Source: Acidobacteriaceae bacterium (GTDB taxonomy: Bacteria; Acidobacteriota; Terriglobia; Terriglobales; Acidobacteriaceae). Taken from it: a stretch of 64,000 nucleotides of DNA. The position numbers and the translations under genes were made by a program. The stretch covers positions 62,001 to 126,000 of the forward strand of contig PLXE01000115.1 in the NCBI GenBank assembly GCA_003151335.1. The letters are read 5' to 3'. The notes under the pieces were generated by a model. The model had not been told where the DNA came from, did no database searches, and worked only from the letters and a program-made list of their open reading frames with translations. This document shows, in pieces, positions 1 to 64,000 of the stretch (positions within the stretch are counted from its first letter, which is position 1; each line of letters starts with the position of its first letter).

Positions 1-750
1 CCGGGAGAGCGCGGTGGAACGCCAAGCCTCATCGGGACGCTGAGAAACATTTTGAAAGCCCAGCACGGCCACCGAGCGCCGCTGTTTGACCACCGGTGGA
101 CGATAGCTATGGCCACCGATCGTCGAGGTGCCCACCCACTTGTAACCCAGTGCGCCGCCCAGCAAAACCATCAACCCAAGCGCGGCCCACATTAGCCGTA
201 CCCGCCAAGTGGAAGGACTCGATCCCCGCGCAGGAGCTGTCTCGCGAGATTGCGTTTCAGCAACGGCTGTGGGCGCGAGACTGGGGATGACCTCAGCCGT
301 GGCAGGTACGGCGGTGGTAACCACTGTCTCGGTGCTTGCCTGCCTCGCCAGCACCACGGGGACAAAGCCACCGCTCTTGGATTCGGTTACTCGCGGCGCA
401 GGGGCGGGAACGACTTTGGAGGTAACGGGAGCGAGAAAGCGATATCCATGTCGTGGAAGGGTTTCTACATAGAGGGGTGCATCCGCGTTGTCGTTGAGGA
501 CATTTCTGATTTGCTTGATGCAGTGGTTCATCCCCTGCTCAAAGTCAACGTAGGTCTCCTCACCCCAAAGTTGTTGCCGAATTTCCTCACGCGTCACCAC
601 CTGGCCGGCGTGACTGACCAGCAGGACGAGAAGTTGAAAGGGCTGCGGCGACAACTTAACAAGTGTTCCGCCTTTGCGCAGCTCGTCGGTCGCGAGATTT
701 AGCTCGAAAACTCCGAAGCGGAGCAGTTTCTGGGTGGCGCTCAAGCTCAT
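1..750 (-). CDS. CadC-type winged-helix regulator with transmembrane segment, 3' end beyond the window
   Basis: The open frame runs without a stop from an ATG at 750 to the left edge, giving 250 codons. Residues 10-110 form a winged-helix DNA-binding domain of the OmpR/CadC type: a start resembling FGVFELNL, the recognition part around REEIRQQLWGEETYVDFEQG, and the wing PLYVETLPRHGYRF. A Pro/Ala/Thr-rich linker follows, then one membrane segment (MWAALGLMVLLGGALGYKW) and the start of an outer domain (RRSVAVLGFQNVS). In Acidobacteria such proteins usually continue into TolB-, TPR- or WD40-like repeats. It is probably a membrane-anchored one-component regulator. AAGG lies three bases before the ATG, which is close, so the exact start is less sure than the family. 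Confidence 0.85.
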   Translation of the reverse strand, partial: MSLSATQKLLRFGVFELNLATDELRKGGTLVKLSPQPFQLLVLLVSHAGQVVTREEIRQQLWGEETYVDFEQGMNHCIKQIRNVLNDNADAPLYVETLPRHGYRFLAPVTSKVVPAPAPRVTESKSGGFVPVVLARQASTETVVTTAVPATAEVIPSLAPTAVAETQSRETAPARGSSPSTWRVRLMWAALGLMVLLGGALGYKWVGTSTIGGHSYRPPVVKQRRSVAVLGFQNVSQRPDEAWRSTALSR

Positions 751-1264
751 TACCTTCAAGTAGTGCGGCGCTGGCTACGGATTATACCCCGTTTGGGGCG
801 CTGCTGACGCTCGGAAGTTCCGATCATTTCCTAAGCCAACCCTAGCAATATCAAAAGCTTAGAGGATCATCCAAGAAACTCACCTACAAATCAGACCCTA
901 ACCATTGAAGGCAACAGCGAAGCGACGCATTGTGTGCAAGAGAGCGGGGGCTGAGTAAGTCTCAACCAACGGCTCTTTGGGGGGAACGCACCCGGAGGCG
1001 GGGAAACAATCCCGCTTCCGGGTAGCGGCGAAACCAGAGGTTGTCATGAAAACGCAAGCAGCAACCGGTAAGCGACAGGGGAGGGCAAGAGAGTGCGCCA
1101 TGTCTTCAACACGTGCGTTCTTGACGCTCTTGCTACAGGCCCAGAGTCGTAGGACCTCACATTACGCCAGTTCCTTGACGGACCGCGATTGGTGGCCGGG
1201 CTCGACGGCCCCACGCGGAGCGGTCTTTGCGGCGCGCTACATCTCGCGATGGACAGGAGGAAGC
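751..1264. other. Intergenic stretch without a supported gene
   Basis: About 510 bases lie between the leftmost regulator and the small ORF at 1265. Open frames exist on both strands here, but none has a good ribosome site or a recognisable motif. The part next to 750 should hold the promoter of the leftward regulator. I see no clear -35/-10 pair. Confidence 0.4.
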
Positions 1265-1456
1265 ATGATCGGAGATTACAAGTACGCAGCCCAAATGGAG
1301 GCCGAAGAAATCGCAGAGCAGGAATACGGCTGTGATTTCTACAACCTACCCCACGATGTTCAATCCGCGGTTTATCAGCGCGGGCTTGACGGCTACTTTG
1401 GCCGTCTGGTTGACCGGGCCGCTTACCGGGCGAAGGAGAAAAAGGGAGGAACATGA
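1265..1456 (+). CDS. Small acidic/aromatic protein of unknown function
   Basis: Sixty-three codons starting with ATG at 1265, directly after a strong ribosome site (ACAGGAGGAAGC). A longer frame extends upstream to 977, but its extra part looks non-coding and has no ribosome site, so I take the short form. The peptide begins MIGDYKYAAQMEAEEIAEQE, contains YGCDFYNLPHDVQSAVYQRG and ends in a Lys-rich tail (YRAKEKKGG). It is rich in Glu, Tyr and Ala, has no signal peptide and no membrane segment, and is probably helical. I do not recognise the family; the style resembles small accessory or phage-island proteins. The composition and ribosome site make it more likely real than chance. Confidence 0.55.
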   Translation: MIGDYKYAAQMEAEEIAEQEYGCDFYNLPHDVQSAVYQRGLDGYFGRLVDRAAYRAKEKKGGT

Positions 1457-1512
1457 AACCGCGCAAGCACGATGTCAGAATTGAAACCGATGCGATGAGC
1501 GCCGCCAATTAG
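1453..1512 (+). CDS. Possible 19-residue peptide overlapping the previous gene
   Basis: ATG at 1453 overlaps the TGA of the 63-codon ORF as ATGA and is preceded by AAAGGGAGGAAC, a near-perfect ribosome site. The frame encodes MKPRKHDVRIETDAMSAAN and stops at 1512. The overlap and ribosome site suggest translational coupling. The length means it could equally be the stub of a gene truncated by the decay seen in this region. Confidence 0.3.
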   Translation: MKPRKHDVRIETDAMSAAN

Positions 1513-2062
1513 GGAGCGCGATTGCACTTGCTGGCCGAAGCCGCGCTTCCGGTGAGGGGCAACTGCGCCGCCGTTGCTCCTCGCTCTTCCTAATCCATCG
1601 CCGCCACAGCCATGACCAGAACGAGGTCGCTATGAAGCGTAACGTACTCTATTGCTCTAGCTTTTCTTTCCTGTTGACCAGAACGCGATGATCACTGGAA
1701 AGAGTCATCGTCATCATAGGACGTACGGCAGGCTGGCTATTCGGGGCGAGAGCCGCTCTGTCCATGCGCGATCTCGTGAACGACATTTTCGACGAGCAAC
1801 CGGGTGTAAGAAGGAAAAGCCCCAATGCCAGTCGGGGCTAGAACTGCTCGCGTCTGTGTGGACCGCGTCTGAGGAGTACTATGCCACAGACGCATCAATC
1901 TCGCTTAAAACAGAAATAGCCCTATCCCGAAGGTGGCATATCAAAGTGGTGTAGACGGATTGTCTTCCCGACAATGCGTTCAGGTTTGTATTTGTCAACC
2001 CAGCCGTATTTCTCAGGAAATACTCTGATCAAGAATTCGCTAACGGCTATCCAGCCGCCCGG
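1513..2062. other. Gene-poor stretch with fragments
   Basis: No complete gene is supported. A 47-codon frame (1689-1832) encodes a peptide beginning ERVIVIIGRTAGWLFG and including SMRDLVNDIFDEQPG, which reads like real protein, but it lacks a normal start codon and ribosome site. It may be a remnant. The stretch ends in the epimerase remnant and fits a region of past insertion and deletion. Confidence 0.35.
1815..1839 (-). terminator. Hairpin with T-run, terminator-like on the minus strand
   Basis: AGCCCC (1818-1823) and GGGGCT (1834-1839) form a six-pair stem with a ten-base loop. Read on the minus strand the hairpin is followed by TTTT. It could end leftward transcripts coming from the PAP2/Wzi gene about 550 bases upstream. 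Confidence 0.4.
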
Positions 2063-2380
2063 CCTATTCCTTATAGCGAAGCCTATGGTCCCGGATTTGA
2101 AGACATGGGGCGCCGCATCCCGGATATTGCAAAAGCCGAACGCTGGCTCAACTATCGTCCCAAGTACGGTCTGGATGACATCCTTCGGGATGTTATTGCT
2201 TTCGTCCGGGCGCAAATCGGGAAAAAGCAGGCGATGTTCGTGGCGCCGGGCGCTCCGCCAGAGAGCTCGGTCTTGCATTATGGAATGCCCGGAGCCGGCA
2301 GGGCCCCTCTTCAAATTTATTCGCGTGATGCCCGCAAGCCAGATAGTTTCCACAGCCTACCCGCTCACGGCACTCCGTAA
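2063..2380 (+). pseudogene. C-terminal remnant of an NAD-dependent nucleotide-sugar epimerase
   Basis: The frame reads PIPYSEAYGPGFEDMGRRIP from 2063 and continues DIAKAERWLNYRPKYGLDDI. This is the C-terminal signature of extended short-chain dehydrogenases acting on nucleotide sugars: VPYEEAYGxGFEDMxRRxPD, then SKxxxLLGxxPxxSLDEILRDVI. No Rossmann domain, GxxGxxG motif or YxxxK site lies upstream, so roughly 250 N-terminal residues are missing. The similarity fades after about residue GKK (near 2225), and the rest of the frame to 2380 is probably read-through. No ribosome site precedes it. It is most likely the end of a gene cut by an old deletion. Confidence 0.6.
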
Positions 2381-2385
2381 CTCGG

Positions 2386-4842
2386 TTAACGCTGCAATAC
2401 GAGATGGGGAAACCAGGTCAACTGCAAGGAAACCATGAAGTCTCCCTGCCGCTGGGTATTGAGCACCGGCACCAACCATGACTCATATTGCATGAAACCT
2501 TTCAGCTCCATCTGCTTGCGCACGCGAAGCGTCGCTGCCAGGCTCGCCAGGTGCTGCGTGGTTCCGCGGGAAATGTAGTCTGGTGCGATCTTCATGCTGC
2601 GATAGCCGAGCTGGATACTGCTGAGCGGGCTGATGGTATAGGTCGTCCACGCAGCGTAGCCGGTGGCTTCGCGGCCAATCCAGCTGCCCATCAAACTGTT
2701 GTTGTTCAAGTAAAGGTTGCGATAGACGACTTCGTAGTAATAGAAGTAGGCTCCGAGGGCTGGAGAGACCTCGCGATTGGTGTCCAGGGCCTCTACCCGC
2801 AAATCGAGTTTCGGTAGGCGCGGGAAGTGGCTGACATAGATTCCGGGATTGAATGCCGTTCTGCGGAACGCGGCCAGCGGCGTGAGCTCGTCGTGGGTGA
2901 GCATGTCGGTGTAGAGGGTGACCCATCCCTCCAGCTGCCAGGAGAAGTCGAATGTGCTGAAGCGGGCGCCGGGATCGTGGCGCGAGAATTTCACGTCGGC
3001 TGGCACATTCGTCAAGTTGGTAAAGCTGCTCCAGAATGACCCAAAGGTGAGAGGGGCATGGCCTTGGCCCGCAAAGATGGCGGTGCGGCCGAAGCCAATC
3101 TCGAGGCCTCGGAAGGGCCGGATGCCGTGGCGCGTGAACGAGATTTCCGCCAGGGGCTTGAAACTGATCTTTTGTCCGTACATGTAGGGTCCCTGCGGAA
3201 ACTGGGTGTGGCCGGAAAGCTTGCCAAAGAAGTTGTCGAAGCGAAAGGGACCGAACAGGTGCGACATACCCGGGACCCAGTACGGCTCGGTGCGATTGAT
3301 GCGCAGCATCCAGAAAGGTTCGGCGTTGTTGCTAATCGCGAACGAACCACTCTGCGTCGGTCCCCAGTCCAGGCTCTGTTTCCCAATGGATATGTCCTGC
3401 CCCAGCAGCCGGGTGGTGACATAGGTATCGAGCAGCCGAAAGCGGTCGATGGCAGGAAAGGGAACGCCGGGCTGCACCGGGTCGTGGTTGACTGCGGCCA
3501 GCACTTCTCTGGTCCCGAGCGGGTAGGCCGGCGCTGACGGCGCGTGCTGGTATTCGCCGTTGATGTAGAACGCCAAGCTGCCATCTTCGGCGCGCGCGGT
3601 GAATCCGGTGTAGTTGTTGAACCCCTGCTGATAAGGCCGGCCGTAGTCATTGACGATGGTCTGGCCGAGGTTGTTGCTGTTCAGCGGCTGGCCGGCAATT
3701 CCCACGACCCGGGTGTAAACCGAGGACAACTGGATCGACTCCACCGGCTTGCCTTCGATCGCCGAGAGCTCGTCGGCAAACTCTCCGCGGAGATACTTCA
3801 TGGTCTCGGAAATGTCCGGGGGCAGGGCCGGGCTGCCCTGGACTTCTTCTTCCAGACTGGCGATCATGCGCGCGCAGTTCATTCTGGTCCAGGGGCGCAG
3901 ACCCCGGTATGCGGTCTCGATGTAGCCGCGCGCGATCAGGCGGTCCATCGCCGGGTAAATCCAGCTATCCAGGGGGATGTAGGTGCTGGCCAGGTGTTCG
4001 GGGTCAGGTGCGGTCGGTTCTACCGCATCGTCGAGATTGACATTGTGTCGCGTGTTGTAGATGTGGCGTCCAACTTCATACCCGATCAGGCCGCCGACCA
4101 AGACGTCCGACAGGAAGTGCTTGCCAGCAGCGGCTCTTGCCAGGCTTACGCCGGCCGCCAGGCCATAGGCGCCGACTTGGGCGAAAGGATTGGGATACTC
4201 CCGCGCAACCACGGAAGCAAAGGCCCAGGTCAGGGCGGCGTGATTGGACGGAAATGACGTCCCGCCTTGGAAGAAGGAATTCCGGTAACTGGACTGCCCA
4301 GGATTTAGGCGGCCGGTACTGTACTGGACGGCATATTGCAATCCGAGGACGTCGACCATCGCCTCGCCCGCCAGGACACCGGTTTCGCGCAGGCGCTCAT
4401 TCTTGGTGAGGCGGCCCCATAGATACGCCGAGCCGGACAGACCCGCCGCGGCCGCCAGTCCTGCGTTGGAGGCGGTGTTGTAGGCATGGGCCCCGGTCAT
4501 GCCGAAGGAGCTGTCCGGATCGGTGACCAACAGCCCGGTGGCGATGCCACTTATGGGCACCAGCCATTTCGCATCTTTCGGCCGCAGGTGCTGCGGGCTC
4601 GTCCAGATGTCTTTTTGGTCCAGGGCGAGGTGCTTCAGAAAATTGGTTTCGTTGGGATGCGACAGGGTGAAATCCACCGAGTCCGGCGTACTGCGCGTTG
4701 GTGCTGGCGGGGCAGGGGTCTGGGAACCGGTTTGCTGTCCGGCAAGAGGACGGCTCAGACATACACTCAGCAGGGCCAACAAGAAGACAACCGTCCTCAG
4801 TTGGTCTCGCAACAGGTGCTTCCCAGGCAGATGGCTGCACAC
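2386..4842 (-). CDS. PAP2 phosphatase fused to a Wzi-like capsule-assembly barrel
   Basis: An 818-residue protein with an N-terminal signal peptide (VVFLLALLSVCLS, cleaved near AGQQ). Residues about 90-260 form a PAP2-type acid phosphatase domain: PSNH with His201, and ARAAAGKHFLSD with His242 and Asp246, match the second and third phosphatase motifs. The first motif (KxxxxxxRP) is not obvious. From about residue 280 to the end it is rich in aromatic, alternating strands (YQQGFNNYTGFTARAEDGS, FYINGEYQH) typical of Wzi/capsule-assembly outer-membrane barrels. A likely role is handling a lipid-linked glycan or phospholipid at the outer membrane while the barrel anchors surface polysaccharide. 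The fusion is known in Acidobacteria as far as I recall; substrate unknown. It appears monocistronic. Confidence 0.8.
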   Translation of the reverse strand: MCSHLPGKHLLRDQLRTVVFLLALLSVCLSRPLAGQQTGSQTPAPPAPTRSTPDSVDFTLSHPNETNFLKHLALDQKDIWTSPQHLRPKDAKWLVPISGIATGLLVTDPDSSFGMTGAHAYNTASNAGLAAAAGLSGSAYLWGRLTKNERLRETGVLAGEAMVDVLGLQYAVQYSTGRLNPGQSSYRNSFFQGGTSFPSNHAALTWAFASVVAREYPNPFAQVGAYGLAAGVSLARAAAGKHFLSDVLVGGLIGYEVGRHIYNTRHNVNLDDAVEPTAPDPEHLASTYIPLDSWIYPAMDRLIARGYIETAYRGLRPWTRMNCARMIASLEEEVQGSPALPPDISETMKYLRGEFADELSAIEGKPVESIQLSSVYTRVVGIAGQPLNSNNLGQTIVNDYGRPYQQGFNNYTGFTARAEDGSLAFYINGEYQHAPSAPAYPLGTREVLAAVNHDPVQPGVPFPAIDRFRLLDTYVTTRLLGQDISIGKQSLDWGPTQSGSFAISNNAEPFWMLRINRTEPYWVPGMSHLFGPFRFDNFFGKLSGHTQFPQGPYMYGQKISFKPLAEISFTRHGIRPFRGLEIGFGRTAIFAGQGHAPLTFGSFWSSFTNLTNVPADVKFSRHDPGARFSTFDFSWQLEGWVTLYTDMLTHDELTPLAAFRRTAFNPGIYVSHFPRLPKLDLRVEALDTNREVSPALGAYFYYYEVVYRNLYLNNNSLMGSWIGREATGYAAWTTYTISPLSSIQLGYRSMKIAPDYISRGTTQHLASLAATLRVRKQMELKGFMQYESWLVPVLNTQRQGDFMVSLQLTWFPHLVLQR

Positions 4843-5319
4843 ACCTATTACTACGGCAGTTCAGGGCCAAACCTGTAATGCCCGTCGCCGGAATCCCAAC
4901 CCGGCGACGCGATGACCAGACTGCAAGGCGGGTTGGGCGATCAGTTCGTCGATGGCGGGACTTTCGTAAAAGCCTTGCCAGTCCTGCGGCATCCACCCGA
5001 TTTGCTTCCGATCGCTGACCCTAATTGAACTGGGGTTTGTGGGAGCTATCGCCCAAAGCCAAACGCGTCACTTCCCCCGGCGGCAGGTGTCACTGACAAA
5101 CGATTTCCCGCAAGGTGAAATGGTTCTGGGCATTTTTGAGCGAGCATTCCCCGGCCCGCTTTCCCGCCCTTCCGAGGGCGGGATTGCTGCGGTTCGTGGA
5201 CGACCGGAGGAGCTTGCTGATGTCACCAACTTCGCCACGCATTCCAGCAGAGCGTGGGAAGCGTCATCGGAAGAAAACCAAACGTATGGTACTCGCCGAA
5301 AGCGAAGGAGGAGTATCGA
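4843..5319. other. Intergenic region between divergent genes, with two hairpins
   Basis: This 477-base gap should hold the promoters of the leftward PAP2/Wzi gene and the rightward hpd operon. Two clean hairpins are visible: 4883-4909 (CGTCGCCGG / CCGGCGACG, nine pairs) and 5162-5183 (TCCCGCCC / GGGCGGGA, eight pairs with a six-base loop), the second about 137 bases before hpdB. Neither is followed by a T-run, so regulatory or structural roles are as likely as termination. No regulator gene is present and I could not pick a convincing promoter. Confidence 0.45.
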
Positions 5320-8031
5320 ATGACCAGAACGCTGGCTGAGGTACTGGAGCAGTCCGGTATTCCGATCCGATTGCAGGTTGGCGGCAAGGCTCCCGACGCG
5401 GTGGTTGATCGCGAAGTAAGCAAGGAACCCTGCCCCCGCGCGAAGAAGCTGCGGGATTTGTATTTCCAGACACTTTCCTCTGCGACCAATGAGTTTCCCT
5501 ACTGGTATACCCGCAAGTACTCCGAACTCGAGGGCGAGATCCCGGTGGTCCGCCGGGCCGCAGCGCTGAAGGAAGCGTTCTCCCATCTCACTCCAACTAT
5601 CCTGCCCGGCGAACTGTTGGTAATGGGTAAAGCGCACTATTATCGCGGTTCGTTCCCCATGCCATGGCTTTCGGAAGGTTATTACATGGCAAAAGAGGAC
5701 GAGCTCTACAAAGCCGCATTGTCGAAGGGTAGCTCCAGCGTTGACGAACTTTCGAAGTTTGGCAGTGGCGGCGGCAATGTCACGCAGACCTTTGGCAATG
5801 TCGTCTCCATCGCCGGCAAGTTCGGCATGCGCCGGGAGGAAATTCCAGCCCTGCTACACACCGCCAGGGAATGGGCGGGCAAATCGGTGGACGATGTCGG
5901 CCATAAGTACGAGCAGATGGTGCCCACATACCCCATGAAGGAAGCGATCATGCGTTCCATCGTGTGTATGTTTGACTCGGGCTACACGCTGCCGCAGGGC
6001 CGTGAGGTCATTAACTATTACTATCCCCTGGAATACGGTTTCGATGGCTTGCTACAGATGGCCAAAGAGAAAAAGGCGGAAGTGGCGGGACGCGCCGATG
6101 GTGACGGGTTGGTCGGCATGAACCGCCTCTACAACTACCAAGCGGTCATCCTGATTCTGGAAGGCATTCAGAACTGGATTATGAACTACGCGAAAGAAGC
6201 GCGCCGTCTCGCAGACTTCGAGAGCGGGCCGCAGCAGAAGCAGGAATACCAGGAAATTGCCCAGCGGCTGGAATCGGTGGCCCACAACAAGCCAACAACG
6301 TTCCGCGAAGCCATCCAAATGATCTGGACGGTCCACGTTGCTGTCCTGAATGAAGATGCCATTTCCGGCCTGTCGCCGGGCCGCGTGGGCCAGGTCCTGT
6401 ATCCGTACTACGAGCAGGACAAGGCTGCGGGCCGCATTACCGATGACGAGGTCCTGGAATGGATGCAATTGCAGCGGGTAAAATTCACCTGTATCGATTG
6501 TTTTGCTTCCATGGGTGTGGTCGGTGGTGTGCTCTCCGGCAATACATTCAACAATCTCAGCCTGGGAGGCCTTACCAAGGACGGCAGATCGGCGGCAAAC
6601 GATCTTGAAAAGCTGATCATCGAAGCTGCCATCCGCTGCACCAGCACCCAGCCCACTCTCACCGTACTATACGACGACAAACTGCCGGAAGACTTCCTGC
6701 TCAAAGCGACCGAGTGCAACAAGACTGGCACCGGTTACCCGGCGTGGGTGAACAATCGTGGCGCGATCGACTTCATCCTGAACCAGTATGGTCCGGAAGG
6801 CATGACGGTCGAGGAAGCACGCGCGCTGGCCATCGGCGGATGCCTGGAAACCTCACCGTGTTCCTGGCTGCCGCTGCACTTGAACGCCAAGGAGTATTGG
6901 ATTCCGGGTGGCTCGGGACAGCCGACCAGCGTCGGGGTGCACTTCATTTCGCTGCCCAAGGTCCTCGAACTGGTATTGTTCGACGGTATCGACCAGAGGA
7001 CAGGACAGCCAGTCTATTCCCCGCACGGCAAGAAGCTGGAAAGCTATGAAGAAATCGTTGCGGTCTTCCAGGACTACTTCCGCAAGACGGTTGACTGCCT
7101 GACTACCAGCAACAATATCCAGCATGACATCTGGCGCAAGCAGAACATGGCGATTTTCAACTCGCTGCTCAAGCCGGATTGTCTGCTGAACGGCCACCTG
7201 ATCCATGAACTTGGTTATCGCTACAACGGCACCTACAACGTCGAATCGTGCGGGACTGTTAACCTCGTCAACAGCCTGGCCGCGATTAAGAAGGTCGTGT
7301 TCGAGGATCGGGCGACCAGCCTGGAGGAGATCAAGCAGGCGTTAAGGGACAACTTTGGCTTCAAGACGGCCTCCGAAGTTGGCTCGTTCTCACTCGCCGA
7401 TCAGGAGAAGAAGGAAGAAAGCGGCAAGTGGGACTACATCCACTATCTCTGCCTGACTGCGCCAAAGTACGGTAACGACGATCCGTATGCAGACACGATC
7501 TTGAAAGGCTGGGAAAACTGGTTTTGCAGGATGTGCCACGACTACGAGTCGCTGAATGCAAGGCCCCTGTACGCATGCCAGATCTCGGTTTCCACCCATG
7601 CGCCCATGGGCATGGCGACTATCGCCACCCCAGATGGCCGGCTGGCCGGGACCACGTTTGCGGATGCGTCCCTGTCGGCGTATCCCGGCACCGACCGCAA
7701 CGGCCCCTATGCGCTGTTCGAATCGGCGACGGTCTGGGACCACTCCCTGTCGCAGAACTCACAGATGAACCTGAAGCTTCACCCCACCGCCGTGGCAGGC
7801 ATGCAGGGATGCAAGAAGTTATTGGCACTTACTCAGGCTTACATGCGTAAGGGCGGTTTCCATATCCAGTACAACGTCGTGGACAGCAAAATGCTCCGCG
7901 ACGCACAGCAGAACCCGGACAACTACCGCGACCTGATGGTCCGCGTAGCCGGCTTCACGCAGTACTGGGTGGAAATCGGCAAACCAATCCAGGACGAAGT
8001 GATTGCCAGAACCGAGTATGAGGGGGTGTGA
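5320..8031 (+). CDS. hpdB: 4-hydroxyphenylacetate decarboxylase, glycyl-radical large subunit
   Basis: A 903-residue glycyl-radical enzyme of the pyruvate formate-lyase superfamily. The ATG at 5320 follows AAGGAGGAG; an upstream extension to 5254 is not needed. The radical motif RVAGFTQYW carries Gly878, and the thiyl loop GGCLETS carries Cys508 and Glu510. Ser349, His541 and Glu642 (in NVESCGTVN) are also present. From memory, the clostridial enzyme uses Ser344, Cys503, Glu505, His536, Glu637 and Gly873, so all six align with a constant shift of five. Expected reaction: 4-hydroxyphenylacetate to p-cresol and CO2, cytoplasmic and strictly anaerobic. Small-subunit and activase genes follow directly. 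Phenylacetate (toluene) or another arylacetate is the main alternative substrate; His541 and Glu642, which contact the phenol oxygen in the known enzyme, favour the hydroxylated one. Confidence 0.88.
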
Positions 8032-8035
8032 AGCC

Positions 8036-8308
8036 ATGAATACTGTTATGCAACACATGGACTGCCGCAACTTCGCCGCCTTGGATGTGGCCAAAGGTAT
8101 TTGCCATCGCACGAAGGAGTTGGTTCTGGCGGATACGGAGCACTGCGAGCATTTTGTCGCTACGCAGAAATGTAAGTTCTGCGATCACTTCGTCGCCGGC
8201 GACCAATACCTGGGTACCTGCAATGCAGTTCCCAGCAAGCCAATGACGTATCCCGACCTGATCACGGTGACTTGCGAGATGTTTACGGCCGCTGCCGCGA
8301 AGGCCTAG
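8036..8308 (+). CDS. hpdC: 4-hydroxyphenylacetate decarboxylase small subunit, two Fe-S clusters
   Basis: Ninety residues beginning four bases after hpdB. The ligand pattern is His7, Cys10, Cys23, Cys37, then Cys46, Cys49, Cys62, Cys80: one HxxC-led set and one CxxC-led set, as in clostridial HpdC, which binds two [4Fe-4S] clusters and is needed for a stable, regulated hetero-oligomer. The start at 8036 is preceded by GAGGGGG. An internal ATG (residue 5) would put the first ligands at His3, Cys6 and Cys19, exactly as I remember for the clostridial protein, but has no ribosome site. Small, Cys-rich and tightly linked to hpdB, it is the best argument that this is a true HPAD and not another glycyl-radical enzyme. 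Confidence 0.85.
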   Translation: MNTVMQHMDCRNFAALDVAKGICHRTKELVLADTEHCEHFVATQKCKFCDHFVAGDQYLGTCNAVPSKPMTYPDLITVTCEMFTAAAAKA

Positions 8309-8394
8309 GCAACAGGGAGGCCCGAGATTCTTGATGTGAAGGTGGGCTTGGCGAAGGTACAAACGTGTAGTTGATAATTATTGGTGAGCGGCAC

Positions 8395-9342
8395 ATGCAT
8401 GAAGGTGTAAGCAAGGGCCTGATTTTCGATATCCAGGGCCACTCCATTCACGACGGGCCAGGCACGCGCACGCTGGTCTTCCTGAGCGGCTGTCCGCTTC
8501 GCTGTGCCTGGTGTTCAAACCCGGAAGGCCTCGTATTGCAGCCGCAGCTCATGTACAAGCCGCGGCTCTGCAAGGACTGTCCGGCGCGCTGCGTGCCCGG
8601 ATGCCCCAAAGGCGCGGCGCGGCAGTCGGAGAATGGCGGTTCGCATATCCTCTTCGATCGCGTGCTATGCGACAGCTGCGACACGATGGAGTGCGTCAAA
8701 GTCTGCTACATGCGCGCGCTGCAGACCAGTGGCAAGTGGTATGCAGTTGACGAACTGATGCGGCTTTTCAATCGCGATCGCTGTTATTGGGGGCCGGAAG
8801 GCGGTATCACCTTAACCGGAGGCGAGCCGCTTCTGCAGCAGGAGTTCGTTCTCAATCTACTCGCGCGCTGCCACGACGCTGGCATCGCAGCTTGCGTCGA
8901 AACCAGCGCTTATGTTCCTCGAACCGTACTGCTAGCCGCGTTGCCGTGTATCCAATGGCTGTTCATTGACTTAAAGCACATGGATTCCGGCAGGCACAGG
9001 CAAGGCACAGGCGTGCCGAATGAACTCATTCTCGACAACCTTCGTTGGATCAGTCGCACAAACTGGCCGGGACGACTGGTGGTACGGACGCCGGTTGTTC
9101 CTGGCTTCAACGATACTGTCGCCAATGCAGAGGCAACCGCTGAGTTTCTGGCCGAGATAGGTCTGAGCGAGATCAACCTCCTGCCGTTCCACCGTCTGGG
9201 AGCCTCCAAGTATGGGCAATTGGGCATGAGTTATGAATATGCGGAGCAGCCCGCTGTGGGTCAAGAAGCTCTTGAAGCTCTGGCTGCGGTGTATCGTGAA
9301 AAGGCCATAACCTGCCACCTGGGCTCGGACACGCCATTCTAG
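8395..9342 (+). CDS. hpdA: Glycyl-radical enzyme activase for the decarboxylase
   Basis: A 315-residue radical-SAM protein. The SAM cluster motif is CPLRCAWC (Cys33, Cys37, Cys40; CxxxCxxC), followed by a ferredoxin-like insert with two more cysteine sets (Cys59, 62, 66, 70 and Cys92, 95, 100, 104). This is typical of activases of glycyl-radical decarboxylases and unlike the shorter PflA. GGEP (in TLTGGEPLLQQ) is the SAM-binding motif. It should abstract hydrogen from Gly878 of HpdB using SAM and an electron donor. I chose ATG 8395, preceded by GGTGAG; a TTG at 8371 is also open. The gap from hpdC is 86 bases without an obvious terminator, so the three genes are probably one operon. Confidence 0.87.
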   Translation: MHEGVSKGLIFDIQGHSIHDGPGTRTLVFLSGCPLRCAWCSNPEGLVLQPQLMYKPRLCKDCPARCVPGCPKGAARQSENGGSHILFDRVLCDSCDTMECVKVCYMRALQTSGKWYAVDELMRLFNRDRCYWGPEGGITLTGGEPLLQQEFVLNLLARCHDAGIAACVETSAYVPRTVLLAALPCIQWLFIDLKHMDSGRHRQGTGVPNELILDNLRWISRTNWPGRLVVRTPVVPGFNDTVANAEATAEFLAEIGLSEINLLPFHRLGASKYGQLGMSYEYAEQPAVGQEALEALAAVYREKAITCHLGSDTPF

Positions 9343-9427
9343 CCCACGGAGAAGAATGTCTGTTGGTTCTTCCTCCAAGTGACGGCGATGCTCGTGGTCA
9401 GAGTGACAATCTCCTAACTATTTCCTC

Positions 9428-9456
9428 TTGCCAACCGCCCGCCGACCAAGCATAAT
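9428..9456 (+). promoter_or_regulatory. Sigma-70-like promoter before the helicase-nuclease gene
   Basis: TTGCCA (9428-9433) and CATAAT (9451-9456) are separated by 17 bases. Transcription from here would start near 9463, downstream of the first ATG at 9460, which supports an internal GTG start for the gene. Confidence 0.45.
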
Positions 9457-9492
9457 AGCATGTTCGCTTTTTCTTCGTATACTGAGGGCGTG

Positions 9493-12400
9493 GTGCAGAA
9501 CTACTTACCATTCGACTTCGAGCCCACGGATGAGCAGTGCCGGGCCATTGAGCATTTGCACGGCCCGATGCTGGTGGTGGCGGGCGCCGGCACCGGCAAA
9601 ACCACCGTGTTGGCACGACGCATCGCCCACCTCATCGAGAGCGAAGCCGCCAGGCCGAAGGAAATTCTTGCCGTTACCTACACTCGCAATGCGGCCGCAC
9701 AACTGATCATAAAGGTGGGCGAAATCCTGTATCCGCACCTCGACCGGCAGGCCGCGGTACGCAAGCTGATGGCGAGCGGCTTGCGGCCTCACACTTTTCA
9801 TTCCTATTGCTACGGATTGTTGCGCGACGCCAATATCCAATTTGCGCTGCTCGACGAGAGAGACCTGCAAATTCTGTTGCGGCGCCGCATTCAAGATTTG
9901 CCGCTCAAGCGCTTCATCAAGGCGTCCGACCCGGGAGTGTTCCTCAAACATTTGCTGGAATTCTTCCGCAGTTGCCATGACGAGCTACGCACCCCTGACG
10001 ACTACGACACGTATATCAGTCGCCTGGAGCGCGGCGAGATTCCGCTGCCACGCGTGGGGAAGTCGAAAGACGCCGAGACGATGCTGGACGAGGAGGTGCT
10101 CGACCGCTGCCGCGAGATCGCGTGCGTCTTCCGTTATGTCGAAGACCTGCTGAAGCAGGAAGGCCTGGGAACTTTCGGCCACATTATCACGCGCGCGGTC
10201 GATTTGCTTAGCCGCCGTCAATCTGTGTTGCAACGCGCGCAGAAACATGCCCGCTTCATTCTGATCGACGAGTTCCAGGATTCCAACGTCGCCCAGATTC
10301 AGCTGGCCAAGCTGCTCGGCGGGCAAGAGGCCAACGTATTCGCGGTCGGCGATCCCGACCAGGCGATCTATCGTTTTCGCGGCGCCACCAGCGGGGCCTT
10401 CGACCAGTTTCTGAAGACTTTCGGCCCCAGCCGGGTGCAGCGCGCCACGTTGGCGAAGAACCGCCGCTCCACGCCGCCCATCCTGCGTTGCGCCTATCAA
10501 ACCATTAAGCTCAACCCGACCATCGCCAGCAAGGAGTTGCACGATGGTGGCTGGCCGCGTGAGCCGCTGGGCTGCGCGCGTCTTGAAGACGACCCGGCCC
10601 TGGCGCAGGCATTGCCGGTGCAGACCACTTTGCACAACGGCTGCGAGCAAGAAGCGAAGTTCGTCGCCGACACCATAGCGGCCATGCATCAGCAGCGACC
10701 TGCGATGAATCTTCACGACATCGCTGTGTTGTACCGCACCCACGCCAATCGCGATGAGGTGCTCGCCGAACTTCGCCAGCGCGACATCCCCGTGCACGTT
10801 CAGGGCGTCGATCTTTTCGACACCCCGGAGGTCCGCGACGCCATGGCGGCGTTGCAGATCATGGAGTCGTCCCATCCTATTGCGCTGGTCCGTGTCGCGG
10901 CGTTTCCCCAGTTCAGCGTGGACCCGGAAGAGTTTCGCGCTGCGCTCGCCCTCGCTGCCAAGAAGGCTTCCATCGAGTCGGTGCTGGAAAAAGTATCAGG
11001 CGGCTTTGCGGTGATGGAATCGGTGCGCGAGGCGCGACACGACCTCGCCAACGCCAACAGCCTGCTGGAACCGGCGATGAAAATTGCGCAACAAGGATTC
11101 CAACTCGCGGATTCACTTCCGCAGCGGCGCTTGCAGGAACTGGCCGAGCAATGGTGCGGCAAACCCAAGCCACTGGTGGGGCAGGGAACCCTGCGCGAAT
11201 TTCTCGAGTACGTCGAGTGGTTTCGCGAGGCGGGTGGATGCCTTGCCGAGGATGGCGGGGAGGACGATCCAGTGGCGGCGCTGGCGCCTACCGACTTCAG
11301 CAGCCGGCCTCTCGAAGACGCGGTGCAATTGATGACCGTGCATGCAGCCAAGGGATTAGAGTTTCCCTGCGTCTTTGTTCTGCGCTTATCGTCTGGATCG
11401 TTTCCTCACAACTACAAGGAACCCTTGGTTGAGTTCCCCCAGCAATTGCGCAGCAAGGAAACCGCCGCCGAAAGTGCGCCCAAGCTCCTTCACGACGAGG
11501 AAGAGCGCCGCCTGTTTTACGTTGCCATGACGCGCGCCGAGGACGAGCTCTACCTGTGCGCCAAGATCAGCAAGGCGAAAAACGATCCCGCTCCCAAACA
11601 GTACGTGCGCGAGTTGGTGAACGCCGGGAAGTCCGCGCTGAAGGGCGCAATCGAGTGTCAGGTGTTGCCGCCGGACGAGATTGTTCCGACCCTGCAAGCC
11701 GCGGCGGAGCCACAGCCGCTGATCTCGCAATGGGTGCAGCTTCCCGCGCGGTGCGATGCGCCGCTCGGCGAGTTGAGCGCCAGCGCCATCGAGCAGTACG
11801 AACGCTGTCCGCTGGCATTCAAGCTCAGCCGCGACTGGTGTATCCCTGAGCAACCGGCGGCCATGATGCAATTTGGCTCGGCGATGCACCTGGCCCTTAA
11901 GGCCTATTTCGATGGCGTGCGCGCCGGGCATCCACCGGATGAAGAGGCGGTCATCGCGTGTTTTCGCGACGAGTTCAGCAAGGCAAAGATCGAGGAGGAC
12001 GCGCAGCGCGAGCTTTACGACAAGGATGGCTGCGAGCAACTGCGGCAGTTTCTGCGCTCCGATCTGGCGCAGCCGGCGGGAGAAATTCTCAACAACGAGC
12101 GCTTCTTCCGCGCCGACATTGGCGGCACCCTGGTGAAGGGAAGAATGGACCGCCTGGAGCGGATCGACGGAGACCGCGTCAGCATCGTGGATTACAAGAC
12201 GGGAAAGCCGAAGACGCAGGAGGATGCCGACGAGAGCCTGCAACTTTCCATTTACGCGCTGGCGGCCAAGAGCATGGGGTTTGCCGCCGACTCACTCGTG
12301 ATCGTCAACCTTGCGGACTGCAGCGCCATCGAGTCGCGGCGCTCGGAAAAGGAACTCGCCGCGGAAGAGGCCCGGGTGAGCGATGCCGCCGCCAATATTG

Positions 12401-12522
12401 CGGCTGGAAACTTCGATCCCAATCCCGGCCGGCATTGCCGCTTTTGTTCGTATCGCAGCCTGTGTCCGACGCAAGAAGTGATCGTTATGCAGCCCGCCGC
12501 ACGTACGGCTACGGTGAACTAG
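9493..12522 (+). CDS. UvrD/Rep-family DNA helicase with RecB-like Fe-S nuclease domain
   Basis: About 1009 residues. Superfamily 1A helicase motifs are present: Walker A GAGTGKT (31-37), motif II DEFQD (259-263), GDPDQAIYRFRGA, and the C-terminal VHAAKGLEF and VAMTRAEDELYL. Residues 760-1005 form a PD-(D/E)xK nuclease: GRMDRLE, then VDYKTGK with Asp900 and Lys902. Four cysteines (Cys772, 982, 985, 991; last three CxxCxxxxxC) fit the Fe-S cluster of AddB/Cas4-type nucleases. It is probably a single-chain end-processing or repair enzyme. I favour GTG 9493 (GAGG five bases upstream) over ATG 9460, which lies at the predicted promoter. No AddB partner is adjacent, so it may act alone rather than as an AddAB subunit. 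Confidence 0.82.
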   Translation: MQNYLPFDFEPTDEQCRAIEHLHGPMLVVAGAGTGKTTVLARRIAHLIESEAARPKEILAVTYTRNAAAQLIIKVGEILYPHLDRQAAVRKLMASGLRPHTFHSYCYGLLRDANIQFALLDERDLQILLRRRIQDLPLKRFIKASDPGVFLKHLLEFFRSCHDELRTPDDYDTYISRLERGEIPLPRVGKSKDAETMLDEEVLDRCREIACVFRYVEDLLKQEGLGTFGHIITRAVDLLSRRQSVLQRAQKHARFILIDEFQDSNVAQIQLAKLLGGQEANVFAVGDPDQAIYRFRGATSGAFDQFLKTFGPSRVQRATLAKNRRSTPPILRCAYQTIKLNPTIASKELHDGGWPREPLGCARLEDDPALAQALPVQTTLHNGCEQEAKFVADTIAAMHQQRPAMNLHDIAVLYRTHANRDEVLAELRQRDIPVHVQGVDLFDTPEVRDAMAALQIMESSHPIALVRVAAFPQFSVDPEEFRAALALAAKKASIESVLEKVSGGFAVMESVREARHDLANANSLLEPAMKIAQQGFQLADSLPQRRLQELAEQWCGKPKPLVGQGTLREFLEYVEWFREAGGCLAEDGGEDDPVAALAPTDFSSRPLEDAVQLMTVHAAKGLEFPCVFVLRLSSGSFPHNYKEPLVEFPQQLRSKETAAESAPKLLHDEEERRLFYVAMTRAEDELYLCAKISKAKNDPAPKQYVRELVNAGKSALKGAIECQVLPPDEIVPTLQAAAEPQPLISQWVQLPARCDAPLGELSASAIEQYERCPLAFKLSRDWCIPEQPAAMMQFGSAMHLALKAYFDGVRAGHPPDEEAVIACFRDEFSKAKIEEDAQRELYDKDGCEQLRQFLRSDLAQPAGEILNNERFFRADIGGTLVKGRMDRLERIDGDRVSIVDYKTGKPKTQEDADESLQLSIYALAAKSMGFAADSLVIVNLADCSAIESRRSEKELAAEEARVSDAAANIAAGNFDPNPGRHCRFCSYRSLCPTQEVIVMQPAARTATVN

Positions 12523-12571
12523 GCCGTCCTCGCGGAACGGGACCCTTGGCAGATGTGCGATATTCGATGGC

Positions 12572-13420
12572 GTGAGGTTGAGGCTCCCAATTCGACTTGT
12601 GCTACTCGCTCTTAGCTTGGTTATCGCGACTTGCCTTCCGCAGACAGCACAAGCGCAAAAAACTTACCTTGGAATGGATCGCAATGATTATCCCGGCGAC
12701 GCGAACATGGCGGCGCTGCGCAAGACATTCGCCTTCACGGGATACTGGTTGAACAATCCGCCCGGTGCAACCGACAACACCTGGCAGGGCAAGCGCAAAG
12801 TTATTCAGGCGATGGGCTACGGATTCCTTCTGCTGTTTGACGGCCGGGATTACCGGCAGCTCAAGGCGTCCGGAGACGCGGCCCAAGTCGGAAGCAGCGA
12901 CGCCGCAACGGCCGTGAAGGCGGCCGCACATGACGGCTTTCCCCGGGGCTCAATCCTGTTTCTCGATCAGGAGCAAGGCGGGCGCATGCTGGATGAACAG
13001 CGCGCTTACATTCATGCCTGGGTGGATGGCGTGGTGCGCGGAGGCTATCGTGCGGGCATCTACTGTTCGGGCATTCCGTTTCGCGAGCCGAACGGCGTCG
13101 CGGTGGCGACGGCCAACGACATTCGCGATCATGCCGGGGGTCGCGAGATCCACTTCTTCGTCAGCAACGATCAGTGCGGTCCGTCGCCGGGCTGCATTTT
13201 TCCGAAGCGGCCTCCAAGGCCCGATGGCAGTGGTGTGCCCTTCGCCGACGCATGGCAATTCGCACAGTCCCCGCGGCGTTCGGACATGACTGCGGCCTGC
13301 CGTCAAACCTATGCGCCCGATGGCAACTGCTATCCGCCCATCATGCCTGCCAGCTCGGGGATGCACGTTGACGTGGACACGGCAAACTCCCCCGATCCCT
13401 CGCACGCGCGAGCGAAGTAG
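12572..13420 (+). CDS. Secreted DUF1906 (Rv2525c-like glycoside-hydrolase fold) protein
   Basis: A 282-residue protein with a clear signal peptide (LVLLALSLVIATCLPQTAQA). The mature part has the features of the DUF1906/GH25-like barrel: GMDRNDYPG at the first strand, a WLNNPPG segment, LLLFDGRDY, then ILFLDQEQGG with acidic residues where a lysozyme-like active site would be, and RAGIYCSG. The family is related to Rv2525c of mycobacteria; activity on peptidoglycan has been proposed but is not certain. Translation appears to start at GTG 12572. It follows the helicase gene by 49 bases but is functionally unrelated. Confidence 0.75.
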   Translation: MRLRLPIRLVLLALSLVIATCLPQTAQAQKTYLGMDRNDYPGDANMAALRKTFAFTGYWLNNPPGATDNTWQGKRKVIQAMGYGFLLLFDGRDYRQLKASGDAAQVGSSDAATAVKAAAHDGFPRGSILFLDQEQGGRMLDEQRAYIHAWVDGVVRGGYRAGIYCSGIPFREPNGVAVATANDIRDHAGGREIHFFVSNDQCGPSPGCIFPKRPPRPDGSGVPFADAWQFAQSPRRSDMTAACRQTYAPDGNCYPPIMPASSGMHVDVDTANSPDPSHARAK

Positions 13421-13458
13421 CTTAGAGCAGTTCCGCAATAGATGTGTCCGGTTTGTAT

Positions 13459-13560
13459 GGGTAGTGCGAGCCTTCAGGCCCGCGTATAAGGCAAGAAGAA
13501 AAATCGCTTAAGCGAGGGGTTTGGGCGCGGTGAACGCGGCGCTGAAGCGCCGCACTACCC
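13459..13560. repeat. Inverted pair of palindromic REP-like units
   Basis: GGGTAGTGCGAGCCTTCAG (from 13459) returns inverted as the complement of CTGAAGCGCCGCACTACCC (ending at 13560). Each arm is itself a palindrome: the right one is GCGGCGCT-GA-AGCGCCGC, perfect with a two-base centre. It lies between the convergent DUF1906 and AsmA genes. The same CT-GA-AG palindrome style recurs at 41129-41268 and 48341-48600. Confidence 0.7.
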
Positions 13561-13609
13561 GTACGGGCGGATGCACTAATTCGGGAAATGCTCTAGCCAA
13601 AGGCCGGCT

Positions 13610-16147
13610 TCATCGCAGCGCTGCTTCTGCGGCGGGCGCCGTCGAAGTCTCGACGCGAGGTTTGTCGAGTGGCCCGGAGATCACGTAGGAGCGGCCGCCT
13701 GCGCGCTCCAATCGAAGCGCCAGGCTGCGGTCATACGACGCCGTGCCCTTGACGTTGTAATTGGCGCCGCCCGATTGCAGCTTGCAGTCAGCCAGAGTAA
13801 ACATTCCGTTCTCCAGAGCGACCTTGCCAATGAAGTTCGAAAACGCCAAAGGAGCGCCTCGGCCGTCGAGGAAAACATGGCGCAAGGAGCCGTCGCTCCA
13901 GGTGAAGTCGGCTGAGCCGGTTGCCGAATCGCGGAGGCTGGCGCGATCCAATCCGCGCATGGCCAGGCTGTATTGGGCATCAACTGCGCCGGCGGCCCAA
14001 CTGTCGTGCATTAGAGTTCCCAGTTGCGCCATCGATACCCGCGTAATGCTTCCGGTCCCTGAGTAGGTTGGCGGCGCGACCGTGAAATCGGCGGTCCATG
14101 TCCCGTTGTGCCGGCCGGCGAGGATGTCGGCGCGCAGGTCGCGCACGCGCAGCTTGCCGGCGTCGAACTCAACGGCCGTGCTCACATTGTTAGCCACAGC
14201 GGTTCCCACCTCGAAGCGTGAGCTCGAAAAATGCCCGCTGGCGCGCAGCTTCAGCAGCGCATCTTCGCGCCGCTGTCCTATAGCTAGCAGGTGATACCAC
14301 GGTCGATTGAAATAGCTGGGGTTCACCAGTTGATTCAGCCGCGCCAGTGACGCATCATCGGCATGAACGTCGAAGCGCAACGTGCAGCTCTCGGGAGCGG
14401 TGCAATGCACCGGGAAACTGGCCGATCCACTGATCTCAGGTCCTTTGGCGAACCCTGCCGTAAACGACGTGACGGTTACCTGCTGATTGGCCAGCGTTGC
14501 CGCCGCCGAGGAGACTAGCAAGGGCTCGGCCACACCCTGCAACTCGGCGGTCACGCTGCGCAGGTGCACGTTTCCCGAGGTGCCGGGAGGCGCAAATCCC
14601 ACCCAGGTTCCGGCCACATCGAGCTCGACTTGAGCGATTCCTGCCAGACCCACCCCTGGTGTGCCGACTCCCAGCGCTTTGGCTATGTTCAGCAATCGAG
14701 CCAGCTCCGCTTCGCCCTTGAGATTGAGGCTGTAGTGGTCCTCATCGAATGCCGCGCTGGCGGTTGCGGGTGAAAGTGCCCCGAGCGGAAGCGGAAAGGG
14801 TTTGACAACAAGTCGCAATTCCGGGCTGGGTAGCGGTGGCATGGCTCTGCGTGGAGCGGAACGCCGAGCGTGTGAGCTGCCGGAAGCAATGGCATTGGGA
14901 ATCGCGGCCTCAATGGTCCCGATCTGCAAGTCTTGCTTCAACACGCCGGATTGCAGCGCCAGGAGATTGGTGCGTCCGCCGCCTTGCCAGGCGGGCGTGC
15001 CTCCTGGCTGCCTGCGGACGGCGAACACTCCTTCAAACTCGCCAGTTGCCGTGAGATCAGCGGGCAGGTCCTTCTTGGCGTGGCGGGCCAACGCGACAAG
15101 TCGCGCCGCCGGAATGCGCTCGGCGGAGACGCTCAAATCGTACGCACCACCGGCCCACCCCTGGGCATTGCCGCGGACTTCGAGCACGCCAGCCCCGACC
15201 GGCGATTGGCATTGCAGGTCGCGCAACGCCTCGTCGGGCGAGGAGTAAGTCCCGGTGCAATGTACCAGGAGGCGCAGAGCCTCACCCAACGCGATGTCGT
15301 AGCGGCGAAAGTTATCAACCTGGGCGTCCAGTGTGACTCCCAGCGCAGCCGGGGTCCCAGTCAAAGATGCATTGGAGCGGAGGTTGCCGCGCCAGCCCCG
15401 GTCGCGTCCATAGATCAGCTTGGTGAGCTGCCCCAGCGGACCATCGCTGAAGGTGAACTTGAGATCGAGCGGCGTGTCGCGCAAACTTGAGGCCCGCTGG
15501 AAATACCCATCCAGCTTAAGCGTGCCGGTGTCATGCACGTCCACATCGGTGCGCATGGGGCGCGCTTCCAACCGGATGCCCCATTGGTTTTCCGACTCCA
15601 GCCAAAGCGCAAAATCGGCATCGGTGAAGGCAAATGCCTTCTTCACCTGGCCGAGCTTGAAGTTAATTCGCCCACTCGAAGCTTTCACATAAGGGAAGCG
15701 GGGGCGCACTTCCGGACGGGCTTTCGTGGTGGGAGCAGAAGAAACCTGCGAGGCCCGTTCCACCAGTTCCTCCAGGTTCCAGTGCCCGTCGGAACGGCGG
15801 ACCAGATTCAGGCTGGGGCTGTCCAGGTCAAGCGTCCCGATTTCCAGCCGGCCACGCCAAAGCGAAGTCAGGCGCAGAAAGGCAGTGACGCTATCGGCGC
15901 GCAGCATCGGTTCTGCGCCATAGCTGGGGTCCTCAGCTACGACAAAATTGGAGAGCACGATCCCGGGGCGGGGTAGAAGTTTGAGAGCAATGCGGGAAAC
16001 CGTGACGTCGCGCCCCAGGGACCGGCTGATGGCCTCCGCCACGCGTTTGCGGTAGCGATTCACGTTGACAAACGGAGGTACCAGCACTGCCAGCAGAACG
16101 ATCAGCAAGATCGCCCACGTCATTCGCCGTGCGGTGCGGCCCGGCAT
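13610..16147 (-). CDS. AsmA-family envelope protein
   Basis: An 845-residue protein with one N-terminal membrane anchor (AILLIVLLAVLVPPFV) followed by NRYRKRVAEAISRSLGRDVT, the classic AsmA N-terminal pattern (short membrane anchor, then a domain describing itself against 'L(G)R(D/E)V'). The remainder is long, beta-rich and periplasmic, ending near the DUF3971/AsmA C-terminal type (LALRLERAGGRSYVISGPLDKP). AsmA-like proteins are linked to lipid transport and outer-membrane biogenesis. The ATG at 16147 overlaps the TGA of the upstream signal peptidase gene by one base (TGATG), so it is co-translated as the last gene of the rpoE-rnc-lepB string. Confidence 0.8.
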   Translation of the reverse strand: MPGRTARRMTWAILLIVLLAVLVPPFVNVNRYRKRVAEAISRSLGRDVTVSRIALKLLPRPGIVLSNFVVAEDPSYGAEPMLRADSVTAFLRLTSLWRGRLEIGTLDLDSPSLNLVRRSDGHWNLEELVERASQVSSAPTTKARPEVRPRFPYVKASSGRINFKLGQVKKAFAFTDADFALWLESENQWGIRLEARPMRTDVDVHDTGTLKLDGYFQRASSLRDTPLDLKFTFSDGPLGQLTKLIYGRDRGWRGNLRSNASLTGTPAALGVTLDAQVDNFRRYDIALGEALRLLVHCTGTYSSPDEALRDLQCQSPVGAGVLEVRGNAQGWAGGAYDLSVSAERIPAARLVALARHAKKDLPADLTATGEFEGVFAVRRQPGGTPAWQGGGRTNLLALQSGVLKQDLQIGTIEAAIPNAIASGSSHARRSAPRRAMPPLPSPELRLVVKPFPLPLGALSPATASAAFDEDHYSLNLKGEAELARLLNIAKALGVGTPGVGLAGIAQVELDVAGTWVGFAPPGTSGNVHLRSVTAELQGVAEPLLVSSAAATLANQQVTVTSFTAGFAKGPEISGSASFPVHCTAPESCTLRFDVHADDASLARLNQLVNPSYFNRPWYHLLAIGQRREDALLKLRASGHFSSSRFEVGTAVANNVSTAVEFDAGKLRVRDLRADILAGRHNGTWTADFTVAPPTYSGTGSITRVSMAQLGTLMHDSWAAGAVDAQYSLAMRGLDRASLRDSATGSADFTWSDGSLRHVFLDGRGAPLAFSNFIGKVALENGMFTLADCKLQSGGANYNVKGTASYDRSLALRLERAGGRSYVISGPLDKPRVETSTAPAAEAALR

Positions 16148-16986
16148 CAACGCACCACGTGGAACATGCGGGACCAGCGCGTCCGATCAAAGAAGTGGAA
16201 CAGGATGTTGAACGCCCACTGGATCCGATCTGTGAGGCTCTGCCGTTCGTACTCATCGCGCGGGGTGACGAATGACCAGTAGATGAACATGGGCCGTCCG
16301 ATGATGTTCTCGCGCGGCACGAAACCCCAGTAGCGGGAATCGAGGCTGACGTCGCGATTATCGCCCATGGCGAAGAAGCTGCCGGGTGGCACTACCAGGT
16401 CGCCGTTCTGCACGTGTGAGGGCATGGTCAGCCGCCACTCCGGCGTTACCTGTTCGTAATCGCTGGCGGGCACGCCGGGGAACGTATCCCGGTACCCGTT
16501 GTAATCGCCTTTGCGGACAACGTACGGCTCATTCAGGCGCTCCCCGTTGCGGTACACCATGCCGTCCTGCAGATGAATGCGGTCGCCTGGGATACCCATG
16601 ACGCGCTTAACAAGATAGAGTCCCGGCTGGGCCGGCGAGATGAAGACGAAGATATCGCCGTGACGAGGCTCACGATAAGGAATCAGCTTTCCGATCCAAC
16701 GGGTTGCCGGAGCCAGCAGCATGCGATCAACAAAGAGGTGGTCCCCAATCAGCAGCGTGTTCTCCATCGAACTCGACGGAATGGTGAAAGCTTGCAGCGC
16801 AAAGGTGATAATGAACAGCCCGGTCACCAGCACAATGGCGATCGAGGCGATGAATTCCGAAGTTGTCTCCTTCGGCTTTTCCGGTTTTTCCGGCTTTTGC
16901 GCCTTCTCCGCCTTCTCCGGCTTCTCTGCTTTCTCAGCCTTGTTGGGCGCGGTCTTCACATTCTTTTTCGTAGCAGCCAAATGCAC
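16147..16986 (-). CDS. lepB: Signal peptidase I with Lys/Pro/Glu-rich cytoplasmic tail
   Basis: A type I signal peptidase of about 279 residues. After an unusual N-terminal tail made of repeated KAEKPEK-like units (residues 10-45), there is one membrane segment (ASIAIVLVTGLFIITFALQA), then IPSSSMENTL with the catalytic Ser and YLVKRVMGIPGD with the general-base Lys, followed by GDNRDVSLDSRYWGFVP (box E). It removes signal peptides from exported proteins at the inner membrane. Starts possible at GTG 16986 or TTG 16980; the AAGGA box is better spaced for the TTG. It lies 46 bases after a second lepB, and its stop overlaps the AsmA start. Confidence 0.9.
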   Translation of the reverse strand: MHLAATKKNVKTAPNKAEKAEKPEKAEKAQKPEKPEKPKETTSEFIASIAIVLVTGLFIITFALQAFTIPSSSMENTLLIGDHLFVDRMLLAPATRWIGKLIPYREPRHGDIFVFISPAQPGLYLVKRVMGIPGDRIHLQDGMVYRNGERLNEPYVVRKGDYNGYRDTFPGVPASDYEQVTPEWRLTMPSHVQNGDLVVPPGSFFAMGDNRDVSLDSRYWGFVPRENIIGRPMFIYWSFVTPRDEYERQSLTDRIQWAFNILFHFFDRTRWSRMFHVVR

Positions 16987-17032
16987 TCTTCCTTAGAAAT
17001 CTGGTGTTACCCGCCATGCATGCATTTTCTTG

Positions 17033-17839
17033 TTATTGCACGGTCCGCAACATGCGGCGCCAGCGTACGTCGTGCAGCATGTGAGCAACGTCGTATGCCA
17101 GACTCGAAAGTTTATCAGACGGAGGACTGCCAGCGGCGGCGGAAGCCGATCGCAACACCGACCAGTAGATCACCAGGGGGCGGCCAACAATGTTTTCCGC
17201 CGGCACGAATCCCCAATAGCGCGAGTCGGAGCTGTCGTCGCGGTTGTCTCCAAGCACGAAGAATGAGCCTTCGGGGACGATCAACTCACCTTCTTCCAGG
17301 AGCTTGCGAATTTGCAGATACCAGGGCGACGACATTCCGAGCACCATCAAATTGCCGTCGGGAAAATTGTCGCGGAATCCATCGCGCTGCTCCCAATGAA
17401 ACGTAGCGTAGGTATCGTCCTGGCGGACCCCGTTGACGTACACGTGTTTGTCGAGGAGCCGGACCCGATCGCCGGGAACGGCCACCACGCGCTTAACAAA
17501 GTGCTGCCGCGGATCGAGCGGATAGCGGAAGACAATGATGTCCTGCCGCCGTACGGGCTGATAAGGCATGAGCCATCGCCAAAACGCCGAGTGTCCGTCG
17601 TGCACCTTGTCCACCAGCAGGTAGTCGCCAACCAGCAGGGTCTTTTCCATCGAGGGAGAGGGAATCTGGAAGGCCTGCACAATGAAGGCGATGACGAAGA
17701 CCGCGATCACAATCGTAATGGCGAGCGACTGCAGGGAATTCATGCCGCCCGAAGGGCGGCGCGCCGGGTGGTGCGGCCCGGAAGTTTTCGGCTCCTGCGT
17801 TACAGTCTCGACGGATAACTCGGTGCGGACTTGGTTCAT
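17033..17839 (-). CDS. lepB: Signal peptidase I, second copy
   Basis: A 268-residue type I signal peptidase. One membrane segment (LAITIVIAVFVIAFIVQAF) precedes IPSPSMEKTL (catalytic Ser) and HFVKRVVAVPGD (catalytic Lys); GDNRDDSSDSRYWGFVP is box E. A longer frame reaches 17917, but ATG 17839 overlaps the rnc stop as ATGA, so I place the start there, which implies coupling to rnc. Compared with its neighbour it lacks the Lys/Pro/Glu tail and carries a different insert (YATFHWEQRDGF). Tandem lepB genes downstream of rnc suggest divided substrate ranges; which one is the housekeeping enzyme cannot be told here. Confidence 0.9.
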   Translation of the reverse strand: MNQVRTELSVETVTQEPKTSGPHHPARRPSGGMNSLQSLAITIVIAVFVIAFIVQAFQIPSPSMEKTLLVGDYLLVDKVHDGHSAFWRWLMPYQPVRRQDIIVFRYPLDPRQHFVKRVVAVPGDRVRLLDKHVYVNGVRQDDTYATFHWEQRDGFRDNFPDGNLMVLGMSSPWYLQIRKLLEEGELIVPEGSFFVLGDNRDDSSDSRYWGFVPAENIVGRPLVIYWSVLRSASAAAGSPPSDKLSSLAYDVAHMLHDVRWRRMLRTVQ

Positions 17840-18654
17840 GAAAGTGGCGAGAACTTGCTCGGGGTATCCGTTTCCTCTTTCCCAGAACCTCTCTTTAGGG
17901 ATTGTAGAAAATCCCAAGCCTCCCGCGCAGCTCGTTGCTCGGCCAGCTTTTTGGTATTGCCCTCGGCGCGGCGGGCAAAGCCCTTGTCCCCGTTGGGAGC
18001 GGCCGGGACCTGCGCTTCCATGGTGAACATCTTACGATGGTCGGGGCCTTCTTCCCTGATTAGCACATAGCGCGGCTGCGAACGCCCACTGGCGTGCACC
18101 GCTTCCTGCAACGCCGATTTGTAGTCGATCACAGGCAGTTCCGTGCTGCCGTTCTGGTGCACTTCCGCCAGGCCGGGTTCCAGGACCAAACGCTGAATGA
18201 AACGCTGCGCCACTTCCAAGCCGGCATCGAGGAACAGGGCGGCAATGACCGCCTCCAGAGCATCCACCAGCAGAGTCACCTTGCTGCGCCCGCCGCTCCG
18301 TTCCTCACCCCTTCCCAAGCGAAGGTATTGTCCAATCTCCAAGTCTCGCGCCGGACGAAGCAGGTGGCGGGCGCTGACCAGGTGCGCGCGCAGCTTGGAA
18401 AGTTCTCCTTCCTGATATTCGGGAAAACGCTGGAAAAGTTCCCGGCTTACCACGAAACCCAGCACCGCGTCGCCCAGAAATTCCATCTGCTCGTTATCGG
18501 CTGCCGCAGCCGGAGTCCCCCCGGCCGCGTTCTGCGACTCCAGCTCTCGGGCATAGGAAGCGTGAGTGAGGGCCTGCTCCAGCAGGGCGCGGCGCTCGAA
18601 GCGATGTCCGAGAGCTTTCTCCAGCGCGGAAAGGTCATGAGGGTCAGGGTTCAT
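17836..18654 (-). CDS. rnc: Ribonuclease III
   Basis: About 272 residues. The catalytic domain has the signature EFLGDAVLGFVVS preceded by NEQM, and the second acidic site DALEAVIAALFLDAG; a C-terminal double-stranded-RNA-binding domain follows (YKSALQEAVHASGRSQPRYV to KKLAEQRAAREAWDFL). It processes rRNA and structured mRNAs. ATG 18654 gives a normal N-terminus (NPDPHDLSALEKALGHRF); a TTG at 18696 overlapping the upstream TPR gene's stop is also possible and would add 14 residues. Neither has a strong ribosome site, which fits coupling within the operon. The C-terminal tail beyond the RNA-binding domain is short and Ser-rich. Confidence 0.92.
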   Translation of the reverse strand: MNPDPHDLSALEKALGHRFERRALLEQALTHASYARELESQNAAGGTPAAAADNEQMEFLGDAVLGFVVSRELFQRFPEYQEGELSKLRAHLVSARHLLRPARDLEIGQYLRLGRGEERSGGRSKVTLLVDALEAVIAALFLDAGLEVAQRFIQRLVLEPGLAEVHQNGSTELPVIDYKSALQEAVHASGRSQPRYVLIREEGPDHRKMFTMEAQVPAAPNGDKGFARRAEGNTKKLAEQRAAREAWDFLQSLKRGSGKEETDTPSKFSPLS

Positions 18655-18692
18655 GTGCGTTCGATGGCTTGAACAGCCGCGGTCCTCGGACT

Positions 18693-19694
18693 TCAATGCG
18701 GCGGATTCGGCGGTGTCGGAGCCGGCGGTGTCGGAGCCACGGTTTGCGCTGCCGGCGCGTTCGGAGCAGGTGTAACTGGAGCAACGCTGCTTGGAATCCC
18801 TGTACCACTGGCAGCAGCCATCAGCTTCTGCAGCCGTTCCTGTTGCTGCTTGGCCAAATTCTGCGCCGCACTCCCTTGAGGTGCATACTGCAGGGCCTTA
18901 CTGGCGGAGTCGAGGGCCTCCGGATACTTTTTCAGCTTGTCCTGCGCTACTGACAGGCGCAAAAATATTATCGCCTCGGGCTGCGCCTTGCTGGCATCCA
19001 CTGCCTTCAGGAACTGCTGCTCGGCGCCGGCAGGATCTCCCTTATTCAGGTCAACCATGCCCAGCGCGTCGTAAGCCATGGTTATAATGCTCGCCTTCAC
19101 AGCCGCGATCCGCTCGGGTGTCGCGTCCGGCGGAACCATAAGTTGGCTAATGTTGTCGATCGCGCCTTGGGCATCCTTGGCCGCCTCGGCAAGACGCTGG
19201 TCGCGGTCCATATCGGTGTCGCGCGTGCCCTCCACTAACGCGGTGCCGACCTGTACCAGCGAAACCGAATTGGTCGGGTCCGCCGCTATGGCTTTGCGCC
19301 CCAGTTCGATCAGCTTCTCCGAATTGTTGGCCTGACCGTACAAGTTCATGGCACGAACGAAGAGGGCCGCCTTCAGTTCGCTGCTCGGGTATTTCGCCGC
19401 GAAAGCGTCTGCGGCAGCATTCATTTGGGCAGGATCAGTTTTGCTCGTTGCATCCTGGTAGGCCTTCAATTCATCCTGCGACTTCGCCTGCAGCAGCTTG
19501 TGCCCGCCCGCCGTGGAAGACGGCGCCTGCGGGTTGCCGGAGGAGCCGCTGGGCGCATTGCTCGGCGACTGTGGCTGTCCGTTGGGATAAGGATTCGGGG
19601 CGGGAGAAGGAGCCTGACCCTGGGGCGGCCTCATCTGCGCCACTGCCATCGTGGCCGCCAGCAGCAACGCCAAAATTGCGAAACTCGATCTCAT
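18693..19694 (-). CDS. Secreted TPR-repeat protein with Pro/Ala tails
   Basis: A 333-residue protein with signal peptide (FAILALLLAATMAVAQ) starting at ATG 19694, which is preceded by GAAAGGAAAAG. A Pro/Gln/Asn-rich linker follows, then helical TPR units between residues 55 and 290 (for example ALFVRAMNLYGQANNSEKLI, then PTNSVSLVQVGTALVEG, and LRLSVAQDKLKKYPEALDSA), and a Pro/Ala-rich tail. TPR arrays in the periplasm usually scaffold protein complexes; nothing fixes the partner. It sits between another TPR gene and rnc in the same string. Function unknown. Confidence 0.75.
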   Translation of the reverse strand: MRSSFAILALLLAATMAVAQMRPPQGQAPSPAPNPYPNGQPQSPSNAPSGSSGNPQAPSSTAGGHKLLQAKSQDELKAYQDATSKTDPAQMNAAADAFAAKYPSSELKAALFVRAMNLYGQANNSEKLIELGRKAIAADPTNSVSLVQVGTALVEGTRDTDMDRDQRLAEAAKDAQGAIDNISQLMVPPDATPERIAAVKASIITMAYDALGMVDLNKGDPAGAEQQFLKAVDASKAQPEAIIFLRLSVAQDKLKKYPEALDSASKALQYAPQGSAAQNLAKQQQERLQKLMAAASGTGIPSSVAPVTPAPNAPAAQTVAPTPPAPTPPNPPH

Positions 19695-19748
19695 TATCAC
19701 TTTTCCTTTCTCGGGGGAAGACACGCTTGCCTTCCCCTCACTACCAGG

Positions 19749-21254
19749 CTATTCCTGCTCCCGCTTTCCGTTTGGGGGCTGGTAAGGTTCTTTGAGCCCG
19801 CGTTCCGCCGCCTTTTTGGTGTCCGCCGACGCATCCCCCGCGCTGAGGGCCGCCTGATATTGCGCGACCGCGTTTTCCCGCTCATCCTGCAAGTCCAGAA
19901 TGCGTCCCAGATAGATGTGGCACCAGGCTGCGATGCGAGGGTCCTGGGTCGCATTCAGCGCCTTCTGAAAATTCTCCTGCGCACCTTGCATGTTACCGCT
20001 CATGGTGGCCGCCCGGGCCAGAACGAAGTAAGCTCGCGCCGGATCTTCCTTTTCATTGAGCGCTTCTTCCGCCAGCTTCTGGGCGCCCGCGGGATCGCCG
20101 CTCATCAACTCCCGCTCGGCCAATTCCACCTTCGGTTGAGATGTAGGTTTCGCGGCCCGCATCACCTCCGGCGCAGCTTGCGATGCAAATTCGATCTCGT
20201 TGGCGCGCTTCTTTTCGCGGTCCACGTCAATATGGTGCAGCCAGTCTGGGAAGGCGTCCTGCAGGCCTGTGTTTTCCTTCTCGAAGTCGCGCAATTCGTC
20301 GTAGAAGTACCGGGTGAAGATGAAGCCTTCGGCTTCGTCGCGCTGCAACATGGTCTGGCGGTCCTTCTCCGGCAATTTGGGGTCCAACGGAGTACGCGCT
20401 TCGATCGCCCGTATCACACATTCGACGACCAGCAGTCCAGGATCGAGCTTGTAGTCGTCCGCCATGGGCGCTTTCTGCACTGCCACCAACACTGGTTTTA
20501 GCTGTTGCAGCGCCGTCGCCCGTTTGGCAATCAGCGGGTCGAGCACGAAATGAAGGTAGGTGTGCCGCAGGGCGTCGATGTGGATGTTCTCGCCCTTGGG
20601 AGAGATCACCAGGTAGTAATAATCCTGACGATAATTGCGCGAGTTCACCTGCCCGGGCGCGCTCATCGGTTCCAGATACACGGTGAAGCTGCGGCCCAGA
20701 TATCCGGCGAGCGGCATCCGCAGGTAGGTGTCGGTGGCGGTGATCATGTGCGCGACCGGCCCGTGATAGCGGTCGATCAGGGCAAGATATTCAGCTTGGT
20801 GCTTGAGCCAGATGGAATGCAAATTAGCGGAGGCGTAATACTGCTTGAGCAAGGGCACAAATCCCAGCACGTACGTCGAATCCGGAGGCATGTCGGATTC
20901 TTTGACGCTGGGAGCGAAATCTGGCGGCGGTCCCAGGTACAAGGCCAGTGAAACGTATTGCGCCAGGTCGTGCGCTCCATCGCTTTGCTGATGATCGCGA
21001 TAGAAGCGGCACATCTCTTTCGCGGCAGCCGCAGCGGCAGGCAATTTGCTGGCCTCCAGCAGTTCGGCACGAACTTCCATGCGCACGGGGGACGACGACT
21101 GCAGGTCCTGATCGTATCCGCAGACGTTCATGGCGGCCACCACGCTGAACAACGTCTCGCTCACGTCGAGCGTGGCCTTGGATTGCGCCGGTGCGGCGCA
21201 GGCAAACCACGCCAGCACGAGCGGCAGGACAAACAAACGGCGACAACAGCCCAG
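19749..21254 (-). CDS. Secreted protein of unknown function with C-terminal TPR repeats, probable CTG start
   Basis: About 501 residues. The N-terminus is a signal peptide (LFVLPLVLAWFACAAPAQ). The middle (residues 30-330) is an unrecognised helical domain with conserved-looking SRNYRQDYYYLVISPKGE and a His-rich DALRHTYLHFVLDP, which hints at a metallopeptidase-like fold, though no HExxH is present. TPR units fill residues 400-490 (AREELMSGDPAGAQ region to AWCHIYLGRILDLQDERENA). The nearest standard start is TTG 21236, but AGGAGG (21260-21265) is 23 bases from it and only five from CTG 21254, and the CTG start also gives the signal peptide a Cys-Cys-Arg-Arg n-region. It follows the anti-sigma gene and is probably co-regulated with it. 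Confidence 0.65.
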   Translation of the reverse strand: MGCCRRLFVLPLVLAWFACAAPAQSKATLDVSETLFSVVAAMNVCGYDQDLQSSSPVRMEVRAELLEASKLPAAAAAAKEMCRFYRDHQQSDGAHDLAQYVSLALYLGPPPDFAPSVKESDMPPDSTYVLGFVPLLKQYYASANLHSIWLKHQAEYLALIDRYHGPVAHMITATDTYLRMPLAGYLGRSFTVYLEPMSAPGQVNSRNYRQDYYYLVISPKGENIHIDALRHTYLHFVLDPLIAKRATALQQLKPVLVAVQKAPMADDYKLDPGLLVVECVIRAIEARTPLDPKLPEKDRQTMLQRDEAEGFIFTRYFYDELRDFEKENTGLQDAFPDWLHHIDVDREKKRANEIEFASQAAPEVMRAAKPTSQPKVELAERELMSGDPAGAQKLAEEALNEKEDPARAYFVLARAATMSGNMQGAQENFQKALNATQDPRIAAWCHIYLGRILDLQDERENAVAQYQAALSAGDASADTKKAAERGLKEPYQPPNGKREQE

Positions 21255-21375
21255 AAGAGCCTCCTGACACGATTTCGGCGGGGAATCAGTTTCTACAGTT
21301 TACGAGCAGAGTATGTGGCGCGCAAATCGGGGCACTTCAGGGGTCAGCGGGAGACACGTGGCTCGGTCACTTGCC

Positions 21376-22038
21376 CTATCCCTTGACCTGCACCTTGGAA
21401 AACGACAGGACCACCCGGCTCGCCGTGGGCTGTCCGAAGGCGGTTGCGGGATGAAAGGTGGTGAAGATCAACATGTTCTTCAGTTGCGGCAGAATGTCCT
21501 GTGCGTTTTCCGGCGCCGACAGGATGCGGTAATCCTCTACCCGGCCATCGGTCCCGACGTAAGCCTCCACGACCAGCGACTCCGCATTGGCCACACCCGA
21601 CAATTCAAAGGGGGTGAATTGCAATTCCGCCGGCGTGTAGAGCATGGTCGGCACGTCGTTGGCCGCTCTTACTTGCGCGGGATAGAGGAAACTGATCAGC
21701 AGCCCAAAAAAGATCAACGTGGTCACTAGGCCAGCCGTGGCCGGAACCATGGTTGCATTGAAAGCATTCTCCCAATGCACCCGCAGCATCTCCCATCGTG
21801 AACGTTGGGAGTTAGCCAGTTCCTGCGAAGCCGCGACGCGGAGTCGAAGCGCCAGGTCAGGCGGCGCGGCTTTTCGCCCTAGGGACCCAACCAGCATCTG
21901 AATCCGCTGTGCCGACGAATAAAATCCGGCGCAGTCCTCGCAGCCCTGCAAGTGTTCATCCACCTGGGCCAATTGGCTGCGCGTCACGGCGCCATCCAGA
22001 TACGACGACATAAGACGCTTCGCAACTGAGCACTTCAT
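21376..22038 (-). CDS. Zinc-finger anti-sigma factor with periplasmic TonB-C-like domain
   Basis: A 220-residue membrane protein. Residues 1-45 hold the anti-sigma zinc finger: CSVAKRLMSSYLDG, then HLQGCEDC, i.e. the HxxxCxxC arrangement of the ZAS family, which binds the ECF sigma factor. One membrane segment (TAGLVTTLIFFGLLISFLY) lies at about 120-140. The outer part (LVVEAYVGTDGRVEDYRILS and FHPATAFGQPTASRVVLSF) resembles the energy-transducing TonB C-terminal domain. The ATG at 22038 overlaps the stop of the sigma factor gene as ATGA, the usual arrangement for a sigma/anti-sigma pair. It probably holds the sigma factor inactive until an envelope signal triggers release. Confidence 0.83.
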   Translation of the reverse strand: MKCSVAKRLMSSYLDGAVTRSQLAQVDEHLQGCEDCAGFYSSAQRIQMLVGSLGRKAAPPDLALRLRVAASQELANSQRSRWEMLRVHWENAFNATMVPATAGLVTTLIFFGLLISFLYPAQVRAANDVPTMLYTPAELQFTPFELSGVANAESLVVEAYVGTDGRVEDYRILSAPENAQDILPQLKNMLIFTTFHPATAFGQPTASRVVLSFSKVQVKG

Positions 22039-22757
22039 GGCATGACCTCAACCTTCTGACCACCCACAGAACCATCCTTGCGCTGTTTTCTATGGCGCGC
22101 CACGCCGGGGTCCATCCCGAAATCCTCGAGGTGACGCTCCATGCGTTTTCGCAGCGCATCGCGTCCGCGCACCAGCCGCGACTTCACCGTTCCCAGCGAG
22201 ATATCCATTACCTCGGCGATTTGCTCGTACGAGAGTTCCTCAATATCGCGCAAAATCACCGTTGTCCGGTACGGCTCGTTCAGGGTCTTCAGTTCGCATT
22301 CCACCCGGGCCCGTAATTCCTCGTCATATACGTTTTGCAGGGGAGACTTGCCTTCATCCACCAGCGTGTCCTTGATTCCGAGGCCAGGCTGCTCGTCTCC
22401 GTTGCCGCTCGCCGGCTCGATCGACGTCTCCTGAACTTTGTGCCGGAACCACCAGCGGCGATGGTTGGACGCCTCATGCACCGCAATCCGGTAGATCCAG
22501 GTCTTCAGGCTGGAATCGGCGTTGAAATTCTTGATCCCGCGAAACACCTTGATAAATACTTCCTGGGTAGTGTCGGCGGCGTCGGAGGGATCGTCGAGAA
22601 TCCGGTACACCAGACTGTAAACCGGCTGGTTGTAGTGTGCGATGAGCCAGTAAAAAGCATCTTCCGATCCAGCCTTCAATTCGGCCACGATCGACGCTTC
22701 CGCGGTGCGGACATTCAGCGCACTTGCGAGGTCACCCAAGGTTGTTGCTCCCGCCAT
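22035..22757 (-). CDS. ECF-type RNA polymerase sigma factor (RpoE-like)
   Basis: A 240-residue sigma-70 family factor. Region 2 is seen at residues 25-95 (YWLIAHYNQPVYSLVYRILD, DAADTTQEVFIKVFRG, and the recognition helix LKTWIYRIAVHEASNHRRWW). After a variable linker, region 4 follows (YRTTVILRDIEELSYEQIAE, then MDISLGTVKSRLVRGRDALR). ATG 22757 is preceded by TGAGGTACGCCGTC; a TTG at 22772 is less likely. The anti-sigma gene overlaps its 3' end. A candidate ECF-style promoter lies just upstream, consistent with autoregulation. The downstream string (two TPR proteins, rnc, two signal peptidases, AsmA) points to envelope homeostasis. Confidence 0.9.
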   Translation of the reverse strand: MAGATTLGDLASALNVRTAEASIVAELKAGSEDAFYWLIAHYNQPVYSLVYRILDDPSDAADTTQEVFIKVFRGIKNFNADSSLKTWIYRIAVHEASNHRRWWFRHKVQETSIEPASGNGDEQPGLGIKDTLVDEGKSPLQNVYDEELRARVECELKTLNEPYRTTVILRDIEELSYEQIAEVMDISLGTVKSRLVRGRDALRKRMERHLEDFGMDPGVARHRKQRKDGSVGGQKVEVMP

Positions 22758-22778
22758 GACGGCGTACCTCAATCATAA

Positions 22779-22805
22779 ATAGATTCGGAGCCTGCAACAA
22801 CTTCC
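22779..22805 (-). promoter_or_regulatory. Candidate ECF promoter of the sigma factor operon
   Basis: On the minus strand GGAAGTT (22805-22799) and TCTAT (22783-22779) are 15 bases apart, resembling the GGAACTT / TCTGA-type elements recognised by RpoE-like sigma factors. It lies 22 bases before the sigma factor ATG, leaving room for the ribosome site. Confidence 0.35.
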
Positions 22806-22943
22806 CGCGACGGTCCCGGCGCTACCACCACCCCGTTTCGCAGCCAACCAATCAATCTCGCCGTAGCTACACACTGCGCCCATCTCCGGGCTAAGGCTGG
22901 ATGAGATAGACCCCAGATCGGGTGCAAATGTTCCCGCCAACAC

Positions 22944-23678
22944 CTACGGCTTGGGAGCAGAACTTCCGGCGCCGGTGCTGTCTTTGGATTTGGCATCGGA
23001 TGCTGGCGAAGGCGAACTGCTGCTGGAGGCTGCCGGCTTCTTCTTCTTGTGCACAGTCTTCTTTGCGGGCTGCGTGTCATCGACGACGACCTTCTTAGGA
23101 GGCGCTGCCGCCGCGGCCTGTTGGTACGCGCGAACCTGAGTCCGTAACTGGACCAGTTCGGACTGCGTGGAGGAAGTCAATTGCTCCAGCCGATCCCCCA
23201 GGTTGCGTCGCACGGAATCGATGGTCTCCAGTTGCTGCGCCAGAGCCTCGTAGTCGTCCTTTGGTCCAAAGGCCCCGGTGGCTTCCGTCAGGGACGCGAA
23301 GACGTCGTACAAAGCGTTGAGATTGCGATAGAGCTTGAACTCGGCGCCCAAGTCCTGCTGCGCCGAGCGTACTGCGGCGATCAGGCCAGGCAACGCGGAG
23401 GTGAGGTTGCGCCGGACGGAATCGGTGTTGGCCTGGGCTTGCTGTTTGGAGTCTGCGTCAGTTTTCCATTTGTCGATTCGCAGGCGGCCGAGATCGAGCG
23501 TGGCCTGCGACGCCGCGGTCTGTAGTCTGTCCAAATCGGGCAACACCGGGACCGTAGGTGCACTGCCAACGGATGGCGCATTTGCCCTTGCGGGTGCGCT
23601 CGGGCTGTTTGCCGGAGTCTGCGCCAACGCGGTAGCGCCCGCCAGCAAAAGGTACAGCAGGGACAATCTGATGTTCAT
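22944..23678 (-). CDS. Secreted helical protein with Lys-rich and Ser/Pro-rich C-terminus
   Basis: A 244-residue protein with a good signal peptide (IRLSLLYLLLAGATALAQ) from ATG 23678, preceded by GGGAGCGGAAG. The middle (residues 50-190) is a long amphipathic helical region (VRRNLTSALPGLIAAVRSAQ, LEQLTSSTQSELVQLRTQV), likely coiled coil. The tail changes to a basic stretch (KKTVHKKKKPAA) and then Ser/Pro/Asp low complexity. I do not recognise a family. It could bind the cell envelope through its charged tail. It lies between tpiA and the sigma factor gene, on the same strand as both. Confidence 0.65.
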   Translation of the reverse strand: MNIRLSLLYLLLAGATALAQTPANSPSAPARANAPSVGSAPTVPVLPDLDRLQTAASQATLDLGRLRIDKWKTDADSKQQAQANTDSVRRNLTSALPGLIAAVRSAQQDLGAEFKLYRNLNALYDVFASLTEATGAFGPKDDYEALAQQLETIDSVRRNLGDRLEQLTSSTQSELVQLRTQVRAYQQAAAAAPPKKVVVDDTQPAKKTVHKKKKPAASSSSSPSPASDAKSKDSTGAGSSAPKP

Positions 23679-23811
23679 CTTCCGCTCCCAGCAGAGAGGA
23701 ACCTCAGGCAACCGTCGCAGACGAGATGGAGGGGATAAGCCAGGTTTCATACACTTAGTTGGATGCTGCCGCAGGAGATGGTGGCTGCCCCACCGCACGA
23801 CGGCGCTTTCT

Positions 23812-24564
23812 TCAATACTTCACAATCCTGGTGAAGCTCGCGGGATCCAAACTGCCCCCCCCCACCAGCGCGCCGTCGATTTCACCCTCCGACATGAGCG
23901 CGGTGGCGTTGTCCGGCTTAACGCTGCCTCCGTAAAGGATCCTCAAGCCCTGGGCGAATTCTTTGCCAAACGCCTTCTCCGCTTCGTGGCGGATCACCAT
24001 GTGGGCATCGGCGGCCATCTGCGGCGTTGCTGTCTTTCCTGTGCCAATGGCCCACACGGGCTCGTAGGCTATCGCGAGTTTCGCCGCTTTCCTTGCCGAG
24101 ATGCCGTTGAAGGCGCGAGTGCATTGGCGGCGCAGCACGTCTTCGGTCAGGCCGGCCTCGCGCTCCTCCAGCACCTCTCCGACGCAAACGATGGGCGTCA
24201 GGCCGTTCTCCAGTGCGATCTCGAGCTTGCGGTTGACGGTGTCGTCGGTCTCGTTGAAGTACTGCCGGCGCTCCGAGTGCCCGATGATCACGTGCGTGAC
24301 CTGGATCGCGGTCAGCATCGCGGGTGAGATTTCGCCGGTGAAGGCTCCTTCTTTTGCCCAGTGTATATTCTGCGCGCCGACGGCGACGTTCGATCCACGC
24401 GCCGCTTCCACGGCGGCGTGCAGGTCAAGGAATGGCGGGCAGATCACAATCTCGTCGCGCGAGTGGCCGGCGACCATGGGCAGGAACTCGGCGAAGAATG
24501 CCGTGGTTTGTTCCGGCGTCTTGTACATCTTCCAGTTGGCGGCGATGAGCTTCTTACGTGTCAT
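23812..24564 (-). CDS. tpiA: Triosephosphate isomerase
   Basis: A 250-residue (beta/alpha)8 enzyme interconverting dihydroxyacetone phosphate and glyceraldehyde 3-phosphate. Catalytic residues are visible: Lys12 (AANWKMYK), His96 (IIGHSERR) and Glu168 (AYEPVWAIGTGK), plus the phosphate-binding LYGGSVKPDN near the end. Length is normal. It lies four bases after the macro-domain gene and belongs to the gapA-pgk-macro-tpiA string. Confidence 0.97.
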   Translation of the reverse strand: MTRKKLIAANWKMYKTPEQTTAFFAEFLPMVAGHSRDEIVICPPFLDLHAAVEAARGSNVAVGAQNIHWAKEGAFTGEISPAMLTAIQVTHVIIGHSERRQYFNETDDTVNRKLEIALENGLTPIVCVGEVLEEREAGLTEDVLRRQCTRAFNGISARKAAKLAIAYEPVWAIGTGKTATPQMAADAHMVIRHEAEKAFGKEFAQGLRILYGGSVKPDNATALMSEGEIDGALVGGGSLDPASFTRIVKY

Positions 24565-24568
24565 GGTT

Positions 24569-25159
24569 TCAGTCCACTTTCAGAGACAAGTTGGCGGCCA
24601 GGGCGCGAGCGGCATGGGCGTACTGGGTGAAGGTTTCAGAGTCAAACAGCACGAACCGAACTTCGCGGACGTGAGCGGCTTTTTGGAGCGCCTCAGCCGC
24701 GCTGGTTATGGCGACTTGCGACGCCTGGTCCACCGGATACCGGTAGGCCCCCGTCGAAATCGCAGGGATGGCGATGGATGTGAGTTGAAGCTCATCGGCG
24801 ATGCGAATCGACTCGCGATGGCAACCGGCCAGCGTTTCCGCCTCACCCTGCTGGCCGCCGCTCCAGAACGGGCCGACGGTATGGATGACGTAGCGCGCCG
24901 GCAGGCGTCCCGCGGGAGTTGCGACTGCTTGTCCGGCGGGAAGGCGGCCGATGCGCTCGACAATCTGCCGGCAAGCCTCGAGGATCGCGGGCCCGCCCGC
25001 GCGATGAATGGCGCCGTCCACACCCCCGCCGCCCAGCAGGGAAGAGTTGGCGGCGTTCACGATGGCATCGGTCTGTTGGCGCGTGATGTCACCGGGACCA
25101 GAGATCGCGAGAACGCGGTCCCCCATCGTTACGCGCAGAACCTGAGGGCTGGCATGCAT
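24569..25159 (-). CDS. Macro-domain protein (ADP-ribose binding or de-acylation)
   Basis: A 196-residue stand-alone macro domain. ATG 25159 lies five bases after the pgk stop; a longer frame overlapping pgk is an artefact. Typical motifs: DAIVNAANSSLLGGGGVDGA (substrate loop 1 with the key Asn), HTVGP, and IPAISTGAYRYP (loop 2). The family binds ADP-ribose and can remove ADP-ribose from proteins or deacetylate O-acetyl-ADP-ribose. Its place inside a glycolytic operon, between pgk and tpiA and one gene from the NAD-dependent gapA, suggests a housekeeping role in clearing NAD-derived ADP-ribose, but that is inference. Confidence 0.88.
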   Translation of the reverse strand: MHASPQVLRVTMGDRVLAISGPGDITRQQTDAIVNAANSSLLGGGGVDGAIHRAGGPAILEACRQIVERIGRLPAGQAVATPAGRLPARYVIHTVGPFWSGGQQGEAETLAGCHRESIRIADELQLTSIAIPAISTGAYRYPVDQASQVAITSAAEALQKAAHVREVRFVLFDSETFTQYAHAARALAANLSLKVD

Positions 25160-25164
25160 GTCGG

Positions 25165-26373
25165 TTACTTGTTGCTCAGCGCTTCCACGCCGGGCAACTT
25201 CTTGCCCTCCAGGAACTCCAGCGACGCGCCGCCCCCGGTCGAGATGTGGGTGATCTTGTCGGCCACTCCGGCTGCCTTGACCGCGGCCACGGTGTCGCCG
25301 CCGCCAACGATGGAAACCGCCGCGCCATTGTCGGCCACGGCGTAAGCGATCTTCTTGGTCCCTTTGGCGAAGGCTTCGATCTCGAACACTCCCATGGGGC
25401 CGTTCCACACGATGGTGCGGGCGAGACCGATCTCGCCGGAGAACAGCTCCACCGTTTCCGGTCCGATGTCGAGTGCCATCATGTCGGCGGGAATCGGCTT
25501 GCCAACGCCAATCTGCTGAATCCGGGCATCGGCGGCGACCTTGTCGGCGACCACGTGGTCCACGGGCAGCAGGAATTTCACATGGTGGGCCTTGGCGTCG
25601 GCGAGAATTTTCGCCGCCAACTGTACCTTGTCCGCCTCCAGCAACGACTTGCCAATCTCGTGTCCCTGCGCCTTGAGGAAGGTATAGGCCATGCCCCCTC
25701 CGACGATGAGCGTATCCACCTTGCTCATCAGGTGGGTGAGGACGCCGATTTTGTCGCTCACCTTGGCTCCGCCCAGAATCGCGACGAAGGGCTTTTGCGG
25801 ATGAGACAAAGCCTTGCCCAGATATTCGAGTTCTTTTTCCATCAGCAAGCCGGCGGCTCTCTTCTCCACAAAATGGGTGATGCCTTCGGTGGACGCGTGA
25901 GCGCGATGCGCCGAACCGAAAGCGTCGTTCACATAGAAGTCGCAGAGCTTTCCCAGTCGCCGCGCGAATTCCGGATTGTTGGCTTCCTCTTCCGGGTGAA
26001 AGCGCAAATTCTCCAGCAGCAACGACTGGCCGCGCTCCAGCTTCTCAGCCATCTCTTCCGCCTGCGCGCCAATGCAGTCGGGAGAGAAGCCGACGTTTTC
26101 GCCGCGTCGCAACACCTCATCGAGCAGAACGCGCAGTCGCTCGGCCACCGGCTTCAGGCTCATCTTGGGATTCGGCTGGCCCTTCGGACGCCCAAGATGA
26201 GACGCCAATATCAGCCGAGCGCCATGCCGCAGCGCGTACTCGATGGTGGGCAGCGTCTCGCGGATACGGGTGTCATCCATGACCCGGCCATCGTCGAGCG
26301 GGACATTGAAGTCAACCCGCATGAAAACGCGCTTGTTATTCAGCGGAAGATCGCGAATGGATAACTTCGTCAT
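25165..26373 (-). CDS. pgk: Phosphoglycerate kinase
   Basis: A 402-residue two-domain kinase. The N-terminal substrate domain shows [13 protein letters not shown] and ASHLGRPKG, the hinge follows, and the nucleotide domain has [12 protein letters not shown] and NGPMGVFE with GGGDTVAAV near the end. It transfers phosphate from 1,3-bisphosphoglycerate to ADP. ATG 26373 is chosen over an in-frame GTG three codons upstream. It is followed five bases later by the macro-domain gene; gapA lies 200 bases upstream. Confidence 0.97.
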
Positions 26374-26383
26374 AGCTTGCACC

Positions 26384-26578
26384 AGTAGTCAGTAGTCAGT
26401 TGTCAATGGCTTCCAGTTGCCACGAGCTATTTCGCAACTCCAGTCCCGATGCCAAGACTGGCGCCCGCATCCCCAACTGCCGATCCCCATGCGAAACCGC
26501 GCGCTTCAAGCCGTCAGTCCTGGCGAGGAATGACTTACACCGACAACTGGCTACTGGCAACCGACAACTGTCCTACAG
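26384..26578. repeat. Intergenic CAGTTG/AGTAGTCAG-type low-complexity patches
   Basis: Between gapA and pgk the sequence contains near-repeats such as AGTAGTCAGTAGTCAGTTGTC (26384-26404) and CAACTGGCTACTGGCAACCG followed by ACAACTG (26542-26568). Similar patches lie at 40530-40612, 41288-41347 and 61510-61590. They are not coding; they separate gapA from pgk by 199 bases. Confidence 0.5.
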
Positions 26579-27583
26579 CCCCTTTCCGGCGATGTAATGA
26601 ATCAGATCGCGGACTCGGCAGGAGTAGCCCCACTCGTTGTCATACCACGAGATGACCTTTACGCAGTTACCGGCCACCACGCGGGTCATGGGCGCATCAA
26701 CGATCGACGAGCGCGGATCTCCCCGGTAATCGATGGAGACCAGTTCGGCAGTCTCGTATCCCAGGTAGCCCTTCAGCGGGCCCGCTTCGGACGCGGCTTT
26801 CAGCGCGTTGTTCACCTCTTCCACGCTGGTCTTCTTCTCCACAAACACCACCAGATCAACCACCGAGACATTGGGCGTGGGCACGCGCATGGCGAAGCCA
26901 TCAAGTTTGCCCTTCAAATCAGGGATCGCCAGATAGACGGCCTTGGCGGCGCCAGTCGAGGTCGGGATCATGGACAGCGCGGCCGCACGGGCCCGCCGCA
27001 GGTCCTTGTGCGGAAAGTCGAGGATCACCTGATCGTTGGTGTAGGAGTGGATCGTGGTCATTGTGCCGCACACGATTTTGAAGGTGTCGTTGATGACCTT
27101 GGCAATCGGCGCCAGGCAGTTGGTGGTGCACGAGGCGTTGGAAATCACGTGGTGCTTCGCCGGGTCGTACTTGTCTTCATTGACGCCCAACACGATGGTG
27201 ATGTCTTCGCCGCTTGCCGGTGCCGTGATAATGACTTTCTTCACCGGGCCGCGCAGATGTTGCTTTGCCAATTCCGCCTTGGTGAACTTGCCGGTGGACT
27301 CGATGACCACCTGCGCGCCTACCGACGCCCAATCCAGCTTGGCAGGATCTTTTTCGGCGAACACACGGATGCTCTTGCCGTCCACGCTGATGGAGTCGGC
27401 GGTGGCCGAGATTTTGTTCGGCAGGTTGCCGAGAATGGAGTCGTACTTCAGAAGATGCGCCAGCGTCTTGGGATCGGTGAGGTCGTTGACCGCAACGAAT
27501 TCCAGATTTTTGTCGGTGAGCGCGGTCCGCAGAATGTTGCGGCCGATGCGCCCGAAACCATTGATGCCTACTTTGATTGCCAT
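26573..27583 (-). CDS. gapA: Glyceraldehyde-3-phosphate dehydrogenase, type I
   Basis: A 336-residue NAD-dependent enzyme converting glyceraldehyde 3-phosphate to 1,3-bisphosphoglycerate. [11 protein letters not shown] is the NAD-binding motif, SNASCTTNC holds the catalytic Cys152, and [12 protein letters not shown] is the C-terminal signature. Length and order are standard. It leads the minus-strand glycolytic string gapA-pgk-macro-tpiA. Confidence 0.97.
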
Positions 27584-27794
27584 TTTGCCTCGCTAAGAAC
27601 GTCAGATTGAAATGCCATGAATCCGAACTGCGCTCCACAACGAAAAGCCGCGTTAGGGAGCCAAACAAAAAGCCTAGCATCATGGGTAAGGCGAGGCAAT
27701 GGCCTAAGTCACCAAACCTCGTGCAGCCGCTTCTCGGGTGTCGGAGACGGGCAGCCGATTGCTACCAGCTAGGCAAGCGTGTTACAAGTGCAAC

Positions 27795-28787
27795 ATGCGC
27801 AGATGGATGCGCGACCGCGGCAAGCGGCGCAAACCGCAAGACGATAAGCCAGGGCAAGGGCAGGAGAATCCCGCCCCCCTGCAACCGAAATTCCCCGAGC
27901 CCGCAATTGCTGAGGGCGACGCTGACCGGCAGCCCGATTTCGCAACCCAGCAGCCCGAGGCTCAAGCAGAACCCCAGATCACATCGCACGAGCCGCAGTC
28001 AGCCGCTCCGGCGGGTGAAGGCCAGGAGCCTGCACAGCCGCTGCGGCGCGACCGCAGTCGCCGCCGTGGACGACGTGGCCGGGGAGGCCGACCACAGCAG
28101 GCTGCGCAAGCCCCTGCTTTGCCTCGCCCCGGTGGTCCGACCGGAGAAGCGGGCGAAGCCGAAGAGCCGTCGGAAGCCAGCGAGCCCGCAGCCGTTGCTG
28201 CCGCTGCGCCTCGTCCACCAGCGCCGCACGAGGCCAAGAAGTCGAAGGGCGCGGTAGTGCTGGCCATCGGACTGCCGGGGTCGGGCAAGAGTACGTGGTT
28301 TAAGCGTCACAATATCTTTCCGCTATCCAGCGACATGGTGCGGATTTTGCTGTTCGACGACGTCACCGAGCAGCGCTACCAGGACTTGGTGTTTTCCACC
28401 TTGCGCTCCATGCTGCGCGGGCGGCTGCTGGCCCGGCGTCCCTGGAACTACGTGGACGCCACCAATTTGTCTTCCCACGAGCGCCGCAGTTGGATCAAGC
28501 TGGCGCATGACTTCGGCTACGAGGCCCATGCGGTCTTCTTCGATGTGCCGGCGGAGGTCTGTATCGAACGCAATCGCCGCCGCGAGCGCAACGTACCGGA
28601 AGATGTCATGAAGCGCATGGCGGCCAAGCTGCGTCCGCCGAAGTTCGAAGAGGGCTTCGCCAAGATTACCGTGGTGCGATTGAAGGGGAAGGCCGGAGAA
28701 GGCGACACCGCCGCCGAGCCTGAGCAAGCGGCCGAGACCCAACCCGGCGAATCCGAGCCACCTGACCTGACAGACGCCGAGTACTGA
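27795..28787 (+). CDS. P-loop kinase of the polynucleotide-kinase type with disordered basic N-terminus
   Basis: A 330-residue protein. The first 150 residues are disordered and Gln/Pro/Glu-rich, with an Arg/Gly patch (RRDRSRRRGRRGRGGRPQQ) of the kind that binds RNA. Residues about 155-310 form a P-loop domain (AAA_33/Zeta-toxin-like kinase): GLPGSGKSTWFKR, SSDMVRILLF, then YVDATNLSSHERRSWI and VPAEVCIERNRRR as the lid. Relatives phosphorylate polynucleotides or small molecules. A short acidic tail closes it. The combination suggests an RNA kinase or RNA-associated factor. I place the start at ATG 27795; GTG 27738 would also fit. Confidence 0.7.
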   Translation: MRRWMRDRGKRRKPQDDKPGQGQENPAPLQPKFPEPAIAEGDADRQPDFATQQPEAQAEPQITSHEPQSAAPAGEGQEPAQPLRRDRSRRRGRRGRGGRPQQAAQAPALPRPGGPTGEAGEAEEPSEASEPAAVAAAAPRPPAPHEAKKSKGAVVLAIGLPGSGKSTWFKRHNIFPLSSDMVRILLFDDVTEQRYQDLVFSTLRSMLRGRLLARRPWNYVDATNLSSHERRSWIKLAHDFGYEAHAVFFDVPAEVCIERNRRRERNVPEDVMKRMAAKLRPPKFEEGFAKITVVRLKGKAGEGDTAAEPEQAAETQPGESEPPDLTDAEY

Positions 28788-28839
28788 TTCCTGGAAGCCA
28801 TCGTAAATATTGGAGCGGGCCAGTCGAGCCAACGGCAAA

Positions 28840-28866
28840 GGAAGAGCCGCAAGACGCCGCTCTTCC
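28840..28866. terminator. Hairpin downstream of the kinase gene
   Basis: GGAAGAGC (28840-28847) and GCTCTTCC (28859-28866) form a perfect eight-pair stem with an eleven-base loop, about 50 bases after the kinase stop. There is no T-run, so it could be a factor-dependent terminator or an RNA-stabilising hairpin. Confidence 0.35.
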
Positions 28867-29006
28867 GCCCTATTGCAGGTTTAGGCTCGCACGCGTGTGC
28901 AACGTAGCGGGCAGAGTGCATAAAGTTGCATTGCCGCTCAATCCGGCACACAATAACAACACCCGCGTTTAGCCGGGACGACTGTGGGGACGAACAAAGG
29001 GGATAT

Positions 29007-29852
29007 ATGCGACTGCGATGGATACTAACTGGCCTGCTGCTTCTAATGACAGGAATCGCCGCTGCACAGGTGAGTACCCGCGCAGTTGCGACTCCGGCCA
29101 GCGTTACAAACGCAACCGCGCCCGTCGCGGTCAAGAACGCCCCGTTTTCAGCCGAAGTGGTTACGCTGTACGATCGCGCTCTCGACAAGGGCGGTCACAT
29201 CCACCGCGAAACGCGCGGCAAAATTTTCCGCGACAGTCAGGGCCGGGTGCGCACTGACAGCGAGGCGGCGCCCGCCCAACCGGGGGCGGAAAAATTTGAC
29301 TACGCCATCATCAACGACCCGATCCAGAAGGTGATCATCAACCTCAACCCCAAGCTCAAGACGGCGGCAATTTTCCACTTTGCGAAGGCGGTCGGGCCCA
29401 CGGCGGTCGGGACGGGCAACGTTGGGGGTGCGCCCGTGAACGTGGCTCCGATGCAGGCAGCCGCCAAGTCAGCCGAGCCGAAGCCAACCCCCGGTGTTAG
29501 TGCCACCTCGAAAATGTCAGCGACGCTCGCTACGACGCCGGTCGAGACCCGGACGGAAGCCCTCGGGAGCAAGTACATCGAAGGCGTTGACGCTACCGGT
29601 ACCCGGACGACGCATATCATCGATGCCGGATCGCAAGGCAACGACAAGCCGATCGTCTCCGTGACCGAGACGTGGTTTTCGCCAGAGTTAAAGACGACGG
29701 TGTTGACGGAGACCGATGACGGCCAATCCGGCCATAGCATCATGAAGCTGGTAAACATCACCCGTACCGAACCGCTGGCGCAGTTGTTCCAGGTGCCCTC
29801 GGACTACACGGTGAAGGACACCCAACCGGCAACGGCAAGCGTGAAACATTAA
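29007..29852 (+). CDS. Secreted protein of unknown function
   Basis: A 281-residue protein from ATG 29007, preceded by ACAAAGGGGAT, with a signal peptide (RWILTGLLLLMTGIAAAQ). The mature part alternates between beta-rich segments (VVTLYDRALDKGGHIHRETR, then GKIFRDSQGRVRTDSE) and Ala/Thr/Pro-rich linkers (about 140-180). The C-terminal half (TRTTHIIDAGSQGNDKPI, SVTETWFSPELKTTVL, TEPLAQLFQVPSDYTV) resembles secreted proteins seen repeatedly in Acidobacteria that carry no named domain. The role is unknown; it may be an outer-membrane or periplasmic beta protein. It is followed 19 bases later by the triple-repeat membrane protein. Confidence 0.7.
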   Translation: MRLRWILTGLLLLMTGIAAAQVSTRAVATPASVTNATAPVAVKNAPFSAEVVTLYDRALDKGGHIHRETRGKIFRDSQGRVRTDSEAAPAQPGAEKFDYAIINDPIQKVIINLNPKLKTAAIFHFAKAVGPTAVGTGNVGGAPVNVAPMQAAAKSAEPKPTPGVSATSKMSATLATTPVETRTEALGSKYIEGVDATGTRTTHIIDAGSQGNDKPIVSVTETWFSPELKTTVLTETDDGQSGHSIMKLVNITRTEPLAQLFQVPSDYTVKDTQPATASVKH

Positions 29853-29871
29853 GGGGCAGGCGGCAAACGGG

Positions 29872-30564
29872 ATGGCTGAATTGGATTTTTCTCCCCCTGA
29901 CGAACTGACCATATCGTTGTGGCGTTCTCTGCTGCTCAACGTTCTTGACCGGCTCTCGCCCGAGCGCCTTCCTCCGCTTCAGCTAACCTCCAAACCGGTG
30001 GATGTGGGAATCCTGGTGGGCGACCTGGTCGATCTACCTTGGTATCGCACCGTCTTTACCAATCTGGGCGATGTAATTTCACCGGAAACGCTGCCCCCGC
30101 TGGAACTGGAATCCAGGCCAGTGGATGTCGGCGAGCTCCTGGGGGATGACTTGAGCCGGGGATGGTGGGACACGCTGCTGGCCAGCCTTCGCGACCGGCT
30201 TGCGCCCGAGAAGCTTCCACCGCTGAATCTCACCTCGCAGCCAGTCCCGGTTTTCGGAGCGGAGTCAAGTATTCAGCTTCTGGACTGGTCCACACTGATC
30301 AGCACCCCAAAGGTCTTCCTGCAAGATGCGCCCAGGCAAGAAGGGCTGAAGAAAGACGCGCTCGGGGAAGAAGTCCTGACATCGAGAATGGAAGAAGCCG
30401 CGCAGCCGACGGTCCCAGCGGTTCCCAAGGACCCCGTACTGTGGGCGGTTCGAATGCAGTTGGCCCGCGACCTGGGTCGTACCCGCTTCCGGCGCAGAAT
30501 CTGGATTGGACTGGCGGCGGCAGAAGCTGTTTTCCTGATCGTGGCCATGTTCAAGTTTACCTAA
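29872..30564 (+). CDS. Membrane protein with three ~45-residue internal repeats
   Basis: A 230-residue protein built of three tandem repeats of about 45 residues: each has a helix, then LSPERLPPLQL / ISPETLPPLEL / LAPEKLPPLNL, then SKPVDVG or SRPVDVG or SQPVPVF. A linker follows, then one C-terminal membrane segment (WIGLAAAEAVFLIVAMF) with a basic flank (RTRFRRRIW). This is a tail-anchored topology with the repeats most likely in the cytoplasm. I do not know the family. It lies between a secreted protein and a strong terminator, so the two upstream genes and this one may form a unit. Confidence 0.7.
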   Translation: MAELDFSPPDELTISLWRSLLLNVLDRLSPERLPPLQLTSKPVDVGILVGDLVDLPWYRTVFTNLGDVISPETLPPLELESRPVDVGELLGDDLSRGWWDTLLASLRDRLAPEKLPPLNLTSQPVPVFGAESSIQLLDWSTLISTPKVFLQDAPRQEGLKKDALGEEVLTSRMEEAAQPTVPAVPKDPVLWAVRMQLARDLGRTRFRRRIWIGLAAAEAVFLIVAMFKFT

Positions 30565-30585
30565 CCGGAAATCTGCAACGACTCG

Positions 30586-30609
30586 GCGGCCTGCGGGCCG
30601 CTTTTATTT
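30586..30609 (+). terminator. Intrinsic terminator
   Basis: GCGGCC (30586-30591) and GGCCGC (30596-30601) form a stem with a four-base TGCG loop, followed at once by TTTTATTT. It is a textbook rho-independent terminator placed 22 bases after the triple-repeat protein gene. Confidence 0.85.
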
Positions 30610-30728
30610 CCGGCTACTCACCCTATTTCGCCATTTCCCCGGATTCACTGGCAGTGTACGATGGTTGTCGCTCCCAGTTGGACGGCTGGAGCGGCATCGC
30701 GGACTCTCGCGACGGTGAAGGCGGCGTT

Positions 30729-31079
30729 GTGAATCTTAAAACCAGCACCCGGGTAGTGAGTGGCATTGTCATCGTGGACATCATCGGCCAGCTACGGCTG
30801 GGCGAGGGAACCAACGTGGTTCGTGACCTGGTTCGCGATCTGATGGGCAAAAACTACAAGAACATATTGCTGAACCTGGCCGATGTGCGCCACATCGACA
30901 GCGCAGGCGTGGGTGAGTTGATGAGTTGCTACACCTCAGTCCGCAATCAGGGCGGTCAATTCAAGCTGATGCACCTGAGCAAGAATGTCCACGATCTGCT
31001 GCAGATCACCAAGCTTTACACCGTGTTCGACATCGAGGAAGACGAAGGCAAGGCCATCCAATCCTTTCAGTCGGCGTGA
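30729..31079 (+). CDS. STAS-domain anti-sigma factor antagonist
   Basis: A 116-residue single STAS domain. The start is a GTG at 30729 with AAGGCGG five bases upstream; the longer upstream frame is not supported. Features: VNLKTSTRVVSGIVIVDIIG, then RLGEGTNVVRDLVRDL, and the phosphorylation-site loop HIDSAGVGEL with the conserved Ser. Such proteins bind serine-kinase anti-sigma factors when unphosphorylated and thereby free a sigma factor. No kinase partner is adjacent. Relatives are very common in Acidobacteria. Confidence 0.88.
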   Translation: MNLKTSTRVVSGIVIVDIIGQLRLGEGTNVVRDLVRDLMGKNYKNILLNLADVRHIDSAGVGELMSCYTSVRNQGGQFKLMHLSKNVHDLLQITKLYTVFDIEEDEGKAIQSFQSA

Positions 31080-31307
31080 TCGACCTGACGGTGACGAAAG
31101 CTGAGGATGGGGATTTTTTGTCCTCAGATCGCAGTTGCGGGTGTCCCAGGTTCGCCCCTCTGTTGGGCTAAGCTGGGTCACCAACCGCCCGCCGCGTTCG
31201 CGGCAAACAAGCCGTCCCGAATGTCGTCGCGATTCCGTGCTTCAGAAGTGGCAACGAAAGTCAGCATCGGTAGAATAGCCTGAACGCCAACTTTAACTGA
31301 AAAGAAC

Positions 31308-31891
31308 TTGGGAGAGCAGGCCTCGCAAGAGAACTCCCAACAGAAATGGCTCGCCTATTCTCCTCTCATCGTAATCGCGGTTGCCGCCATTATTTATCTG
31401 GGCTGCATAATTTCTCCGCCGTCGCTGATGGACGATGTCGATGCCGTGCAGGCGCAGATCGCGCGGGGCATGCCGCGCTTATGATGGTGCTGTTCTTTCG
31501 CGCTGCGCGCCTGGCCCCGGTGGTGTTCGATCCCTATCTTTCGTCCCGTCCATTGGCGAAAGCGTTGATGGAATCCCCGCCAGGAGCGCTGATCACGCAG
31601 GGCTTTTACTGGAAATTCGCTTCGGTCTTCTTCTACACCGGCCGTACCGGGCTGTTGCTAAGCGACCGCCGGATGAACCTGGAGCATGGCGCAAACGCTC
31701 CGGGCGCGCCCGAGGTCTTCATCGACGACGCGCAGTTCAAGGAGTTGTGGCGGGAACCGCATCGCTATTACTTGCTTGCGTCCCAGTCCGCCCTTCCCCG
31801 TTGCGAAGAACTAGTCGGGGCCTCACGGCTGATTATCGTGCGTGAAAGTGGTGGTAAGGTCCTGGTGACGAACCAGGCTGGGCAGTTTTGA
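31308..31891 (+). pseudogene. ArnT-like glycosyltransferase (GT39/83) with large internal deletion
   Basis: Two pieces of one protein meet out of frame. 31308-31484 encodes the N-terminus: a membrane segment ([17 protein letters not shown]) and [18 protein letters not shown], the catalytic first-loop signature of ArnT-type transferases (SPPxxxDDxDAxxAQIAR), then a stop. From 31481 a second frame gives the C-terminal soluble end (VFFYTGRTGLLL, SNAPGAPEVFIDDAQFKELW-like region, RYYLLASQSALPRCEELVG). Roughly 350 residues, including most membrane helices, are gone. An intact homolog would be about 550 residues. It is a clear deletion pseudogene. Confidence 0.75.
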
Positions 31892-31981
31892 AGGTCGAGC
31901 GACGCCATTTTTCATGTCGAACGGCTGCACGGTGGCCTCGGGCATGGACTTGAAAGCAGTAGTTCTTGTAGCATTGCCGGC

Positions 31982-32390
31982 GTGAAAAAAGCGAAATCTG
32001 GTAAACGCAGTTCTGCGGCGAAAGGCAACGGCGCTCCGAAAAACGTTGAGGAGTACCTTGCCTGGCGTCCCGGAACCCGCCCGCAGCACCTTGAACAAGC
32101 TGCGCGCGGCGATTCGCTCCGCTGTGCCACCCGAGGCTACCGAGACCATCAGCTATCGGATTCCTGCGTTCAAGTACAAGGGAATACTGCTGTGGTTTGC
32201 GGCGTTTTCCAACCACTGCAGCTTGTTCCCCACGGCCGCGGTCGTGGAAGCCTTTAAGGACGAACTGAAGGGCTTCTCCACATCTAAAGGGACCATCCAC
32301 TTCCCCACAGACAAGCCACTGCCGATTGCACTGGTTAAGAAACTGGTGAAGGCGCGGGTCGCGCAGGTCGAAAGCAAGAAAAAGCCCTGA
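31982..32390 (+). pseudogene. DUF1801 protein, single-base frameshift
   Basis: GTG 31982 opens a frame (KKAKSGKRSSAAKGNGAPKN, then VEEYLA) that matches the N-terminus of the DUF1801/YdhG-like family. Near 32061-32065 one extra base shifts it, and the rest continues in another frame (GVPEPARSTLNKLRAAIRSA, then ETISYRIPAFKYKG, HFPTDKPLPIALVKKLVKAR) to 32390. The two parts join with no loss of residues if one base is removed. DUF1801 proteins are small, of uncertain function. It may be a recent mutation or an assembly error, since the rest of the sequence looks fully constrained. Confidence 0.7.
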
Positions 32391-32488
32391 CCGGGTAGCA
32401 GCCAGCCCAGGTTGGCGTCCAAAAGACGGACGCGAACCTGAGGCAGAGTCGGTCGGAGTCCAGCCACCTCCAAGTCCTCCAATAGTTG

Positions 32489-32517
32489 TTGACAAAGCCG
32501 ACGAACGGAGGCAGAAT
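32489..32517 (+). promoter_or_regulatory. Sigma-70 promoter of the GloVer-repeat gene
   Basis: TTGACA (32489-32494), a 17-base spacer and CAGAAT (32512-32517) precede the next gene's ATG by about 80 bases. The -35 box is perfect. Confidence 0.6.
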
Positions 32518-32595
32518 CGTGCTCCTCCGCCAGGGGTCGCGTTCGGTCTCCTGGCACGCACTACTCTCGGCATTTTCGTTTGAGAGGAGAATCTT

Positions 32596-33936
32596 ATGGT
32601 GAGCTCAGACAAACATCGGATTCGTAGCTTCGCAGATGGTTGCAGGATAATGGTTGCGGCCTCGGCGGTCGCATTCCTGATGATCCTTCTGCCACTCCAG
32701 CTGCATGCGCAAACGTTCTCCGTAGTGCACTCGTTCACCGGCGGAGCGGACGGAAGAATCCCGGCAGCCGGGTTGACGATGGATCGCGCAGGAAACTTAT
32801 ACGGAACGGCCAGTGCCGGCGGAACGCAATACTGTAGCGGCAACGGCTGCGGCGTGGTATTCAAGCTGTCAAGTATAGGCGGCAATTGGATATTTACAAC
32901 GTTGTACAACTTCCAGCAAGGTTCAGATGGCGCAAATCCCACGGCTCGAGTCATCTTCGGGCCGAATGGCAATCTCTATGGCACTACGTCGCAAGGAGGG
33001 GGAGTAGGCGATGCCTGCAATGCATTGCTTGGCGGTTGCGGCACAGTTTTCAAGCTGAGCCCTCCCGCCTCTGCCTGCAAGTCTGCACTCTGCCCCTGGA
33101 GGGAAACCGTGCTTTATCGCTTCAATGGTGACGACGGCGCTAGCCCGGGGGGTGAGGTGGTGTTCGATCAGTCGGGTAATCTCTATGGAACAACTGCTTT
33201 TGGCGGCACCAGCGGCGCATGCAATCCGTACGGTACTTTTGGATGCGGAAATGTTTTCGAACTCATGCCTGCCCAGGGCCTCTGGACGGAAAGTGTTCTT
33301 TACAACTTCCTCGCCGATGGGAATGATGGAACTGAGCCCTTCGCCAATGTAATCTTCGACGCCGCCGGGAACCTTTACGGCACAACGTACGCGGGAGGCG
33401 CTTACGGTGGTGGAGCGGTCTTCCAACTGACACCATCACCCGCTGCCTGGACAGAGCATGTCCTCTACAATCAATTCAATTATCCCGGGGGAACGGCCCC
33501 GTGGAGCGGCCTGGTTTTTGACGCGGCTGGCAACCTCTTCGGGACCACCAGCCGAGGCCAGCCCGACCATACCGGTGGCACTGCTTTTGAGCTGGCGCCG
33601 TTGGGCGGCGGCACTTGGGCCTTCAGCACCCTCTATATCTTCCTTACCGGTGACATCGCAGGGCGAGGTCCGGCGGCGGGTCTGGTTATGGACAGCGCGG
33701 GAAATTCTTATGGCACCAGCTATACAGGTGGGGCCTACGGAGACGGCTTCGTTTTCAAGCTGACGCCCCAGGGCGTCTTCACCTCGCTTCACGATTTTTG
33801 CGCCGGAGGCTACCCCTGCACTGACGGGTGCGCGCCGGAAAGCACCGTAATGTTCGACGCCAGCGGCAATCTTTATGGAACAGCCTCAGGCTGTGGACCG
33901 CATAATGGTGGTGTCGTCTGGAAGATCACGCCGTAG
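32596..33936 (+). CDS. Secreted GloVer-repeat (choice-of-anchor tandem repeat) protein
   Basis: A 446-residue secreted protein with GAGAGGAGAATCTT before the ATG. After the signal peptide (VAFLMILLPLQLHAQ) it is made of about eight repeats of roughly 45-50 residues: each has a 'GxxPxAGLxxDxxGNLYGTTxxGG' core (GRIPAAGLTMDRAGNLYGTA; PFANVIFDAAGNLYGTTYAG) and ends in a VFKL or VFQL strand. These are the GloVer repeats of Acidobacteria, probably a beta-propeller, usually on the cell surface. No peptidase or anchor domain is visible in this copy. Function is unknown; a sugar or protein binder is possible. Confidence 0.85.
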   Translation: MVSSDKHRIRSFADGCRIMVAASAVAFLMILLPLQLHAQTFSVVHSFTGGADGRIPAAGLTMDRAGNLYGTASAGGTQYCSGNGCGVVFKLSSIGGNWIFTTLYNFQQGSDGANPTARVIFGPNGNLYGTTSQGGGVGDACNALLGGCGTVFKLSPPASACKSALCPWRETVLYRFNGDDGASPGGEVVFDQSGNLYGTTAFGGTSGACNPYGTFGCGNVFELMPAQGLWTESVLYNFLADGNDGTEPFANVIFDAAGNLYGTTYAGGAYGGGAVFQLTPSPAAWTEHVLYNQFNYPGGTAPWSGLVFDAAGNLFGTTSRGQPDHTGGTAFELAPLGGGTWAFSTLYIFLTGDIAGRGPAAGLVMDSAGNSYGTSYTGGAYGDGFVFKLTPQGVFTSLHDFCAGGYPCTDGCAPESTVMFDASGNLYGTASGCGPHNGGVVWKITP

Positions 33937-33968
33937 CGAAAAGTCTGCGCCTTCGATTGGCCGGCATC

Positions 33969-34676
33969 CTAGTGGCAGGCTGCTGCAATCTCATCCCCGA
34001 TGTGCTGGGCGGCTTTGGCTGGGTCGGGGGCTTCCAGGATGGGCCGGCCAACCACCAGATAAGTGGCTCCGGCGGCGATGGCGTCCTTCGGAGTGACTAC
34101 CCGGACCTGATCTCCGGCAGCGGCGCCGGCGGGGCGCACTCCCGGAGTCACGATGGCAAATCCATCCCCCAGCGCCTTGCGCAGTTCGCGAGCTTCCTGG
34201 GCGGAGGCGACCAAACCTCCACAACCAGCCGCGCGAGCCAGCGCCCCTAATCGAAGCACCTGGCTCAGGACATTTCCGGCAATCCCCAATTCCTGCAGGT
34301 CAGAATCCGACAGGCTGGTCAGCACCGTGACCGCGAGCACCATCGGCTTCGTGGGAGACTGGCTGGCTGCCTCGACGGCGGCCTTCAGCATCTTGCTGCC
34401 GCCAGAGGCATGGACGGTCAGCATGCTTACGCCGAGTTCGGCTGCCGAGCGGACCGCCGCCGCGACGGTGTTCGGGATGTCGTGATATTTCAGGTCGAGA
34501 AACACCTTGCGGCCGGAGGCAACCAGGTCGCGGACGACCTGCGGCCCCTCGGCCATAAAGAGCTGTTTCCCGATCTTGTAGGTGGTCGCAGCTTCGCCGA
34601 TCGCTTGGACGATTTGGCGGGCTTGGGTGGCACCCGCGACATCGAGCGCCACTATGAGCCGGTCTTGGTCTTTCAT
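33969..34676 (-). CDS. pyrF: Orotidine 5'-phosphate decarboxylase
   Basis: A 235-residue (beta/alpha)8 enzyme for the last step of UMP synthesis. LIVALDVAG opens the barrel, FLDLKYHDIPNTVA is the catalytic loop with the Asp-Lys-x-x-Asp set, and VTPGVRPAGA followed by DQVRVVTPKDAIAAGATYLV gives the phosphate-binding end. Length is normal. It is convergent with the GloVer gene; rlpA lies upstream on the same strand with only 29 bases between. Confidence 0.95.
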   Translation of the reverse strand: MKDQDRLIVALDVAGATQARQIVQAIGEAATTYKIGKQLFMAEGPQVVRDLVASGRKVFLDLKYHDIPNTVAAAVRSAAELGVSMLTVHASGGSKMLKAAVEAASQSPTKPMVLAVTVLTSLSDSDLQELGIAGNVLSQVLRLGALARAAGCGGLVASAQEARELRKALGDGFAIVTPGVRPAGAAAGDQVRVVTPKDAIAAGATYLVVGRPILEAPDPAKAAQHIGDEIAAACH

Positions 34677-34705
34677 CGGCTCAAGTTTACCGCATGAAGA
34701 CGGGA

Positions 34706-35185
34706 TTACCGCGCGCCCGCGTACTCAGCTATGAGTGGGGTCTCGACGACCTCCAGCCGAACGGGATCCACGCCGTCGTGGCCCATGCCGAGCATTTTGG
34801 CCGCGCTGTAAGACAAGTCAATGATCCGGTTCTTCAGTACTGGTCCGCGATCGTTGATGCGGACGACGACTGACCGGTCATTTTTCAGATTTGTAACCTT
34901 GATCCAGGAACCCAGCGGCAGGGTGCGATGCGCCGCTGTGAGTTGGTCCATGTCGTACGGTTCGCCGCTGGCCGTCGGCTTATGCTGAAAAATGCGGCCG
35001 TACCAGGAAGCCTTCCCGACCTGAGATTTCCGGGTCTTAACTGGCTTCACTACGGGTTTCACCTTTTCCTGAATCTGTCCTGGGGCCCCTTGCTGCTTCG
35101 AATCCGGTGTGCTATTACCGGGTGCCGCGCCTAGTGCGGTGGCAAAAACCATGGTCACCGCGACCTGGCTGAGTACTCGTAACAT
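34706..35185 (-). CDS. rlpA: RlpA-like double-psi beta-barrel septal protein
   Basis: A 159-residue protein with signal peptide (LSQVAVTMVFATALG), a basic linker (KVKPVVKPVKTRKSQVG) and a double-psi barrel: GKASWYGRIFQHKPTASGEP, YDMDQLTAAHRTLPLGSWIK and VRINDRGPVLKNRIIDLSY, with the conserved Asp-Arg-Gly-Pro. RlpA proteins cleave glycan strands lacking stem peptides at the septum. The usual C-terminal SPOR domain is missing, so it is a short form. The ATG at 35185 is preceded by GAGAGGTGTTTAA. Confidence 0.85.
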   Translation of the reverse strand: MLRVLSQVAVTMVFATALGAAPGNSTPDSKQQGAPGQIQEKVKPVVKPVKTRKSQVGKASWYGRIFQHKPTASGEPYDMDQLTAAHRTLPLGSWIKVTNLKNDRSVVVRINDRGPVLKNRIIDLSYSAAKMLGMGHDGVDPVRLEVVETPLIAEYAGAR

Positions 35186-35607
35186 TTAAACACCTCTCAT
35201 CGTTAAGTTTGGTCCTCCCGGGGTCTGTGTCAGTCCTTTAAGTCTATCCACCGCAACAAGTAGGAGTCAACCCGACTACGGTGGAAGTCCTACCTTCGTG
35301 CTTGCCTTCTGGGGAAAATCGTGCTACGGCTCGTCCGCAAGAAAAAGGCCCCCACGAAGCAAAACGGCGGTAAACAGGCTCGACCTGCCCGGTAGAACAC
35401 GTATTGACGCTAGGCGCTTGTGATTGAGATGGGGATGAAGCGACAAGGGTTGGAAGGCTTAGCCAAAGAATAAGCTACTTATTTACAATCAGTTACGAAG
35501 CTCTTAAGGGGAAACCTTGGGCGCACACGGGTTTGGAGGGAAGCTTGATCGCCTGCGAGCCTAACGCCTGACTACCTCAGCATGAGCGATTGCGGTACAG
35601 TCGTCCA
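35186..35607. other. Intergenic region between divergent rlpA and thiD
   Basis: About 420 bases. I looked for a c-di-AMP (ydaO) riboswitch, since rlpA can carry one, and for a TPP riboswitch before thiD, and see neither consensus. No tRNA or open frame with support is present. Promoters for both genes must lie here. Confidence 0.4.
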
Positions 35608-36426
35608 ATGACCTGGCCGTCAGTCATCTTGAGCATTGCGGGCTACGATCCCATTTCGGGAGCCGGAATCACCGCCGACATAAAAACCGCAGCCGCCCAA
35701 AATTGCTATGCCGTCACCTGCATTACGGCGTTGACCGTGCAGTCCACCCAGGGAGTGTTCGGCGTCCAACCCCTGGATCCGGAACTGGTAGCCCGAACGC
35801 TCGCGACCTTGGCCGACGACCTGGAAATCGCCGCCGTCCGGGTTGGAATGCTGGGATCCGGGGACGTCGCCGCCGCCGTAGCCGACTTCCTGGAGGAGCG
35901 GCGGCTGCCGAACATCGTCCTCGACCCGGTGATCCGGTCCTCGTCGGGCGCAATTTTGCTGGACGGGCCCGGGCAACATGTCCTCCTCAAAAGACTGCTG
36001 CCGCTTGCGGATGTCATCACTCCCAACGTCGATGAGGCGGCGACGCTGGCCGGGGTTGAGCCAGTCGCGACCGATGCTCCGTGGGAAGAAGCGCTTCCGC
36101 GTTTGCGGGCCATGGCGGTCAAGCTTCGCGAACTCGGCAGCCGGGCAGTCGTAATCACTGGCGGCCACCTTCAGCCAGCCAACGACTACCTTCTTTACGG
36201 GTCGGCCGGCTCGGTCATGGAGGAAGTCTTCCCCGGGGTGCACCTGGAGTCCCGCTCGACTCACGGCACGGGGTGCGCCTTCGCCACGGCCCTCGCCTGC
36301 CAGTTGGCGCGGGGAACCAGCCTGCCGGAGGCCGTCCGGGCAGCGAAGGAGTACGTCCGCAAGGCAATCGCCGCCGCCGCCTACCCGATAGGAAGAGGCA
36401 GCGGGCCGATCAACCACGGGGTGTGA
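35608..36426 (+). CDS. thiD: Hydroxymethylpyrimidine (phosphate) kinase
   Basis: A 272-residue ribokinase-fold kinase acting on hydroxymethylpyrimidine phosphate for thiamine synthesis. Visible motifs: AGYDPISGAGITADIKTAAA (N-terminal substrate site), LDPVIRSSSGAILLDG, ITPNVDEAATLAG, and the C-terminal THGTGCAFATALACQLARG anion-hole glycine loop with the catalytic Asp position replaced by Cys (GTGCAFATA is the usual ThiD form). ATG 35608 fits the family N-terminus; a TTG at 35590 is in frame. No other thi gene is nearby, so it is probably a stand-alone salvage step. Confidence 0.9.
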   Translation: MTWPSVILSIAGYDPISGAGITADIKTAAAQNCYAVTCITALTVQSTQGVFGVQPLDPELVARTLATLADDLEIAAVRVGMLGSGDVAAAVADFLEERRLPNIVLDPVIRSSSGAILLDGPGQHVLLKRLLPLADVITPNVDEAATLAGVEPVATDAPWEEALPRLRAMAVKLRELGSRAVVITGGHLQPANDYLLYGSAGSVMEEVFPGVHLESRSTHGTGCAFATALACQLARGTSLPEAVRAAKEYVRKAIAAAAYPIGRGSGPINHGV

Positions 36427-36538
36427 GCGCGCTAGACGGCCTGGATTTGTCATGCGGCGCGACCAGAAGTTCCTGGGCCATTTGTAGCTCCTTTTGGCGG
36501 CTTGCCATATCGGGTAAACTTCTCAGTAGCCACCGGTG

Positions 36539-37756
36539 ATGAAACCTTACCGACTGTACTTTTGCTTCCTAGTTCTGGGCTGCATTGCGGTGGCCAGCCG
36601 TGGCCTGTCACAATCTGGCCCGGCTCCTGTCCCCACGCGTTCGGACAACGACCCGGCCACGCGCAAGGGTTTCGACTACTTCTACAACCTGGAATACGAC
36701 AAGTCGGTCCGCGAGTTCGAGGCCACCCAGCAAGCCCATCCCGACGACCCATTCGCCGTCAATCACGTCCTGGCCGGGGTGATTTTCAAGGAACTGTACC
36801 GCATTGGGGCGCTCGACACCGAGGCCTATGCCGCCGACAGCTTTCTTACCAAGAAGCATCCCGAGCCGCTCGATCCCAAGGTGCGCGATCGAGTCAAACA
36901 GTTAAGCGCCCAGGCGCTGTTGCTGTCGCAAGCTGAGCTCGACAAGAATCCCAACAACGTTGACGCCTTATATGCGCGGGGTATTACGCGAGGCCTTCGC
37001 GCCACCTACATGGGCATGGCTGAAAAAGCCTGGTTCGCCGCCCTGCGCAGCGCCGTGAGCGCGCGCCACGATCACGAGCGGGTGTTGGAACTGGATCCCA
37101 AATACGTGGACGCCAAACTTCTGATCGGCACTGACCTCTACATCGTTGGCAGCCTCAGTTGGCCGGCCAAGGTGGCCGCGTCGGTGGTGGGGATCAGCGG
37201 TAACAAGCGCAAGGGCCTGGACTATCTGCGCGAAGTAGTGGCCGGTGCCCATAGTGAAGTGGCCAGCGACGGCAAGATCGTGCTGGCCCTGTTTCTTCGC
37301 CGGGAAGAGAAATATGACGAGGCTTTGAAGGTGGTCAGCGGAATGCAGTCCGAATTTCCGCGCAACTTTATGGTGGCCTCCGAGTATGCCCACCTGTTGA
37401 ATGCCGCCGGACACGGGCAGGAAGCGATTGCAGCCTACCGCAAAGTCCTGGCGGGCTGTCGCAGCAATGCTTATGCGGGGTGCCGTATCGAGGTGCCGGC
37501 TTATGGATTGGGCCAAGCGCTGCGCGGCCAGCGCCAGTACCAGGAAGCTGCCGAGGCTTATGATCTGTCCGCCAGCCACGGCAACGATCTGGAACTGCGC
37601 CAGCAGACGACCCTGGCTGCCGGCCAAATGTATGACTTGCTGCAGAAGCGCGACACTGCGCTGGAAAAGTATCGGACGGTGATCGCCGAGGACTCCACCT
37701 CCGGCGAGGCTGACTCGGCCCGTCACTACATGAAGCAGGCCTACAAGAGCCCGTGA
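36539..37756 (+). CDS. Secreted TPR protein
   Basis: A 405-residue protein with a signal peptide (LYFCFLVLGCIAVASRGLSQ). Cys11 lies inside the hydrophobic core (VLGCIA), so a lipoprotein form is possible but not certain. Residues 40-405 are TPR-like (GFDYFYNLEYDKSVREFEAT, VLELDPKYVDAKLLIGTDLY, LRGQRQYQEAAEAYDLSASH). The first half is shared with the protein at 59593-60441: a GFDYFYNLEYD / GFRQMYGLDFP start, an N-terminal helical block, then an LxxxPxxxDAxLxIGxxxY motif. The two are paralogs. Function unknown; scaffolding in the periplasm is the usual guess. Confidence 0.75.
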   Translation: MKPYRLYFCFLVLGCIAVASRGLSQSGPAPVPTRSDNDPATRKGFDYFYNLEYDKSVREFEATQQAHPDDPFAVNHVLAGVIFKELYRIGALDTEAYAADSFLTKKHPEPLDPKVRDRVKQLSAQALLLSQAELDKNPNNVDALYARGITRGLRATYMGMAEKAWFAALRSAVSARHDHERVLELDPKYVDAKLLIGTDLYIVGSLSWPAKVAASVVGISGNKRKGLDYLREVVAGAHSEVASDGKIVLALFLRREEKYDEALKVVSGMQSEFPRNFMVASEYAHLLNAAGHGQEAIAAYRKVLAGCRSNAYAGCRIEVPAYGLGQALRGQRQYQEAAEAYDLSASHGNDLELRQQTTLAAGQMYDLLQKRDTALEKYRTVIAEDSTSGEADSARHYMKQAYKSP

Positions 37757-37763
37757 ACCTTTT

Positions 37764-37806
37764 GTCCTCCTGAGCGAGCGCAGCGAGTCGAAGGACCCGC
37801 TATTCC
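37764..37806. repeat. TCCTGAGCGxxxCGAAGGACC-type intergenic repeat
   Basis: TTGTCCTCCTGAGCGAGCG followed by CAGCGAGTCGAAGGACC is a copy of a short dispersed repeat common in Acidobacteria, here in the gap between convergent genes. Related copies: 48391-48425 and 61618-61720. Confidence 0.5.
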
Positions 37807-37817
37807 CGTGGGTTCAC

Positions 37818-38315
37818 TTACTGCCGCGGCTGCGTCTTCAGGCCGATGTAGATGTCCACCTGCGCATTATTTGGATCGGCGGCCCGTTGATCGTACAGTT
37901 CGAAGTCGGCGTGGTAGGCTCGCTGGCCATTGGCGGGTGATTGATAGTAAGCCCAGATTCGCATCCAGGTTTCGACCACAACCCTGGCTACCGGCCCACG
38001 CTCGCTGGTGAACACTGCATATTGTCCGGCGGGAACGGTCGTTGTCATCATCCCTGCGGGCGCTTTGGTCTCGGGTCCCACCTTCGCTCCGAGTACCAGC
38101 GTATAGTCGCCGTTGGCATCGCTGGCGTAATCGGCATAAACGGCGTAAAGCGTCGGACCAGTCTTTTCAGGAACATGCTCGATCACATGTTCCTGCATCA
38201 CGCGTTGCCACAGCTTCGGAATGGCGCCGTCCGGCCCCGCTTCTTTGGCGTTATTGGTTCGAGTTGCAATCCCGATGACCTCAAACCCGTCGAGTTGAAC
38301 AATCTTAGGATGCAC
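37818..38315 (-). CDS. GyrI-like / AraC-effector-binding-domain protein
   Basis: A 165-residue single domain of the GyrI-like (Bacterial transcription activator effector-binding) superfamily: HPKIVQLDGFEVIGIATRTN, then PTLYAVYADYASDANGDYTL, a KAPAGMMTTTVPAGQYAVF strand and RAYHADFELYDQR near the end. These domains bind small aromatic or amphipathic molecules. There is no helix-turn-helix, so it is a free-standing binding protein. The start is GTG 38315, with GGGAGAG upstream, overlapping the 3' end of the oxidase gene by 11 bases, which indicates an operon. Confidence 0.78.
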   Translation of the reverse strand: MHPKIVQLDGFEVIGIATRTNNAKEAGPDGAIPKLWQRVMQEHVIEHVPEKTGPTLYAVYADYASDANGDYTLVLGAKVGPETKAPAGMMTTTVPAGQYAVFTSERGPVARVVVETWMRIWAYYQSPANGQRAYHADFELYDQRAADPNNAQVDIYIGLKTQPRQ

Positions 38316-39534
38316 AGGAGTTCTCTCCCACGGCCCAGCCCGAGAATCGCTGCGCACTGAATCCCGACAGATCAATGCGCGAAGGCTGTCCTAACGCCTG
38401 CGCGGCGAGCGCTTCGCCTAACGCTGCGGAATGCTTGAAGCCGTGGCCGGAGCAGGCGGACGCGAAAACAACATTTTCATAGTTGCGAAACTGATCGACG
38501 ATGAAGTTCGCGTCGGGCGTGACCGTGTACAGGCAAGTTGCAGTGCGCAGGCATTCGCCGGACACGTCCGGAAAATGCGGCGCGATGTACTCGCTATACA
38601 TCGCGGAGATCTCAGCATCGCTGACGGCGCGCGGGACCGCATCCGGATCGACCGTGGCGTCGTATTGCTCGGCGGCAACCTTCAGCCCGCCGTGCGGCCC
38701 ATCCAGGGCAGGGAAGCCGTACATCATGTCGCGTGGCCGGTTGCCCGCAATCCAGATGAACACCGGAAAGCGCTCTGGCGCGTACTGTTCGGCGTGCCCC
38801 GCCAGCGCAAACCAGTACATCACCTGCCGATAGACCTTGAAATACGCCGCGTAGCTCTCGCCCAGCAGCTTCTGCATCTTCTGTATCCAGGGGCCGGCGG
38901 CCACGATGACCTTGGCGGCGGAATAGGTATTGGCGCTGGTGATCACCTCAACCGTGCCGTCTTGCATCGGCTTGCAATCGACAACGGTTTCTGAGGTGCG
39001 GACTTGGGCGCCCAACTTCCGCGCCAGCGAGAGCTGCGTTTCAATGCAAGCCTCGGGACGAAGAAATCCCGCGCCCGGTTCGAAGTAGCCGATCTCATCG
39101 CCGTGCAAACGGAATTGCGGATAACGATAGCGCAGCTCGTCCGCGCTCAAGACTTCATGCGCGATGCCGAACTCGGTAGCTGCGGCGATGGTGTCTTGGA
39201 TGAACGAGGTCGAGCCGTGATGATTGCCGGGCATGGCCGGTGAAGCCAGGACCAGTCCGCCGTTGCGGACGAGCAGACTGCGGCTGGTCGCGGCCTCCAG
39301 TTCCTGCCAGATCTGGTTGGAGCGCAGCACCAGGGGCACGAACTCGCGGCCCTCGCCAATGGCCTCGCGGGTGATGCGAGTATCGCCGTGCGACGAGCCC
39401 TGATCGTGCGGCGGATCGAAGCGATCAATACCAATCGCGCGCGCCCCCAGCCTTGCGGATTGATACAGCGCCGCGCTGCCGACGGCGCCCAGTCCGACCA
39501 CCAGAACATCCGCAACCTTGGGCATAGGCGCCAT
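38305..39534 (-). CDS. FAD-dependent N-methyl amino-acid oxidase (SolA/sarcosine-oxidase family)
   Basis: A 409-residue flavoprotein. The N-terminal GLGAVGSAALYQSARLGAR is the Rossmann motif, GSSHGDTRITREAI is typical of monomeric sarcosine and N-methyltryptophan oxidases, and LRTATCLYTVTPDANFIVD carries the Cys that binds FAD covalently in SolA and MSOX. SGHGFKHSAALGEALA is the C-terminal FAD-binding end. It oxidises the N-methyl group of an amino acid, releasing H2O2. ATG 39534 or 39525; the family starts near here. Substrate is uncertain among sarcosine, N-methyltryptophan and related compounds. Confidence 0.85.
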   Translation of the reverse strand: MAPMPKVADVLVVGLGAVGSAALYQSARLGARAIGIDRFDPPHDQGSSHGDTRITREAIGEGREFVPLVLRSNQIWQELEAATSRSLLVRNGGLVLASPAMPGNHHGSTSFIQDTIAAATEFGIAHEVLSADELRYRYPQFRLHGDEIGYFEPGAGFLRPEACIETQLSLARKLGAQVRTSETVVDCKPMQDGTVEVITSANTYSAAKVIVAAGPWIQKMQKLLGESYAAYFKVYRQVMYWFALAGHAEQYAPERFPVFIWIAGNRPRDMMYGFPALDGPHGGLKVAAEQYDATVDPDAVPRAVSDAEISAMYSEYIAPHFPDVSGECLRTATCLYTVTPDANFIVDQFRNYENVVFASACSGHGFKHSAALGEALAAQALGQPSRIDLSGFSAQRFSGWAVGENSCAS

Positions 39535-39766
39535 GATAGAGCACCGGGCCTGCCCATCGAGACAGCGCGAAGTTTTCGGTCGCGTCCCCGCCACACTGGT
39601 GTAGAATGCACGCATATCCCAATACAAAAGAAAATTGTGAATTGCAGCTTACCCGGGGCAGTTGAGCGGCCTGCCGTGCCGCTAGTGTTTGCAGATGTTC
39701 CGGAGTGACGGGCCCCATACGCTTTACCGGCTTCAACTTCAACAATTCAATAAATGGAGGAAACAA

Positions 39767-40528
39767 ATGAGGGCCACAAAGCTGTTGGCAGCTCTTGCTG
39801 TGATGTTGTTCGCATTTTCGGTGGTCGCGCAGGAGAAACCAGGGACCGTAGCCGCACTGGAATTTCAAAAGCCCAAGAACGGCATGGTGACGCAATATGA
39901 GAATGGGCGCAAGCAAAAGGCGGCTTGGCACAAGCAACAGAACGACTCCCAGCCTCTGTTGGTATGGGAGACACTCACTGGCCCGGACACGGGGACTTAC
40001 ATCGTAGGCCGGTTGGGTCAACACTGGGCCGATTTCGACAAGCCGGCAGTTCCAGATCAGGCTGACCTGGCGGAGTATCAGAAGGTGGTGGGCAATTACG
40101 TGGAGTCCATCGTGGCTCGCTACTATGAGGCGATGCCGAAGGTCAGCAATCCCCCCAGTCCCGGCAGTGCCCCGAAGTTCAGCGAAATCGTTACCTTCCA
40201 TGTGCGCTATGGCAAAGGGTCGGATTTTCGCAGCGCCATTTCCCGGATTTACGACGCCGCCCAGAAGACCAAGTGGCCGGTGAATTTCGAATGGTATGCT
40301 CTGGCGAGCGGCGGCGACACGGGGACCTACGTGCTGGTTCTGCCGCGCAACAGTTGGGCCGACTTCGAGGAGAAACCTGACGTGAAGCCTTTCCGCGAAA
40401 TGCTGAAGGAGGCTTTTGGACAGGCGGAAGCGGATTCCATCGTCGATCGAATTGATCACTCCGTGCAGGGTGAGACCAGCGAAATCATCCAATTTCACCC
40501 GGAATTGAGCTACCTGCCGGGTAAGTAG
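39767..40528 (+). CDS. Secreted protein of unknown function, two related halves
   Basis: A 253-residue protein with signal peptide (LLAALAVMLFAFSVVAQ) after ATGGAGGAAACAA. It has two halves with similar strings: 'GTYIVGRLGQHWADFDKP' in the first and 'GTYVLVLPRNSWADFEEKPD' in the second, each after a 'W...L..GPDTG/GGDTG' stretch. This points to an internal duplication, perhaps of a dimeric alpha-beta-barrel-like fold (ferredoxin-like). No enzymatic motif is visible. Function unknown. Confidence 0.7.
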   Translation: MRATKLLAALAVMLFAFSVVAQEKPGTVAALEFQKPKNGMVTQYENGRKQKAAWHKQQNDSQPLLVWETLTGPDTGTYIVGRLGQHWADFDKPAVPDQADLAEYQKVVGNYVESIVARYYEAMPKVSNPPSPGSAPKFSEIVTFHVRYGKGSDFRSAISRIYDAAQKTKWPVNFEWYALASGGDTGTYVLVLPRNSWADFEEKPDVKPFREMLKEAFGQAEADSIVDRIDHSVQGETSEIIQFHPELSYLPGK

Positions 40529-40529
40529 G

Positions 40530-40612
40530 GAAGAAGCAACTAGCAGTAAGCTAAAGCCGCAGGACTAACTGCGAATTGCTGAACGCTAGTTGCCAATTGC
40601 TAATTGCTTTTC
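40530..40612. repeat. AGTTGC/AACTGC-type low-complexity intergenic patch
   Basis: The gap contains GCAACTAGCAGTAAGC and TGCTGAACGCTAGTTGCCAA followed by TTGCTAATTGC, variants of the same short motif found before gene starts at 26384 and 41288. It lies 5' to a gene with its own AGGAGA ribosome site. Confidence 0.45.
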
Positions 40613-40626
40613 AATCAGGAGAGACC

Positions 40627-41091
40627 ATGAAAACCAGAACAATTGCACTCACCATGATGCTGTGCTTTGCGGCAGCGGTGGTGTGCCTCGCCAGCGACGT
40701 CAATATGGGCACCTGGAAGCTGAATGAGGCCAAATCGAAGCTCGCTCCCGGAGCGACGAAAAGCCAGAAGGTTGTTTACGAGGCGGTGGGCGACCAAATG
40801 AAAGTCACGATAGAAGGCACCACCGCAGACGGTAAGTCCCTGCATATCGAGTGGACGGGCAAATTTGACGGCAAATTCTACCCCCTCACCGGCGATCCGA
40901 ATAACGACGAGCGGTCTTACAAAAAGATTGATGCTCGCACGCTGGAGGGCACCAGCAAGAAAGCTGGCAAGGTTACTTCCAACACTCGCATTGTCGTGGC
41001 GGCCGATGGCAAAAGCCGCACCGTCACCTCGAGCGGGACTAACGCGAAGGGCGCAAAGGTCACGACCGTCGCGGTCTATGACAAGGAGTAG
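40627..41091 (+). CDS. Small secreted protein, lipocalin-like size
   Basis: A 154-residue protein with a signal peptide (TIALTMMLCFAAAVVCLAS), preceded by CAGGAGAGACC. The mature part starts NMGTWKLNEAKSKLAPGATK and runs as short beta strands (QKVVYEAVGDQMKVTIEGTT, HIEWTGKFDGKFYPLTGDPN, TVTSSGTNAKGAKVTTVAVY). The pattern is common in Acidobacteria but unnamed; it could be a small beta-barrel binding protein. No catalytic residues are evident. Confidence 0.7.
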   Translation: MKTRTIALTMMLCFAAAVVCLASDVNMGTWKLNEAKSKLAPGATKSQKVVYEAVGDQMKVTIEGTTADGKSLHIEWTGKFDGKFYPLTGDPNNDERSYKKIDARTLEGTSKKAGKVTSNTRIVVAADGKSRTVTSSGTNAKGAKVTTVAVYDKE

Positions 41092-41128
41092 GGACCTCTG
41101 CCGAACTCTAGGATAACGGTCCTGGGGT

Positions 41129-41268
41129 GTATCAGGGCACGACTTTAGTCGTGCCGAACGAAGTGCAGAAACGGTAAGGGTTTAGCCCCTGGAAAACAGG
41201 CTTCTCAGGGGCTGAAGCCCAAGTCGTTGTTGACCTGCTGCGGCACGGCTGAAGCCGTGCCCTGATAC
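41129..41268. repeat. Nested palindromic REP-like element
   Basis: GTATCAGGGCACG at the left returns inverted as CGTGCCCTGATAC at the right (ends 41129 and 41268). Inside are further palindromes: GGCACGACT-TT-AGTCGTGCC style at the left, GGGTTTAGCCCCTG paired with CAGGGGCTGAAGCCC in the middle (41178-41220), and GGCACGGCT-GA-AGCCGTGCC at the right. All share the CT-(GA/TT)-AG centre. Confidence 0.75.
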
Positions 41269-41287
41269 AAAACTATTTCTGAGCTGG

Positions 41288-41347
41288 CTGGTGACTGTTA
41301 ACTGTTAACTGCTAACTGCTAACTGCTACTTGCTAACTGCTAGTTGC
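41288..41347. repeat. Tandem AACTGCT-type repeat
   Basis: About seven imperfect copies of an AACTG(C/T)TA/T unit (TGTTAACTGTTAACTGC, then TAACTGCTAACTGC and TACTTGCTAACTGC) fill the space just after the efflux operon's last stop codon. It is non-coding and of the same style as the other AGTTGC patches. Confidence 0.55.
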
Positions 41348-41349
41348 TT

Positions 41350-42813
41350 CTACCGCTGGACCGCCTGGATCGCCTGCGGCCGCACTTGCTCGTTCTGGAT
41401 TTGCGAAGCATCCCAGCCTCCGCCCACAGCCTTCACCAGATAAACCGAAGTCACCATCTCCTGACCGAGTAGCTGGGTCGCCAGGCGTTCGTTGGTCAAC
41501 AAGGCCGACTGAGCGGTGATGACGTCGAGGTAGGAGGTCACACCGCCGACGTAGCGATTGTTGGCAATTTGCAGCGCGCGTCGTGCGTCGGATACGGCCG
41601 CGTTCTGGCTGGTGGTCGCCTGCGAAAGCGCGTTCAGTCCCGACAGCCCGTCTTCCACCTGCTGGAATGCGGTCAGCACCGCCTCGCGATAGTTGGCGAC
41701 CGATTCGTCGTAGGCAGCCTTGGTGGCCGCCAGGTTGGCGCGATTGCGTCCGCCTTGAAAGATAGGCTGTAGCAGGTCGCCACCCAGCGACCAGATGGCG
41801 CTGGGAGCGCTAATCAGGTTGGCGATGCTGGTGCTTTGAAAGCCGCCGCTACCGGAGAGGGTGAGTTGCGGATAAAACGCTGCGGTGGCAACGCCGACTT
41901 CGGCGTTTTCGTACGCCATGTTGCGCTCGGCGGTCGCGACATCGGGCCGCCGTTCCAGCAGGTCAGAAGGCACGCCCAGCGGAATCGGAGGCGGGGTCGT
42001 GTGCAACGGGGCCACCGGCACGCTGAAAGCGGAAGCGGCATTTCCGGTCAGCATCGCGATGGCGTGTTCGTACTGCGCGCGCTGCTGCTGCACCAGGGAA
42101 AGTTGCGTGACCGTGGAATCAAGCAGTGTCTGCTGCTGGGCCAAGTCGAGTCCGGAGGCGACTCCGCCGGTATGACGATTCTCCACCAACTGCAGCCCCT
42201 TCTGCTGAATGGCAACCGATTGCTGCACGACCTGAGTTTCGGCGTCAAGCTCGCGCAGACTGAAGTAGTCGGCGGCGAGTTCGGCGGTCAGCACCAGATT
42301 GACGTTGTACATGTCCGCTGCCGTGGCTTGCAGAGTCGCATTCGAGGCTTCCAGAGTTCGCCGGTATTTTCCAAAGAGGTCAGGTTCGTAACTGAGCAGA
42401 AAAGGAATATCGTAGGTGCTCTGCGTGAGCGGCCGCCCAATGGTGACAACTTGCGGCCGATGTCCCGAGTAGCGGTTGCGCGATGCATTGGGATCGGCGC
42501 TGGCTTGCGGGAAAAGTCCGGCCGAGGCTACCCGCGCCAGAGCACGCGCCTGGTTCAGGCGGTCTTGAGCGGCGACCAGCGACTGATTCGCCTTCAGCAG
42601 TTGCTGCTCATAGTCGTTCAGCTCGGCATCGTGGAAGATCTCCCACCATGCGCCTTTGGGAAGCGAATCCTTCGGCGCGGCGACACGCCATGGGCCCTCC
42701 GTCTTGTACGCCTCGGGGGCTTGGACCGGCGGACGCTGATATTTCGGTCCCACGGCGCATCCCATCAGCAAAGCGCTGACGCCGACACCGACCGTCAGGG
42801 TCAGCCACTTCAT
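41350..42813 (-). CDS. RND efflux outer-membrane lipoprotein (TolC/NodT family)
   Basis: A 487-residue outer-membrane factor. The lipobox LLMGC lies at Cys19, followed by AVGPKYQRPPV, a signature of NodT/OprM-type proteins. Two TolC repeat domains follow with long helical stretches (LNQARALARVASAGLFPQAS, then QVEDGLSGLNALSQATTSQN). It forms the outer-membrane tunnel for the RND pump. Its start overlaps the stop of the adaptor gene by four bases. Confidence 0.92.
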   Translation of the reverse strand: MKWLTLTVGVGVSALLMGCAVGPKYQRPPVQAPEAYKTEGPWRVAAPKDSLPKGAWWEIFHDAELNDYEQQLLKANQSLVAAQDRLNQARALARVASAGLFPQASADPNASRNRYSGHRPQVVTIGRPLTQSTYDIPFLLSYEPDLFGKYRRTLEASNATLQATAADMYNVNLVLTAELAADYFSLRELDAETQVVQQSVAIQQKGLQLVENRHTGGVASGLDLAQQQTLLDSTVTQLSLVQQQRAQYEHAIAMLTGNAASAFSVPVAPLHTTPPPIPLGVPSDLLERRPDVATAERNMAYENAEVGVATAAFYPQLTLSGSGGFQSTSIANLISAPSAIWSLGGDLLQPIFQGGRNRANLAATKAAYDESVANYREAVLTAFQQVEDGLSGLNALSQATTSQNAAVSDARRALQIANNRYVGGVTSYLDVITAQSALLTNERLATQLLGQEMVTSVYLVKAVGGGWDASQIQNEQVRPQAIQAVQR

Positions 42814-44036
42814 GACGGATTGCCTCCCTGGTTTGCGGGAGCGATGTTGACCTGCTGCCCTTCTTCCAGTGAATCGGCGGGATTGATGACCACCTGGTCC
42901 TTCACATCGACGCCACCCAGTATTTCCAGCGTCGAGCCGTAATCGCGGCCGATAGTTATGGGGCGCAGTTGCACCTTGTTGTCGCTCCCCACAACGGCCA
43001 CGCGCGGGCCTTCCTGGCGGAAGAGCATGGTGTTGACCGGCAACGTGACTTTCTGCCCGCTGATGCCCGGCCTGAAATGAACTTCACCGAAGGAGCCGGG
43101 CAGCAGGCGTCCATCTTTGTTGGGCACGTCAACTTCCGTCAGCAGCGTGCGCGTGGTGGGATCGATGGATTCGGCAGTGCGCGCCACCGTGCCTCTAAAC
43201 TTCTGTCCCGGCAACTCCTGCAGCGTTACCCAGGCCTCCATTCCGTTCTTGATGGCGGGCGCGTAACTCTGCGGGACGCTGACGTACACGCGCAGGGGAT
43301 CGACGCGGGCCATGTCGAACAGTTCCTTGCCGGTGCCGCCGGCGTTGATCAAGGCGCCGGGATCGACGTTGCGTTTGGTCAGCACTCCGCTGAAAGGCGC
43401 GTACACGTGTTTGAACGCCTCCAGTTCTTCCAGACGGCGAACGTTGGCGTCATTTGCGTCCAGGTTGGCCTTGGCCTGTTGATAGCCGCTGGCCTGCTGA
43501 TCGGCTTCCTGCTGCGAAACCGAATCGGTGGTGCGCAGGCTGAGATAACGGTCGGAATTGATTTTGGCCAGGTCCATCTGCGCCAAGATCTGCTGGCGCG
43601 TCGCCCGGGCCTGCATCAACTCCTGGTCCACTTCCGGAGTATCTATGTCGGCCAGCAGTTCGCCCTTGGTCACCCGGCTGCCAATGTCTTTGTACCAGTG
43701 CAGCAGGTAGCCGTTGGTGCGGGCGTAGATGGGAGACTCCTCGAACGCCAGCAACGAGCCGGGCAATACCAGTTCTTCGTCGGGCTTCTCCGAGGTGGGA
43801 TGAATGACGGCCACGGTGGGAACAGATTCCCGTTCCGTTTCCCGGGCGAGCACGCGGCTGCTGTGGATGCGCATGAGCATGGTGATTACGGCGCCGGCCA
43901 CCAGCGCCAGCACCACCACAGCGATCATGAACAGCGCCTTGCGCGGAGTCGCCGGAGGAAGCTTGGGCGGCGCCGTAATTTCGGCCGCGTGATGCTCGGG
44001 CTCCGCAATATCAGGTCGATTTGAACGCGAATCCAT
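42810..44036 (-). CDS. RND efflux periplasmic adaptor (membrane fusion protein)
   Basis: A 408-residue HlyD/AcrA-type adaptor with one N-terminal membrane segment (ALFMIAVVVLALVAGAVITM). Residues 75-95 form the first lipoyl half, a helical hairpin follows (VSQQEADQQASGYQQAKANL), and then the second lipoyl half (YAPFSGVLTKRNVDPGALIN) and the beta-barrel (VPNKDGRLLPGSFGEVHFR). It links the pump to the outer-membrane channel. It is 18 bases downstream of the pump gene in a three-gene operon. Confidence 0.93.
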   Translation of the reverse strand: MDSRSNRPDIAEPEHHAAEITAPPKLPPATPRKALFMIAVVVLALVAGAVITMLMRIHSSRVLARETERESVPTVAVIHPTSEKPDEELVLPGSLLAFEESPIYARTNGYLLHWYKDIGSRVTKGELLADIDTPEVDQELMQARATRQQILAQMDLAKINSDRYLSLRTTDSVSQQEADQQASGYQQAKANLDANDANVRRLEELEAFKHVYAPFSGVLTKRNVDPGALINAGGTGKELFDMARVDPLRVYVSVPQSYAPAIKNGMEAWVTLQELPGQKFRGTVARTAESIDPTTRTLLTEVDVPNKDGRLLPGSFGEVHFRPGISGQKVTLPVNTMLFRQEGPRVAVVGSDNKVQLRPITIGRDYGSTLEILGGVDVKDQVVINPADSLEEGQQVNIAPANQGGNPS

Positions 44037-44054
44037 AGGTATGAGTCCTTCGGA

Positions 44055-47000
44055 CTAATTGCTAATTACTACTCTTTCCCGCCTGGCCTCGCGATGGCCG
44101 TGAATCATGGCAAAGATGGACGGCACAAAAAACAGGGTTGCCACCGTGGCGAACAACAGCCCGCCGATCACCGCGCGTCCCAGCGGCGCGTTCTGTTCGC
44201 CGCCTTCGCCCAACCCCAACGACATGGGTACCATGCCGATGATCATGGCCAGGGCAGTCATCAGCACCGGACGGATTCGAGTGTAGCCCGCTTCCAGCGC
44301 GGCTTGCGCCGCCGGTATGCCGATGTTCATGCGCTCGCGCGCAAACGAAACCAGCAGGATGGAGTTGGCCGTGGCCACGCCCATGCACATTACCGCGCCG
44401 GTCAGCGACGGCACGCTCAACGTGGTGTGGGTCAGCAGCAGGATCCAGCAGATGCCGGCCAGCGCTCCCGGCAGGGCGGTGATGATGATAAACGGGTCCA
44501 GCCAGGACTGAAAATTCACCACGATCAGGAAATACACCAGCGAGATCGCCATCAGTAGTCCGATGCCCAGGCCGATGAACGACGACTGCATGGTCACCAC
44601 CTGCCCGCGAACGATGATTTGCGTGCCCCGCGGCAAATGCTGCTGGAACGGTTGCAGCACTTTCATCGTGTCCTTGGCCACCGCGCCCAGGTCGCGGTCC
44701 TGGGTGCTGGCGTACACGTCGATCACCGGTTGCACATTGTAATGCGAGACCACCAACGGCCTGGTTGCGGGGGTCAACTGCACCAGGTTGCCCAGCACCT
44801 GCGAGCTCGGCACGCCGGGATCGTTCACCGGCATGTTCATCAGGTCTTGCAGAGAGGTCATGCGGTATTGCGGGGACTGCACCGCCACCTGGTAGGTCAC
44901 GCCGTTCTTCGGGTTCAGCCAGAAGTTAGGCGCGGTCTGGAAGCTGCCGCTCAACGAGACCAGCACGCTCTGCGCCACGTCGCGCGCATTCATTCCCACT
45001 TGCGTGGTCTTGGTGCGGTCAATCTGCAGATGCAGTGTCGGCAAACTTAGTACCTGCTGTACATGCACGTCGGCGGCGCCGTTCACGTGACGCAGGCGGT
45101 TGGCGATTTGCTGCGCCATGACGTAATTGCCCTGCATGTCCGCGCCGGTGACCTGGATGTCGATCGGCGCCGGCAATCCAAAGTTCAGAATCTGGGTCAC
45201 GATGTCGGCCGGCTGGAAGAAGAACTCCACGCCGGGGAATTGCCGCGGCAACTGCTCCCGCAACTTCCGGATATAACCGGCCGTGGAATGATGATGCTCG
45301 GCATTCAGCCCCACCAGGATCTCGGCATCGCTAGTCCCCACGACGCCGGAGTTGCTATACGACAAGTTGATTCCAGAATACGGCAGCCCGATATTGTCGA
45401 GGATGGTGACCAGCTCGTCCTTGGGAATCTGTCGCCGCAGATAGGCTTCCACCTCATCGGCCAGGCGCGCCGTCTCCTCCACGCGCAGCCCGGGGCGGGC
45501 CCGCATGTGCAGGCGCATCAGGCCGGCGTCAACGTCAGGGAAGAAGTCTTCGCCGAGAAAGAAAACCAGCCCTAGCGAGAGCACGCAGAATGCGAGAAAG
45601 CAGGCGGCGAACAGCTTGCGATGCTCGAGGGTGGTTTCCAGAAGCTGGTAGTAACCGTTGCGGAAGTTGTCGAACCCACGCTCGAATCCGCGCTGGTAGC
45701 GGCCGAAGATCGTTTTGGGCCCGTCGGCGCGATGCTCGTGCCCGCGCATGATGTACATGACCAGCGTCGGGATCAAGGTCCGCGAAAGGAAGTAGGAGGC
45801 CAGCATCGCGAACACCACGGCTTCGGCCAGCGGCACGAACAGGTAGCGGGCCACGCCGGTAAGGAAGAACATGGGCACAAACACGATGCAAATACAGAGG
45901 GTGGAGACGAACGCCGGCACCGCGATCTGCGAAGCGCCATCCAGGATGGCCTGTTTCATCTCCTTGCCTTGGGCGAGGTTGCGCTCGATGTTCTCGATCT
46001 CGACCGTGGCGTCGTCCACCAGGATGCCGACTGCCAGGGCCAGACCTCCCAGGGTCATGATGTTGATGGTTTCGCCCAGCGCGCTCAACAGAAGCACCGA
46101 AACAAAAATGGAGAGCGGAATGGAAATCGAAATGACGATGGTGGGACGCCAGTCCCCCAGAAACAGCAGGATCATGACCGCGGTGAGGGCAGCGGCGGTG
46201 ACCGCCTCCTTCAACACTCCGTTGATGGAAGCGCGCACGAACAGCGACTGATCGAACAGCGGCTTGATGGTGATGTCGCGGGGCAATGACTGCTCGGCAA
46301 TGGGCAGGATGCCCTTTACGGCATTCACAATGCTGAGGGTGGACGCGGTGCCAATCTTGTAGATCGACATCAGGGTGCCGCGCACGCCGTCCTGACGCAC
46401 GATGTTGGTTTGCGGCGCAAAACCGTCGCGGATGTGGGCCACATCCCGCATGTAGATGGTTGCACCGTTCACCGTCTTGACCGGCAGATCGTTCAAATCT
46501 GCGATGGTCTGCGGGCTGCTGTTCATCTCGACCTGGTATTCCAGCGGCCCGATCTTGGCGGTGCCGCTGGGGGTAATCAGGTTCTGCGTGTTGAGGGCGT
46601 TGACGATGTCGGTGGGAGAAAGTCCGTGGGCCTGGAGCCGCGGCAGGTCAAGATCGACCTGCACCTGGCGTATCTTGCCGCCGTAGGGATAGGGCATGGC
46701 CGCGCCATGCACGGTTGCCAGTTGGCTGCGCAGAAAATTCTGGCCCACGTCAAACAATTGCTGTTCCGGCAGGGTCTTGCTGCTGAGGCCCAGTTGCACG
46801 ACCGGCGTGGACGACGCCGAGTAGGAGATGACCAGCGGCGGCGTAGTCCCTGGCGGCAGGCCGCGCACCGTGGTTTGCACCATCGCAGTGACCTGGGCCA
46901 ACGCAGTTGGAATGTTGGCTTGCGGGCGGAAAAAAATCTTGATCACGCCCACGCCGTTGACTGACTGCGACTCTATGTGCTCTATGTCGTTGACGGTAAT

Positions 47001-47216
47001 GGTGAGGCCGCGCTCGGAGTTGGTGACGATGCGGTCGGCCATCTCCGCGGGCGCAAAGCCACCGAAGTTCCACACCACGCTGATGACCGGGATGTTAATG
47101 TCGGGAAAAATGTCGACCGGGGTGCGCAGCACCACGATGGGCGTCAGGATGATCAGCACCAGCGCCATCACGACGAAGGTATAAGGACGCCGGAGCGCTA
47201 GGGCAACAATCCACAT
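44055..47216 (-). CDS. RND-family efflux pump inner-membrane transporter
   Basis: A 1053-residue RND permease. The N-terminus (IVALALRRPYTFVVMALVLI) is the first membrane helix, a large periplasmic porter loop follows, then TM2-6 with the proton-relay region GGLALAVGILVDDATVEIEN (Asp-Asp pair as in AcrB 407/408), and a second porter loop with TM8-12. It exchanges protons for drugs or other hydrophobic compounds; the ligand cannot be told from sequence. Its start faces a TetR gene with 107 bases between, which should hold both promoters. Confidence 0.93.
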   Translation of the reverse strand: MWIVALALRRPYTFVVMALVLIILTPIVVLRTPVDIFPDINIPVISVVWNFGGFAPAEMADRIVTNSERGLTITVNDIEHIESQSVNGVGVIKIFFRPQANIPTALAQVTAMVQTTVRGLPPGTTPPLVISYSASSTPVVQLGLSSKTLPEQQLFDVGQNFLRSQLATVHGAAMPYPYGGKIRQVQVDLDLPRLQAHGLSPTDIVNALNTQNLITPSGTAKIGPLEYQVEMNSSPQTIADLNDLPVKTVNGATIYMRDVAHIRDGFAPQTNIVRQDGVRGTLMSIYKIGTASTLSIVNAVKGILPIAEQSLPRDITIKPLFDQSLFVRASINGVLKEAVTAAALTAVMILLFLGDWRPTIVISISIPLSIFVSVLLLSALGETINIMTLGGLALAVGILVDDATVEIENIERNLAQGKEMKQAILDGASQIAVPAFVSTLCICIVFVPMFFLTGVARYLFVPLAEAVVFAMLASYFLSRTLIPTLVMYIMRGHEHRADGPKTIFGRYQRGFERGFDNFRNGYYQLLETTLEHRKLFAACFLAFCVLSLGLVFFLGEDFFPDVDAGLMRLHMRARPGLRVEETARLADEVEAYLRRQIPKDELVTILDNIGLPYSGINLSYSNSGVVGTSDAEILVGLNAEHHHSTAGYIRKLREQLPRQFPGVEFFFQPADIVTQILNFGLPAPIDIQVTGADMQGNYVMAQQIANRLRHVNGAADVHVQQVLSLPTLHLQIDRTKTTQVGMNARDVAQSVLVSLSGSFQTAPNFWLNPKNGVTYQVAVQSPQYRMTSLQDLMNMPVNDPGVPSSQVLGNLVQLTPATRPLVVSHYNVQPVIDVYASTQDRDLGAVAKDTMKVLQPFQQHLPRGTQIIVRGQVVTMQSSFIGLGIGLLMAISLVYFLIVVNFQSWLDPFIIITALPGALAGICWILLLTHTTLSVPSLTGAVMCMGVATANSILLVSFARERMNIGIPAAQAALEAGYTRIRPVLMTALAMIIGMVPMSLGLGEGGEQNAPLGRAVIGGLLFATVATLFFVPSIFAMIHGHREARRERVVISN

Positions 47217-47291
47217 CGGTCGGGTAGGACTCCAATCAGGGCCGGACCGGCAGGTCGCTTATAAGCGTCAAAGCCGGGCCATAAGAAATCC

Positions 47292-47316
47292 GATTCGATA
47301 CGCTACGTATTGGATT
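47292..47316. promoter_or_regulatory. Candidate TetR operator between the efflux operon and its regulator
   Basis: A 25-bp imperfect palindrome centred on 47304, with inner arms ATACG-CTA-CGTAT (47298-47310) and outer matches GATTCG / TGGATT; 8 of 11 arm positions pair. It lies between the divergent RND operon and the TetR gene, where such regulators usually bind. Confidence 0.5.
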
Positions 47317-47338
47317 CAAATATATGCTATCGTGGGGC

Positions 47339-48079
47339 ATGGCGCAAACGCCTTCTGCTGCTCAAAAACGGTTGCCTGAAAACAGCGCAAAGCGCCTGCC
47401 GGGGCGGCCGCGCAGCGAACAGGCGCGCCAGGCCATCCTGCGCAGCACCAGCCGGCTGTTGCAGCGTACCGGTTTCGCGGAGCTCTCCATTGAGGCCATC
47501 GCGGCCAACGCCGGAGTGGGTAAGGCAACGGTGTATCGCTGGTGGCCCGACAAAGGCGCGCTGGTGGTGGACGCCTTTGCCTCCAGTGCGGAAGAGGAAT
47601 TGCACTTCCCCGACAGCGGCTCGGTTTACAAGGACATGAGCCTGCAGATGAATCAGTTCCTGGCGATACTTCGTTCGCGGCGCGGTCGCATCGTGTCGGC
47701 GGTGATCGCGGGCGGCCAGTCCGACCCCGGTCTCATGCAGGCCTTTCGCGAGCGCTTTCTTCTCCCCCGGCGGCGCGAAGCCTACCAGACCCTGCGGCGG
47801 GGAATGGAACGCGGCGAACTCCCCCGCAACTTGGACCTCGATCTGCTCCTCGACATTCTCTACGGCGCAATCTATATGCGCTTTCTCATTCGTCACGGCC
47901 AACTCAGCGAGCAGTTCATCGCAGACGTCTGCCGCCTGGTGCTCAATGGCGCGGCAAAAAACGGCCGCCACTCTCTGCGGTTGACGAGACGAAAACGGCC
48001 TGCAGACCGGGAGGGACCTGCTTTTCCCACGGCGGTCGTTCCAGCGCGAACGAAAGCAGATTCCTCGCTTAGCTCGTAA
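47339..48079 (+). CDS. TetR-family transcriptional regulator
   Basis: A 246-residue regulator. The N-terminal helix-turn-helix is clear: RQAILRSTSRLLQRTGFAEL, SIEAIAANAGVGKATVYRWW, and KGALVVDAF. The C-terminal part (TetR_C, residues 75-195) is a helical ligand pocket: RGRIVSAVIAGGQSDPGLMQ to LYGAIYMRFLIRHGQLSEQF. A Lys/Arg- and Pro-rich tail of about 40 residues at the end is unusual for the family and overlaps a dispersed repeat. ATG 47339, preceded by GTGGGG, is taken over an ATG at 47324. It probably represses the adjacent RND operon. Confidence 0.9.
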   Translation: MAQTPSAAQKRLPENSAKRLPGRPRSEQARQAILRSTSRLLQRTGFAELSIEAIAANAGVGKATVYRWWPDKGALVVDAFASSAEEELHFPDSGSVYKDMSLQMNQFLAILRSRRGRIVSAVIAGGQSDPGLMQAFRERFLLPRRREAYQTLRRGMERGELPRNLDLDLLLDILYGAIYMRFLIRHGQLSEQFIADVCRLVLNGAAKNGRHSLRLTRRKRPADREGPAFPTAVVPARTKADSSLSS

Positions 48080-48116
48080 TGACAATTGAAAGACGAATCA
48101 TTATCTGCCAATCTAA

Positions 48117-48269
48117 CTACGTCTTCTTGTCTTTCCGGGTCGCTTTGCGGGTTTTCTCGAGGGCCAATTTATTGTGGGAGCCGAAGGCCTCGCTCATCGC
48201 TTGCATCCGCTCCGCCTCCTTACGTACCTTGGCGGCGTACGCGAGCGGATCGACTCTCTTCTTTTTCAT
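48117..48269 (-). CDS. Small basic protein of unknown function
   Basis: Fifty residues from ATG 48269: MKKKRVDPLAYAAKVRKEAE, then RMQAMSEAFGSHNKLALEKT, ending in a Lys/Arg tail (RKATRKDKKT). It is strongly helical, charged and looks protein-like in its codon use; an upstream extension to 48314 is less likely. No ribosome site is obvious. It could be a small nucleic-acid-binding protein, or noise in a region otherwise full of repeats. Confidence 0.4.
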   Translation of the reverse strand: MKKKRVDPLAYAAKVRKEAERMQAMSEAFGSHNKLALEKTRKATRKDKKT

Positions 48270-48340
48270 GTCCCACAGCATGACACAAATCTGGATACAG
48301 TCAACTAACGCCAATTTTCGGCTGGTGTCTGTGGTGGATA

Positions 48341-48600
48341 GCTTTGAAGGGGCACGCCTTCAGCCGTGCCGTTAAGTCCCTCTATTTTTGTCATCCCGAC
48401 CGAGGTCGCCGCGGCGACCGAGCGGAGGGACCTGCTGTTTCTGTCCGTTGCAAGTCTCAAAAGCAGATCCCTCGCCGGCTGAAGTCGGCTCGTGATGACA
48501 AAAAGGAAGGACTTCCTACGGCGCGCCTAAAGGTGCGCCCCTTCAAAGCGAGATGCGGCCGACCTTTTCCGCAGCCTGTGAAGCCGTGTCCCTTCAAAGC
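48341..48600. repeat. Composite palindromic and dispersed repeat region
   Basis: GCTTTGAAGGGGCACG (48341) returns inverted as CCCTTCAAAGC (48590-48600) and, slightly earlier, as GCGCCCCTTCAAAGCG. Palindromes with the same centre lie inside: GGCACGCCTTCAGCCGTGCC at 48351-48370 and GGCGCGCCT-AA-AGGTGCGCC near 48521-48539. A 'TCATCCC...GGAGGGACC'-type repeat (48391-48425) sits in the middle. The whole block fills the space between the TetR and M28 peptidase genes. Confidence 0.65.
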
Positions 48601-48703
48601 GTGAGATCGTCATGAATAGTCCAGGTGAAGGCCCGCTCCTCTGGACTCCTGCGTTTGACAGGCTTCTCTCCCGCTGAGTACGATTCGGGCGCTGCCCTTG
48701 CCT

Positions 48704-50563
48704 ATGAAAATCCCTCTCTTATCGCGCACTCTCCTGTCGAGGCCAGACGCATCTCGAATCCGCCGCAGCATGTGGCTTTGCGTGGTGCTGGCCTTCTCAC
48801 TGCTGGCCACGGCGACGGGGCCTTCGATCGGCTCCGCCGATTCCACCCGCTATCTCAACGACATTAAGACGCTCTCCGCCCCCGACATGGAGGGACGCGG
48901 CGCTGGAACCAAGGGATTGGGACGCGCCACGAAATACCTGGAGCACCGTTACAAGGGCCTGGGACTTCAGCCTGCGGGCACCAACGGCTACTTGCAGCCG
49001 TTCACCGTAACTACCGGCGCGAAGTTAAAGTCGGACAATGAATTCATCGTTGACGAAGGCGGAAAGAAACAGCCGCTGACCTTGAACCAGGATTTCGTGC
49101 CGGCCAGTTTCTCTTCTTCAGGATCGCTCACCGCTCCCGTGGTCTTCGCCGGCTATGGCGCCTCGGCCGAGGAATTTGGATATGACGACTATGCCGGCCT
49201 GGACGTGAAGGACAAGATCGTGGTGGTGCTGCGCTACGAGCCCGAAATCTTTGGCGTAAAAAGCGGCCAGCACGGGTTGACGCAGCATTCGCAACTGATC
49301 ACCAAAGCGATCAACGCGCGCAACCACGGAGCCAAGGCGCTGGTGTTGATCAACGGCAAGCTGGCCGACGGGGAAGAGGACCTGCTGATGCGTTTTGGCG
49401 GCGTGAGCGGGCCGCAGGACGCCGGCATCATGTTGCTGCAGGTGAAGAACGCGGTCGTCGATAGCTGGCTCAAGGCAGTCGGCAAGTCGCTCGCCGACGT
49501 TCAGCAGCAGATCAACCACAGTGGCAAGCCGGACTCGTTCGCATTTCCCGCAGCCCTGCGACTGTCGCTGAAGGTGGATATCGAAGCCACCCACGCGCGG
49601 GTCAACAATGTTCTCGCATATCTGCCAGGCAAGACCGCTGAATACGTCATCATCGGCGCGCATTACGATCACCTCGGACGCGGCGATTCCAACTCGCTGG
49701 CGCCGTCGCAGATCGGGAAGATCCATCCTGGGGCCGATGACAATGCCTCGGGAACCGCCGGTGTGCTGGAACTCGCGCGCTTGTTTGCTCCCATGAAAGG
49801 CCAGCTCGACCGCGGCATTCTGTTTATGTCGTTCTCGGGAGAAGAGCTTGGCCTGCTGGGTTCGGCGGAGTGGGTGAAGGACCCGACGCTGCCGCTGGAC
49901 AAGTGCGTCGCCATGCTGAACATGGACATGATCGGGCGCATCAAGGACAACAAGGTGTATATCGGCGGCGTGGGGACCGGTTCGACGTTCAAGACCATCC
50001 TCGAGCAGGCGCAGAAGCGGGAACCAAATTTCAAAATCGAATATTCCGCGGGCGGATATTCCGCCAGCGATCACACCTCATTCGTGGGTAAGAAAATTCC
50101 GGTGCTGTTCTTCTTCTCCGGACTGCACGCGGATTATCACAAGCCCTCCGACACCTGGGACAAGATCAACGCGCCGTCGGCGGCGCAGTTGCTCAACCTG
50201 GTCGGTGACGTTGCGTTGCAATTGGCGGAGGCGCCATCACCGCCGGCCTTCATCACCGTGGTGGAAGATAAACCCGTGAGCGGCGGTGGCGGAGGCTATG
50301 GGCCATACTTCGGGTCCATTCCTGACTTCGGCGAGGTGAAGGACGGGGTGCGCTTCTCCGACGTACGGCCGGGATCGCCGGCGGCGAAGGCCGGACTCAA
50401 AGCGGGCGACATCCTGGTGCAGTTTGGCGACAAGCCGATCCACAATCTGTACGATTTCACCGACGCGCTCCGCCGCAGTAAGGTGGGCGAGGTGGTACAA
50501 GTGAAAGTACTGCGCGACGGCCAGCCCATTAGCGCCAGCGTGAAGCTGGAGCAGAGAAAGTAA
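48704..50563 (+). CDS. Secreted M28 metallopeptidase with PA insert and C-terminal PDZ domain
   Basis: A 619-residue protein. After a signal anchor (MWLCVVLAFSLLATATGP), a protease-associated domain (about 130-270) precedes the M28 catalytic part: zinc ligands in IIGAHYDHLGRG, HPGADDNASGTAG, SFSGEELGLLGSAEW (catalytic Glu pair), LNMDMIGR and GLHADYHKPSD. Residues about 515-615 form a PDZ domain (SIPDFGEVKDGVRFSDVRPG, then AGLKAGDILVQFGDKPIHNL). It is a zinc aminopeptidase, exported or periplasmic, in which the PDZ domain may recruit substrates or partners. ATG 48704 is preferred to a TTG at 48698. It is followed 77 bases later by a TolB-like gene on the same strand. Confidence 0.9.
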   Translation: MKIPLLSRTLLSRPDASRIRRSMWLCVVLAFSLLATATGPSIGSADSTRYLNDIKTLSAPDMEGRGAGTKGLGRATKYLEHRYKGLGLQPAGTNGYLQPFTVTTGAKLKSDNEFIVDEGGKKQPLTLNQDFVPASFSSSGSLTAPVVFAGYGASAEEFGYDDYAGLDVKDKIVVVLRYEPEIFGVKSGQHGLTQHSQLITKAINARNHGAKALVLINGKLADGEEDLLMRFGGVSGPQDAGIMLLQVKNAVVDSWLKAVGKSLADVQQQINHSGKPDSFAFPAALRLSLKVDIEATHARVNNVLAYLPGKTAEYVIIGAHYDHLGRGDSNSLAPSQIGKIHPGADDNASGTAGVLELARLFAPMKGQLDRGILFMSFSGEELGLLGSAEWVKDPTLPLDKCVAMLNMDMIGRIKDNKVYIGGVGTGSTFKTILEQAQKREPNFKIEYSAGGYSASDHTSFVGKKIPVLFFFSGLHADYHKPSDTWDKINAPSAAQLLNLVGDVALQLAEAPSPPAFITVVEDKPVSGGGGGYGPYFGSIPDFGEVKDGVRFSDVRPGSPAAKAGLKAGDILVQFGDKPIHNLYDFTDALRRSKVGEVVQVKVLRDGQPISASVKLEQRK

Positions 50564-50640
50564 GAGCCGCGAGCGACCACCGGTTAACCTAGGGTATTTC
50601 GGATAACCTGGAATGTGATGCAGTCCAATGGGAGCGTTTT

Positions 50641-51744
50641 TTGATCTCGAATCTCTTCTGCAAATCCTTGGCGGTACTGTTGCTGTTTACCGCCACAACA
50701 TCTCTGCCGTCTCGGGCGCAGCAGCCACACGAAGCATCCGCCGCCTCCCCATCTTTGCTGGTGCCGGCCGAGGAGCAGCACCTGCGCAACCTTCGCCAGC
50801 TTACCTTCGGGGGACAGAACGCCGAGGCCTACTTTTCCGCCGACGATCGCATGTTGAGCTTTCAACACCAGGGCGAAGGCGTTCCGTGCGACCAGATCTA
50901 CACCATGCCGGTGGACACGCCCGATGGCAAACCGGCCACCCCCAAGCTGGTCAGTACCGGCAAAGGCCGCACCACGTGCAGCTATATTTTCCCTTCGGGC
51001 AAGCGCATGTTGTATTCCTCCACCCACGCCGCCAGTCCTGAATGTCCGCCCAAGCCCGACTACTCAAACGGTTACATGTGGCCCATCTACGACGCTTACA
51101 AAATCTACACCGCGAAGCTGGATGGCAGCGACCTGCGCTTGCTGACCGATGCCCCCGGCTACAACGCGGAAGCTACCATCAGCCGCGACGGTAAACACAT
51201 TGTCTTCACTTCAACACGCAACGGCGACCTCGATGTCTACACCATGAACGCCGACGGCAGCCACGTTAAACAGCTGACCCACGAACTGGGCTACGATGGT
51301 GGCGCGTTCTTCTCGGCCGACGGCAAGAAGATCGTCTATCGCGCCGAGCGTCCCCAGACCACGGCGGAGATTGCCGATTACAAGGCGCTCTACGCGAAGG
51401 GGTTCATTCGTCCGGGCAATCTGGAAATCTGGGTGATGGATGCCGACGGAAAACACAAGCGGCAGGTGACCCACAACGGCGCCGCCAACTTCGCGCCCTT
51501 CTTCCATCCCGATGGCAAGCGGATCATCTTTGCCTCCAACCAGGCCGATCCGAAGAGTGGCCGCGCCTTCGATCTCTACATTATCAACGTCGATGGGACC
51601 GGGCAGCAGCGCATTACGTTCTATCCCGACTTCGACGCCTTCCCCATGTTCACCTCCGACGGCAAGCGGCTGGTGTGGGCCTCCAACCGCAACGGCAAAG
51701 TCCCGCACGAAACGAATATCTTCATTGCGGATTGGGTGGAGTAG
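50641..51744 (+). CDS. Secreted TolB-like WD40/PD40 beta-propeller protein
   Basis: A 367-residue protein from TTG 50641 (GGGAG lies upstream), with signal peptide (LAVLLLFTATTSLPSRAQ). The mature part is a beta-propeller of PD40-type blades: GGQNAEAYFSADDRMLSF, YNAEATISRDGKHIVFTSTR, GYDGGAFFSADGKKIVYRAE, NFAPFFHPDGKRIIFASNQA, FDAFPMFTSDGKRLVWASNR. TolB-like propellers bind envelope proteins; some are part of secreted peptidase systems. It may work with the upstream M28 peptidase, with which it likely shares a transcript. Confidence 0.82.
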   Translation: MISNLFCKSLAVLLLFTATTSLPSRAQQPHEASAASPSLLVPAEEQHLRNLRQLTFGGQNAEAYFSADDRMLSFQHQGEGVPCDQIYTMPVDTPDGKPATPKLVSTGKGRTTCSYIFPSGKRMLYSSTHAASPECPPKPDYSNGYMWPIYDAYKIYTAKLDGSDLRLLTDAPGYNAEATISRDGKHIVFTSTRNGDLDVYTMNADGSHVKQLTHELGYDGGAFFSADGKKIVYRAERPQTTAEIADYKALYAKGFIRPGNLEIWVMDADGKHKRQVTHNGAANFAPFFHPDGKRIIFASNQADPKSGRAFDLYIINVDGTGQQRITFYPDFDAFPMFTSDGKRLVWASNRNGKVPHETNIFIADWVE

Positions 51745-51930
51745 GCGCGGTGACGGGGGTTGCGATACTCGCCAGTCTCGTTTACAGCGGATAATTACTG
51801 CCGCCTTGGCGTTCACCGCGTGGCCAGCGGCGCAGGCACTAATCTGGCAGATCGATGTGGAGCACCCGCGCCCATGCAGGATTCGCGCGGGGCGAGGCTT
51901 TATTCAGCCCGCGTCGACGCGTTCCGCGCC

Positions 51931-52356
51931 CTAGAAAATGCTTCCATCTAGCCCGGCAATGAACTGAATCCCTTGGATTATCAGTTTCTTTAGCCTCTGG
52001 TCATTGGTCAGGTAAACATCCACCTGTGCTATGGAAGCACAAGCCAAGTGGATTGCGTCGGCCGGGGAAATATTGTGCTGCGCCCGTATTTTCGCGTAAC
52101 GATCCGCGGCTTCCATAGTAAAGGGGAGGAGGCGTACAACCGGGCTATCAAAAAAAGCGCGGATCTGTCCTGCTTCTTTGGTGCGGCCTGTTTTGTAGGC
52201 ACCAGTCAGGATCTCACCGACCGTGAACATGCTGGTGCAAAGCTGATCGCCACGCTGTGACATTCGCTCATGGATTTGCTCCACCTTCTTTCCATGCTGC
52301 GGGTGCGCCTCCAGCCAATAGATAAACAGCATCGTGTCCCAATAAACCAGGCTCAC
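51931..52356 (-). CDS. PIN-domain toxin-like ribonuclease (VapC type)
   Basis: A 141-residue PIN domain. Conserved acidic residues are present: Asp7 (YWDTM), Glu48 (VGEILTG), Asp100 (SPADAIHLACA) and Asp119 (YLTNDQRL). These bind Mg2+ and cleave RNA, in many cases tRNA or rRNA. The start overlaps the stop of the upstream 140-residue gene by four bases. Length and order (partner first) match a toxin-antitoxin operon. Confidence 0.85.
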   Translation of the reverse strand: MSLVYWDTMLFIYWLEAHPQHGKKVEQIHERMSQRGDQLCTSMFTVGEILTGAYKTGRTKEAGQIRAFFDSPVVRLLPFTMEAADRYAKIRAQHNISPADAIHLACASIAQVDVYLTNDQRLKKLIIQGIQFIAGLDGSIF

Positions 52357-52775
52357 TTTTTCTCCCCCGGTCCCCCGCCATAGAAGCCGTTCCGCTCACG
52401 CTGCAGGAAGGACTCGCCACCACCGAGTGAGTGCAGTGCCTCCTTCAGCAGTCCTCGCAATTTGTCGAATGCGGGTACCTCCGTGATTGCGCCTTGCGGT
52501 TCGTGCTCACGCCCGAGCAATCGATAGGTGTAGGTCATCCGGGTACCCATTCCCGAAGGGGGGCCAGACTCCTCCTCAATCACCAAATTGTTATCGCGTA
52601 GAAAACTCTTCGCAGTGAGGGCGTTGCATACATTGGGCACCCGGTTCTTCAGTTTGAGCGATCGGTGCACGTCTCCAGCAACAATGCGGACATGCTGTAG
52701 CCCTTGGCGCCGGGCCGGTTCAAGATATTCCCTGCGTACAAACCCTCGGATTTCGTCTGCCGAACTTGCTGTCAT
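52353..52775 (-). CDS. Partner of the PIN toxin, unfamiliar family (candidate antitoxin)
   Basis: A 140-residue protein preceded by AGGAAGGG. It begins MTASSADEIRGFVRREYLEP and contains HVRIVAGDVHRSLKLKNRVP, then NVCNALTAKSFLRDNNLVIE and MTYTYRLLG, a compact alpha/beta pattern that I have seen only as a short unnamed domain and which may bind DNA. It is not a ribbon-helix-helix, AbrB or Phd antitoxin. The C-terminus is Gly/Glu/Lys-rich (GGGPGEKK) and could be the toxin-binding tail. As the first gene of a tightly overlapping pair with a PIN domain, an antitoxin role is likely but unproven. Confidence 0.6.
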   Translation of the reverse strand: MTASSADEIRGFVRREYLEPARRQGLQHVRIVAGDVHRSLKLKNRVPNVCNALTAKSFLRDNNLVIEEESGPPSGMGTRMTYTYRLLGREHEPQGAITEVPAFDKLRGLLKEALHSLGGGESFLQRERNGFYGGGPGEKK

Positions 52776-52801
52776 AACATGCCCTTCCTACCTGATCGGC
52801 C

Positions 52802-52841
52802 TATAACATACATAACACAACATACAATACAATACAATACA
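52802..52841 (-). promoter_or_regulatory. ATACA pentamer repeat in the presumed promoter/operator of the PIN operon
   Basis: Four perfect tandem copies of ATACA (52822-52841), preceded by a degenerate ATAACAT series down to 52803, lie 27-66 bases before the partner gene start. On the minus strand this is a TTGTAT-rich tract that could hold the -35 and -10 boxes and repeated operator sites for autoregulation. Confidence 0.4.
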
Positions 52842-52907
52842 AGACATGCAATGACAACCAAGCATAGCCAGTTCAATTTAGGTGCGAAGCGAGGGGCAGA
52901 CAGGCTC

Positions 52908-53612
52908 TCAGATCTGGTAATCCATCTCGATTGCCTGCTGCAGCTTGTCAGTTCCGTTGGTCGGCGCCGGGGACGGCTGACGCCCTTGCAGGCGGCACAC
53001 TTCGTCCTTCAGTATTTTGACTTCGTTGGCCACCGCAGATAGCGCCTCCGACAGCGGATCGTTGATCTGCTTGGGATCGGTGATCACCACCCGCTTGCCT
53101 TCGCGGAGAACAATGTGGCCGGGCACGCCAACTACGGTTGAGTTGTCGGGCACATCGCGCAGCACTACCGAGCCGGCGCCAATGCGGCAATTTTCGCCGA
53201 TGGTGATATTGCCAAGTATCTTTGCGCCCGAGCCAACCACGACATTGTTGCCGATGGTGGGGTGCCGCTTGCCGTGTTCCTTGCCGGTGCCGCCCAGCGT
53301 GACGCCCTGGTACAACGTGACATCGTCGCCCACGATGGTGGTCTCGCCGATGACCACTCCCATTCCGTGGTCGATGAAAAAGCGCCGCCCAATTTGTGCG
53401 CCGGGATGGATCTCGATGCCGGTAATCAGCCGCCCGAGTTGCGACAGGGCCCGGGCAGGGAATTGCCAGCCATGGGTCCACAGCCAGTGGTGGAAGCGGA
53501 AGCCCCACAGCGCGTGCAGCCCGGAGTAGAGCAGAATGATTGCGAGCGAGGAGGTCGCCGCGGGATCGCGGTCCTTGACAGCAGCGATGTCCTCACGCAC
53601 GGATGCAAACAT
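52908..53612 (-). CDS. cysE: Serine O-acetyltransferase
   Basis: A 234-residue hexapeptide-repeat enzyme making O-acetylserine from serine and acetyl-CoA. The N-terminal helical domain is short, and the left-handed beta helix is clear: [20 protein letters not shown] (catalytic His), [41 protein letters not shown] long C-terminal tail ([20 protein letters not shown] onward) is not part of the core and may contact CysK. It begins three bases after cysK on the same strand. It should be controlled with cysK, including by the leader ORF at 54655-54765. Confidence 0.95.
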
Positions 53613-53615
53613 TTT

Positions 53616-54581
53616 TCAAACGCCTTCCGCCACCATGGCGAGCGACTCATTGCGGAGCTGCTCGAACAGGAGGCTGCTCAGGTAACGCTCGCCGAACGAC
53701 GGGACGATGACGACGATCAGCTTGCCTGCGTTCTCGTCGCGCCCAGCAACTCGCAACGCGGCAGCCACCGCCGCCCCTGACGAAATGCCCACCAGCAGAC
53801 CTTCTTCCTTTGGCAGGCGGCGCGCCATCGCCAAGGCGTCCTCACTCGACACTTGGATGACTTCATCAATATAGTCGGTGCGCAGAATGCTGGGAACAAA
53901 GCCGCCGCCGATGCCCTGGATCTTGTGCGGGCCGGGTTGCCCGCCGGAGAGAACGGCGCTCTCCACCGGTTCGACCGCGACCGCCTTGAACGACGGCTTC
54001 TTCGGCTTGATGTACTCGCAGATCCCGGTCAGCGTGCCGCCGGTGCCGATGCCCGAGATCAGGAAGTCCACTTTGCCGTCGGTGTCGTTCCAGATTTCCG
54101 GCCCAGTGGTCTCCAGGTGGATCTTGGGATTCGCCGGATTGTCGAATTGCTGCAGCATATAGCCGTTAGGTGTTTTGGCGAGCAACTCATCGGCCTTGGC
54201 GATTGCGCCCTTCATGCCCTTGATGCCCGGCGTCAGCACGATGTCCGCGCCAAAGGCCTTCAGCAGCACACGGCGCTCCAGGCTCATGGTGTCGGGCATG
54301 GTGAGGACCAACTTGTAGCCTTTCACCGCTGCCACGAACGCCAGCGCAATACCGGTGTTGCCGCTGGTGGGCTCAATCAACACCGTCTTGCCGGGCTGGA
54401 TTTTCCCCCCGCGCTCGGCTTCGTTGATCATGCTGACGCCGATGCGGTCCTTCACGCTGCTGCACGGGTTCTGGCTTTCCAGCTTGGCGACGACCGTGGC
54501 CTTGGCGCCGGCGGTTACCTTGTTGAGGCGCACCAATGGAGTGTTTCCAATCAACTCCGTAACGTCATTCGCAATCTTCAT
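53616..54581 (-). CDS. cysK: Cysteine synthase (O-acetylserine sulfhydrylase)
   Basis: A 321-residue PLP enzyme converting O-acetylserine and sulfide to cysteine. Lys44 in [11 protein letters not shown] binds [17 protein letters not shown] binds the substrate carboxylate, and [10 protein letters not shown] binds the phosphate. The C-terminus ends in a short tail. GGGAG lies just before the ATG, 73 bases downstream of a leader ORF rich in Cys codons. It is the first structural gene of a cysK-cysE operon. Confidence 0.96.
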
Positions 54582-54625
54582 AGCGATCTCCCAAAAACTT
54601 GGATTCGGGCAGTGGATATACGGTT

Positions 54626-54703
54626 TGATTCAGTGGAGGCGGGTAAAGAATCAGCTAAAAGCAACAACAACAGCACGAGGTTTGTTGGCTGGCGCCAACC
54701 TCG
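54626..54703 (-). promoter_or_regulatory. Two hairpins flanking the Cys codon run of the leader
   Basis: On the minus strand a stem of CGAGG (54703-54699) with CCTCG (54680-54676), extended inside by TTGGC with GCCAA, ends immediately before the five Cys codons. A second stem (TGATTC / GAATCA, 54653-54648 with 54631-54626) starts right after the leader stop and presents CCGCCTCC in its loop, which could pair with the cysK ribosome site GGGAG. A ribosome stalled on the Cys codons would unfold the first hairpin. Whether the second is an alternative or anti-antiterminator fold needs a folding test. Confidence 0.45.
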
Positions 54704-54765
54704 AACTGAAAGCGCGTGTATGTGGGGTTGCCGAACATAATGCGAATACGCGTATAGCTTAGCAT
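54655..54765 (-). CDS. Candidate cysteine-attenuation leader peptide with five consecutive Cys codons
   Basis: A short ORF between rsmE and cysK. From ATG 54765 (overlapping the rsmE stop) it gives 36 residues; from ATG 54738 it gives 27, starting MFGNPTYTRFQFEVGASQQT. Both end with Ser, five Cys codons in a row (54661-54675: TGC TGT TGT TGT TGC), Phe and TAG, 73 bases before cysK. Cysteine codons are rare, so five together directly upstream of the cysteine-synthesis operon are unlikely by chance. The natural reading is ribosome-mediated attenuation or a translational switch: low Cys-tRNA stalls ribosomes at this run. Poly-Cys leaders are known upstream of cysteine genes in some Actinobacteria; I know of none described in Acidobacteriota. 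Confidence 0.6.
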   Translation of the reverse strand: MLSYTRIRIMFGNPTYTRFQFEVGASQQTSCCCCCF

Positions 54766-55535
54766 TCCGCCCTGGTTATCGCCACTGCCGCAATTGCAGC
54801 GGTCTCGGCGCGGAGAATGGTATTGCCGAGTGACACGGCAAGCCATTGCGTCAATTCGAAGAGCTGCAACTCATCTGTGGTCCAGCCACCTTCGGGACCG
54901 ACGGCGAGCGCCAGCGAGGTCACATGGTCGTGTGCGCGCAGCACTTCGCTGAGCGTGGCTTCTGGTGCGGCTTCTGCCAGAACGATTCGCAAGTCGCAAC
55001 GCGGTTGACCGCAGATCTCTCGACTGAAACTAGAGTCCTCGCGAGGCATGACAGCGGGGTCGTGGAAGTTAGCGAGCGCTTCCTTCAGCTTTACTGGATT
55101 GGCGATCTCGGGGGGTGCGATGCGGCGCGACTGCTCGGCAGCTTCACGAGCGATCCTCCGCCAGCGCTCGGCCCGCTTGTCCGCGGCAAGAGCAAGATGC
55201 TTTTCAGTGCGCCGCGCAATCACGGGGATGATCGTGGTGACGTTCAGTTCCGTGCACTTCTCGATCGCCCACTCCATGCGATCGAATTTGAAGACGGCGA
55301 GCAACAGGGCGATGGGAACAGCCTCGCGGGCCGTGACTTCTTCACCCAGGGTGAACTCCACTCGCTCGTCCTGCACGCTGGAAACGGTGGCCCGCCGGAC
55401 TTGCTCGCCGCAAGCGACTTCGAACTGCTGGCCGACGCGCGCGCGCAAGGTGCGAGACAGGTGTGCGGCGTGCGCGCCGGTCAAGGCGGCGCGATCGCCG
55501 GAGAACTCGTCGGCAATCCAGCGGCGTCGGGTCAT
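54759..55535 (-). CDS. rsmE: 16S rRNA m3U1498 methyltransferase
   Basis: A 258-residue SPOUT methyltransferase. ATG 55535 gives the family start MTRRRWIADEF; the longer upstream frame is not used. The N-terminal PUA-like barrel (AHLSRTLRARVGQQFEVACG) is followed by the SPOUT domain with LAVGPEGGWTTDELQLF and SLGNTILRAETAAI, which form the SAM-binding trefoil knot. It methylates uridine 1498 in 16S rRNA. Its stop overlaps the start of the poly-Cys leader. Confidence 0.93.
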   Translation of the reverse strand: MTRRRWIADEFSGDRAALTGAHAAHLSRTLRARVGQQFEVACGEQVRRATVSSVQDERVEFTLGEEVTAREAVPIALLLAVFKFDRMEWAIEKCTELNVTTIIPVIARRTEKHLALAADKRAERWRRIAREAAEQSRRIAPPEIANPVKLKEALANFHDPAVMPREDSSFSREICGQPRCDLRIVLAEAAPEATLSEVLRAHDHVTSLALAVGPEGGWTTDELQLFELTQWLAVSLGNTILRAETAAIAAVAITRAEC

Positions 55536-55607
55536 GGCGTCATCAGCAACAAGGCGTAGATGCGGAGGGTCTTGTCCAAGGGTATCTATTGCCGGCTTGC
55601 GGCACAT

Positions 55608-55979
55608 TCATTTCTTGGCGGACCGCCGGACGCGGAGTCCCCGATGGGTCACTACTGCAACCGCGCCGGGCGAGTTCTCGAGATCGAGAAGCTCCAGAGC
55701 AGCCTCGACAAGTTCCAGATAGGCGCGGCGGCTCTCTTCCTGAGGACGTAATAGGATGACACCGGCATGAGTTCCGGGTGGATGCAACCGTAGGTCGGCA
55801 AAACCCTTATCGCCAGTAATCAGCCAGCGTCCTTCAGCCTGGATTCGTTCCCAGAGAGTCTCATCCGGGAGTCCTTGCCATCCCTGTCTTACCACCGTTG
55901 TCGCGTCATAGCCGTGGCTAGTAAATACCTCAGCTATCAGCTGAGGTAGGTCCTCGTCAACCTTGATGCGCGCGCTCAC
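55608..55979 (-). CDS. DUF5615 PIN-like protein (toxin partner of DUF433)
   Basis: A 123-residue protein of the DUF5615 (PIN-like) family. Typical features are VDEDLPQLIAEVFTSHGYDA near the start, then LITGDKGFADLR with an acidic pair in the second half. The family pairs with DUF433 antitoxins. The GTG start at 55979 overlaps the DUF433 stop as GTGA, showing coupled translation. It lies 72 bases before rsmE on the same strand. Confidence 0.75.
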   Translation of the reverse strand: MSARIKVDEDLPQLIAEVFTSHGYDATTVVRQGWQGLPDETLWERIQAEGRWLITGDKGFADLRLHPPGTHAGVILLRPQEESRRAYLELVEAALELLDLENSPGAVAVVTHRGLRVRRSAKK

Positions 55980-56218
55980 TGTCCAACGGCGTGATTAAGT
56001 GGAATAAAGTCGGCGTTATTTACGGCTTCCGCCGCAAACTTGAGGGCGGCACGGATGTCTTCGGCGGTGAGCTGTGGATAGGCGGCGAGCAACTGTTCAG
56101 GCGTGTCGCCATCAGCAATGCTGCCGGCAATTACGCTCACCGGAACGCGCGTGCCCTTGATGCACGGATCGCCATGATGGATTGCCGGGTCGATCGTGAT
56201 TCGATCACGCCAGTTCAT
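55976..56218 (-). CDS. DUF433 antitoxin-like DNA-binding protein
   Basis: An 80-residue DUF433 protein: RITIDPAIHHGDPCIKGTRV is the signature, followed by PVSVIAGSIADGDTPEQLLA and AYPQLTAEDIRAALKFAAEA, a winged-helix-like domain that in other systems represses its own operon and neutralises a PIN-like partner. ATG 56218 with GAGGTG upstream is preferred to the long frame extending to 56563. It lies 29 bases after dnaJ and ends in the DUF5615 start. Confidence 0.85.
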   Translation of the reverse strand: MNWRDRITIDPAIHHGDPCIKGTRVPVSVIAGSIADGDTPEQLLAAYPQLTAEDIRAALKFAAEAVNNADFIPLNHAVGQ

Positions 56219-56247
56219 CTCACACCTCAAGTTGAGTTTACGCCACG

Positions 56248-57381
56248 CTACTGAAACATATCCTTCACTTTGTTCAGCAGCGAGCGGCTGACGGGCTTGT
56301 TTTCCACCGAGGTCGTGGCCTGCAACTCCTGCAAGAGTTCGCGCTGCCGCTTGCTGAGCTTCGATGGCGTCTGCACTTTGACTTCGACGTGCAAATCGCC
56401 CCGCCCGTGACCGTTGAGCACCGGCACACCTTTGTTCTTCACCCTGAAGGTGGTCCCAGGCTGCGTACCTTCGGGAATTTTCACGACACATTCCCCATCG
56501 AGCGTGGGGACGGTAATCTCGGTGCCCAGCGCCGCCTGCGCGAAAGAAATTGGCACGGCGCAATACAGGTGTTTGCCTTCACGCTCGAAGAAGGCGTGCT
56601 CCCTGGCGTGCAGCACCACGTAGAGGTCGCCGGAAGGTCCACCGTAAACGCCCGCCTCACCCTCGCCCGAGTAGAGCATACGCGCGCCTTCTTCAACTCC
56701 CGCGGGAACTTTTACCGTGACCGTGCGCTGGCGCGTGATGCGGCCATGGCCTCTGCACTGGGAGCAGGGATCGACGATCAGTTTGCCCGCGCCCTGGCAG
56801 GTGCCGCAGGTGCGCGATATGGAGAAGAATCCCTGCTGATAACGTACTTGCCCGCGCCCGGCGCAGGTGGTGCAGGTGATCGGCGCTTTGCCCGGAGCCG
56901 CGCCGCTGCCTTTGCACAGGTCGCATTCTTCCAGCCGCCGCACCTGCACTTGCTTGGTGACGCCAAACACGGCTTCCTCAAACTCGAGAGTGAGATCTTC
57001 GCGCAGATCGGCGCCGCGCTGTGCACGCGAACGGCTGCGTCCCCCCTGCCCGCCAAACATGTCGCCAAATCCAAAGAGGTCGCCGAAGATGTCGTGGAAA
57101 TCGTTGAAGACCGTGGCGTCGAATCCGCCGTTGCCGCCCGCGCCGCTGGAAACTCCCGCGTGACCAAAGCGGTCGTAGCGCGCGCGCTTTTCGCTGTCGG
57201 CGAGAATCGCATAGGCTTCGCTGCACTCCTTGAAGCGCTCCTCGGCCGCAGGATCGTCGGGATTGCGGTCAGGATGGTGTTGCAGCGCCAGCTTGCGATA
57301 GGCGCTCTTGATCTCCTGGTCATTGGCCGTGCGGCTGACGCCCAGCACTTCGTAGTAATCGCGTTTTACGTTGGTAGCCAG
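56248..57381 (-). CDS. dnaJ: DnaJ chaperone, probable CTG start
   Basis: A 377-residue DnaJ (group I). The J domain shows KRDYYEVLGV, HHPDRNPDD with the HPD motif at 36-38; a Gly/Phe-rich linker, four CxxCxGxG zinc-finger motifs (CDLCKGSG, CTTCAGRG, CGTCQGAG, CSQCRGHG) and the C-terminal substrate-binding domains follow. There is no ATG, GTG or TTG between the upstream stop (57388-57390) and the middle of helix I, but CTG 57381 gives the expected start MATNVKRDYYEVLGV, nine bases after AAAAGGG. The usual first codons are thus replaced by CTG, unless the base is miscalled. It follows grpE by 25 bases. Confidence 0.9.
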   Translation of the reverse strand: MATNVKRDYYEVLGVSRTANDQEIKSAYRKLALQHHPDRNPDDPAAEERFKECSEAYAILADSEKRARYDRFGHAGVSSGAGGNGGFDATVFNDFHDIFGDLFGFGDMFGGQGGRSRSRAQRGADLREDLTLEFEEAVFGVTKQVQVRRLEECDLCKGSGAAPGKAPITCTTCAGRGQVRYQQGFFSISRTCGTCQGAGKLIVDPCSQCRGHGRITRQRTVTVKVPAGVEEGARMLYSGEGEAGVYGGPSGDLYVVLHAREHAFFEREGKHLYCAVPISFAQAALGTEITVPTLDGECVVKIPEGTQPGTTFRVKNKGVPVLNGHGRGDLHVEVKVQTPSKLSKRQRELLQELQATTSVENKPVSRSLLNKVKDMFQ

Positions 57382-57406
57382 AACTGTTTACCCTTTTCGC
57401 ATTGAT

Positions 57407-57991
57407 TTACGGTTTGGGACGGCGAGCCACGCGCACCATCGCCGGACGCAGTAGCCGGTCCTTCAACTTGTAGCCACGCTGCAACTCGTCGATCACGTGG
57501 TTGTCCTCGACTTCGTCGGTGTCCACCATCTGGATCGCCTGATGCAAATTGGGATCGAACGGCTCGCCCTCCGCGGCCACGGGCTGCACCCCCAGCTTCG
57601 CCAGCGCGTCGTGAAACTGTTTGTCGATGAGCTCGATGCCGGCGTGAAAATCCTCCAGCGATGCCGCCTTGGTATTCAGCGCGCGGTCCAGGCTGTCGAG
57701 AATGGGAAGCAACGTCTTCATCGCATCGCCGAGCGCGTATTCCCGGAACTCCTGCTGCTGTTTCTGGCTGCGTTTGCGATAGTTTTCAAACTCGGCCTGA
57801 ATGCGCGCCGCGCGGTCGAGATAGGCCGCGCGTTCAGCGCGAATCCGTTCCATCTCCGATTGCGGCTCTTCCGCTGCGGCCGTGACGGCGCTCTGCGGGG
57901 CAGGATCGTCTCCACCTTCTGCTGGCGGAAGTTCGTGGTCCAGTTCCAACTCCGCTTCGCTGGAACCTCCATTGCGTTTCTTGGCTGGCAT
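57407..57991 (-). CDS. grpE: GrpE nucleotide-exchange factor
   Basis: A 194-residue co-chaperone of DnaK. A long helical dimer region (residues 50-110: AAYLDRAARIQAEFENYRKR, then SQKQQQEFREYALGDAMKTL) precedes the compact beta domain with the family ending PFDPNLHQAIQMVDTDE and LQRGYKLKDRLLRPAMVRVA. The ATG at 57991 lies nine bases downstream of the hrcA stop; a TTG at 58018 overlaps hrcA and is less likely. No dnaK gene is in the window. Confidence 0.93.
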   Translation of the reverse strand: MPAKKRNGGSSEAELELDHELPPAEGGDDPAPQSAVTAAAEEPQSEMERIRAERAAYLDRAARIQAEFENYRKRSQKQQQEFREYALGDAMKTLLPILDSLDRALNTKAASLEDFHAGIELIDKQFHDALAKLGVQPVAAEGEPFDPNLHQAIQMVDTDEVEDNHVIDELQRGYKLKDRLLRPAMVRVARRPKP

Positions 57992-57999
57992 AAGTCTTT

Positions 58000-59049
58000 T
58001 TACGTCGATTCGTTCCAAAGTTGGTCGAACAGCCGCGCGATGTACGACACCGCCGTGATGGTGTGCTCATAATCCATGCGGGTGGGGCCAATCACCGCCA
58101 GCGAACCCATCACCTCGTCGCCCACTCGCGCCGGCATCCCAATCAGCACGAAGTTACTTAGATGCGGCATGGCATCTTCCAGACCCACAACTACGCGGAC
58201 CGCTTCCTGGCGAACGTCGAGGTACGCAGACAGTAGATCGACAATGCGCTGCTTTTCCTCCAGCGTGGCCAGCAACTGGCGCAGACGCTCCTGGTCCTGT
58301 TCGGTGATCACCAGGTTCGACGTGCCTTCCACGAACACCGCCTGAGCGGGGCCTTCGGTGGCCAGCGCGCCCTGCGCGTAGAGCTGCTCCACCGAACGCA
58401 TCAGGCGATCATATTCGCTGCGCTCCTGCTGAATCCTCTTGCTGATCTCGTTGCGCAGCGACTCCATCTCCCAACCGCGAAAGTTCTGATTGATATAGGC
58501 CGCGGCCGCTTCCAGATCGGCCACCGGCAAATCCTGGCTGAGCCGCAGCACGCGGTCGCGCACCACCCCGTTGCGCATCACCACGACGGCCAGCACTTTC
58601 TTGTCGGCCATGCGCTGGAAGTACACATGCTCCAGCGCGTTGCGCTGCCCCTGCGCCGAGCTGACGGTAACGCCTACGCTGTGCGAAATCAGCGACAGCA
58701 CATGCGAAGTGCGCTCCATGAACTCAGGCACGTCCTGCAGACCTTGCAGGCTTCCCTGGATCAGATTCTCGTCGGCGGGCGACAAACGCGCTTCCCCGGT
58801 CAACTGCTTCACGTAGAAGCGATAGGCTTTGGTGGTCGGGACCCGGCCAGCCGAGGTATGCGGCTGCTCCAGGAAACCAGCGTCGGCCAGATCGGCCATC
58901 ACGTTGCGAATGGAAGCCGCGCTCAGGTTCTCGGGGTTGGCGCGGGCCAATGTGCGCGAGCCCACCGGCTCTCCGGTGGAGATGTAGGACTCCACGATGG
59001 CGGTGAGGATCTCGCGTTCCCGTCTGCCGATGTTGGCCGATGCGTCCAT
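58000..59049 (-). CDS. hrcA: HrcA heat-shock repressor
   Basis: A 349-residue repressor. The N-terminal winged helix (REREILTAIVESYISTGEPV, GSRTLARANPENLSAASIRN) binds CIRCE; the GAF-like and insertion domains follow, with a conserved AQGQRNALEHVYFQRM stretch and a C-terminal VLIGMPARVGDEVMGSLAV, IGPTRMDYEHTITAVSYIA. It represses hrcA-grpE-dnaJ in the absence of heat stress. A CIRCE element and a sigma-70 promoter lie upstream. Confidence 0.95.
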   Translation of the reverse strand: MDASANIGRREREILTAIVESYISTGEPVGSRTLARANPENLSAASIRNVMADLADAGFLEQPHTSAGRVPTTKAYRFYVKQLTGEARLSPADENLIQGSLQGLQDVPEFMERTSHVLSLISHSVGVTVSSAQGQRNALEHVYFQRMADKKVLAVVVMRNGVVRDRVLRLSQDLPVADLEAAAAYINQNFRGWEMESLRNEISKRIQQERSEYDRLMRSVEQLYAQGALATEGPAQAVFVEGTSNLVITEQDQERLRQLLATLEEKQRIVDLLSAYLDVRQEAVRVVVGLEDAMPHLSNFVLIGMPARVGDEVMGSLAVIGPTRMDYEHTITAVSYIARLFDQLWNEST

Positions 59050-59125
59050 GATTTAAGGTCCGGCGGAAGCTAACCTGTGTTCTTGCAATTATTTACAGAC
59101 GAGCAAGATACAATTCCGCACTTTT

Positions 59126-59155
59126 ATTCTAGGGAGCAAAGCGGGCTGATGTCAA
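59126..59155 (-). promoter_or_regulatory. Sigma-70 promoter of hrcA-grpE-dnaJ
   Basis: On the minus strand TTGACA (59155-59150), an 18-base spacer and TAGAAT (59131-59126) give a near-consensus promoter about 77 bases before the hrcA ATG. The CIRCE element starts two bases upstream of the -35 box. Confidence 0.7.
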
Positions 59156-59157
59156 GG

Positions 59158-59184
59158 TTGGCACTCAAAAGGCATGAGTGCCAA
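59158..59184. promoter_or_regulatory. CIRCE element (HrcA operator)
   Basis: TTGGCACTC (59158-59166), nine bases, then GAGTGCCAA (59176-59184): a perfect inverted repeat of nine bases per arm that matches the CIRCE consensus TTAGCACTC-N9-GAGTGCTAA with one change per arm. It is the operator for HrcA, encoded just downstream on the minus strand. Confidence 0.93.
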
Positions 59185-59227
59185 AGGCCCAGATGGTGGG
59201 CAAAGTCGCGCGGGGTAGAATAATGCC

Positions 59228-59462
59228 ATGAGTCCAGAGATTTCCGATCTTCTGAAACGGGGCGCTCGCCCTCTCCGTTGACGAGCGCGCTGCATTAGCC
59301 AATACCCTGCTGGACAGTCTTGAGGGTGCGGATGAGTCTGTGCAAGAGGCTTGGGATAAAGAAGTCCCCCGCAGAATCGAAGATCTGAAAGCGGGCAAAG
59401 CGGTAACCGTCCCGTGGGAAGAACTCCATCGCGAACTGCTGGCCATGGTGAATGAACGCTAA
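59228..59462 (+). pseudogene. Addiction-module antitoxin (TIGR02574 type), frameshifted
   Basis: From ATG 59228 the first codons read MSPEISDLLKR, then one extra G in CGGGGC (near 59259) shifts the frame. After removing it the rest reads ALALSVDERAALANTLLDSL, then EGADESVQEAWDKEVPRRIE and KAGKAVTVPWEELHRELLAM, ending at TAA 59462. This is the family of short antitoxins called putative addiction module components. As it stands the protein stops after 18 codons. The error in a run of four Gs could be biological or a sequencing mistake. Confidence 0.7.
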
Positions 59463-59529
59463 GCGTGTTGAGTATCACCGACAATGGCTTTCGCGCCGGA
59501 AAGCGCCGCCTTTTGTGACCATTTTGTGA
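59452..59529 (+). pseudogene. N-terminal stub of the cognate RelE/ParE-type toxin
   Basis: ATG 59452 overlaps the antitoxin stop region and starts MNAKRVEYHRQWLSRRKAPP. The first nine residues match the usual ParE/RelE start (KRVEYHxxA), then it ends at TGA 59529 after 25 codons instead of about 95. The toxin is therefore truncated, consistent with the damaged antitoxin: a dead toxin-antitoxin locus. Confidence 0.5.
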
Positions 59530-59592
59530 CATCTATTTGTGAATCGTCGTGTTCTTACGTTCATCTGAACTTTTGAACGAGAAGGTGTGGGT

Positions 59593-60441
59593 TTGGTATC
59601 ACTTCGACGGTTTTGCATTTGCGTAGTTTTTGGAGTTCTCACGCCGGTGCTGTTGAGTGCCGAGGCGGCTACGGCTCCGGTTGCGCAAGACTCGCAAATG
59701 CTCGATCGCGGTTTCCGGCAGATGTACGGCCTTGACTTTCCGGCGGCCCATGCCACCTTCCGCAGCTACCAGCAAACTCATCCCGCCGACCCTATGGGTT
59801 ATGTATCCAATGCTGCCGCATATTTATTTTCCGAGTTCGATCGCTTGCACATACTGGAATCGGACCTCTTCCTGGATGACAAGGCATTCGACGGCCGCAA
59901 GAAACGCACACCTGATCCGGCGCTGAAGATGGAGTTCGAAAAGGAGCTGGCCAAGAGCGATGAGCTGGTTGCCAGGATTCTGGCCCAGAAGCCGGATGAC
60001 GAGAACGCCTTGTTCTCACAGGTCATGGCCAATGGGTTGCGCGGCGACTATGCAGCGCTTATCGAAAAGCGAAATCTGGCGAGTCTGGGCTACATGAAGG
60101 CAGGACGCACCATCGCGCAAAGGCTGCTGGCCATCGATCCGGCCTGTTATGACGCTTACCTCGCCATCGGCGTGGAAAATTATCTACTGGGAATCAACCC
60201 TGCCCCGGTGCGGTGGATCCTGCGCATGGCCGGCGCGCAAACCGACAAGCAGGAAGGTTTACAGCGCCTGCGCCTCACCGCCGACAAAGGCCGCTATCTT
60301 GCGCCCTTCGCGCGCCTGCTTCTCGCGGTGGCGGCGTTGCGTGACAAGGACCAGCAAACCGCGCGCACTCTTCTGGCGGGACTGGCGGAGGAATTTCCCG
60401 GCAATCAGCTCTATGTCACCGAGCTGGCGCGCATTCCGTAA
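59593..60441 (+). CDS. TPR-like protein, paralog of the gene at 36539
   Basis: About 282 residues. TTG 59593 (GAAGG seven bases upstream) is preferred to GTG 59587. It starts with a signal peptide (FCICVVFGVLTPVLLSAEA) and continues as TPR-like helices (MLDRGFRQMYGLDFPAAHAT, AIDPACYDAYLAIGVENYLL, FARLLLAVAALRDKDQQTAR). The first 200 residues match the protein at 36539 in order and spacing, but this one lacks its C-terminal TPRs. It ends four bases before the convergent trpD stop. Function unknown; probably a periplasmic scaffold. Confidence 0.7.
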   Translation: MVSLRRFCICVVFGVLTPVLLSAEAATAPVAQDSQMLDRGFRQMYGLDFPAAHATFRSYQQTHPADPMGYVSNAAAYLFSEFDRLHILESDLFLDDKAFDGRKKRTPDPALKMEFEKELAKSDELVARILAQKPDDENALFSQVMANGLRGDYAALIEKRNLASLGYMKAGRTIAQRLLAIDPACYDAYLAIGVENYLLGINPAPVRWILRMAGAQTDKQEGLQRLRLTADKGRYLAPFARLLLAVAALRDKDQQTARTLLAGLAEEFPGNQLYVTELARIP

Positions 60442-60444
60442 CCA

Positions 60445-61509
60445 CTATCCACTACCCACTAGCCCCTGCTGTGTAAACTCCACCAGCAATTGCAGCCGCT
60501 GGCGCGCATGGCCGCTGTCGATCGCGTAGGCGGCCAATGGCACGGCGTCGCCGATGCGATCGGCGTGTCCGGCGGCGACCAGCGCCGCGGCGGCGTTGAG
60601 CAGAACTACATCGCGGCGGCAGGAGCGCTCGCCATCGAGAATGGCGCGGATGATGGCCGCGTTTTGCTGCGCGTCGCCTCCCGCGATGTCGTCGAGCGGC
60701 GCCCGTTGCAAGCCAAAATCTTCCGGCGCGACTTCGTACACGCGCACCTGACCGTTGCGCACTTCGGCAACTTTGCTGGGGCCGGAGATGGTGATCTCGT
60801 CGAGTCCATCGCGTCCATGGACCACCAGCGCACGGCGCAATCCAAGTTCGCTCAGCGCCTCGGCCAGCTTTTCCACCAGGTCGGAAGAATAGACCCCGAC
60901 TACCTGCGCCGAAGCGCGCGCGGGGTTAGTCAGCGGCCCCAGCAAGTTAAACACGGTGCGCAGCCGCAACTCGCGGCGCGCCGGCTGCACGTACTTCATC
61001 GCCGAATGCATGGCCGGGGCAAACAGAAATGCGATGCCGGTCTCGCGCAGGCAGGCAGCAAGCCGCGCCGGTGGCAGATTGATATTGACTCCCAACGCCT
61101 CCATCACATCGGCTGAGCCGCATTTCGAACTGATGCTACGGTTGCCGTGCTTCGCAACCCGCACGCCAGCGCCGGCGATGGCCAGCGCCGTCGCGGTGGA
61201 AATGTTGAACGTGCCGCTGGCGTCACCACCGGTGCCACAGGTGTCCACCAGCGCGTCGCGCTCGGTGCCGCTGAGGTCAAGCGCTTCGCCGTCTTCGGTC
61301 TGCAACGGTGCGGCCTCGTCGCGAATGGCCTGCGCGAAGCCGACAATCTCCTCCACCGTCTCGCCCTTCATGTGCAGCGCGACCAGCAGCGCCGCAATCT
61401 GCGCGTCGGTGGCCTCGCCGCGCAGGATCTGCGACATGACCTCGCGCGCCTCCTCGCGGGTGAGGGAAGTGCGGTGGTTAGCGATTTTGTGCAGCGCGTC
61501 GAGGAGCAT
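60445..61509 (-). CDS. trpD: Anthranilate phosphoribosyltransferase
   Basis: A 354-residue enzyme joining anthranilate to PRPP in tryptophan synthesis. The PRPP-binding motif is [20 protein letters not shown], with [20 protein letters not shown] for anthranilate; the C-terminal half contains [20 protein letters not shown]. Length is normal for the family. It is the only trp gene in the window, so it is either split from the rest of the pathway or part of an operon beyond view. Confidence 0.95.
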
Positions 61510-61740
61510 GGGAACAGTTGTCAGCGGCCAGTTGTCAGTTTCCAGTCTGCGGCTGCCAGCTATCAGCTATCAGTCGTCAGCACTCGGCATTCAGCCCGCG
61601 AACATCATACCTTTTGTTCTGTCATCCTGAGCGCAGGCGGATCGCAGTCCATTTCGCCTGTCATCCTGAGCGACGAGGTCGTCCGCCACGGCGGACGACC
61701 GAGAAGTCGAAGGACCCCTATCAGGCCAGAGTAGGATTGG
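61510..61740. repeat. AGTTGTCAG patches and TCATCCTGAGC repeats
   Basis: The trpD upstream region starts with CAGTTGTCAG-type near-repeats (61514-61585, e.g. GCTATCAGCTATCAG) and continues with two copies of TCATCCTGAGCG (61622, 61661), a GGTCGTCCGCC/GGCGGACGACC palindrome and CGAAGGACC (61710-61718). None is coding. It is the same repeat family as at 37764 and 48391. Confidence 0.55.
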
Positions 61741-61746
61741 CCCCGG

Positions 61747-62325
61747 TCACACGGCAACGGCTCGGATCATGGCTGCTTTCGAGTCCGCGGCGAATTCTTT
61801 CTGCAGCCGACGCGCGAGTGGGTATCCGACTCGCGATAAGAATTGGTTGGGACGCGAGAAGGCCAATAGATCATAAGAGACAGCGTCGGTCTCACGATTC
61901 CATTCAACCAGGAATCGTTCCTCCCCCGATTCCGCATGTTCTGTGAGCGTGCCATAGGCGAATCCGAAACGCTTTGTCGGTCCGTCCTCGTCGATCAGAT
62001 AGACAATACGACACGCATTGAGCCAGAACAGGCCGATACGATGCGCGAGGACCGCAACGTTCGAACCTTCTGCAATTGGAGCTGTTGGCCAGCAGAGGCG
62101 GACCCACGGAATATTGAACATCTCCCATTTTCTGAGCGCATCGATCGACCGGTACCACACAAGAGGTCCGGAGCCAAGCTGTACGCGATTTCGATCTACC
62201 GCGAACAGAGGCGGCAGCATCGCCGAGTTTGTTGCACCCAGTTCGGAGTAGGAGAATTCCAACGATGAAGCGCACGCCAGAAAGCGATTGAACTGTTGTT
62301 CAGAAGGTTCCGAGAAAAAGAGCAC
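61747..62325 (-). CDS. DUF1990 family protein
   Basis: A 192-residue protein of the DUF1990 (YndH-like) family: PLVWYRSIDALRKWEMFNIP, then CWPTAPIAEGSNVAVLAHRI and GFAYGTLTEHAESGEERFLV, EWNRETDAVSYDLLAFSRPN and YPLARRLQKEFA are the conserved blocks. The family has no established activity; it is related to plant and bacterial proteins of unknown role. GTG 62325 is chosen because it gives the family N-terminus MLFFSEPSEQQF; a TTG at 62337 is also open. Confidence 0.85.
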   Translation of the reverse strand: MLFFSEPSEQQFNRFLACASSLEFSYSELGATNSAMLPPLFAVDRNRVQLGSGPLVWYRSIDALRKWEMFNIPWVRLCWPTAPIAEGSNVAVLAHRIGLFWLNACRIVYLIDEDGPTKRFGFAYGTLTEHAESGEERFLVEWNRETDAVSYDLLAFSRPNQFLSRVGYPLARRLQKEFAADSKAAMIRAVAV

Positions 62326-62344
62326 TGTACCCCCCAATCGCCAA

Positions 62345-62374
62345 TTGCTCGCGACTCTCCCCGTCCGTTACAAT
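62345..62374 (+). promoter_or_regulatory. Sigma-70-like promoter of sucCD
   Basis: TTGCTC (62345-62350), an 18-base spacer and TACAAT (62369-62374) precede sucC by about 100 bases. A clean AAGGAG (62407-62412) lies on the leader RNA but no start codon follows it at a normal distance. Confidence 0.5.
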
Positions 62375-62473
62375 CATAAGTTTCCTATTGTTACGCCATC
62401 CTCATAAGGAGCAATCAAGTCCAGCCTGTCTGGTCTGGGCCGCACGCCACTCGGCCGCGGCCGTCATACAAAC

Positions 62474-63652
62474 ATGAAAATACACGAGTATCAGGGAAAA
62501 GCCATCCTCTCGAAATACGGCGTGGCCGTGCCCCGTGGGCACATGGTCGGAAGCCGCGAAGAAGCTGAAGCCGCGGCCAACGCCTTGTTCCACGATGGCG
62601 CGACCGGAGTTGTCGTCAAGGCACAAATCCACGCGGGCGGCCGCGGCAAAGGCGGCGGCGTCAAACTCGCCAAGTCGCCCGAAGAAGCCGGCGCGCTGGC
62701 GGCCAAGATGCTGGGGATGAATCTGGTCACCCACCAGACCGGTCCCGAGGGCAAAAAAGTCCAGCGCCTGCTGATTGAAGAGACCCTGCCGATTGCGCGC
62801 GAGCTGTATCTGGGCATCGTGCTCGACCGCGGCAACGGACGCCTGGTGTTCATGGCTTCGGCGGCGGGCGGCATGGAGATCGAAGAGGTGGCGGCGAAAG
62901 ATCCCAACGCCATCATCAAAGAGCACATCATCCCCGGCTTCGGGCTGCAAGCCTTTCAGGCGCGCAAGATCGCCTTCCGGTTGGGCCTCGACGCCAAGTA
63001 CATCGGCGGCGCGGTGAAGTTCATGATGGCGCTGGCGCGCGCGGCCGAAGATACCGACGCCTCGCTGGTCGAAATCAATCCGTTCATCACCACCACCGAC
63101 GGACGCCTGTTCGCGCTCGACGCCAAGATGAACTTCGACGACAACGCGCTCTATCGCCATCCCGACATCAAGGAGTTGCGCGACTTGAGCGAGGAAGACC
63201 CGTTCGAGGTCGAAGCCAGCAAGTACAACCTGAACTACATCAAGCTTGACGGCAATGTGGGTTGCATGGTCAACGGCGCCGGCCTGGCGATGGCGACCAT
63301 GGACATCATCCAGTACGCCGGCGGCATGCCCGCCAACTTCCTCGACGTGGGCGGCGGCGCCAACGAAGAACAGGTCACGCACGCCTTTGAAATCCTGCTG
63401 AGCGACAAGAACGTGAAAGCGGTGCTCATCAACATTTTCGGCGGCATCCTGCGCGTGGACACGCTGGCCAACGGCATCGTCAGCGCCGCCCGCAAGACCA
63501 ACATCCAGTTGCCCATCGTGCTGCGGCTGGAGGGAACCAATGTCGAGCAGGGCCGCCAGACCTTGAAAGAGAGCGGACTGAAATTCATCGTGGCAGAGAC
63601 CATGAAAGACGCGGCCGAGAAAGTTGTCGCCGCCGCCAAGGGGGTCCAATGA
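62474..63652 (+). CDS. sucC: Succinyl-CoA synthetase beta subunit
   Basis: A 392-residue ATP-grasp subunit. [20 protein letters not shown] is the standard start, the ATP-grasp loop spans [18 protein letters not shown], and [16 protein letters not shown] is the C-terminal signature with the phosphohistidine-channel glycine loop. With SucD it makes ATP (or GTP) from succinyl-CoA in the TCA cycle. Its stop overlaps the sucD start by four bases. Confidence 0.95.
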
Positions 63653-64000
63653 GCATACTGGTTGATAAGTCAACGCGATTACTGGTGCAGGGACTGACGG
63701 GGCGCGAGGGCACTTTCCACGCCAAGAATGCCGCTGCATATGGGACGACGGTGGTGGGCGGCGTGACTCCCGGTAAGGGGGGCACCACGCATGAAGGCTG
63801 GCCCATCTTCAACACCGTGAGCGATGCAGTGGAGAAAACCGGCGCCAACGCGACGGTGATCTTTGTTCCGCCGCCGGGCGCAGGCGACGCCATCATGGAA
63901 GCCGCGGATGCCGGCGTGCCGCTCATCGTCTGCATTACCGAAGGCATTCCCACCATGGACATGGTGAAGGTGTGGGAGTTCCTGAAGACGAAAAACTCGC
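63649..64000 (+). CDS. sucD: Succinyl-CoA synthetase alpha subunit, cut by right edge
   Basis: The first 117 codons are visible: [20 protein letters not shown], then [14 protein letters not shown] and [20 protein letters not shown]. This is the CoA-binding Rossmann domain of SucD; the phospho-His domain and C-terminus lie outside the window. The ATG overlaps the sucC stop as ATGA. Confidence 0.95.

Follow-up and report, generated by a model that had tools for sequence, protein, structure and literature searches.

A conserved putative cysteine leader upstream of cysK-cysE in an Acidobacteriaceae bacterium, with two further leader designs on cysK among its relatives

What is the role of a short open reading frame (ORF) that ends in five consecutive cysteine codons directly upstream of genes for cysteine synthesis? 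The question is raised by a 64,000-nucleotide stretch of DNA from an Acidobacteriaceae bacterium (here called the window), in which such an ORF, read from the minus strand, separates rsmE (54759-55607, minus; PF04452) from the cysK-cysE operon. cysK (53616..54581, minus; PF00291) encodes a PLP-dependent enzyme, O-acetylserine sulfhydrylase, a name that beyond family level we infer from the neighbouring cysE (52908..53612, minus), a serine O-acetyltransferase with PF06426 (SATase_N) and hexapeptide repeats; the two genes constitute the last two steps of cysteine synthesis. As no NIR_SIR sulfite reductase was found in any of the nine genus genomes (six at least 90% complete, three only 71-82%), cysK-cysE, at the sulfide-using step, is a sensible point of control. 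Near the PAPS-reductase-family genes of the genus (L255-L260, both strands) there is no leader-like ORF; one short ORF with CCC in L260 lies on the strand opposite to the gene. Following cysE, the window holds a further ORF of 25 codons with six Cys (MLGCHCMSCIVLYCMLCYVCYRPIR; 52788-52865, minus), partly derived from a 5-base repeat (52822-52846) and succeeded by a 140-aa ORF and then a PIN-domain ORF. Neither of the latter two had a match in the available stretches of the eight other genus loci, and the 25-codon ORF is therefore probably a coincidence.

An earlier note on the window had described a leader of 27 or 36 codons ending in five Cys codons, Phe and stop, 73 bases before cysK, and these coordinates are right. 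Both start options exist, of which the inner one is the likelier: the 27-codon form (MFGNPTYTRFQFEVGASQQTSCCCCCF; 54655..54738, minus, plus stop) begins at the ATG at 54738 and ends CCCCCF-stop, whereas the in-frame 36-codon form (MLSYTRIRIMFGNPTYTRFQFEVGASQQTSCCCCCF; 54655..54765, minus) is probably unused, because its start (54765-54763) sits on a conserved -10 element. This putative extended -10 element of the cysK-cysE operon, TGCTAAGCT (54756..54764, minus), overlaps the start codon of the longer form as well as the rsmE stop, and no clear -35 box was seen with it. The motif TGNTANNCT, picked after inspection of the leaders, begins 21-39 nt upstream of the inner ATG in 8/8 genus leaders and has eight matches on both strands of the whole window, the leader's own included, or 0.004 per 60 nt. 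With the inner ATG 17 nt past the -10 element, the window leader is predicted to have a short 5' UTR and to be near-leaderless rather than leaderless. The five consecutive Cys codons, TGC TGT TGT TGT TGC (54661..54675, minus), are putative control codons one codon (Phe) from the stop. Two hairpins lie where the earlier note placed them: one, found by folding, within the ORF and abutting the first Cys codon (54676..54703, minus), with a similar hairpin seen by eye in the leader of L007; the other a short, weaker stem, TGATTC/GAATCA (54653-54648 with 54631-54626, minus; fold and reading), that begins one base past the stop and is conserved in the alignment among the closest relatives only. The leader folds modestly better than its shuffles (z = -1.96; 9/200 as good). 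Between the leader stop and the cysK ATG at 54581 there is a C-rich, G-poor spacer of 73 nt (54582..54654, minus), a candidate Rho-loading stretch, in which the cysK Shine-Dalgarno (SD) sequence GGGAG occupies 54588..54592 (minus; reading and fold).

The conservation test that the earlier note had suggested, namely whether close relatives keep a Cys-run ORF while its surroundings drift, came out in favour of the leader. cysK is present in 9/9 genus genomes, and in eight of them an ATG-started ORF ends in 3-5 Cys codons placed 1-2 codons before the stop, with the terminal residues SCCCCCF, LRCCCCL (twice), SRCCCCL, CLCCCCCR, CPCCCCR, CPRCCCR and CRCCCCPR. In each of the nine loci the leader stop lies 72-75 nt from cysK, and the run, stop and spacer are constant while the peptide bodies vary freely among near relatives (MFGNPT..., MLHSRT..., MMRIDT...). 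The ninth locus, L006, retains KCCCCL-stop and 93% CysK identity without an ATG, GTG or TTG start, its upstream region having been replaced by a repeat-like insert, and is the clearest evidence against a strict requirement for the leader. Coupling to rsmE translation, also proposed in the earlier note, found no support: rsmE lies upstream in 5/9 genus loci and is absent from three of the other four, whose flanks are long enough to show it and in which promoter element and leader ORF are still present (the fourth, L119, being covered for 225 nt upstream), and the -10 element overlaps the outer ATG.

Beyond the genus, comparison extended to 96 close cysK orthologue loci (CysK tblastn bits > 340) from 94 of 200 sampled genomes of the order; 168 genomes had some CysK match, more distant paralogues were excluded, and G165 was left out, its match beginning at the contig end with nothing upstream. 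A recognised Cys leader of one of three designs, with labels set partly by eye, precedes cysK in 43/96 loci and none was recognised in the other 53, L006 included, from which it follows that the leader is dispensable over evolution. The window type, design I, lacks a terminator and has its Cys run 0-2 codons from the stop, as is the case for the run in 11/11 leaders: five within the 96 loci (L001, L007, L008, L048 and L078) and six from genus loci outside them.

Judged on its sequence, the window ORF is very probably a leader, or attenuator, and it may be said with good confidence that a ribosome translating 54655-54738 would measure cysteinyl-tRNA and so set cysK-cysE expression. Cysteine-responsive, ribosome-mediated attenuation, with cysK-cysE switched on when cysteine is short, is probably the best reading. 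How the signal would reach the genes is less certain, with Rho termination in the spacer tentatively preferred at slightly less than an even chance. With the control codons so close to the stop, a waiting ribosome would, in the simplest scheme, shield the start of the spacer from Rho. When cysteine is sufficient, the ribosome would pass the Cys codons and leave at the stop, the C-rich 73-nt spacer would be exposed, and transcription would stop short of cysK, with Rho the likeliest agent; under cysteine shortage, the ribosome would wait at the Cys codons, the spacer start would be shielded and RNA polymerase would continue. The genome has a rho gene, and the first 60 nt of the spacer contain 21 C and 7 G. 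Across relatives, the excess of C over G at -75..-15 has a median of 9 in the 11 design I loci vs 1 in 53 loci without a recognised leader (p = 0.0004, in a comparison made after inspection and ignoring kinship among related loci); design III loci are equally C-rich over the same interval (median 9). The arrangement resembles the Rho-dependent leader tnaC of E. coli in having its control codons at the leader end beside the stop, a C-rich spacer and Rho available. Stalling on tnaC is due to its peptide plus tryptophan, whereas in the window it would come from scarce Cys-tRNA.

The principal rival to Rho termination is that the same leader acts on translation, a stalled or reinitiating ribosome controlling access to the cysK ribosome-binding site. 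Such cysteine-responsive translation attenuation is attributed to mycobacterial polycysteine leaders (Canestrari et al. 2020, as cited in the accessible text of PMC13236596 and PMC9031893), and both the partial pairing of the SD in the window fold and the fixed 72-75-nt spacing in the genus would suit it. Ribosome-masked folds give it little encouragement, however, with the window SD unpaired at 0.27 when the ribosome is on the Cys run and 0.29 when it is on the stop, and with a change from stall to stop of at most 0.11 in 9/11 design I leaders; the remaining two, L118 and L007, gain 0.17 and 0.25 at the stop, the wrong sign for induction by stalling. No conserved stem around the SD was seen in the alignment (A1) either, and control at translation is the more doubtful option of the two. 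A riboswitch or T-box was also considered and rejected, since nothing in the window reached the gathering score of an Rfam family; two matches below the gathering score fall within 54560-54780 (E 1.6 and 4.4), and the ten related loci likewise gave two, both below that score.

That the window carries a classical attenuator with an intrinsic terminator of its own is highly improbable. Reading and folding of 54582-54654 found no GC-rich hairpin with a T-run, and a Cys run that abuts the stop leaves little room for a difference between stalling and stopping. In favour of such a terminator, four members of the family do possess one, and L116, from the same genus, has by eye a strong hairpin and then TTTT immediately upstream of cysK. 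The mutually exclusive stems that the earlier note had envisaged are absent from the window leader, which thereby differs from a classical terminator attenuator in lacking both terminator and competing antiterminator; they are predicted instead in the four related terminator leaders.

These four leaders make up design II (4/96 loci), in which the Cys run is internal and a GC hairpin with a T-run comes after it: L013 (MPCCCCLCICTCVPRAD), L023 (MIHCGLHLLCCCLCAGCAD), L068 (MITRSLTCRVSPCCCCDKRPSGDNAIVK) and L091 (MIHCCQKACACPCCCCGAYPGVDVIVN). Folds of the whole terminator were uninformative, the terminator winning in three of the four at any ribosome position, and partial transcripts were used, the nascent RNA up to the terminator loop being folded with the ribosomal A site set at each codon in turn. 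With the ribosome at the start of the main Cys run, pairing of the terminator 5' arm with an upstream antiterminator was 0.67, 0.79, 0.49 and 0.84; with the ribosome at the stop it was 0.41, 0.35, 0.04 and 0.19, the drop falling at, or at most three codons past, the last Cys codons. Shuffled segments did as well in 60, 11, 5 and 8 of 300 cases, L013 alone being weak (60 of 300). The model predicts that in all four leaders occupancy of the Cys codons decides between antiterminator and terminator, in the classical order of attenuation. Classical leader-peptide transcription attenuators are those of the trp, his and ilv type. Design II shares with them the succession of control codons, antiterminator and intrinsic terminator, and differs in the amino acid, cysteine, whose Actinobacteria cases of 2005 lack terminators. 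Cysteine attenuators with terminator and antiterminator have no earlier report among the open-access literature searched.

Design III is a minute ORF, MxRCR-stop with the variants MRRCC-stop and MLRCCC-stop, found before cysK in 34/96 loci in sense and 0/96 in antisense. TANNNT stands exactly 6 nt before its ATG in 33/34 loci (the exception being L076), and the ORF is therefore probably leaderless; in these loci, L034 (1341-1395), L104 and L062 among them, a TTGCCA-like -35 and a TANNCT -10 can be made out by eye. A strict MxRCR-type motif has 31 matches in 30 of the 200 order genomes; by their coordinates, 30 of the 31 matches fall just upstream of cysK, and the reversed control has a single match. 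From the G of the ATG onward the bases pair with CGAYGC some 35 nt downstream, the second position of codon 2 and its partner appearing as GU, AU, CG, GC and UG. Over 34 rows (32 distinct, with the poorly fitting L058 and L076 included), 88.6% of the alignment cells are paired vs 84.0% in shuffles and covariation is 0.219 vs 0.124, with 0/500 shuffles as high in either case; slid controls are 22-43% paired. The number of pairs changed on both sides is not unusual (80/500 shuffles as high), and RNAalifold alone recovers only the inner stem, the outer stem resting on the pair count.

How these designs relate is suggested by a CysK tree of 100 rows, for which bootstrap support is not settled, several branches are long, the L117 row extends beyond its stop and L120 is not included. 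In this tree 33/34 design III loci fall in one clade and the design II loci form two clades apart from each other, one of which adjoins design III, a distribution which argues that designs were gained, lost or exchanged during evolution. It is an evenly balanced proposition that one family equips cysK with three or more cysteine-sensing leaders of distinct architecture, switched in the course of evolution: a stop-abutting run without a terminator, terminator/antiterminator attenuators, and a leaderless MxRCR ORF with a single Cys codon in a covarying stem, which would be a new cysteine-responsive RNA element. Among 80 further loci listed, a scan found polycysteine leaders in three (L152, L153 and L168, on the same contigs as known loci) and an MRRCR ORF in L165, and direct inspection revealed the ORF of L166, the scan's ORF rule missing inner starts; all five positives are acidobacterial records, and Cys-containing ORFs flagged in L158, L206, L217 and antisense L154 were left uncounted. 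Other features were seen upstream of cysK: a tRNA-SeC gene lies directly upstream in L012 (1372-1469) and L022 (1325-1422), and L009, L010 and L016, which lack a Cys leader, have by eye palindrome-like strings at the promoter position (e.g. TATAGTCTAGTATTCTAG in L010) that could represent an operator in place of attenuation.

Could the Cys run have arisen by chance and without any coding role, left behind by a TTG/GTT microsatellite or a promoter element? In the Leu frame (YTG), too, T/C substitutions in the run are silent, and L006 has the repeat but no start codon, both as such an origin would allow. Counts of Cys runs nonetheless render it scarcely credible, and bear out the earlier note's claim that the run is hard to explain by chance. 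Runs of at least four Cys codons occur within 300 nt upstream of cysK in 8/96 loci in sense and 0/96 in antisense, and in 1/634 control windows taken inside or downstream of cysK; for runs of at least three the figures are 12 sense and 2 antisense among the 96 loci, and 29/634 control windows. Genome-wide there are 13 strings of five Cys codons. The 12 other than the window leader were read as parts of frames in another register that are rich in Leu, Ala or Gln; three of these, on contigs C42 and C89, belong to repeats that a contig end truncates. The Cys frame is closed at most two codons after the run in 12/12 sequences (the 11 leaders and L006), whereas the Leu and Val frames of the repeat are mostly open or close elsewhere, without a consistent start. 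Other genera, moreover, have unrelated sequence around their Cys codons, and design III shows a single Cys codon inserted or substituted (MLRCCC, MRRCC). That the ORF encodes a functional Cys-rich micropeptide for metal or redox binding, co-expressed with cysK, has very little to recommend it, for although redox effects on such mycobacterial ORFs are weighed in the accessible text of a 2015 paper (PMC4633059), near relatives differ freely in the body of the peptide but agree in run, stop and spacer, and design III peptides have five or six residues only.

Cys-run ORFs away from cysK are a separate matter. A further match in the window's own genome (G000:C106, L243) was rejected as a leader, having no start codon and overlapping a longer frame. 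A phylum-wide scan for CCCC(C/R)-stop gave 24 matches in 23/396 genomes, fewer than its reversed control, most of them inside long frames of another reading and few of them leader-like. In another family of the phylum, an ORF ending CCCCCCCR-stop lies 321 nt before ATP sulfurylase (L240, G451) and one ending CCCCCCR-stop about 470 nt before a tetrapyrrole methylase (L239, G466). Genus g9 has an ORF MH(T/I/A)(A/I)SRLCCCCR-stop about 105 nt before a protein with an AhpC/TSA-redoxin match (L250, L251, L252 and L254; domain scan of L250 and L252), with by eye a box resembling a -10 some 6 nt upstream of the ATG and two copies in G037; in L248 and L249 of the same genus, an ORF M(I)SRRGSAESCCCCR-stop lies 112 nt before an outer-membrane protein with a carboxypeptidase-regulatory domain (L248 scanned).

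Leaders of the window's kind have precedents in another phylum. The accessible text of Seliverstov et al. 2005 (PMC1262725) describes, for Mycobacterium and Propionibacterium acnes, leaders of cys operons in which a run of Cys codons lies close to the stop, and a Cys-run leader before cbs in Bifidobacterium longum; it reports no conserved terminator hairpins in alignable Mycobacterium regions and offers Rho, in a tna-like manner, as one possibility. Shell et al. 2015 (PMC4633059), in its accessible portion, places ribosomes on one Cys ORF in M. smegmatis. The window leader shares with these a short ORF, a Cys run near the stop, a position upstream of cys genes and the absence of a conserved terminator, and differs in its phylum, in a -10 element that ends 17 nt before the ATG and would make it near-leaderless (for mycobacteria, mRNAs that begin at the start codon are reported), and in having relatives that also use terminator-based and MxRCR designs on cysK. 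For Acidobacteriota no report of cysteine leaders appeared in the open-access literature searched, judged by listings; the earlier note's suggestion of a regulator undescribed in this phylum therefore stands as far as searched, whilst a similar design has been on record from Actinobacteria since 2005. What the sequence comparisons point to is a conserved cysteine leader of a known kind in a phylum that is new for it, as far as searched, together with two further designs on cysK.

If this is true, cysteine attenuation would be no actinobacterial oddity, occurring also in a major and poorly studied soil phylum. Attenuators would gain one functional class in a phylum for which, according to the accessible text of a 2010 paper (PMC2965389), almost none of the predicted attenuators had an associated function. 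The named strain Terracidiphilus gabretensis S55 (locus L166) carries the design III element, which opens that design to bench testing. One gene read by three leader designs would, finally, make Rho-type, terminator-type and leaderless control directly comparable.
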